A DNA stretch of 39,026 bases, taken from positions 1 through 39,026 of the forward strand of contig SLND01000073.1 in the NCBI GenBank assembly GCA_007133205.1, given 5' to 3'. Source of the stretch: Natronospiraceae bacterium (GTDB lineage: Bacteria; Pseudomonadota; Gammaproteobacteria; Natronospirales; Natronospiraceae). Both the position numbers and the translations under genes were made by a program. Of the stretch, positions 1 through 39,026 are shown one piece after another. How positions within the stretch are numbered: position 1 is the stretch's first letter; the number at the start of each line of letters is the position of its first letter. Under the pieces are notes generated by a model. That model was not told the DNA's origin. It searched no databases and worked only from the letters and a program-made list of their open reading frames with translations.

Positions 1-347
1 GCCCAGGCCACCACCGCGGGGAAGGCCGCCATGGCGGCAACCAGGCCGGCCATGAGCAGCAGGGCGAGCGGCAGGGGGACTTCGCCGTATTGATGCAGGC
101 TGATGTAGGTCCAGTAGGTCCCTGCACCGAACATGCCGACGCCATAGAGCCAGCCCAGGAACAGGGCTCGACGGGGTGAATGCCCGCGCCAGAGCAGGAA
201 GGCGCCCGCCAGTGACAGCACCGCCAGTGGCCACAGGTGAAAGGGAGCGAAGGCAGGAACCATGAGCACGCCAAGCAGGACCGCGGTGGCGGATTGCACG
301 CGCTCTTGCTGAAAAAAACGGGTGATGGCTGCAAGCGTTTCCTGCAC
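1..347 (-). CDS. lnt: Apolipoprotein N-acyltransferase, N-terminal part (runs off left edge)
   Basis: Minus-strand reading from a GTG at 347 gives VQETLAAITRFFQQERVQSATAVLLGVLMVPAFAPFHLWPLAVLSLAGAFLLWRGHSPRRALFLGWLYGVGMFGAGTYWTYISLHQYGE, typical Lnt N-terminus; directly downstream of corC as in many gammaproteobacteria. Confidence 0.85.
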   Translation of the reverse strand, partial: MQETLAAITRFFQQERVQSATAVLLGVLMVPAFAPFHLWPLAVLSLAGAFLLWRGHSPRRALFLGWLYGVGMFGAGTYWTYISLHQYGEVPLPLALLLMAGLVAAMAAFPAVVAW

Positions 348-444
348 GGGACTGTGTACCTGTGTTCGAGTGCGGCGCAAGGGCTTTGTTTCCAAGTGGG
401 CTGCGGTGCTTGACCCGCCTGCCGCATGGGCGGGCGCATTCCGC

Positions 445-1332
445 TCAGGCCTGATTGTCGCTGTCGTCGTCCGGAACCGCTTCGGGCAGGGTGACCTCCA
501 GCAGGCTGATGCGGCGGCTGTCGGCCCGCAGTACGCGGAAACGGAGTTCGTCCAGGCTGACTTCTTCCCCCTGGTCCGGCAGATGGCCGAGCGCGTGGGT
601 CACCAGACCGCCGATGGTATCGAACTCCTCGTCCTCCAGCCGGGTGCCGAGGGCTTCGTTGAAATCCTCCAGCGGGGTCAGTCCGCGTACATGATAGACC
701 GTCGGACTCTGGCGTATCAGGTCACCTTCATCATCCTCGGTGTCGGTTTCGTCATCGATATCACCGACGATCTGCTCGAGGACATCCTCGATGGTCACCA
801 GCCCGGAAACACCACCGTACTCGTCGACGACAATGGCCATGTGATTGCGGCTTTCCCGAAAATCGGAAAGCAGCACATTGAGGCGTTTCGACTCCGGGAT
901 GAAGGCGGGTGGGCGCAGATATTCGCGGACATTGAAACTGGCCGGCCGCCGTTCGGCGAAGTGACGCAGCAGATCCTTGGCAAGTACGATCCCGACCACC
1001 TCGTCGCGGCTTTCCCCGACCACCGGAAAGCGGCTGTGTCCGGATTCGATCGCCCGTTCCAGCACGCTGTCGATGTCATCATCGCGGCGGATCACCACCA
1101 TCTGTCCTCGCGGGACCATGATGTCGCGCACCTGCATTTCCGAGACCTGCAGGACGCCTTCCAGCATGGACTGGGCTTCAACGTCGAAGAGCTCGCGCTG
1201 CTGCGCATCGCGCAGCAGATCGACCAGTTCATCCCGGTCCCGCGGCTCCCCCGACAGGGCCTGGCCAATGCGGCCGAACAGCCCCTTGATGCCCTTGTCC
1301 TGTTCTTCGCCTTCGGTGTCTGAGCGGTTCAT
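445..1332 (-). CDS. corC: CBS-domain HlyC/CorC family protein (Mg/Co efflux)
   Basis: 295 aa ORF with VSEMQVRDIMVPRGQM, two CBS-like segments and a C-terminal CorC/HlyC transporter-associated domain; synteny with ybeY, phoH and lnt. Confidence 0.93.
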   Translation of the reverse strand: MNRSDTEGEEQDKGIKGLFGRIGQALSGEPRDRDELVDLLRDAQQRELFDVEAQSMLEGVLQVSEMQVRDIMVPRGQMVVIRRDDDIDSVLERAIESGHSRFPVVGESRDEVVGIVLAKDLLRHFAERRPASFNVREYLRPPAFIPESKRLNVLLSDFRESRNHMAIVVDEYGGVSGLVTIEDVLEQIVGDIDDETDTEDDEGDLIRQSPTVYHVRGLTPLEDFNEALGTRLEDEEFDTIGGLVTHALGHLPDQGEEVSLDELRFRVLRADSRRISLLEVTLPEAVPDDDSDNQA

Positions 1333-1841
1333 GAACTCCCTTCCGCGGTCCTGGTGTCGTCCCCGCCTTGCCAGAGATAAGGATCAGGATAGCCGAATTC
1401 GACCAGCAGGCGGCGTTCGATTCCTTCCATTTGCTCCGCTTCCCGAGGGCTCTGGTGGTCATGGCCGAGCAGATGCAGTACGCCGTGGACTGTCATGTGC
1501 GCCCAGTGGGCGCGCTCGGACTTGCCCTGTTGCGCCGCTTCGGTTCGCACCACCGGTGCGCAAATCACGATATCTCCCAGCGGCTGCCAGGGCAGCCCCG
1601 CCAGTGCCTCTCCGGGAAAGGACAGGACATTGGTTGCCCGGTCCCGTTTCCGCCATTGCCGGTTGAGCGTGCGTCCCTCTTCGGCGTCCACCACCCGAAT
1701 GACCATTTCTCCCGCAGGCGCCTGTGTCGCCCGCAGGGCCGCCTCGGCCCACCAGCGAAAAGTCGGTGCCGCGGGAACGCCGCGGCGGGGACAGGCGAAT
1801 TGCACATCGATCCAGTATTCGGGTCCGTCGTGCTCGCTCAT
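1329..1841 (-). CDS. ybeY: Endoribonuclease YbeY (rRNA maturation)
   Basis: 170 aa with the zinc motif HMTVHGVLHLLGHDHQ; ATGA overlap with corC. Confidence 0.95.
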   Translation of the reverse strand: MSEHDGPEYWIDVQFACPRRGVPAAPTFRWWAEAALRATQAPAGEMVIRVVDAEEGRTLNRQWRKRDRATNVLSFPGEALAGLPWQPLGDIVICAPVVRTEAAQQGKSERAHWAHMTVHGVLHLLGHDHQSPREAEQMEGIERRLLVEFGYPDPYLWQGGDDTRTAEGSS

Positions 1842-2851
1842 TGATCGGTGTGCCGTTCGTAGGCCGTGACGATTTCCTGCACCAGGGGGTGACGGACCAC
1901 ATCCCTTGCCGTGAAGAAGGTGAAATCAACCTTGTCCACGTCCTTGAGCACTTCAATGGCGTGTCGAAGGCCGGAGGTCTGGTTACGCGGGAGATCAATC
2001 TGCGTGACATCCCCGGTGACCACCGCGCGGGATCCGAAACCGATGCGGGTGAGGAACATCTTCATCTGTTCGACCGTGGTGTTCTGGGCCTCGTCGAGGA
2101 TGATGAAGGATTCGTTCAGGGTGCGCCCGCGCATGAAGGCGAGGGGGGCCACTTCAATGATATGGCGGTCGATCAGCCGCCCCACTCGTTCGAAGCCGAG
2201 CATTTCGTAAAGCGCGTCATACATCGGGCGCAGGTAGGGATCGACCTTCTGTGCCATGTCGCCGGGCAGAAAACCGAGGCGCTCGCCGGCTTCGACCGCC
2301 GGTCGCACGAGAATCAGGCGCCGGACCTGATCCCGTTCCAGTGCGTCCACCGCACTGGCTACCGCGAGATAGGTCTTGCCGGTGCCCGCCGGGCCGATGC
2401 CGAAACACAGGTCCCGTTCCTGCATTGCCGCGAGGTAACGGCGCTGGGCCGGTCCGCGTCCCTCGACGGGCCCGCGGCGGGTATGCACGGTCACATTGGT
2501 AGCGACATCCTCGCGATCATTGACCAGGGCATCCAGATCGGAATCCTGGAGGCGCACATGAATGCTCTCGGGACTGAGTTCCTGGTCCCGGGTGCTGTCA
2601 TAGAGTGACTTGAGCAGTTCGCCGGTCGCGGTCACCGGGCCCTCATCGCCGATCACGCGAAAATGATTGCCGCGATTACTGATTTCCACGCCCAGGCGGC
2701 GTTCCAGCTGGCGCAGATGCTCGTCGAACTGACCGCACAGGTTGGCGAGACGCCGGTTGTCCACCGGCTCGAGGGTGATATCAAGAGAGCTGGGATTGGG
2801 AGTCAATTCCTGGCTGTTGCCTCTTTCCGCGTGTCCAGAACCGGCTTCCAT
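1838..2851 (-). CDS. ybeZ: PhoH family ATPase (YbeZ)
   Basis: 337 aa; Walker A GPAGTGKTYLA and ILDEAQNTT motif; ATGA overlap with ybeY. Confidence 0.95.
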   Translation of the reverse strand: MEAGSGHAERGNSQELTPNPSSLDITLEPVDNRRLANLCGQFDEHLRQLERRLGVEISNRGNHFRVIGDEGPVTATGELLKSLYDSTRDQELSPESIHVRLQDSDLDALVNDREDVATNVTVHTRRGPVEGRGPAQRRYLAAMQERDLCFGIGPAGTGKTYLAVASAVDALERDQVRRLILVRPAVEAGERLGFLPGDMAQKVDPYLRPMYDALYEMLGFERVGRLIDRHIIEVAPLAFMRGRTLNESFIILDEAQNTTVEQMKMFLTRIGFGSRAVVTGDVTQIDLPRNQTSGLRHAIEVLKDVDKVDFTFFTARDVVRHPLVQEIVTAYERHTDQ

Positions 2852-2890
2852 TATACCAGTGCCGGCCTGCAGTAGCTGTCCATGACTCGC

Positions 2891-4222
2891 TCAGGAGGCC
2901 TGTCTTGCAAGCCAGTTGCTCATCTCGTCAATGGCCTCGAGCGTGGGTCCGCAATACTGGCGCAGGAAGGCTTCGTCCGGGGTGGTGCCGGACGGCAGGG
3001 TGCGCGCGGCCGCAAGCGCGGCGCTGCCATCGAAATTCACGTAGGCGAGTCGGCAGGTGAGTTCTTCCGGCGGGCGCCCGAAGGCTTCCCCCGGCAGTAC
3101 CGCCACGCCCGCCTCGTCCAGCAACTTCCGGCACAGTGCCTGGCTGTCCCGGATGCCCCGGGCGGCCAGGCGGTCCTTGTGGGCGTGAAAGTCGGGGAAC
3201 AGGTAAAAGCCGCCGCTGGGCGTGGTGACCGCCAGGCCCGCGGCGACCAGTTGCCGGTGGATGTGCTGGCCCAGGGCGCGGAGGACCGCGCGCGAACCCG
3301 CCAGGTAGGCCTCGATTTCCGGCCCGCCCTCGAAGGCCGGGATGGCGGCAAACTGGATCGGCGCACTGGTGGAGGTATAGGTTTCGCTGGCCACCACCGC
3401 CATCGCGTCGCGCAGCCAGCCGAGGCTTGGCGGGAAGGCGAAGGTGCCCAGGCGCCAGCCGCCGGCGCCCGCCCATTTCGACAGCCCGGCACTGATAATG
3501 GTCCCTTCCGGGTAATAGCGGGCAATGGAGGTGTGTTCGCCGCTGTGATGGAGCTCGCCGTAGATTTCGTCGGAGAGCAGTACCACCCGGTACTTGCGGG
3601 CGACGTAGGCCAGCTCCCGCAACTCCTCGTCGGTATAGCTGTCCCCGGTGGGGTTGGAGGGGTAATTGAGAATGATGATGCGCGGCCGGGTCGGATCGTC
3701 GGAGCAGATCCGATCCAGTTCCTCCGGGGTGAGGCGCCAGTCGTTCTCCGCCCGGGTGGGAACCCAGCTGATGTTGCGCCCGATGATATGGGCCTGGGGG
3801 GCATAGCTGACCCAGCTCGGGGTCGGAATCACCAGGTCGCCGTAGTAGGTCAGCTGGACGATGAACATCAGCTCCTTGGAGCCGGGACCGATCAGGATAT
3901 CACTGGGGCGGCAATCGATGCCTTCGGCGCGGGAATGATAGTCGGCCACCGCCTTGCGCAGTTCCGGCAGACCCTTCACGGGGAGATAGTCCTTTTCGTG
4001 GGCATGTTCCCGCAGTGCCGCGACCACCGGCTCCGGAACCGGGAAGGGTGATTGCCCCAGGCCCAGACGATAGATGCGGCGTCCCTCGCGGGTCAGCTTG
4101 CCGCTTTCCTCGTTGATCGCCAGGGTGGCCGACTCATCGAGACTGCGGACGTTGAGGTTGAGGTTGATATCCAGCGAACGATGTTCGGATTCCCTGGCCC
4201 TGGATTTGCCTGAGTTGTTCAT
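2891..4222 (-). CDS. Pyridoxal-phosphate-dependent class I/II aminotransferase
   Basis: 443 aa; ILNYPSNPTG motif, SDEIYGEL, and PLP-lysine context SAGLSKWAGAGGWRLG. Confidence 0.9.
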   Translation of the reverse strand: MNNSGKSRARESEHRSLDINLNLNVRSLDESATLAINEESGKLTREGRRIYRLGLGQSPFPVPEPVVAALREHAHEKDYLPVKGLPELRKAVADYHSRAEGIDCRPSDILIGPGSKELMFIVQLTYYGDLVIPTPSWVSYAPQAHIIGRNISWVPTRAENDWRLTPEELDRICSDDPTRPRIIILNYPSNPTGDSYTDEELRELAYVARKYRVVLLSDEIYGELHHSGEHTSIARYYPEGTIISAGLSKWAGAGGWRLGTFAFPPSLGWLRDAMAVVASETYTSTSAPIQFAAIPAFEGGPEIEAYLAGSRAVLRALGQHIHRQLVAAGLAVTTPSGGFYLFPDFHAHKDRLAARGIRDSQALCRKLLDEAGVAVLPGEAFGRPPEELTCRLAYVNFDGSAALAAARTLPSGTTPDEAFLRQYCGPTLEAIDEMSNWLARQAS

Positions 4223-4425
4223 GCGGGTTCCGTGGGGTTGCCGGACATGGAGGCAGCAGTCCCGTCTGCCCTCGGGTGTTCGCTCCCATTATCAGGTAAA
4301 AGCGGGGTAATGAGGCAAGCTTTTGGTCCGGCGGCGAAGCCCCGGGTCACTGCTGCCCTCAGAGATTGATCGGGCGAGCTCTGGGGGTATGATGGGGCGG
4401 ACAATTCACTCCAGCGGGGTATGAC

Positions 4426-5019
4426 ATGAAGCGACTTATCCTGACAGCGGGCCTGCTCCTCTTCGGCTTCAGTGGCGTGGCCATTGCCGTGGACGAGGCG
4501 GAGGAAGAACGTGAGCATGACGGGGTCTTGCTGCCCCGGCACGTCGAAGTGGGCGGAACGGAACTGGGTCTCAACGGTGCCGGTACCCGCCGCGCCTTTT
4601 TCCGGAACTTCTATGTCGGGGCGCTTTATCTCCCCGAGCCGATGAACGATGCCGGGCAGATCATGGGCATTCATCCGCCCCACCGGATTGCCCTGCATTT
4701 CATTCGCGATGTGAGCGAGAGCCGGATGCGCGATGCCATTCAGGACGGGTTCGAGGACAATACCGATGCCGAGGAACTTGAGGAACTGGAAGACAAGATC
4801 GCCCAGTTCCGGGAGCTGATTTCGGCACCGCGGGAAAGGGATCGCTTCTACTTCGACTATGATCCCGAGCGCGGCACCATCGTGTCGATCAACGACGAGG
4901 AACAGGGCGTGATCGAAGGCGCCAGCTTCAACCTCGCGGTGATGCGCATCTTCATCGGTGAGAACCCTGCCGATGATGACCTGCGTGACGGCATGCTTGG
5001 TCTGACAGACATGGAGTGA
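4426..5019 (+). CDS. Exported chalcone isomerase-like family protein
   Basis: 197 aa; N-terminal signal peptide; LGLNGAGTRRAFFRNFYVGALYLPEP resembles the chalcone-isomerase-like domain. Confidence 0.75.
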   Translation: MKRLILTAGLLLFGFSGVAIAVDEAEEEREHDGVLLPRHVEVGGTELGLNGAGTRRAFFRNFYVGALYLPEPMNDAGQIMGIHPPHRIALHFIRDVSESRMRDAIQDGFEDNTDAEELEELEDKIAQFRELISAPRERDRFYFDYDPERGTIVSINDEEQGVIEGASFNLAVMRIFIGENPADDDLRDGMLGLTDME

Positions 5020-5028
5020 GTGGCCGAC

Positions 5029-5061
5029 GCGTCGCGCGTGGCCCGGGGCCACGTGCGACGC
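5029..5061. other. Strong hairpin between convergent genes (possible terminator without U-tract)
   Basis: gcgtcgcgcgtggcc-cgg-ggccacgtgcgacgc: 15-bp stem with one G-U/mismatch and 3-nt loop, located between the CHI-like stop (5019) and the cysQ stop (5063). Confidence 0.7.
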
Positions 5062-5062
5062 T

Positions 5063-5854
5063 TCAGGTCAGGTAATCGAGCCAGGCCCGATCCGGGTCGG
5101 CATAGGCAAGGAAATGCGGATTCAACAGGCTCTCGCGCTGGTTGTAGCGCAGGGCTTCACCGGCCAGGTTCACCACCCGGCCGCCGGCCGCTTCCAGTAC
5201 CCCCTGGGCGGCAGCCGTATCCCACTCCGAAGTGGGCCCCAGGCGGGGATACAGGTCGGCATTGCCTTCGGCCACCAGGCAGAACTTGAGTGAGCTGCCC
5301 GCGCTTATCCGGTCACACTCCCCAAGGCGTTCGAGCAGGCGAACCACTTCCTCGCTCGGGTGTGAGCGACTGACCAGCACCCGCGGCGGATCGGCCGCCG
5401 GAATGCGGGCACGAATCGGCTCGGGTTCCCCCTGGCCTTCCTGACGAAAGGCCCCCACCCCCTCACAGCCCAGCCAGGTCCGCTCCAGGGCCGGGGCATG
5501 CACCACGCCCACCACCGGAGCGCCCTGGCTGATCAGTGCAATGTTGACGGTGAATTCGCCGTTACGCTTGATGAATTCGCGGGTGCCGTCCAGCGGGTCC
5601 ACCAGCCAGTAGCTGTCCCAGCGTCGACGCTCTTCCCAGGGCATGTCCGCCGACTCTTCCGAAAGTATGGGCAGGTCCGGTGTGAGCTCGGCGAGTCGCC
5701 TGGTGATGCAGCGGTGGGCTGCCATGTCGGCCTCGGTCAGGGGGCTCTGGTCCTGCTTGTGTTCGACCTCGAAATTGGTCGCATAGACCGACAGGATGGC
5801 CGCCCCGGCTTCCCGGGCGATCCGGGCGACGGGCTCGAGAAAACGATCGTCCAT
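5063..5854 (-). CDS. cysQ: 3'(2'),5'-bisphosphate nucleotidase
   Basis: 263 aa; inositol-monophosphatase family motifs ILSEES, WLVDPLDGTREFIKRNGEFTVNIALI and WDTAAAQGVLEAAGG. Confidence 0.93.
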   Translation of the reverse strand: MDDRFLEPVARIAREAGAAILSVYATNFEVEHKQDQSPLTEADMAAHRCITRRLAELTPDLPILSEESADMPWEERRRWDSYWLVDPLDGTREFIKRNGEFTVNIALISQGAPVVGVVHAPALERTWLGCEGVGAFRQEGQGEPEPIRARIPAADPPRVLVSRSHPSEEVVRLLERLGECDRISAGSSLKFCLVAEGNADLYPRLGPTSEWDTAAAQGVLEAAGGRVVNLAGEALRYNQRESLLNPHFLAYADPDRAWLDYLT

Positions 5855-5902
5855 TGCTTGCTTGTCCTTGAGGTTCAGCGTTTCAGGGTCAGTTGGGGGG
5901 TC

Positions 5903-6289
5903 TCAGTCTGATGACGGGCCTGCTGTTTCCCGTTCTGGCCCGCGGTAGATGCAGCCACTGGTGCAGGTTTCCGCCACCGCCACCGCGCACAGGCCCGGCA
6001 GTTCGGGTTCGAGCCGGTTCCAGATCCAGATTGCGAGATTCTCGCTGGTGGGGTTTTCAAGGCCCTCGATCTCATTGAGGTAATTGTGGTCGAGCCGGCG
6101 GTGCAGCGGTTCGAAAGCTGCCTTTACATCCGCGAAGTCCATCACCCAGCCGCTTTCGGTGCCGAGCGGTCCGCGCACATGCACGTCGACACGAAAGGAG
6201 TGGCCATGGAGCCGGGCACACTTGTGTCCGGCGTGAACATTCGGCAGCCGATGGGCTGCCTCCAGCCAGAATGTCTTGTAGATTTCCAT
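5903..6289 (-). CDS. queD: 6-carboxy-5,6,7,8-tetrahydropterin synthase
   Basis: 128 aa; [32 protein letters not shown] and [10 protein letters not shown]...LDHNYLNE. Confidence 0.93.
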
Positions 6290-6440
6290 AGCCCTGCCTG
6301 CCTCGGTTCGCGGCCCGAATTATACCTGTTGTCCCATGTTGGGGGGCGCTTCTGCCATCTTTCCGCCAGGGGTGTACACTCATTGCGATTGGCTGACACG
6401 GCGGATTGCGGCAGCCTGTTGCAGTCCGCACGAGGGCATC

Positions 6441-7304
6441 TTGGACATCGACCTGCATACCCATACCACGGCATCGGACGGCAGTCTGTCACCGACGGAG
6501 CTGGTACGCCTGGCCCACGAGGCCGGCGTGCGTCGCCTTGCCGTGACCGACCACGATACCGTTGCCGGGCTGGAGGCGGCGCGGGCCACCGCGGCCGAAG
6601 TGGGGATCGACCTGGTGGACGGGGTCGAGATTTCGTGCTCCTGGGAGCGCCGGGAAATCCATGTCCTCGGCCTGTGGATCCGGCCCCGGGATTCGGCCCT
6701 GCGCGCCGCCCTGGAAGGGCAGCACGCGCGCCGTGAGGCGCGTGCGGAACGGATTGCCCGGCGGCTTGCGGGCAAGGGCATGCCCGGAGCGCTGGAAGGT
6801 GCGCGCGATCAGGCGGCGGGCGCGCCGGTGACCCGGCCTCATTTTGCCCGCTGGCTGGTGGCCCGGGGGCATGCCCCGGATGTGCCCACCGCCTTTCGCC
6901 GCTGGCTGGGCAATGGCAAGGCGGCCAGCGTTTCGGTGGCCTGGCCGGCAATGGCCGAAGTGATTGACTGGATTCGCCTCGCCGGCGGGGTCGCGGTGCT
7001 TGCGCATCCGTTAAAATACCGCTGTACCGCCACGCGGCTGCGCCGACTGGTGACGGATTTCCGCGCCGCCGGAGGCACCGGCCTGGAATTCCCGGCCTCC
7101 GGGGCTGATCCGGGGCAGGTCGCGACCTGTGTCCGCCTGGCCCACGAGACTGGACTGGCTGCCTCGGCGGGGTCCGATTTTCACGGTCCACGCCCGTGGC
7201 AACGGACCCCGGGCGGCGTGCCGCATCCGCCGACCGCAGTGACTCCCATCTGGTCGCTGCCGGCAGGAGACAGTGCGATTGCAGCTGAATCGCGACGCGA
7301 CTGA
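6441..7304 (+). CDS. PHP-domain phosphoesterase, RNase AM (YciV/TrpH) like
   Basis: IDLHTHTTASDGSLSPTELVRLA...LAVTDHDTVAGL plus SDFHGP; likely TTG start at 6441, while the ORF track extends to 6336. Confidence 0.85.
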   Translation: MDIDLHTHTTASDGSLSPTELVRLAHEAGVRRLAVTDHDTVAGLEAARATAAEVGIDLVDGVEISCSWERREIHVLGLWIRPRDSALRAALEGQHARREARAERIARRLAGKGMPGALEGARDQAAGAPVTRPHFARWLVARGHAPDVPTAFRRWLGNGKAASVSVAWPAMAEVIDWIRLAGGVAVLAHPLKYRCTATRLRRLVTDFRAAGGTGLEFPASGADPGQVATCVRLAHETGLAASAGSDFHGPRPWQRTPGGVPHPPTAVTPIWSLPAGDSAIAAESRRD

Positions 7305-7318
7305 CAGAGGAAGGGATC

Positions 7319-7528
7319 TTGGTGGATATCGCCGAGCAGGAACGGATCAAGGCGCAGATCGAGGAACTGGCCGTCGAGCACCGCGATCTGGACGATGCAA
7401 TCAAGGCGCTGGAGGAAAGCCCCTCGGCGGATCATCTCAAGCTGCGCCGGCTCAAGAAGCGCAAGCTGTACCTGCGTGATGCCCTGTCCCGTCTGCGCAG
7501 TCAGCTCATTCCCGACCTCGACGCCTGA
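7319..7528 (+). CDS. YdcH/DUF465 family protein
   Basis: 69 aa coiled-coil-like DUF465 sequence IEELAVEHRDLDDAIKALEESPSADHLKLRRLKKRKLYLRDALSRL. Confidence 0.85.
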   Translation: MVDIAEQERIKAQIEELAVEHRDLDDAIKALEESPSADHLKLRRLKKRKLYLRDALSRLRSQLIPDLDA

Positions 7529-7556
7529 TATTGCCGTGACCCCCACCAGCGCCGGC

Positions 7557-7585
7557 TTGCGGGCCGGGCGTCGTTCTGGTATAAA
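7557..7585 (+). promoter_or_regulatory. Candidate sigma70 promoter for rpmBG
   Basis: TTGCGG - 17 nt - TATAAA upstream of rpmB. Confidence 0.5.
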
Positions 7586-7631
7586 GTGCGGCTTTCCCGC
7601 GCCGGGAGTCGGCCTTGGCGCCCCCCGATTC

Positions 7632-7676
7632 AGGCGGGATTGGCCCAGGCGGGATTACCCCAAGTGGGCTTACCCA
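7632..7676 (+). repeat. Three imperfect 15-bp tandem repeats in rpmB leader
   Basis: aggcgggattggccc / aggcgggattacccc / aagtgggcttaccca (13/15 between units 1 and 2, 11/15 between units 2 and 3). Confidence 0.7.
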
Positions 7677-7706
7677 GGAACCCTATGACGAGGCGAGGGC
7701 CCGATC

Positions 7707-7943
7707 ATGTCCAGAATCTGCCAGGTCACCGGCAAGCGTCCGGCCACCGGAAACACGGTGTCCCACGCCAACAACAAGCGTAAGCGCCGGTTCCTGCCGA
7801 ACCTCCATTCGCACCGTTTCTGGCTGGAAAGCGAGAAGCGTTTCGTGCGCCTGCGCGTGTCCACCAAGGGTCTGCGCATCATCGACAAGCACGGTATCGA
7901 CAAGGTCGTCGCCGATCTGCGTGCCCGTGGCGAGAAAGTCTGA
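7707..7943 (+). CDS. rpmB: 50S ribosomal protein L28
   Basis: 78 aa [39 protein letters not shown]. Confidence 0.98.
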
Positions 7944-7954
7944 GGAGGTCCGAC

Positions 7955-8110
7955 ATGCGCGAAAAGATCAAACTCGTGTCCAGTGCCGATACCGGTCACT
8001 ACTACACCACCTACAAGAACAAGCGGAATACGCCGAACAAGCTGGAGTTCAAGAAGTATGATCCGGTGGTGAGAAAGCACGTGATGTACAAGGAAGCCAA
8101 GCTGAAGTGA
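7955..8110 (+). CDS. rpmG: 50S ribosomal protein L33
   Basis: 51 aa [60 protein letters not shown]; below the ORF-track length cutoff. Confidence 0.97.
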
Positions 8111-8129
8111 CAGCGGGCCTTGTGGACTC

Positions 8130-8160
8130 AAAAAACGCGGCCAATGGCCGCGTTTTTTTT
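8130..8160 (+). terminator. Rho-independent terminator after rpmG
   Basis: aaaaaacgcggccaatggccgcgtttttttt: perfect GC stem followed by an 8-T run. Confidence 0.95.
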
Positions 8161-8171
8161 AGGATTCGGGC

Positions 8172-8705
8172 CTAGTGCGCCACCCGTCGCCAGTTCGGCA
8201 AACCCTCCACCCGGTCGCCCGGGCCCAAATCATGGGCCTCAAACCAGCCGGCATTCATCTCCAGGGCATAGGGCACCGGGGCCGGCGCCACCGTGGCATC
8301 TTCATCCAGTGGGCTCATCGACTCCACGGCGATGATGAAGCCGCTGCCGTCGATGAAGGCGATATCCAGCGGGATCAGGGTGTTCTGCATCCAGAACGAC
8401 AGTCGATGGGGGCGGGGATAGACGAACAGCATGCCCTGGTCCATTGGCAAGACATGGCGAAACATCAGGCCCCGGCCACGGCTTTCAACAGTGTCGGCCA
8501 CCTCTACCCGGATGGCGTGCTCGCCAATCGTCAGGGGCAGCAGCTCCGTTTCCTGTGCCCGCTTTCCTTCACTGACCCCGCTTTCGTCAGCATTCGGGGC
8601 GCCACAGCCGGATCCGAGGAGCAGAATTAGCAGACAAGGAAAGGCCCGGCCCCATACCCGGGGCCGGGCCTGATGCGAGGACCTGCTATCAGGAGTCTTC
8701 GTCAT
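8172..8705 (-). CDS. DUF192 family lipoprotein
   Basis: 177 aa from MTKTPDS; lipobox LLGSGC; VESRGRGLMFRHVLPMDQGMLFVYPRPHRLSFWMQNTLIPLDIAFID is the DUF192 signature. The longer ORF start at 9002 lies over the upstream gene and is not supported. Confidence 0.9.
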   Translation of the reverse strand: MTKTPDSRSSHQARPRVWGRAFPCLLILLLGSGCGAPNADESGVSEGKRAQETELLPLTIGEHAIRVEVADTVESRGRGLMFRHVLPMDQGMLFVYPRPHRLSFWMQNTLIPLDIAFIDGSGFIIAVESMSPLDEDATVAPAPVPYALEMNAGWFEAHDLGPGDRVEGLPNWRRVAH

Positions 8706-9378
8706 TGTCCTCGTCGTTGTCGTCCTCGTCGTCCTCATCCTCGTCCGGTTCCCAGTCCTCGTCAGGCTCGACGGCCCACGGGGCTCGTGGTGGTTCGACC
8801 GGGTCGGTGAGATCGAATTCGGCCTCGAATTCGCGATTGAAGCGGACCAGGCCGTAGACGAATTTCTCACCCGGGTGCACTTCCATGTACCAGGTGTTCT
8901 CGGCGGAATCCGGGATGCCCTGTTCCTCGAACAGGTTCTTGGAGAAATCACCGGCCGGGAATTCCTGGCGGTTGGCCGTGCCGTCATCCTCGGTGGTGCC
9001 ACCGTACCAGTGCAGCGCCTCCTCGCTGCCGTCCGGATAGCGGTGATCGTGCTTGAGTTCGATCGAATCCTCGCCTCGGGTCAGAACCCAGGTGCGGGAG
9101 TGATTGTCACCCACGTGCAGCGGAATCCGGATTTCGGTCGGCGTGCACTCGCGGACATGCATGATCACGTCCACGTCCAGCCACTCGTCGTCTTCCTCTT
9201 CGTACTTGGTCAGCTCGCCCGGATAGGCGTTGCCGCACAGGGCCTGAAGGTTTTCCCACCAGGCGTCCTGCGCCGTCGCCTCCTCGGGCTCCGGCGCGTC
9301 CGGATCCTCGCAAGCCATCAGCGCCAGTGCGGCAACTGCCAGCAGCGAGACCCGCAGAACATGCTTCATTGAATACAT
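8689..9378 (-). CDS. Putative lipoprotein of unknown function with highly acidic C-terminal tail
   Basis: 229 aa (second Met 9 nt downstream); signal plus lipobox ALALMACE; core MHVRECTPTEIRIPLHVGDNHSRTWVLTRGED...LKHDHRYPDGSEEALHWYGG; ends DEDEDDEDDNDEDNDEDS. Confidence 0.8.
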   Translation of the reverse strand: MYSMKHVLRVSLLAVAALALMACEDPDAPEPEEATAQDAWWENLQALCGNAYPGELTKYEEEDDEWLDVDVIMHVRECTPTEIRIPLHVGDNHSRTWVLTRGEDSIELKHDHRYPDGSEEALHWYGGTTEDDGTANRQEFPAGDFSKNLFEEQGIPDSAENTWYMEVHPGEKFVYGLVRFNREFEAEFDLTDPVEPPRAPWAVEPDEDWEPDEDEDDEDDNDEDNDEDS

Positions 9379-9400
9379 CAGGACTTGCCTCCCTTGGTTT

Positions 9401-9440
9401 CAGAGCCATTTAATGGCTTGCAGAGCCACTCAATGGCTGC
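9401..9440. repeat. Two tandem 20-bp repeats, each with a dyad-symmetric core (candidate operator)
   Basis: cagAGCCATTtAATGGCTtg / cagAGCCActcaaTGGCTgc in the divergent intergenic region. Confidence 0.7.
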
Positions 9441-9459
9441 GAACGATGCGTGCGACGAT

Positions 9460-9465
9460 TATAAT
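9460..9465 (+). promoter_or_regulatory. Candidate -10 box of DedA gene promoter
   Basis: TATAAT 37 nt upstream of the ATG at 9497, with weak -35 adjacent to the tandem palindromes. Confidence 0.45.
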
Positions 9466-9496
9466 GCCTGCTCGTTTGATCCAGTGAAAGGTAGTC

Positions 9497-10129
9497 ATGG
9501 GCCAGGGTTTTTTCCAGGAATTCGTCCTTTGGATGCGTGAATACCACCGATTCGCCGGGGTAATCCTGTTTTCCCTGGTGTTTCTGGAATCCCTGCTGGT
9601 GGTCGGCTGGTTCGTGCCGGCGGTTGCGGCCCTGGTGGTGGCGGGCGGGCTGATTGCCGCCGGCGCGATGGCGCCCCTGCCGGCGCTGTTCGGTGCCGTC
9701 TCCGGTGCCTTTCTCGGGGCCTGTCTGAGTTACTGGGTCGGGCGCCATTTCCGGACCAGGATCCTGCGCCTGTGGCCTTTCTCCCGCCGTCCGGGCCTGA
9801 TCAGTCGGGGCCGGCTGTTCTTCCGGCGCCATGGCGGCAAGAGCCTGCTGATTGCGCGCTTCTCCAAGCCGTTGCGCCCCGTGCTGCCGGCCGTGGCGGG
9901 CATGTCACGCATGCCGCCTCGTCGTTTCCTGGCGGCCAATCTCCTGTCGGTCTGCCTCTGGGCGCCGGCCTGTCTGCTGGCGGGTTTCGTTACGGTTGGC
10001 TGGGTCACGCTCCTGCCCGAATCGGCCCGGATGCCGGTGGCCCTTGGAGTGGCGTTCCTCGTCCTGTGCCTGCTTGTCTACATCTGGCGCCAGCGACGCT
10101 TTGATTCCCTCGAAGTGCGGGTGTCCTGA
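9497..10129 (+). CDS. DedA/SNARE-associated family membrane protein
   Basis: 210 aa; hydrophobic; FLESLLVVGWFVPAVAALVVAGGLIAAGAM...ALFGAVSGAFLGACLSYWVGRHF...RHGGKSLLIARFSKPLRPVLPAVAGMSRM. Confidence 0.88.
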   Translation: MGQGFFQEFVLWMREYHRFAGVILFSLVFLESLLVVGWFVPAVAALVVAGGLIAAGAMAPLPALFGAVSGAFLGACLSYWVGRHFRTRILRLWPFSRRPGLISRGRLFFRRHGGKSLLIARFSKPLRPVLPAVAGMSRMPPRRFLAANLLSVCLWAPACLLAGFVTVGWVTLLPESARMPVALGVAFLVLCLLVYIWRQRRFDSLEVRVS

Positions 10130-10147
10130 AGCCGCGATCGCGAGCCT

Positions 10148-10738
10148 TCAGTTCCGCCGCCGCGCCCGTTCCACCTCCACGACCCGCCCGTTGACCACGG
10201 TCACGATGCGTGGAAATCGCCCCGAGCCGAACTCATAAATCCATTCCTCGGCGGGCAGGCCGGCCTGGAAAACCATGCCGACACCCTCGATCCGGTAGGT
10301 ACGATCGATCGCAATCACCTCGACTTCCCGCGGCTCGCCGCAACGGGCCTTGAGCTCGAGCTGGGAAATCCCGCGGTCGATGTCACCGGGACGGCAGTTG
10401 CCGTCCAGGGTCCGGAATCCATGGGGGCCATTCTTGATGTGGGTGAGACGGCCCTGCTGAAAGCGGAGGAAGCGGGTCAGACGATGGGGGCCGAAGTTGT
10501 ATTGCCATTCCTCGCGCGTCGGCACGTGGCCGTAGCGGGCGGTGTAGACCGTGTGAAGGGGGATGACCACGTCCGGCTCGCCGCAGACCTCGCGGACCTC
10601 GAACTTGCGATCCCCGGTCTGCACCAGCTTGCCGTCGCAGCGCATGCTGGCCCCGGCCTCGCCCGCGGGCAGGATGAACAGCCCCGGAGCGGCCAGCAGC
10701 AGGGTGGCAATCCAGGTCTTGTATCGGATCGGCTTCAT
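10148..10738 (-). CDS. DUF2845 domain protein, exported
   Basis: Likely start MKPIRYKTWIATLLLAAPGLFILPAGEAGA (signal peptide); repeated CGEP...V segments (VREVCGEPDVV, LKARCGEPREVEVI) typical of DUF2845. Confidence 0.78.
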   Translation of the reverse strand: MKPIRYKTWIATLLLAAPGLFILPAGEAGASMRCDGKLVQTGDRKFEVREVCGEPDVVIPLHTVYTARYGHVPTREEWQYNFGPHRLTRFLRFQQGRLTHIKNGPHGFRTLDGNCRPGDIDRGISQLELKARCGEPREVEVIAIDRTYRIEGVGMVFQAGLPAEEWIYEFGSGRFPRIVTVVNGRVVEVERARRRN

Positions 10739-10815
10739 GGCAAGCTTGTCGCAGGGTAACCAATACACAGTGTAGACCGGCGCCCGTGCCGGTGCGTTCC
10801 CGGAGGAGGTCCTGG

Positions 10816-11634
10816 GTGATACGCCTGATTCTGATTGTCGTTCTGGCCTACGGGGCCGTGGTTCTGCTGGCCTGGGCCTTCCAGGACCGACTGCTGTACA
10901 TGCCGTCCATGCCGGGTCGGGAGCTGCAGGCCAGTCCGGCGGACCGGGGCTGGGAGTACGAGGACGTCCGCTTCGAGGCCGAGGACGGAGTGACGCTCCA
11001 TGGCTGGTGGCTGCCGCTGGAGGAGGCGCGCGGCACCGTACTGTTCTTTCATGGCAATGCCGGCAACATCTCCCACCGGATGGATTCCCTGGCCATCTTC
11101 CGGGAACTGGGTCTTTCGGTCTTCATCATCGATTACCGTGGCTTTGGCGAGAGCGAGGGGAGTCCGAGCGAGGAGGGTACCGAAGCGGATGCCCGGGCCT
11201 CGTGGGATTACCTGGTCCGCGAGCAGGGGATCGATCCCTCCCGGATTGCCATCTTCGGTCGTTCCCTCGGGGCCGCGGTGGCCGCCGAGCTGGGGCGTGA
11301 TCGCGATCCGGGCGCGGTGATCCTGGAATCCCCCTTTACCTCCCTGCCGGAAATGGCACAGGACGTCTATCCCTTCCTGCCCGCTCGCTGGCTGACCCGC
11401 TATCAGTACAACACCCGTGAGCATGCCGCCGCGATCGAGGCCCCGGTCCTGGTGGTCCACAGCCGGGATGACGAGATCATTCCCTTCGAGCATGGCGAGG
11501 CGGTCTACGAGGCGGTGAGCTCGAGCAAGGCCTTGCTGCCATTGCGCGGTGGGCACAACACCGCTTTCCTCGACCATCGTGCCGAGTACATGGCCGGTCT
11601 GGAGCAATTCCTGGTGGAGACGGTCGGCTGGTAG
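10816..11634 (+). CDS. Alpha/beta hydrolase (BEM46/YfhR-like)
   Basis: VLFFHGNAGNISHR, GRSLGAAVA nucleophile elbow, VVHSRDDEIIPF and GGHNT; GTG start at 10816 preceded by GGAGGAGG, upstream ATG at 10786 also possible. Confidence 0.85.
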   Translation: MIRLILIVVLAYGAVVLLAWAFQDRLLYMPSMPGRELQASPADRGWEYEDVRFEAEDGVTLHGWWLPLEEARGTVLFFHGNAGNISHRMDSLAIFRELGLSVFIIDYRGFGESEGSPSEEGTEADARASWDYLVREQGIDPSRIAIFGRSLGAAVAAELGRDRDPGAVILESPFTSLPEMAQDVYPFLPARWLTRYQYNTREHAAAIEAPVLVVHSRDDEIIPFEHGEAVYEAVSSSKALLPLRGGHNTAFLDHRAEYMAGLEQFLVETVGW

Positions 11635-11670
11635 GCCGTGGGTTGAATTCGCCGACCCGATTCGGGATCA

Positions 11671-11907
11671 GGACCCTTCGTTGGCGGTGACGGGGGACTG
11701 CCCGTTCAGGTCTCGAATGCGCGTTCAGCAAGCACGGCTCAGGTGACCATCCAAAGAGCAGGCCTTGGTGCGGTCAGGGTGTTCCAGGACTGTGTGCGCC
11801 ATGGATGGCGCACACAGAGCCCCCATGGAAGGGTTCACGGCGTTCCTGGAACACCCTGACGGCACCACAAGGCCGGAACGCCCCCCGTCACCGCTAACGA
11901 AGGGTCC
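11671..11907. repeat. Nested triple inverted-repeat element between convergent genes
   Basis: Outer IR 11671-11696/11882-11907 (25/26), middle IR 11761-11789/11844-11874 (17-bp perfect core gtcagggtgttccagga), central hairpin 11790-11817 (ctgtgtgcgcca-tgga-tggcgcacacag, 12-bp perfect arms). Confidence 0.9.
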
Positions 11908-11917
11908 CAAATCCAAC

Positions 11918-12625
11918 TTAAGCGGTGCCACTGCTCGACTCATCAGGGGGTGAGAAATACGGCGTGATCAGATCCCCGACGCCATCCACCGCCATGAATC
12001 CATCCAGGGGCCTTGGTGTCTGTGTACTGTCCGGTTGCCGGATCCCGATCACCGAGGGCAGGCCGTAGGCACGCGCGGATCCCAGCACGGCCGGTGAATC
12101 GTCAATGAAGCAGGCCTTGTCCCTGAGCGGCCCCAGTTCAGTTTCCAGGGACCGCCAGAACCGGGGCGATTCCTTGGCCGCCCCGAACTCGTGGGCGCTG
12201 AATATCCGCGTCACCTGCCGGTCGAGCCCGGTCTGGCGCAATTTCAGATCCAGCACCCGGGGGTGGGCGTTGGTGACCAGGTGGGTGGGACGTCCGCCTG
12301 CCCTGAGCCGGTGCAGGAAGTCCGCGGCCCCGGGCAGCATCCGGATGCGATCACGCATCTGCTGCTTGAGCGCGATGACATCGAAGCCCAGTTGGCGGCT
12401 CCAGTAATCCGTGCAGTACCACTCAAGCCGACCCTCGACCGCGCGCATGCGCTGCTGGAGATCCTGCCGCGCCGCGGCGAGCGAACGGCCCTGCTCGCGG
12501 GCGTGTCGCTCGGGCAGGGCCTGGAGCCAGAAATGATTGTCGAAGGCGAGGTCGAGCAGGGTCCCGTCCATGTCCAGCAGGACCGGACCGCTGGCGGGCA
12601 AGCTGGGCCGGTAGTCAGTCGCCAC
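11918..12625 (-). CDS. yrfG: HAD-superfamily hydrolase, GMP/IMP nucleotidase (YrfG) like
   Basis: [20 protein letters not shown]...[14 protein letters not shown]...[14 protein letters not shown]...[19 protein letters not shown] start overlapping the rhlB end. The 335 aa ORF start lies inside rhlB. Confidence 0.85.
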
Positions 12626-13940
12626 GACGATTGCGATTGCCGTCCCCGGATTTGCCGCGTCGGCCCTTGCCGCCGCCGCGCCGTCCCCGGCCCTGGCGTG
12701 GCGGGCCGCCTTTGCGCCGCCCGCCCTTCTTGCCGGCGTGTCGCTGTATCCGGGCCGCCGGCTTGAGTTCCTCGGCGAGCAGGTCGGCGTGCTGCATTTC
12801 CTTGGGCAGCTTCTGCTCGATGAAGTCCTCGATCTCCGGCAGGGAGAAGGCATAGCTCTCGCAGGCGAAGCTGATCGCGTCGCCTTCCTCGCCGGCCCGT
12901 GCGGTGCGCCCGATGCGGTGGACATAGTCCTCGGGATCCTGGGGCAGATCGTAGTTGATCACGTGGCTCACGTTGGGGATATGCAGCCCGCGCGAGGCGA
13001 CATCGGTCGTCACCAGTACCGGCAATTCTCCGCTCTGGAACTCCTGGATCAGTCGAAGCCGCTTCTTCTGCGGCACATCGCCCGAGAGGACCTCGGCGCG
13101 GAACTCATTGCCCTGCAACCAGGCGCTGATCCGTTCCGCGGCCCGCTTGGTGTTCACGAAGACCATGGTGCGGCGCGGATCCATGCTGCGAAGGAGACCG
13201 ATCAGCAACCGGATCTTTTCATCGTCTGCCGGCATGTAGACGACCTGGCGCACCTTGTCAGCGGTGACCTGTTCGGCATCCACGGTGACCGATTCCGGGT
13301 TGTTCATGTGCTCATAGGCCAGTTCCATCACCCGGTAGGACAGGGTCGCGGAGAACAGCATGTTGAGGCGTTTCTCCGGGTGGGGAAGCTTGCGCATCAG
13401 GTAGCGGATGTCCTTGATGAAGCCCATGTCGAACATCCGGTCGGCTTCGTCGAGGACGGCGACCTGAGCGGCGCGGAAGTCGAATACGCGCTGCTTGAAG
13501 TAATCGATCATCCGTCCGGGGGTCCCGATCAGGATGTCCACTCCGTCGCGCAGTTGCTGGCGCTGCTGTTCGTAACCGGCACCCCCGTAGACCAGACCGA
13601 GGCGGAAATCGGTGTGGCGGCCCAGGGTCTCGGCGTCCTTGTGGATCTGGACGGCCAGCTCCCGGGTCGGCGCCAGGATCATGGCGCGCGGCTGTTCGGG
13701 CCGCCGATCCTCGCGCGCGGGGTGCTGCAACAGGTGCTGGAAGGTGGCCAGCAGGAAGGCTGCGGTCTTGCCGGTCCCGGTCTGGGCCTGGCCGGCCACG
13801 TCGCGCCCGGCGAGGGCCAGGGGCAGGGTCCGCGCCTGAATCGGCGTGCAATGGGTGAAGCCGGCGTCGGCAACGGCCCGGGCCAGCGGCGGCGCCAGGT
13901 CCAGGGATTCGAATTTGGTCTCGCTCAGATGGGTATCCAT
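12615..13940 (-). CDS. rhlB: ATP-dependent RNA helicase RhlB (DEAD-box)
   Basis: Start [27 protein letters not shown] present as [26 protein letters not shown]; Arg/Gly/Lys-rich C-terminus; next to trxA and rho. Confidence 0.92.
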
Positions 13941-14346
13941 GACTCTCAAATTATGCATACTTGCTTGGGACAAAGGGCCGACGGCATACGCGCCCGCACG
14001 GGCCGCGGCGTTTGCGAGCGCCGGATTTCGGGCCCGATCCGGTGCCATGTGGAGCCGATTCGGGGCCGACCCTGAACGGATTCGGCCCACAGGCTTGAAA
14101 TATCCGTCGGATTGGGCTCCAATAGGGTGAAACGCTCTGTGGCAGCCCGCACCCGCGGGCCAGAACGCACACCCTGGATATCCAGTTCTTGCTCAAAGCC
14201 CTGACCGGAAACTGCGGGCAGCGCCATTGTGCCTGATCGCTTCGGTGGCGTCACTTGAGGCCGACCGTCTGACAGCGTCATCCCGTATTGCCCAGAGTCC
14301 GGCACCTGTTTTTTCCCAAGTTCATTTGTGCAGGAGGCAGTAAACC

Positions 14347-14673
14347 GTGAGCAGTGAGATTGTTTATACCTCGGACGACAAGTTCGACGATGATGTCCTG
14401 CAGGCCGATGTTCCGGTCCTGGTGGACTACTGGGCCGAATGGTGCGGGCCCTGCAAGATGATCGCACCGGTGCTTGAGGAGCTGGCTGCCGAGTACAGCG
14501 ACAAGTTGAAAGTGGTCAAGCTCAATATCGATGAAAACCCCAAGACCCCGCCCAAGTACGGCATTCGTGGCATTCCCACGCTGATGCTGTTCAAGGACGG
14601 AAACGTGGAGGCTCAGAAGGTGGGCGCCATGTCCAAGTCCCAGCTTACCGCCTTTATTGACACCAACCTGTGA
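14347..14673 (+). CDS. trxA: Thioredoxin 1
   Basis: 108 aa, GTG start with [16 protein letters not shown] and GIPTLMLF. Confidence 0.97.
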
Positions 14674-14728
14674 TCGGAGCGGCGGCTTTGCTCGCATCCG
14701 CTCCATCGAGCAACTCCAGAACGAATCA

Positions 14729-15988
<1,260 letters not shown>

Positions 15989-15998
15989 TCACCATCAC

Positions 15999-16018
15999 GC
16001 CCGGGTTTCCTCCCGGGC
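15999..16018. other. Hairpin downstream of rho without U-tract
   Basis: gcccggg-tttcct-cccgggc, 7-bp perfect arms, 10 nt after the rho stop. Confidence 0.6.
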
Positions 16019-16035
16019 AGGATGGATGCGAGGGC

Positions 16036-16542
16036 ATGGCCATGGCCCGGATCGTCTCACTGGTCCTGATGCTGGTGCTTGCCGGCCCGGCGGCATATGC
16101 CGCCTGCCAGGAAGCTCCTTATGACGAACTGGATTTCCTGATCGGGGACTGGCTGGTGGTGGACCCCGAGGAGAATATCCTCGGCGAAAGCCAGATCTAT
16201 CCCGTTGCCGGTGGCTGCGCCCTGCGCGAAGACTGGAGCGGGGTGGATGGCCTTCAGGGCGAGGCCCTGTTCGCGCCGCGGGCGGACAGCGAGGGCTGGC
16301 AGATGACCTGGGTCGACAGTGACGGGCTGGTGCTGGAGCTGGAGGGGCAGTGGACCCGGGGGGTGCTGGTCTTTACCGGTCGCCAGCAGGATCAGGACGG
16401 GGAAATCATGCACCGGCTGGTCTATGACCCCATCCCGGAGCTCGGGCAGATCCAGCATGTCTGGGAATACAGTCAGGATGCCGGTCAGACCTGGCAGCTC
16501 TTCTTCGACGCCTGGTATGCACCGGACCTGAGCGAGGGCTGA
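16036..16542 (+). CDS. Exported DUF1579-like hypothetical protein
   Basis: 168 aa; signal peptide ending AAYAAC; LDFLIGDWLV...WQMTWVDSDGLVLELEGQW resembles DUF1579-type lipocalin-like proteins. Confidence 0.65.
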   Translation: MAMARIVSLVLMLVLAGPAAYAACQEAPYDELDFLIGDWLVVDPEENILGESQIYPVAGGCALREDWSGVDGLQGEALFAPRADSEGWQMTWVDSDGLVLELEGQWTRGVLVFTGRQQDQDGEIMHRLVYDPIPELGQIQHVWEYSQDAGQTWQLFFDAWYAPDLSEG

Positions 16543-16622
16543 CCCGGCGGCTGCACCTTCCGGCGGCGAGCCTGCTCAGGGAATCCCGAATTGATCAGCA
16601 CTTCCCTTGCTGGTCCGAAGCT

Positions 16623-17918
16623 TCACTGGTCCGATGATTCGTGCTTCATTGCGCGCACGCCGATGTCGCGGCGCCAGAAGGCATCCTGCCAGTGGATACG
16701 CTCCACCTGGGCGTAGGCCCGTTCACGGGCGGTGGCGATGCTATTGCCCAGGGCCGTGGCGCACAGCACCCGCCCGCCGTTGTTGACCAGCCTGCCCTGA
16801 TCATCGACGCGGGTCCCGGCGTGAAAGACCTTGGTGTCGCCATCCTCGCGCTCGGGCAGCCCGCTGATTTCATGGCCCTTGTCATAGCTGCCCGGATAGC
16901 CACCCGAGGCCATGACCACCCCCACCGCCGGTCGCTCATCCCAGCGTGCTTCCACATCGGCGAGATCCCGCTCGATGGCTTCCAGGCAGAGCTGTGGCAG
17001 GTCGCTTCTCAGGCGCATCATGATGGGCTGGGTTTCGGGGTCGCCCAGGCGACAGTTGTATTCCAGCACCTTCGGTTCGCCCTCGGGAGAGATCATCAAT
17101 CCGGCATAGAGAAAACCGGTATAGGGATGGCCATCGGCGCGCATGCCCTTCACCGCGGGTCGGATGACCCGTTCCATGATCACCTGTGCCAGTTCCGGGG
17201 TGATTACCGGTGCCGGTGATACCGCCCCCATGCCGCCGGTGTTCGGACCGCGATCACCATCGTCCCGGGCCTTGTGATCCTGGGAGGTGGCCAGGGGCAG
17301 GACGAAATCGCCGTCCGCCATCACCATGAAACTGGCTTCTTCGCCTTCCAGGAATTCCTCGATCACCACCCGGTGACCGGCATCACCGAAGGCATTGCCG
17401 GCGAGCATGTCGCGGGCCGCATCGACCGCCTCCGCCACCGATTCGGCAACCACCACCCCCTTGCCGGCGGCAAGGCCGTCGGCCTTGACCACGATCGGGG
17501 CACCCTGCCGGCGAACCCAGGCCTCGGCTTCATCGGCATCGGTGAAACTGCCGTGGGCCGCGGTCGGAATGCCGTGGCGCTTCATGAAATCCTTGGAGAA
17601 GGCCTTTGAGCCCTCCAGGCGGGCAGCACCCCGGGTTGGTCCGAAACAGCGCAGATCCGCTTCCTGGAAGCGATCGACGATGCCCGCGACCAGTGGTGCC
17701 TCCGGACCGACAATGGTCAGGCTGATCGCCTCGCGGGTGGCAAAGTCGATCAGGGCGGGGATGTCATCGGCGGCGATCGGTACGTTTTCCATCAGGCGCT
17801 CGCGGGCGGTTCCCGCATTGCCGGGCGCGACATAGACCTGATCCACTTCCGCGGAATGGGCTGCCTTCCAGGCCAGCGCATGTTCGCGGCCACCACCACC
17901 AACGACCAATACCTTCAT
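16623..17918 (-). CDS. purD: Phosphoribosylamine--glycine ligase
   Basis: Start MKVLVVGGGGREHALAWKAA; ATP-grasp GADGLAAGKGVVVA-type motif and NTGGMGAVSPAP. Confidence 0.97.
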   Translation of the reverse strand: MKVLVVGGGGREHALAWKAAHSAEVDQVYVAPGNAGTARERLMENVPIAADDIPALIDFATREAISLTIVGPEAPLVAGIVDRFQEADLRCFGPTRGAARLEGSKAFSKDFMKRHGIPTAAHGSFTDADEAEAWVRRQGAPIVVKADGLAAGKGVVVAESVAEAVDAARDMLAGNAFGDAGHRVVIEEFLEGEEASFMVMADGDFVLPLATSQDHKARDDGDRGPNTGGMGAVSPAPVITPELAQVIMERVIRPAVKGMRADGHPYTGFLYAGLMISPEGEPKVLEYNCRLGDPETQPIMMRLRSDLPQLCLEAIERDLADVEARWDERPAVGVVMASGGYPGSYDKGHEISGLPEREDGDTKVFHAGTRVDDQGRLVNNGGRVLCATALGNSIATARERAYAQVERIHWQDAFWRRDIGVRAMKHESSDQ

Positions 17919-17977
17919 GGTTGTGCCTTCGAATACATCTACAGGGGATTCACGGTCCGGGGATTCTATCACCCGGC

Positions 17978-18073
17978 TGAGCCACAAGCTTCAAGCCACA
18001 AGCTAAAAGCAGCAGTTCAGCAACCCGGGAGGGCCCGCCTGGCGCTTGCAGCTCGCCATCAAGCCAAAGGCTC
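17978..18073. repeat. REP-like intergenic repeat upstream of purD
   Basis: tgagccacaagcttcaagccacaagctaaaagc...cgcttgcagctcgcc...aagccaaaggctca: repeated gccacaagct, TGAGCC/GGCTCA ends, internal inverted AAGC/GCTT segments. Confidence 0.55.
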
Positions 18074-19640
18074 AATGGCGGAAATGCCGCATTCCGGTGA
18101 AGGCCATGGTCATGCCATGTTCATCGGCGGCTTCAATCACTTCCTGATCCCGGCGCGATCCTCCCGGCTGAATGACCGCCCTGACACCCTTTTCCGCCGC
18201 GGCATCAATGCCATCGCGAAAGGGGAAGAAGGCATCCGAGGCCATCACCGCGTTTTCCAGGGAGAGTTCGGCCTGTTCAGCCTTGATCGCGGCGATGCGG
18301 GCGCTGTCCACCCGCGACATCTGGCCGGCACCGATCCCGAGTGTCTGCCCGTTCGCGGCGTAGACGATGGCATTGGATTTCACGAATCGCGCGACACGCC
18401 AGGCAAACATCAGGTCACGCAGTTCCCGGGCTTCCGGTTTGCGGCGGGTGGGGAATTCCAGTTCCGCTTCTTCAACGATCCGGATGTCACGGTCCTGGAC
18501 CAGCAGGCCGCCGGTCACGCGACGATAGTCCATCTGTGCGTGGGCCGCCTGGGGCCATGTACCGGTGGCGAGCAGGCGGAGGTTCTTGCGTTCGCCCGCT
18601 GCGGCCAGGGCCGCGTCGCTGAAGGACGGGGCGATCAGCACCTCGACGAACTGGCGGTCGATGATGCTGCGGGTGGCGACATCGTCGAGGTGGCTGTTGA
18701 AGGCGATGATGCCACCGAAGGCCGAACCCGGATCAGTGGCGAAGGCGCGGTCATAGGCTTCGAGGTTGTTTTCGCCGGTGGCCACGCCACAGGGATTGCC
18801 ATGCTTGACGATGACGCAGGCCGGTTCTTCAGCAAAGGTCTTGACGCATTCGATGGCGGCATCGGCGTCGGCCACATTGTTGTAGGAAAGGGGTTTGCCC
18901 TGATGTTGCACCGCCGTGGCAATGGTGCCGGCGGGCGCCTGCAGGTCGGCATAGAAGGCGGCCTGCTGATGCGGGTTTTCCCCGTAGCGCATGTCGCTGA
19001 GCTTGCGGAAGGCGGTAGTGAGTTTCTGCGGGAATGCCGGTTCCTGTTCGCCTTCGCTGAGCCGGGTCAGCGCGGCGGAAACGGCGGTGTCATAACGGGC
19101 GGTATGGGCAAAGGCCTGGATGGCCAGGCGCTGACGGGTGTCGTCTCCCACCGTGCCCCGATTCTGTTCCAGGTCGCGCACCACCGCCGGATAATCTCCG
19201 GCATCGACCACCACCGTCACCCGCTCGTGGTTCTTGGCCGCGGCGCGGATCATGGCCGGCCCGCCGATATCGATGTTCTCGATGGCCTCGTCCAGTCGGC
19301 AATCGGGTTGGGCCACGGTACGTTCGAAGGGATAGAGGTTGACCACGAGCATGTCGATCGCGGGAATGCCGTGTTCGGACATGACGTCCTCATCCTCGCC
19401 CCGGCGACCCAGCAGTCCACCATGGATTTTCGGGTGCAGGGTCTTGACCCGACCTTCCATGATTTCCGGGAATCCGGTGATGTCCGATACCTCGGTGACT
19501 TCGATGCCCGCGTCCCGGAGGGTGGCCGCCGTGCCTCCGGTGGAGATGATCTCGAAATTGAAGCTCTTGAGATCGCGGGCGAAATCCACGATCCCGGTCT
19601 TGTCGGAAACACTGATCAGTGCACGACGAATGGCTTGCAT
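18072..19640 (-). CDS. purH: Bifunctional AICAR formyltransferase/IMP cyclohydrolase
   Basis: 522 aa; [46 protein letters not shown]. Confidence 0.98.
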
Positions 19641-19704
19641 GATGTCCCTCTTGTGGCACGCCTCAGGGTGATTCAGGCAAGGGCTTGCTCGTATTCGACA
19701 GGTC

Positions 19705-19731
19705 GGGCAGTTCCCATCCCCCCAACTGCCC
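19705..19731. other. Hairpin between fis and purH without U-tract
   Basis: gggcagtt-11 nt-aactgccc, 8-bp perfect arms, 2 nt from the fis stop codon. Confidence 0.55.
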
Positions 19732-19733
19732 TG

Positions 19734-20153
19734 CTAGGCAAGATCGTGAATGCGCAGTTTCTTGCGCAGCGTACTTCGGTTGATGCCGAGCACCTCGGCG
19801 GCGCGTGACTGGTTGCCCCGGGTATAGTCCATCACCTTGCGCAGCAGTGGCTTCTCCACTTCCTGCATGACCAGATCGTAAAGATGGGCGGGTGGAGTGC
19901 CTTCCAGGTCGTCAAAATAACGGTCCAGCGTTTCGGCGACCACCACACACAGGGGGGCGGTCCGATTGCCGGTGTCGCCGCCCGTCCCGTTGCCATGCGG
20001 CGCATCTCCGGAATTATCCCCGGAAGTGTCGGAGAATCTCGCCGAGGCAGGGTCCGTCGAACTGCCATGTTCCCGGCGTGACATGCCGGATGAGATGACT
20101 GCCGGAGACTGCTCCCCCTTGCGCTGCTTCAGTTCCCTTGATTGCTGCGTCAT
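19734..20153 (-). CDS. fis: Fis family DNA-binding protein with extended N-terminus
   Basis: C-terminus LYDLVMQEVEKPLLRKVMDYTRGNQSRAAEVLGINRSTLRKKL matches Fis; start MTQQSRELKQ at 20153 overlaps the dusB stop (ATGA), giving about 139 aa. Confidence 0.9.
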   Translation of the reverse strand: MTQQSRELKQRKGEQSPAVISSGMSRREHGSSTDPASARFSDTSGDNSGDAPHGNGTGGDTGNRTAPLCVVVAETLDRYFDDLEGTPPAHLYDLVMQEVEKPLLRKVMDYTRGNQSRAAEVLGINRSTLRKKLRIHDLA

Positions 20154-21136
20154 GCCGCCATTTCCTCCTTCCATTCGCTTGCCTGCAACCATTCGCGGAC
20201 CAGTCCCAGTTGCTCCCTGGCCGACTGCACTCTCATGATCCGACGGCGAAAGTCGGTACTGTCGACACGCGTGGCCGCATACCAGCCCAGGTGCTTGCGT
20301 GCCACGCGCACTCCCGTGAATTCACCATAGAAATCGTAGAGATTCTCCAGGTGTTCACTCATTATCTCCATCAGCTCACAGTTATCCGGCTCGGGGAGGC
20401 GTTGTCCCGACTCGAGCCAGGCGGTGATCTCCCGGAAGATCCACGGCCGGCCCTGGGCAGCACGGCCAATGAGCAGACCGTCGGCGCCGGTTTCCTGCAG
20501 TACCCGCGCCGCCTTTTCCGGGGAGTCCACATCGCCGTTGGCCAGGACCGGAATCGAGACCGCCTGCTTGACCTCACGGATAGTCCGGTACTCGGCCTCC
20601 CCCCGGTACATGTCCTTGCGTGTACGGCCGTGGACTGCCAGGGCCGCGATGCCGGCCGATTCCGCCATGCGGGCAATGCGCAGGGCATTGCGATTCTCCG
20701 GATCCGGTCCGGTGCGGATCTTGGCGGTCACCGGTACCTCCACCGCGGCCACCACCGCATCGAAGATTCTTCCCACCAGGGCTTCATCACTCAAAAGGGC
20801 CGAACCCGCCAGGCGCTTGCAGACCTTCTTGGCCGGGCAGCCCAGGTTGATGTCGATGATGCGGGCCCCCCGGTCCACGTTCGCGCGCGCTGCGTCCGCA
20901 AGCATTTCCGGGTCGGGTCCCGCGATCTGCACGATCACCGGGCCCGGTTCTCCACGATGATCCAGTCGCCGGCGCGTCTTGTCGGTGTGCCAGAGCCGTT
21001 GATCCGCGGTGACCATTTCCGACGGAGCAAAGCCCGCGCCCAGGCGCTTGCACAGTTGCCTGAACGGGCGATCGGTAACCCCCGCCATGGGGGCGAGTCC
21101 TACGGGATTGGGCAATACAATCTCACCGATGCGCAT
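20150..21136 (-). CDS. dusB: tRNA-dihydrouridine synthase B
   Basis: 328 aa; NPVGLAPMAGVTDRPFR, DINLGCPAKKVCKRLAGSALL, HGRTRKDMYRG; dusB-fis synteny. Confidence 0.96.
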   Translation of the reverse strand: MRIGEIVLPNPVGLAPMAGVTDRPFRQLCKRLGAGFAPSEMVTADQRLWHTDKTRRRLDHRGEPGPVIVQIAGPDPEMLADAARANVDRGARIIDINLGCPAKKVCKRLAGSALLSDEALVGRIFDAVVAAVEVPVTAKIRTGPDPENRNALRIARMAESAGIAALAVHGRTRKDMYRGEAEYRTIREVKQAVSIPVLANGDVDSPEKAARVLQETGADGLLIGRAAQGRPWIFREITAWLESGQRLPEPDNCELMEIMSEHLENLYDFYGEFTGVRVARKHLGWYAATRVDSTDFRRRIMRVQSAREQLGLVREWLQASEWKEEMAA

Positions 21137-21298
21137 CGTCCGGTCGTCCTCGCCAAGCCTTGCGGGGGACCGGAAATGATAGACCCAAAAGTCTTGCCAA
21201 GAAAGCTTGACAGTGCGATCAGTTGATAGCGGACAAAAGAAGCAATCGGAACTTGCTGAGTCGCAAGGCAGTTCCGTTTTTCGACGCTGGGAAAAGAA

Positions 21299-22249
21299 TT
21301 ATCCGCGAGGCCCGCGCAGGCAATGATAAGCGCCCGCTTCGCGCCAGCAGGGTTCGATATGAAAGCCGACTGCCTCGCGTTCGGCATCTGCCAGGTCCAG
21401 TCCAAGCGCAAGCCGCTGTCCCGGTTCGAAGCGTTCCGGCATCTCGCGCCCCGTGACCCAGATTTCCGGGTCAAGAAAGCCACTGCCGACCGAGCCACCC
21501 CAGCGGTTTTCCAGGCGCAGAAAGATCGCGGGTACCGGCTGTTCATGATCGGCCGTGTTCTCCAGCACCGCGGTCACCCGCAGTTCACCCGGACGGGTCG
21601 GGTCTTCACTCACGCTGGAACTGACAATCTCGATCGCACCGAGGTCCCGCGGCTCGGGCATCGGATGTCCGATGCCGGCATAGAAATTCTCCACCAGCGA
21701 CCCGATTGCCGGGTTGTCCCGCCAGTGCTCCCGGTCGAAGTGCAGGGTCTGGGCGGCCAGCGTCAAAAGCATGAGCAGGCAGCCGGCCAGCCACAGTCCC
21801 TGTCGTGACTTTTCCGGGGTGTCCTTCGGAGGATCGAACCAGACCGGTGCGGTTGTTTCGGATTCCACTTCCGCCGCTTCCGCTTTCCGGCTTGCGCCCG
21901 GTTCATCCGCTGTGGATTCACTCGACTTCGCTTCGGGGACACTTTGATCACGATCTTCGTCGTGAGGCGCGGGTGTGGCCCCGGAGGCACCTTCGTCAGA
22001 TTCTGGCGCGCTGGCAGCGTGTCCATCGTCCGCGAACAGGTCCGGTGTGGTCTGGCTGGGGATCTCCGATTCCGGGGGAGTGTCCTCGTCGGTTTCCTGG
22101 CGATGTTTCTTGGGGACCCGGGTGTGGAGTCGCTCCAGCGCATCGAAGGTGGTGGTACACAGGGAACAACGGACATACCCGTCGGCGGCGCTGAGTTGCT
22201 CCGAGCGGACACGGAAATAGCTGCCGCATTGTGGACACTGGGTGAACAT
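21299..22249 (-). CDS. Zinc-ribbon (MJ0042-type) and DUF3426 domain protein
   Basis: 316 aa; N-terminal MFTQCPQCGSYFRVRSEQLSAADGYVRCSLCTTTFDA; one TM segment; C-terminal DUF3426-like LRVTAVLENTADHEQPVPAIFLRLEN. Confidence 0.87.
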   Translation of the reverse strand: MFTQCPQCGSYFRVRSEQLSAADGYVRCSLCTTTFDALERLHTRVPKKHRQETDEDTPPESEIPSQTTPDLFADDGHAASAPESDEGASGATPAPHDEDRDQSVPEAKSSESTADEPGASRKAEAAEVESETTAPVWFDPPKDTPEKSRQGLWLAGCLLMLLTLAAQTLHFDREHWRDNPAIGSLVENFYAGIGHPMPEPRDLGAIEIVSSSVSEDPTRPGELRVTAVLENTADHEQPVPAIFLRLENRWGGSVGSGFLDPEIWVTGREMPERFEPGQRLALGLDLADAEREAVGFHIEPCWREAGAYHCLRGPRG

Positions 22250-22344
22250 GCCGCCTACGCCGGTTGGACTGACTCGTCAATTCTACCAGTGGGCCCTGGC
22301 TTTCGCCTTGCTATGCCATGCCTGGGTCGGGCAGCCGAACCGGC

Positions 22345-23238
22345 TCAGGGGCGCCGGGTGCCGGCGAGCAGGACCCAGTCGCCGTCCTGTTGCACCACGC
22401 TGATGGACAGACATTCGGCATAGGCATCGCAGACTTCGTCCGCCTGACGGGCGAGAAGGCCGGCGAGGGCAAGCTGTCCGCCGGGAGCAAGCCGGCGGCC
22501 GAGTGTCGGTGCCAGTTCAATCAGGGGAGCGGCGAGGATATTGGCCACGACCAGATCGAAGCCATCATCTTCCCCGGGCTCGACCGCCTCCGGGGACAGG
22601 GTCCGGATCCGATCCTGCAGTTGATTGACCTGTGCATTCTCGCGTGTGGCACGAAGTGCCTGGGGGTCATTGTCCACCGCGGTGACGCTGCTCGCGTCCA
22701 GTGCGGCCGCTGCCAGCGCGAGGATGCCGGAACCGCAGCCATAGTCGAGTACCCGTGCACCCTCGGTGACATGGGCGCACAGCCATTCCAGGCACATTGC
22801 AGTTGTCGGGTGGCTGCCGGTACCAAAGGCCAGTCCGGGGGGAAGCTGCAGATGGATCGCGTCAGTACCCGAATCGGGACGCCTGTCATCAGGACAGATC
22901 CACAGGCGGTTGCCGAAGCACAGCGGGCGGGCCTGTTCCGCCCAGGCCAGTTCCCAATCCCGGTCGGCAAGGGATTCGAACCGGTATCGCAGCCGGGTTT
23001 CGCTTGGCAGCAGGTTTTCCAGGTCCCGCGCGAGACGGGTCGTGTCAGTGTTCGCGCTGAACAGGCCGGCCACCCGGGTGTGTTGCCAGGTTGGTGTCTC
23101 GCCGACGCCGGGTTCCAGGATCGGTTCATCGGCGGCGTCCTCGAAACTCACCGCTTCGGCCCCGAGCAGGTCCAGGGCCGTTTCCAGGCGTTCCGGGTCA
23201 ACCGCTCCCGGTTCAATGATCAGCCGCAGCCAGGGCAT
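22345..23238 (-). CDS. prmA: Ribosomal protein L11 methyltransferase
   Basis: 297 aa; FGTGSHPTTAMCLEWL, VLDYGCGSGILALAA, DLVVANILAAPL. Confidence 0.96.
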   Translation of the reverse strand: MPWLRLIIEPGAVDPERLETALDLLGAEAVSFEDAADEPILEPGVGETPTWQHTRVAGLFSANTDTTRLARDLENLLPSETRLRYRFESLADRDWELAWAEQARPLCFGNRLWICPDDRRPDSGTDAIHLQLPPGLAFGTGSHPTTAMCLEWLCAHVTEGARVLDYGCGSGILALAAAALDASSVTAVDNDPQALRATRENAQVNQLQDRIRTLSPEAVEPGEDDGFDLVVANILAAPLIELAPTLGRRLAPGGQLALAGLLARQADEVCDAYAECLSISVVQQDGDWVLLAGTRRP

Positions 23239-23257
23239 GTCATGGTCCGGTGCCGGT

Positions 23258-24604
23258 TCACCCCTTCACGCCCAGTTTCTTGTGCAGGTAGTGGATATCG
23301 GTGCCTCCCTCGCGGAAGGCCTCATCGGTGACCAGATCCTGGTGCAGGGCGATATTGGTCCGGATGCCTTCCACCACCACCTCGATCAGTGCCTGACGCA
23401 TGCGGGCCAATGCCGCCCGCCGGTCGGGGCCGTGGGTGATCAGTTTGCCGATCATCGAATCGTAATAGGGTGGCACCGTGTAGCCGTTGTAGACATGCGA
23501 GTCCACACGCACGCCCGGTCCGCCCGGGGCGTGCCAGTTCTGGATGCGGCCGGGAGAGGGCGCAAAGCTGCGGGGGTCTTCCGCATTGATCCGGCATTCC
23601 ACCGCGTGGCCGTCGATCCTGACGTCGGACTGGCGTATGGAAAGCGGTTCCCCGGAAGCGATGCGTAACTGCTCGGCCACGATGTCGATCCCGGTTATCA
23701 GTTCCGTCACCGGATGTTCCACCTGAAGGCGAGTGTTCATCTCGATGAAATAGAAGTTGCCGTCTTCGTAGAGGAATTCGAAGGTGCCGGCGCCCCGATA
23801 ACCGATTTCCTGGCAGGCCTGTACGCAGCGTGCCCCCATGCGTTCCCGCTCTTCCTCGGTAATCCCCGGAGCGGGCGCTTCCTCGATCACCTTCTGGTGA
23901 CGGCGCTGCATGGAACAGTCGCGTTCGCCAAGGTGAATGGCATTGCCCTGTCCGTCGGCGAGTACCTGGAATTCCACATGTCGTGGCCGTTCCAGATACT
24001 TTTCCATGTAGACCATTTCATTGCCGAAGGCGGCACGTGCCTCGTTCTGGGTCGTGGTGATTGCCTCGATCAGGTCCTTTTCCTCGCGTACCACGCGCAT
24101 GCCGCGACCACCGCCGCCACCGGCCGCCTTGATCATGACCGGATAACCGATTTCGGCCGCCAGGCGCTTGTTCTTGCGCTCATCATCATCCAGTGCGCCT
24201 GCCGAACCCGGCACCGTGGGGACACCGGCTTCCTTCATCGCGCGGATGGCCGAGACCTTGTCGCCCATCAGGCGAATGGTTTCCGCCTTGGGACCGATGA
24301 AGGTGAAACCGCTTTTCTCGACCCGGTCGGCAAAATCGGCATTCTCGGAAAGAAAGCCGTAGCCGGGGTGAATGGCCTGGGCATCGGTAACTTCGGCCGC
24401 ACTGATGATCGCCGGCATGTTCAGGTAGCTGTCGGTGGAGGCAGGTGGCCCAATACATACCGATTCATCGGCAAGCAGGGCATGCTTCTGTTCACGGTCG
24501 GCGGAGGAATGCACGCATACCGCTTCGATTTCCAGTTCGCGGCAGGCGCGCAGGATGCGCAGCGCGATCTCGCCGCGGTTGGCTATCAGAATCTTGTCCA
24601 GCAT
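23258..24604 (-). CDS. accC: Acetyl-CoA carboxylase, biotin carboxylase subunit
   Basis: [48 protein letters not shown]. Confidence 0.98.
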
Positions 24605-24708
24605 GTCGGGTGCCTGTTCTGTGTTGGCCAGCATCTGCCCGGCGCGGGGGCCGGGAGGTCAGGGAAAAGCCGCGGACCGGTACCCGGTCCGCTGGTTCAA
24701 GCCTGTGA

Positions 24709-25167
24709 TCAGCCGATCACGAAGAGCGGCTGACCGTATTCCACCGGCTCGCCGTTCTCTACCAGGATGGCCTTGATGGTGCCGCTCTTGTCGGCTTCGA
24801 TCTGGTTCATCATCTTCATCGCCTCGATGATGCAGATCGTGTCGCCTTCCTTGACCTGCTGTCCCTCCTCGACAAAGGGTTTCGCCGTCGGCGAGGGGGC
24901 ACGATAGAAGGTGCCCACCATGGGGGATGTCACCTGGTGTCCTTCCGGAATACCGTCCCCACTGTCTTCCGCGGCGGCAGCTTCCTTCTGGCTGTCTGCG
25001 GCCGGTGCCGGCTGGGCGGCGGGCGCCGGTGCGGGGGCGGGCGCCGGCGGTGCGCTGGGGCCGCTCCGGCTGATGCGCACCGATTCCTCGCCCTCGGTGA
25101 TCTCGATTTCGGCGATGCCGGATTCCTCCAGCAGTTCGATCAGGCGTTTTACTTTTCTTATGTCCAT
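24709..25167 (-). CDS. accB: Acetyl-CoA carboxylase biotin carboxyl carrier protein
   Basis: 152 aa; [14 protein letters not shown] biotinylation motif; Ala/Pro-rich linker. Confidence 0.97.
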
Positions 25168-25179
25168 GTTGCTCCCGAT

Positions 25180-25641
25180 TCAGTTGGCTTTCCGGGTCTG
25201 CAAGAGTGCGTGGGCCGCATCCAGTGCCAGGGCATAGACCTTGTGGCCCAGCCCGCTGATGGTGCCCAGGGCGATATCGGAAAAATAGGAATGGCGGCGG
25301 AACGTTTCCCGTGCATGCGGGTTGCTGAGGTGTACCTCTATCATGGGCAGTTGCGAAGCCAGCACCGCGTCACGCAAGGCCACACTGGTATGGGTGAAGC
25401 TCGCCGGATTGAAGATCAGGAACGCCGTACCGTCGTCGGCGGCGGCATGCAGGCGTTCGATCAGGGCGTGCTCGGCATTGCTCTGGAAATGTTCGATCTG
25501 GTGTCCCAGGGCCTCGCCGCGTGACTCCAGATCCGCCACCACTTCCTCCAGGCTGCGCTGACCGTAGATGGTCGGCTCCCGGGTACCCAGGCGGTTCAGA
25601 TTGGGCCCATTGAGTACCAGAATCCGTGCCACGGACAGCAA
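25180..25641 (-). CDS. aroQ: Type II 3-dehydroquinate dehydratase
   Basis: 153 aa; [52 protein letters not shown] start at 25641 or GTG at 25632. Confidence 0.96.
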
Positions 25642-25854
25642 TTCCCCGTCTTGGGGCTGATCGAATCGTTTGGCGGAACTTCCCGCCTGATCCGGTCACG
25701 ATCAGCGCAGAATGGATACAGTGGGGCAATTGTGGATGACGAAAATCGGCTTGTCCACGCCTGAGGCGCAAAAAAACGTGGATTCAGGACATTTCGTCGC
25801 CGATGGCAGCCGTTTCGCGTTGGATTCCAGTCATGGCACGGCCCCGGGCATGCT

Positions 25855-26442
25855 TCACCCGCTGTTTTCCGACAGCGCGGGGGCCAGAAGCGGATCGACT
25901 TCGTCCGGTTCGATCAATCCGAGATGGAAGTTGACCACACGGCCGTCGCGATCGACCACGAAGGTGTGTGGCAGACCCAGGGCGCCACTGCCGAAGGCTT
26001 CGAGGACTTCCAGAGTCTCGTTCTCGCCCACCAGCAGGGGGTAATTGATGCCGAACTCCTCGGCAAAGGCCTTGACCTGTTCCGGCTGGTCGAGGGCAAT
26101 GCCGAGCACGGTCAGCCCCTGATCCTCGAACTCATCCTGGACATCGATCAGCAGCGGGACTTCCTCCCGACAGGGGGCGCACCAGGTGCCCCAGAAATTG
26201 ATCACCAGGATGTCGCCTTCCCACTCGGAGATATCGCGGGTTTCTCCCTCCGGATCCGGCATGCTGAATTCGGGCAGGGTCTCGGTGAGGCGATCCTCGA
26301 TGCCTCCGCCGGCTGTTGCCTGATCCGCTTCGGGAGCCGCCTCGCGGGGCTCATCACCCGACATCCATTGATAGACGCCGTATCCCAGTGCGCCGGCACC
26401 GAGCATCAGGGCGATCAGCAAGGGCAAGACGTGATTTTTCAT
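25855..26442 (-). CDS. TlpA/ResA-like thioredoxin-fold protein
   Basis: 195 aa; N-terminal membrane anchor; ILVINFWGTWCAPCREEVPLL; GLPHTFVVDRDGRV. Confidence 0.92.
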   Translation of the reverse strand: MKNHVLPLLIALMLGAGALGYGVYQWMSGDEPREAAPEADQATAGGGIEDRLTETLPEFSMPDPEGETRDISEWEGDILVINFWGTWCAPCREEVPLLIDVQDEFEDQGLTVLGIALDQPEQVKAFAEEFGINYPLLVGENETLEVLEAFGSGALGLPHTFVVDRDGRVVNFHLGLIEPDEVDPLLAPALSENSG

Positions 26443-26471
26443 GGTTTTCTCCGTCTGGTCTGGCGACCGGC

Positions 26472-28328
26472 TCAGCGCCCGTCCCCGGCAGCGCGGGCAC
26501 GGACCCGCTCCAGGTGGCGGGTGAATTCCTCGGGGCCGACTTCACCCACCAGGCGTTTCTCACGCAGCTCCTCGTGCTCCCCGGCGGGAAAGAACAGAAT
26601 CGCCGGCGGGCCGAAAAGCTGGTATCGCTCCAGCAGCTCGCGGTGGGTATCGGTGTAATCGGTCACGTCGGCCTTCAATACCTCGAAACCTTCCAGCGTG
26701 GCCAGGACTTCGGCATCGGTAAAGGTATTGCGTTCCATCGCGCGGCACTCGACACACCAGTCGGCGTAGAATTCCAGCATCACCGGACGTTCCGCACCCT
26801 CGATCGCGGCATCCACCGCCTCGATGTCGGCGGCGGGCCGGAAATCGGGCAGCTCGGTGGTGGTGCCCTCGGTCAGGGATACCCCCTGCAGGGGGCGGAG
26901 GGGGTTGTTGCCGCCGGCAGCGCCACCAATCAGCACCAGCACGCCCCAGGCCAGGGCGAGAATGCCCACGCCCTTCCACAGCTTTCGCCACCCGGAACCG
27001 GATTCCCCGATCGGCTCCAGGGCGCCGAGATAGATTCCGGAGATCACCAGGAGCGCGGCCCACAGGCTCATGTAGGCGGTGGGCGGCAGAATGCGTTCGA
27101 GCATCCAGATCGCCACGCCCAGCAACAGCACCCCGAAGGCGGCCTTGATTGCGTCCATCCACGGTCCGGCTCTGGGAACCAGGCGGCCCGCCGAGGTGCC
27201 CACGATCATGAGCAGTACGCCCATGCCCAGGGACATGGCGAACAGGGCCATGCCGCCGCGCAGGGCATCCCCGGTCTGACCGATGACCAGCAACGCCCCG
27301 GCCAGGGGGGCGGCAATGCAGGGGCCGACCACCAGGGCGGAGAGGAAACCCATGACCCCGACCCCGGTGTAGGTGCCTGCCTGCTGGCGGTTGGAGATGC
27401 GGTGCATGGCTTCCTGGAAGCGCTGGGGTACCTGCAACTGGTAGAAGCCGAACATGGCCAGCGAGAGCAGGACGAATATGGCCGCAAAACTGGTGAGTAC
27501 CGCCGGGTGCTGCAGGGTGGCCTGCAGGTTGTGCCCGGCAAGGCCGGCGAGTACCCCGGCCGCGGTATAGGTAGCTGCCATCGCCAGGACATAGGTCAGG
27601 GACAGGCCGAAGGCACGGCGTGTGGTGATGTCCGGACCCTGGCCGATGATCAGGCTCGAGAGGATCGGCACCATGGGCAGGACACAGGGGGTCAGGCTCA
27701 GCAGCAGGCCGAGTCCGAAGAAGGCTGCCACGACCAGTGCGGGATGGGCGTCGGCCACCAGGCTCGCCATCCGGTCCTGCTCCGAGGCCGCCGCCGGCGA
27801 TTCCTGCGCGGTGTCCGTTTCCGCCGTTGTTCCGGGGCCGACTTCATCGCCGGCCAGGGTCACTGTCACATCACGATCCAGGGGCGGATAGCAGAGCCCG
27901 GCCTCGGCACAGCCCTGGAAACGGACCCGCAGGTCCACTTCCTCACCGGCGCTGGCGCCGGTAATGGGGAGGTCGATGACCAGGCGGTTGAAATGGACCG
28001 GGGAGACGCCGAAGAACTCATCCTCGATGATTTCGGCTTCCGGGAATCCGGGTTCCCCCAGTGAAAGCTCATCCGCATTGTCGCCCACGAGCGTGAAATC
28101 AAAGCGTTCCTCGTAGAGGTAGTACTCGTCGGCGATTTCCCACTCGAGCTGGATCCTGTCGTCCGAGGTGGAAAAGGCATTGAGCAGAAAGGCCTCGTCC
28201 GGGTGCTTGAATTCCTCCCCCGAGACGCCGCCCAGGCCCTCCAGCCCCTCCTGGGCGAAGCTCGGGGCAGCAAGGCCGGTGGCAAGCACCAGGGCTGCCA
28301 GCCATGTGATGGGATGGATCCGGGTCAT
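26472..28328 (-). CDS. dsbD: Thiol:disulfide interchange protein DsbD
   Basis: Start MTRIHPITWLAALVL (signal peptide); CAEAGLCYPP, multi-TM core with LTPCVLPMVPIL, C-terminal FYADWCVECRAMERNTF; ATGA overlap with cutA. Confidence 0.96.
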   Translation of the reverse strand: MTRIHPITWLAALVLATGLAAPSFAQEGLEGLGGVSGEEFKHPDEAFLLNAFSTSDDRIQLEWEIADEYYLYEERFDFTLVGDNADELSLGEPGFPEAEIIEDEFFGVSPVHFNRLVIDLPITGASAGEEVDLRVRFQGCAEAGLCYPPLDRDVTVTLAGDEVGPGTTAETDTAQESPAAASEQDRMASLVADAHPALVVAAFFGLGLLLSLTPCVLPMVPILSSLIIGQGPDITTRRAFGLSLTYVLAMAATYTAAGVLAGLAGHNLQATLQHPAVLTSFAAIFVLLSLAMFGFYQLQVPQRFQEAMHRISNRQQAGTYTGVGVMGFLSALVVGPCIAAPLAGALLVIGQTGDALRGGMALFAMSLGMGVLLMIVGTSAGRLVPRAGPWMDAIKAAFGVLLLGVAIWMLERILPPTAYMSLWAALLVISGIYLGALEPIGESGSGWRKLWKGVGILALAWGVLVLIGGAAGGNNPLRPLQGVSLTEGTTTELPDFRPAADIEAVDAAIEGAERPVMLEFYADWCVECRAMERNTFTDAEVLATLEGFEVLKADVTDYTDTHRELLERYQLFGPPAILFFPAGEHEELREKRLVGEVGPEEFTRHLERVRARAAGDGR

Positions 28329-28648
28329 TGTTGCCGGGTTTCCTCGCTTACCCATTGGAGGTAGGCGGGCAGTCCCGCCGTGATCGGCAGAGCGACCACC
28401 TCGGGCACATCGTAGGGGTGCAGCTCGGGAATCCGCTGGTTCAGGCGCTCGACGCGATCTGCCGCGGTCTTGATCACCAGCAGGACTTCGGTCTCGGTCT
28501 CGACCGTGCCCTTCCATTCAAACACCGAAGTCACTTCGGGAAGGATGTTGACGCAGGCGGCCAGGTTCTCGTGCACCAGGGCCGAGGCGATGTCCCGGGC
28601 CACCCCGTCATTGGGGCAGGTGCAGAGTACGACGCAGTTTTCGCTCAT
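28325..28648 (-). CDS. cutA: Divalent-cation tolerance protein CutA
   Basis: Start MSENCVVLCTCPN; LAACVNILPEVTSVFEWKGTVETETEVLLVIKT; HPYDVPEVVALPI. Confidence 0.96.
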   Translation of the reverse strand: MSENCVVLCTCPNDGVARDIASALVHENLAACVNILPEVTSVFEWKGTVETETEVLLVIKTAADRVERLNQRIPELHPYDVPEVVALPITAGLPAYLQWVSEETRQQ

Positions 28649-28772
28649 GGGACTCGATCCGGTTGCTGTGGGTGGCGTCAGACCGGCGGCAGGATAACGT
28701 GCCGGGCCTCGGCTTTCCACCGACTCGGGCTTTGCTCCGGCCTGCCTCGCAAGCACTCGGGGAGCCCGGGTT

Positions 28773-30545
28773 TCACTCAGCCCTGTGTTCGACCCGTTCG
28801 GCCTTGAATTGTTCGCCGTCATGATGGATCACGGCGGTGTCAGTGAGGGGGGCTTCCCCGGCGTTGGCGAATTCCACCTCGGTCGGCAGGTGACGATGAA
28901 AGAAATGGGACTCGTCCGCCGGGTAGAGGGGCATGGGGATGCCGTCAGCGGCGCGCAGGAGCAGGCGGTCCTGGTCACGCTCGATCCGGATCCGGCTGCC
29001 GTCATCGGTCTCGTACAGGCCGGCGTGTGCCTCGAGTACCTGCTCCCCCACCGAGGCAATCCGGCGTACGGCCGAACTCTGGGTGGGTTCCATGCGGTGA
29101 GCGAGCTGGCGTCGGCCTTCCTGGACCATTTCCAGGCGGTTCACGCTGCCCGCCTCATCATCGAGAAAGCGTACTTGTGCATCCACTCCCCGGGTAAAGA
29201 AGGTGTCGCTGTCGCTGGGATACAGGCGCAGGCTCGAGCGACCGGGGGCCTGGATATAGAGGTGGTCGCCGCGCTTGCGCACGTGCAGCACGAAACCCGG
29301 CGCGACCTGGTAGCGCCCGGCGTAGAGCGCCAGCACCGCCCGGTCCAGGTCCACTGTTTCCTCCAGGGGAGGCACTTCGGTCCCGGGTGCGAGGGTCGCG
29401 AATCCCAGTGTCTCGACGCTGTTACCGGTGTTCGACAGGACCACCACGCCACGCTCGCCGTCGGCGGTGAAGCCGGCGAATCCGGCGTGCCCGCCGGTGC
29501 GACCCGCATGCCAGACGAACTCGCGGCCATTGCGTTCAAGCAGGTGCCAGCCCAGGGCCATGCCCGCACTCCCGTCGGAGGCCGGAATCCGGGGCTCGAC
29601 GATCTCGGCCAGATCGGCCCCGGGAGAGCCACGCTCGTCATGGCGATGTGCCTCCGGGGCCATGTGGGCTTCGAGCCACCGGATGAGATCGCGGGTTGAC
29701 GACTTGAGACCGCTGGCCGCCAGGAAGGCAGGCTGCTCCCAGTGCGGGGTCGCCTTGAGGTCGAAATCGTGGCCCCGGGCGAGGCGGTCGCGCTGGTCCG
29801 GATCGGGGGAGATCACCGTATCGGGGAGCTCCAGTGGCCCGGTGATGTACTTTTCGAGCAATTCCTCGAATTCCGCACCTTCGCGGTCCTGCAGGATTTC
29901 GCCGAGCAGGGCGTAGCCGAGATTGGAGTAACCGAACTGTTCGCCCGGATCCAGGTGAGGTTCGAGGCGACTCAGGTAGTCACGCAGTTCGCCCGGCTGG
30001 TAGTCCTCGAATGGTCCCCTGAAACTTTCCCGGGGCAGATCGGAGGGTTCGGCCGGAATGCCTGCGGTATGGGTGGCAAGGTGCACAAGGCGCACCTTCT
30101 CGGCCAGTCGAGCCGGCAACTCGAGTTCCCCGGTGACGGCGTCCTCAAGCGAGACGTGAAGTGGCATCTCCGATGCCCGGGCCTCGCGGGTCATCAGGGC
30201 GGCGGTGAAGGGCTTGGTCAGCGAGCCGATCTCGAAAAGGGTGTCCGGATCCGGGCGCGGGCCATTGTCCCCCTCCGGCCCGAAGGCCTGGAACTGGCGT
30301 TCCTTGCCGTCGGTGACCCCGATGATCACGGAATGGTAGTAATCGGCCTCGATCCGGTGCTCGACCGCTTCGCGGACCGTGTCCGGGATCAGGGTGTCGG
30401 AGGCGGCCGGCGTGCACAGACCACTCACAAGCAGCCCCGCAAGCGCGAGCCCCCCGGTGCGCCAAGCGGCAGGGCGGCCGGGAGGATGCCGTGGCCGGGG
30501 AGGCCGGCGCGGGGTTACACTGTGCAATTGAATCGCCCTCATCAT
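28773..30545 (-). CDS. Serine hydrolase (beta-lactamase class C family) with two C-terminal accessory repeats
   Basis: 590 aa; SxxK in [15 protein letters not shown] in [15 protein letters not shown] in [13 protein letters not shown]-terminal signal anchor. Confidence 0.88.
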
Positions 30546-30571
30546 CCGAAAAGCCTACACGAAGCCCTGTC

Positions 30572-31387
30572 ATGTCCGTCACCGCCGAGGAAATCAGTCA
30601 CACCGTGCGTCGGCTCGGAAAGCGCCTGCGCACGCATACGGCCCGCGCCATCACCGACTATGACATGATCGGTGACGGTGATCGGGTGCTGGTGTGCCTG
30701 TCCGGGGGCAAGGATTCCTACACCCTGCTGGATATGCTCCTTGAGCTGCAGCGGGTCGCGCCGATCCGCTTTCACCTGGCAGCGGTCAACCTGGACCAGA
30801 AGCAACCCGGTTTTCCCGAGCATGTCCTCCCCGAATACCTCGACTCCCTGGGCATTGAATACCACATCCTCGAACAGGATACCTACAGTGTGGTCCGGGA
30901 GGTGGTACCGGAGGGCAAGAGCTTCTGCGGGTTGTGTTCGCGGTTGCGGCGGGGGGCCCTGTACGAATTCGCCGCCCGCCATGGTTTTGACCGCATCGCC
31001 CTCGGCCACCACCGGGACGACATTGTCGAGACCCTGTTCCTGAACCTGTTTCATGGCGGGCGGCTGAAGGCCATGCCGCCCAAGTTGCGGTCCGATGACG
31101 GGCGCAATGTGGTGATTCGCCCGCTGGCCTATTGCAGCGAGGACGATATCGCCCGCTACGCCCGGGCCCGGGATTTCCCCATCATTCCCTGCAATCTGTG
31201 CGGATCCCAGGAAAACCTCCAGCGCCAGGCGATCAAGGCCATGCTCGCGGAGTGGGAGCGTACCGCGCCGGGACGCAGCGAGAAGATCTTCCGTGCGATC
31301 CAGAACGTCTCGCCCTCCCAGCTGGCGGATCGTTCTCTGTTCGATTTCGCCGGCCTCGAAACCGACCGGCGAGCCGCCGAGGACTGA
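30572..31387 (+). CDS. ttcA: tRNA 2-thiocytidine(32) synthetase TtcA
   Basis: Start [21 protein letters not shown]-loop [17 protein letters not shown] and CNLCGS cysteine motifs. Confidence 0.96.
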
Positions 31388-31466
31388 GCCCGGTCACGGC
31401 CGGGTTTCGGCCGGCCACAAGGCTGTTTCGCGGCCCGGGAACAGCCCTGATCAGGTGCCGCCCCCC

Positions 31467-31494
31467 TTGACTCTGCAATTTTCATCCCTATTAT
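31467..31494 (+). promoter_or_regulatory. Sigma70-type promoter of groESL
   Basis: TTGACT - 16 nt - TATTAT immediately upstream of and overlapping CIRCE by one base. Confidence 0.7.
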
Positions 31495-31520
31495 TAGCAC
31501 TCGAATTCGGCGAGTGCTAA
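31494..31520. promoter_or_regulatory. CIRCE element (HrcA operator)
   Basis: TTAGCACTC-gaattcggc-GAGTGCTAA: perfect match to TTAGCACTC-N9-GAGTGCTAA. Confidence 0.97.
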
Positions 31521-31643
31521 CAGCCGATCCCCGGAAGCGGATCCGGATCAGCCCCTCGGGCTGATCACCGGTGCGTTCCCGGGGCGGTGGCAGGGCTCGC
31601 CCTGGAAAGTGGTTCAACAACAACCTGTGGAGGAACTGGCGCC

Positions 31644-31934
31644 ATGAAGATGCGTCCACTGCACGATCGCGTTGTGGTCAAGCGCGTTGAGGAAGAACAG
31701 AAGACCGAGGGCGGGATCGTCATCCCCGACTCGGCCGCCGAGAAGCCGATCCGGGGCGAAGTCGTCGCCGTCGGCAGCGGCAAGCCGCTCGACAACGGCG
31801 AGACCCGCAGTCTCGACGTGAAGGCCGGCGACAAGGTCCTGTTCGGCAAGTTTGCCGGCACCGAGGTCAAGGTGGATGGCGAAGAACTGCTGGTGATGCG
31901 CGAAGACGACATCATGGCCGTCTTCGAAGGCTGA
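31644..31934 (+). CDS. groES: Co-chaperonin GroES
   Basis: [43 protein letters not shown]. Confidence 0.98.
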
Positions 31935-32007
31935 TACGCAGGATTCTCCGCCTGATGCAATTCAAGCGCTGAAACCTGGATTCGCAGAAACTTGAATCAA
32001 GAGGTAA

Positions 32008-33660
<1,653 letters not shown>

Positions 33661-33690
33661 AGCCGCAACCGCCTTTTCCGCAAGGCAGGG

Positions 33691-33723
33691 AACCCCGTCA
33701 CGATCGTGGCGGGGTTCTTTTTT
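33691..33723 (+). terminator. Rho-independent terminator after groEL
   Basis: aaccccgtcacgatcgtggcggggttcttttttt-type stem with T-run. Confidence 0.92.
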
Positions 33724-33733
33724 GAGGGTCGAT

Positions 33734-33764
33734 AAAAAATCCCCCGCCGGAATCCGGCGGGGGA
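33734..33764 (-). terminator. Rho-independent terminator of the VWA lipoprotein gene
   Basis: Minus strand reads tcccccgccgg-att-ccggcggggga followed by tttttt. Confidence 0.9.
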
Positions 33765-33795
33765 GGTTGGAAGGCAAGTCCTGGCGAGGCGGGAG

Positions 33796-35019
33796 TCAGC
33801 CGCGCTCGATGACGGCAGTCACGCCCCAGGTCTTGCCGGCAGCTTCCACGTCGAAGGTCAGGGTGAAAGTGTGTGCGTCGGTATCCACCGCGCAGGCCCG
33901 GGTGGTCCGCTCCGTGGTGATGGCCTTCACGGCCGGAATCTCGGTCAGTTCCACGTCGCAGTCCTCGGGGGTCAGGCAGCCGTCGATCTCGGTAAACGCG
34001 CCGCCCGTGGCATCGGACAGGTTGTCCATGGCGTAGAAATCGCCGGAGCAGGACAGGCCATTCTGTTCCCAGATGATATCGACACGTACCCCGTCACTGG
34101 AGAGTTCACTCTCGAGCTCGTCGGTATTCGGCGGCCACCAGTTGCTGGTCTCGTCCAGATCGAAAGAGGTGCCCGGCCCCATTGTTTCCTGGGTGTGGGA
34201 ACAGGCATCACCGATCGCGATGAACACCCGACCGGCATCTTCCCGCCAGGCCATTTCCTTGTTCAGGAAATCGATGGGACCAAGGAAATTCTCCGGAATG
34301 TCCCCGCCACCGGCACCGGTTCCCACCACATCGGAAACCTCGTTGAAAAACTCCTGCATGTCATTGGGGCTGATCAGGTCGAGGCCGGTATCGGGCCGTT
34401 CCACCGAGTCAAAGTCGGGCGGTTCGCCCAGGGTGCCCCGAGATATGGAGTCGGTGTAGTCGGTTTCCCCTTCCGGCCGCATGGTGGCGTAGGCATCTCC
34501 CAACGTGATACCGGTAAAGCGGACGTCCAGATCGGCCAGTTCGTCGGCAAAGTCCACGATACGGTCGGCAAATACGCCGGCCGCGCCGCCCATGCTGCCG
34601 GTGGTGTCCAGGCTGACAGCTATGTCATAGAAATCCCCGCGGCCGGCTGAACCCAGGGGCACGTCCTCGCAAGTCAAACCCTCCGGGCTGCTTTCCGCGA
34701 GCGGTGCCCCGGCGGTGCCCGGTGGCAGCAGGGCATCTCCCTCCTGGATCTGCACGTTGGTGACATCCGGCTTGTGTACCTCGTCGTCCACCTGGACACC
34801 ACTGACCCGGATGCCGAGGCCCCCGTCGTCCGCGGTGAAGAAGCCGACAGAGGGGTTGAATGTCTCCTCGCTGTCATAGGAGATCTCGGTCGCCTTGTAT
34901 TGTCCGACGGCGCCGTTGTCGTCATCATCGTCACTGCTGAAGCAGCCGCTGAGGGCGAGTGAGGCGCATAGGGTCGCCGTCCCTGCCAAATAAATCCAAG
35001 TTGGTTTGCGTTTCGTCAT
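33796..35019 (-). CDS. Lipoprotein with von Willebrand factor A-like domain
   Basis: Start MTKRKPTWIYLAGTATLCASLALSGC (lipobox LSGC); MIDAS-like DIAVSLDTTGSM; DAGRVFIAIGDACSH. Confidence 0.8.
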   Translation of the reverse strand: MTKRKPTWIYLAGTATLCASLALSGCFSSDDDDDNGAVGQYKATEISYDSEETFNPSVGFFTADDGGLGIRVSGVQVDDEVHKPDVTNVQIQEGDALLPPGTAGAPLAESSPEGLTCEDVPLGSAGRGDFYDIAVSLDTTGSMGGAAGVFADRIVDFADELADLDVRFTGITLGDAYATMRPEGETDYTDSISRGTLGEPPDFDSVERPDTGLDLISPNDMQEFFNEVSDVVGTGAGGGDIPENFLGPIDFLNKEMAWREDAGRVFIAIGDACSHTQETMGPGTSFDLDETSNWWPPNTDELESELSSDGVRVDIIWEQNGLSCSGDFYAMDNLSDATGGAFTEIDGCLTPEDCDVELTEIPAVKAITTERTTRACAVDTDAHTFTLTFDVEAAGKTWGVTAVIERG

Positions 35020-35211
35020 GGTCGTTCTCCCTGTATTTTGCATCTTTACATACACCGGTGGCAGAAAAGCGAGTATCGCTTCACGAATTGTTCGCCTCCC
35101 CACGAAAAATTCCGAACCCGGTGAACATTGGCCAAGTCTGGAGAATCCTCACTTCGGTGGAGGATATGTCAGTTATGCTCCGTGACGCCTGTCTAGTCAA
35201 CATATAACCGC

Positions 35212-35239
35212 CCCCCCAAATGAGGCCCCCCAAATCAGG
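35212..35239. repeat. Tandem 14-bp repeat CCCCCCAAATgAGG/CCCCCCAAATcAGG
   Basis: 13/14 identical units about 190 bp upstream of the VWA lipoprotein start. Confidence 0.75.
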
Positions 35240-35408
35240 AGTATTGGTCTCATCCGTGCAAGATTCCCTTGTTTATCAGGGTGTTGGAAGTGTGGCGAGG
35301 AGTTGGGGAGGTACTTGAGAAATTTCGCCCCGAGGTCCTGATAGCGGAACTTCCGCTTCCTCCCGGGAGGGCACCGGCGTTCTCGGTTTTGGTCAGCAAT
35401 TTAGTATT

Positions 35409-37553
35409 TCAGGACGCTGTCTCGATCAGCCAGTATCGTGCCCGGGTCGTACGATACACGTCCTCGGGTCGGAACGACCTGCTGATTTCACGGCAGCGAA
35501 AACGTTCTCCGTGCGGCACCCGAGGTTCGAACTCCGGAGCGGAAACGAACAAGAGCATTTCGCCCTTCGGAGACAAGCGCCCGGGGCAGCTGTCCAGTTG
35601 TCGTTGAAACATCGAGAGCGCTGCGTTTCCGGCTTTGCCAGAGCCTGTTTCCGGCAGTGCAAGCAGGATGTGATCCCACCGATCGGGGTCGACGCAATTC
35701 GTCCAGGTGTCGTGACCCGCGACGCGGACCCGGTACGTAGTTCCCTTGAGGCGATTAAGTTTGCCCTGCTCTCGGGCCCAACGTGCGTCATGCTCTGAGT
35801 CGACCAGTGTGAGGGTCTCGCGTGCGCCGCCAAGGGCGGCGCGAACTGCAGCCGCTCCCGCGTCGGCGAACAGGATCAGTACGCTTTGGCCTGCAGCGCC
35901 GCGGGCGAGATGCTCACGGAGGTGACGCTGGCGAAGATCGAGCCCCGTTTCCTCCGGGTTCGCAGGCCATGTCCTGAATACCGCATCGCCTTCACGTACT
36001 TGGCATGTGAGAGAGTCATCCGGAGTCTGGCCGGGGACGCAGACATGGACACGTTCAGGTGGTGTTCCGGTGACTCGCCCTGCAGCTTCCACCAGCCCGG
36101 CGAGGCGCGCCTGTTTATCCATGGTGGCTCGATGCTCGGGCTCATTGCTGGAGCTACCTCCGCCTGCCTTGCCGCGGCCGCGTGCCGGTTGGACCTTGAT
36201 ACGCAAGTTGCTCCCCAATTGTTCGACGCACAGCGGGAAATCGGGCAGATCATGATCGAACAGGCGCACCGCATCGGTTTGCCAGTTTCGTGCCTTGCGG
36301 CGCAGGTGCTTGAGGTTCTTTTCCAGGCGATTGACCGCATCCCGTGCGGCATTCTCCCGGTCGTCCAAGGCCCGTGTCAGTTGCAACAGATGACAGTCCA
36401 GCCCGCCATTGCGGGTGGTCTGAATCTGTTCAAAACGCATGCCGGAGGGTTGCAGGTGATTCGGGTCACCGCACAGCAGCCAGGCGTCGGGAGAATGAGT
36501 ACCGCTGCGGAGCATTCTCCCCAGGCTCGCGGCCAGTTGCAGCACGTCGCCTCGGTTGCCGATGCGCTCGCCGTAGGGCAGGTTGCCGACCACCACGCCG
36601 GGCCCGCCCGGCGCGCTGCCTCGCGCGGCGGGTCGGTGGGCCACCACCAGGTCTTCCGCGACTCCGGCGGCCTCGGCATTGGCCCTTGCCTGGGAGACAG
36701 CGGTGCTGTCGGCATCGCTGCCGATGATGCGTCCGGTGAATTCATTGTCGTCCCCGTCGCGGGCCTGACGACACTGCTCCTGCCACAGCTCCGGCTGGTG
36801 GACGGGCCAACCGGCAAAGCCCCAGGGCCGTCCCGGGTCCCGCGCCGGGCGCCCGAGGGCCATCAGCGCGGCTTCGATCACCAGGGTGCCGGAGCCGCAG
36901 ACCGGGTCCAGCAGGTGCTGGCCCTCGGCCGCGCGCCGGGGCCAGTCCGCCGCGATCAGCAGCGCCGCGGCCAGGTGTTCCTTCATGGGCGCTTCGCCGT
37001 CCTCACTGCGATAGCCGCGCCGATGGAGGCTGCCGGCCCCCAGGTCACGAAAGAGCTGCAGGCGTCCCCGGTGAAAGCGGGCGTGAATGAGCACATCGGG
37101 AAAACTCGGGTCCACATCGGGCCGTTCCCGTCCCGAGGCGCGGATCCGGTCCACGACCGCATCCTTGACCCGCCGCGCCCCGTGGAGGGAGTTGCGCAGC
37201 CAGCCCCCGGTACCCCTGAAATCCACCGCAATGCGCGCGCCATCGGGGATTTCCTTTTCCCAGGCATGCGCCATGGCCGTCTCGTACAGTGCGCCGTCGC
37301 TCCCGGCGGCCCCCTTGTGGATCGGTACCAGCACCCGTCCCGCGGTCCGTGCCAGCAAGAGCACCCGATAGAGGGTCGCGAGGTCAGCACGGGCTTCCAC
37401 GGCCCCCGGCCGGATGTGTTCAATTCCGGCACCGAGTTGTGCCATTTCCTGCGCGACGTATTCGCCCATTCGGGGTGGCCCGAGCACGGTGAAGTCCAGA
37501 TTGGGGAATTCCTTTCCGCCAGTATTGGCTGGCTGGTCGGGCATGCGTATCAT
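35409..37553 (-). CDS. rlmL: Bifunctional 23S rRNA methyltransferase RlmKL-like; C-terminal RlmK half appears degenerate
   Basis: THUMP-like N-terminus; FRDLGAGSLHRRGYR; DPVCGSGTLVIEAALMALG; GNLPYGERIG; second Rossmann-like domain LFADAGAAAVRAALGGARETLTLVDS. Starts at 37553 or 37544. Confidence 0.85.
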   Translation of the reverse strand: MIRMPDQPANTGGKEFPNLDFTVLGPPRMGEYVAQEMAQLGAGIEHIRPGAVEARADLATLYRVLLLARTAGRVLVPIHKGAAGSDGALYETAMAHAWEKEIPDGARIAVDFRGTGGWLRNSLHGARRVKDAVVDRIRASGRERPDVDPSFPDVLIHARFHRGRLQLFRDLGAGSLHRRGYRSEDGEAPMKEHLAAALLIAADWPRRAAEGQHLLDPVCGSGTLVIEAALMALGRPARDPGRPWGFAGWPVHQPELWQEQCRQARDGDDNEFTGRIIGSDADSTAVSQARANAEAAGVAEDLVVAHRPAARGSAPGGPGVVVGNLPYGERIGNRGDVLQLAASLGRMLRSGTHSPDAWLLCGDPNHLQPSGMRFEQIQTTRNGGLDCHLLQLTRALDDRENAARDAVNRLEKNLKHLRRKARNWQTDAVRLFDHDLPDFPLCVEQLGSNLRIKVQPARGRGKAGGGSSSNEPEHRATMDKQARLAGLVEAAGRVTGTPPERVHVCVPGQTPDDSLTCQVREGDAVFRTWPANPEETGLDLRQRHLREHLARGAAGQSVLILFADAGAAAVRAALGGARETLTLVDSEHDARWAREQGKLNRLKGTTYRVRVAGHDTWTNCVDPDRWDHILLALPETGSGKAGNAALSMFQRQLDSCPGRLSPKGEMLLFVSAPEFEPRVPHGERFRCREISRSFRPEDVYRTTRARYWLIETAS

Positions 37554-37717
37554 TCCTTGCCTTGGCTGAAATTGCCCGCCTGACGGGCTCCTTGACGAGC
37601 GCCTCGGTACAGGGCGAATCACCGTCCGCAAGCCGTAAACCTTACCTGAATGACGGTCGATACGTCCTGAATCGGGTATACGCGACTGCCAAACAGAACA
37701 CCCAGATGGAGGAATAC

Positions 37718-38257
37718 ATGATCAAGCGCCTTTCGAACAGCATCCTGGCCCTGCTGGCCGCCTCGGCCCTGCTGTGTGCCGGCAATGCCCTGGCCGCCAA
37801 CAAGGCGGGCACCTACGTCCAGGGCCACTACGCGGAATTCGACGACAGCGACAACGACGGGTTCGGGATCGCGGGATCCTGGATGGTGCGCGAGGACATC
37901 CGCCTGTTCGGTGAATACACCACCATGGAATTCAGTGACATGGCCGTCCTCGGCGGCGGGTATCGTCTGTTCGCCGATGATCAGTGGTACTTCGAACTGG
38001 GTGCCAGCTATCAGGATTTTGACCTGGATGACGGAGGGCCGGCGGTGCATGGCCTGGTCGATTACGAGCCCATTCCGGATCTCACCCTCACCGGCAAGCT
38101 GGAATACCTGATGTACGACGAGGTCGATGACCAGCTTGTGGTGGGCCTGGGCGTCGACTACGCCTTCACCCCGGAATTCTCGGCCTTCTTCAGCTACGAG
38201 GAGCAGACCGACATCAGCGCCAATATGGGCCGGTTGGGCGTACGCTACGCCTTCTGA
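37718..38257 (+). CDS. Small outer-membrane beta-barrel protein
   Basis: 179 aa from MIKRLSNSILALLAASALLCAGNALA (signal peptide); amphipathic beta repeats; C-terminal GRLGVRYAF ends in Phe; GGAGG RBS. Confidence 0.83.
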   Translation: MIKRLSNSILALLAASALLCAGNALAANKAGTYVQGHYAEFDDSDNDGFGIAGSWMVREDIRLFGEYTTMEFSDMAVLGGGYRLFADDQWYFELGASYQDFDLDDGGPAVHGLVDYEPIPDLTLTGKLEYLMYDEVDDQLVVGLGVDYAFTPEFSAFFSYEEQTDISANMGRLGVRYAF

Positions 38258-38342
38258 TCAGAGCAGATTCGAGGCCACCATTCGGGAATGGCTTGGGGCC
38301 CCTGGAGTCCGGGTAACCATTGTCGCCGGATGCCTGGTGAGT

Positions 38343-38438
38343 CCCCCCAAATGGGAGGGCTCCAATGCTGGCCATATTCTGGCGGATGTAATAAGGTTGC
38401 CTTGGCTTGGATGGTCGGAAATGGTGTATCTTGGGGGG
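38343..38438. repeat. Inverted CCCCCCAA...TTGGGGGG motif pair upstream of OMP gene
   Basis: CCCCCCAAAT at 38343-38352 and TTGGGGGG at 38431-38438. Confidence 0.6.
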
Positions 38439-38516
38439 AGTGGTTCTGCAGTAACAGGCCAGTCCTGCCGGAAACCGCGATTCCAAATTCATATCTTGTG
38501 CTCGACGGGAGGTTTC

Positions 38517-39026
38517 ATGAGAAAAGCGAACAAGTATCTTTCCTGCATTGCCCTGGCGTTTGTTGTCCTCGGCATGGCCCTGTCCGGCACTGCCCTGGCG
38601 AGTGACCGGGAGGGTGAAATCCGGGCCGGGGGTGGCATCAACCACAACAGTGCGTCCGGTGTGTCCAACGAGATCGGTTTCCAGATCTACGGTGGCTACA
38701 ACTTCGGCGAACTGTTTGGCGTTGATGACCTGGATTTCCTCGTGGAAGGTGGTTACTGGAACTCGGGTATCGAAATCTGTGCGAATTTCGCGTGTACTTC
38801 TACCACCGACGTGGACGGCATCTGGGCCACCGGTGGGGTTGCCTATCGTTTCAGCGATGACATCAGCTTTCTGGGACGCGCCGGCCTCGATTTCGGCGAG
38901 GACGACGGCCTGATGATCGGTGGCGGGGCGGCCTACCACATGAGCGAGGAGCTGGATCTCATTGGTGAGGTGGTGATTCGTGACAATGTCACCTCGCTCC
39001 AGTTCAACGTCACCTACGGATTCTGA
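38517..39026 (+). CDS. Small outer-membrane beta-barrel protein
   Basis: 169 aa from MRKANKYLSCIALAFVVLGMALSGTALA (signal peptide); alternating hydrophobic strands, SLQFNVTYGF C-terminal signature; GGGAGG RBS; stop codon is the last base triplet of the window. Confidence 0.83.
   Translation: MRKANKYLSCIALAFVVLGMALSGTALASDREGEIRAGGGINHNSASGVSNEIGFQIYGGYNFGELFGVDDLDFLVEGGYWNSGIEICANFACTSTTDVDGIWATGGVAYRFSDDISFLGRAGLDFGEDDGLMIGGGAAYHMSEELDLIGEVVIRDNVTSLQFNVTYGF

Follow-up and report, generated by a model that had tools for sequence, protein, structure and literature searches.

The 237-nt palindromic element described here, which lies between two convergent genes of a Natronospiraceae genome, is probably a non-autonomous dispersed repeat of conserved structure that spreads by way of its folded single strand, through an enzyme whose gene our searches did not find. 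We hold the identity of the element with more confidence than this joint statement, and the enzymatic step with less. Copies are dispersed through the host genome and its relatives, their fold is conserved, many stand as inverted doublets, and the alignment of the copy studied here with such doublets displays the geometry of an internal deletion.

The element and its copies

By 'the window' we mean the whole stretch of DNA that was analysed, 39,026 nt in length. Within it the element occupies 237 of the 283 nt between two convergent stops (Table 1), in keeping with the original prediction of an element that fills a convergent intergenic gap. All three inverted repeats of that prediction are present: outer arms of 26 nt matched at 25 positions, middle arms of 24 nt matched at 23 that include a perfect core of 17 bp, and inner arms at 11790-11802 and 11805-11817. 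The single centre ascribed to them is inexact, since the outer, middle and inner repeats are centred at 11789, 11816.5 and 11803.5, respectively; the centres differ because hairpin B follows hairpin A on its 3' side and the middle stem has a 5' insert to its left. As RNA the element had been expected to fold into a very long hairpin from either direction, and folding of the two strands agrees (-163 and -165 kcal/mol; z -12.1 and -12.5), with none of 200 shuffles folding as well.

Table 1. Positions of the element, its parts and the flanking genes in the window
Feature	Position	Strand	Basis or remark
Alpha/beta hydrolase (PF12146)	ends 11634		gene flanking the element
Whole 237-bp element, short form (apparently an internally deleted inverted doublet)	11671-11907	+	end-to-end alignment with L002 and L004
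Left outer arm, GGACCCTTCGTTGGCGGTGACGGGGG	11671-11696	+	inverted-repeat comparison and arm motif count
5' insert/side branch, with deletion junction near 11713 relative to the doublet form	11697-11763	+	alignment to doublet copies
Three-way-junction module (103 nt)	11764-11866	+	covariance model R1, 87.4 bits, E 7e-20
Module outer stem, 5' arm	11766-11789	+	pairs with 11844-11867
Hairpin A, 11-bp stem, loop AUGGAU at 11801-11806	11790-11817	+	arms and fold
Hairpin B, GCC-CCC / GGG-UUCAC-GGC, loop AUGGAA at 11825-11830	11819-11841	+	fold and covariation
Module outer stem, 3' arm	11844-11867	+	pairs with 11766-11789
Right outer arm	11882-11907	+	inverted-repeat comparison and arm motif count
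HAD hydrolase (PF00702)	ends 11918	-	other flanking gene

When the host MAG (2.07 Mb in 194 contigs, 84% complete) was searched at the DNA level, 68 pieces matched; we read these as about 35 loci after removal of the palindrome's self-matches. Three genomes of the same family also carry the element, one of them with 29 matches, and the same kind of search in 34 more distant relatives gave a single 27-nt match. A dispersed palindromic repeat had been predicted, with a single copy as the contrary outcome, and the roughly 35 loci together with the copies in relatives bear the prediction out. The window element aligns end to end with two other copies of the host genome (L002 and L004) at 81-82%, and the DNA flanking the copies is unrelated from one to the next.

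The outer arms belong to the repeat. Their motif occurs 23 times in the host MAG and its reversed control not once, and the arms were found only at the spacing of the element, in a MAG that is fragmented and whose contigs are broken by repeats. Since both outer arms are present in five or more dispersed copies 233-237 bp long, the arms travel with the inner part; longer forms of 359-423 bp have the same ends as the short form, and the outer arms are common to at least nine copies. The same distal arm motif, GGCGGTGACGGGGGGCGTTCCGG, is found in an element of a Natronospira MAG (L121), which hints that the host may be related to Natronospira.

With genes called by a simple ORF model, 19 of the 32 placed copies in the host family lie in convergent gaps and one in a divergent gap. 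This placement, the position of the element between two convergent stops and the very stable fold of both strands would suit a bidirectional gene-end structure, either a terminator or a stabiliser of mRNA 3' ends for both convergent genes. Elsewhere, however, convergent placement by the same simple gene calls differs little from background (27 of 92 copies, against 66 of 265 gaps), and a terminator needs neither conserved loops nor a three-way junction. An intrinsic terminator was rejected, since the window has no T-tract and none of 123 related copies has a T5 in the 25 nt next to the stem, and we hold the gene-end reading as a whole to be improbable. The arms that travel with the inner part, and the missing T-tract, also argue against the earlier suggestion of a mobile element inserted in a terminator.

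A three-way-junction module conserved in structure

In the plus-strand fold the core of the element is a module in which a long outer stem surrounds two hairpins with A-N-GGA loops (Table 1). In a set of 32 sequences, all from other genera, standard pairs fill 93% of pair cells, and both sides have changed at 32 of 36 pairs, as they have at all 23 pairs of the module outer stem. The covariation score of this set is 0.904, against 0.217 when shuffled and at most 0.18 when the partners are slid; the host family alone scores 0.512 against 0.157. A further set, retrieved with the model and fitted to it, has both-sided changes at 33 of 36 pairs. The stem of hairpin B is matched in 125 of 126 pattern hits, though the pattern permitted mismatched combinations. 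While the stems vary, the A-N-GGA loop is kept in 47 of 47 model hits in hairpin B and in 43 of 47 in hairpin A, counts that owe something to the search pattern and the model. Hairpin A loops of the host family often read CAGGAUG or CAGGACG, and other copies, such as L010, have AUGGAU in both hairpin loops. That the sequence changes almost freely while the fold and the two A-N-GGA loops are kept suggests that something recognises the fold.

The outer stems also differ between strands. Core-pattern hits, under symmetric scoring, have 157 G-U against 39 A-C combinations in the outer stem and the 32-sequence set has 40 against 9, model-selected sets favouring G-U by construction; the host family has no such asymmetry in its small counts (2 against 6). 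The excess of G-U over A-C suggests that it is the plus strand that folds, as RNA or as ssDNA. Template switching corrects palindromes, and this process could explain the matched arms but not the strand asymmetry; a palindrome-correcting mutation process could also yield part of the covariation without selection. At one Xanthomonas locus (T_G039 215986, compared with its orthologues in G041 and G042) hairpin B has been swapped as a block between nearly identical flanks, from TCC..GGA TTCAC to TAC..GTA CTTGC, which suggests conversion between copies.

Several copies on contigs of genome G000 (C3, L020; C155, L021; C157, L019; and partly C88, L018) have a common insertion of about 100-145 nt at one point in hairpin B. 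It holds further hairpins, one of them with an AUGGAU or ACGGAU loop (GGGCGCAC-ATGGAT-GTGCGCCC).

Distribution across the Gammaproteobacteria

A degenerate 27-nt core pattern matched at least 116 stretches of named genomes, with Xanthomonas, Microbulbifer, Marinobacter, Alcanivorax, Methylotuvimicrobium, Arenimonas, Pantoea, Alteromonas, Shewanella and others among the matches listed. All lineage-naming titles among those listed are gammaproteobacterial save that of one 3.3-kb contig labelled Patescibacteria (L138), which carries the core motif and may be misbinned gammaproteobacterial DNA. The outer stems of the core-pattern matches are long (median 28 bp ungapped), and their sequence differs among genera.

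A covariance model, R1, was built from other genera with no host-genome sequence in it and recognises the window copy (Table 1). It matches 51 of 275 genomes of the class and 45 of 220 genera, and in many of the matched genomes the copies scored are a lower bound. In a sample of the phylum, whose share of other classes is not stated, all 29 matched genomes of 299 are Gammaproteobacteria. Copies are dense in Xanthomonas, with 108 in 1.38 Mb, or about 78 per Mb. The original prediction had likened the element to repeats of halophilic gammaproteobacteria; the core is indeed widespread in the class, but its range, which takes in Xanthomonas for example, is wider than 'halophilic'. Carriage by phages or plasmids was rejected, as an exact core match was absent from 2.9 million viral contigs and blastn gave no match in phage and plasmid collections.

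In several Xanthomonas species (L103, L183 and relatives) heptamer repeats of the GATTCCC type adjoin the element. One paper reportedly deals with a G-rich repeat that is enriched in this genus.

Inverted doublets and the origin of the nesting

In the same 1.38 Mb of Xanthomonas, 87 of the 108 copies are clustered and 49 of 53 neighbours are inverted, with spacings that group near 57, 136 and 192 nt. Copies in the sister genus are likewise inverted doublets, of 420-540 bp, and doublets are present at L033, L039 and L043. The window copy is itself single, and it matches both halves of a doublet: positions 54-237 of the element match L043 242-423 directly, positions 115-237 match L043 123-1 in inverted orientation, and positions 1-42 match the left end of L043. 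L033 and L039 give the same two-half pattern. The junction lies near 11713, with 11671-11712 matching the left arm of L043 and L033 and the sequence from 11714 onward matching the right half of L013 and L033.

Since it matches both halves, one of them inverted, the window copy resembles a doublet from which one module is missing at about 11713. A doublet would have lost one module and kept its left distal arm, which would then pair with the right one around the single module that is left; the nested appearance arises because the distal arms of both halves pair around that remaining module. We infer the direction, from doublet to short form. At least five dispersed copies have the short form, which may itself have spread or may have been ancestral.

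Other arrangements occur. At one locus (L345, G456:C1:94421-95646) six module copies all point the same way and recur about every 228 bp, forming a tandem array where inverted doublets are the rule. Near the orthologue of L103, a duplication of the element or of half of it is found at one and the same site in two Xanthomonas species (G041:C1 and G046:C6).

Proposed mobility

The copies would spread, in the manner of REPINs, through an enzyme that recognises the folded single strand, either ssDNA at replication or RNA, and the host would tolerate them mostly near the 3' ends of genes. That the copies keep to no one orientation with respect to genes, as called with the simple ORF model, accords with this reading. 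The original prediction had offered a RAYT-mobilised, REPIN-like element, and of this the layout stands: like REPINs and BIMEs, the copies are dispersed intergenic palindromes with inverted doublets and alternating arrays. The mobiliser does not. A Y1_Tnp gene is absent from the host MAG (84% complete), the class-wide comparison over 275 genomes gave no association (39/51 against 146/224, Fisher p 0.14), and 12 R1-positive genomes lack Y1_Tnp, five of them with 13-14 scored copies. The element contains no GTAG tetranucleotide, and its unit, of about 100 nt with three helices, is larger than the 20-40 nt hairpin of a REP. We therefore rejected a RAYT/IS200 link, on the missing gene and the lack of class-wide association, and consider a RAYT-mobilised REPIN in the strict sense highly improbable.

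Short length, lack of coding capacity, many copies and 26-nt terminal inverted arms recall MITEs, from which the element differs in having a conserved internal fold, no target duplication and no cognate transposase that we could find. Target-site duplications had been proposed as a check, and nine copies gave repeats of 0-4 nt, the same as mixed flanks. Xanthomonas species differ in which copies are present, but no clean empty site with ends at the element ends was seen among them; the differences span larger intergenic blocks, and at one site (G045) unrelated DNA replaces the element. The CGTC-tagged REPs offer a precedent for palindromic repeats that stand in doublets and lack a dedicated transposase; they differ in being single hairpins of 8-9 bp with a CGTC tag, mainly in Alphaproteobacteria (PMC3733652).

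TwoAYGGAY and the question of RNA function

The nearest Rfam family is the TwoAYGGAY RNA motif (RF01731), listed in Weinberg et al., 2010 (PMC2864571). Both have a variable outer stem around two hairpins with GGA loops and are multi-copy in Gammaproteobacteria, RF01731 hits elsewhere being multi-copy too, with inverted neighbours in several genomes; the host element differs by its 26-bp outer arms and 5' insert. The window copy scores 36.8 bits (E 3.4e-4), under the gathering cut-off of 43, and its loop A fits AYGGAY while loop B lacks the final Y. Because of this score and the missed position in loop B we do not file it under TwoAYGGAY, yet it resembles a member in its looks and in how it would work. 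One locus (L305) is recognised by both models (RF01731, 55 bits, above cut-off; R1, 71.3 bits), the other RF01731 hits tested with R1 scored weakly or not at all, and 18 loci with strong R1-type elements have no gathering-level RF01731 match. Likenesses to miRNA families, Ysr224 and sX4 in Rfam fell far below their cut-offs and were treated as chance resemblance to a long hairpin.

The loops invite a reading in which the element acts as RNA, the two A-N-GGA loops bind CsrA/RsmA, and the copies serve as decoys or as sites at mRNA 3' ends; we regard it as unlikely. The site reported for CsrA/RsmA is A(N)GGA within a hairpin loop (PMC4066749; PMC3937308), and CsrA binding was proposed earlier for TwoAYGGAY on motif grounds (PMC4333381). 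The retention of A-N-GGA while stems vary fits, although the search pattern and the model partly select for it, and so do the CAGGAUG and CAGGACG loops of the host family. The plus-strand asymmetry also fits, but the orientation of copies to genes, called with the simple ORF model, is inconsistent (21 co-directional against 34 opposite), and the gap in the window has no promoter-like site. CsrB/RsmZ-type sRNAs share the loop motif; the element differs in being dispersed in many copies with no promoter or terminator seen, and its hundreds of copies resemble amplification more than a tuned sponge. The csrA gene is present in the three same-family relatives and was not found in the host MAG (84% complete), an absence that we dropped as a refutation because the relatives carry the gene and the MAG is incomplete.

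Xanthomonas, which has many copies, is a genus in which no rsmB homologue had been identified according to PMC3937308, and this too would fit. On a broader version of the CsrA reading, transcribed copies would jointly form distributed CsrA/RsmA sites, so that a selfish repeat would double as a genome-wide decoy and, in Xanthomonas, would be a candidate for the missing antagonists; this seems to us more improbable still.

Implications

The motif is already in Rfam, and what is new, as far as our literature search reached, is a class-wide family of dispersed repeats with doublets. The search found no such description; its coverage of subscription journals was slight, and an earlier one is possible. 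Reading the element as a dispersed repeat of conserved structure links an orphan Rfam motif to abundant, class-wide dispersed repeats with extreme structural covariation. The family has lineage-specific arms and BIME-like doublets, yet no RAYT link, and it raises two questions: which agent mobilises the repeats, and which one reads the pair of conserved A-N-GGA loops. Finally, the short form illustrates that the deletion of one module from an inverted doublet can by itself create a 'nested palindrome'.
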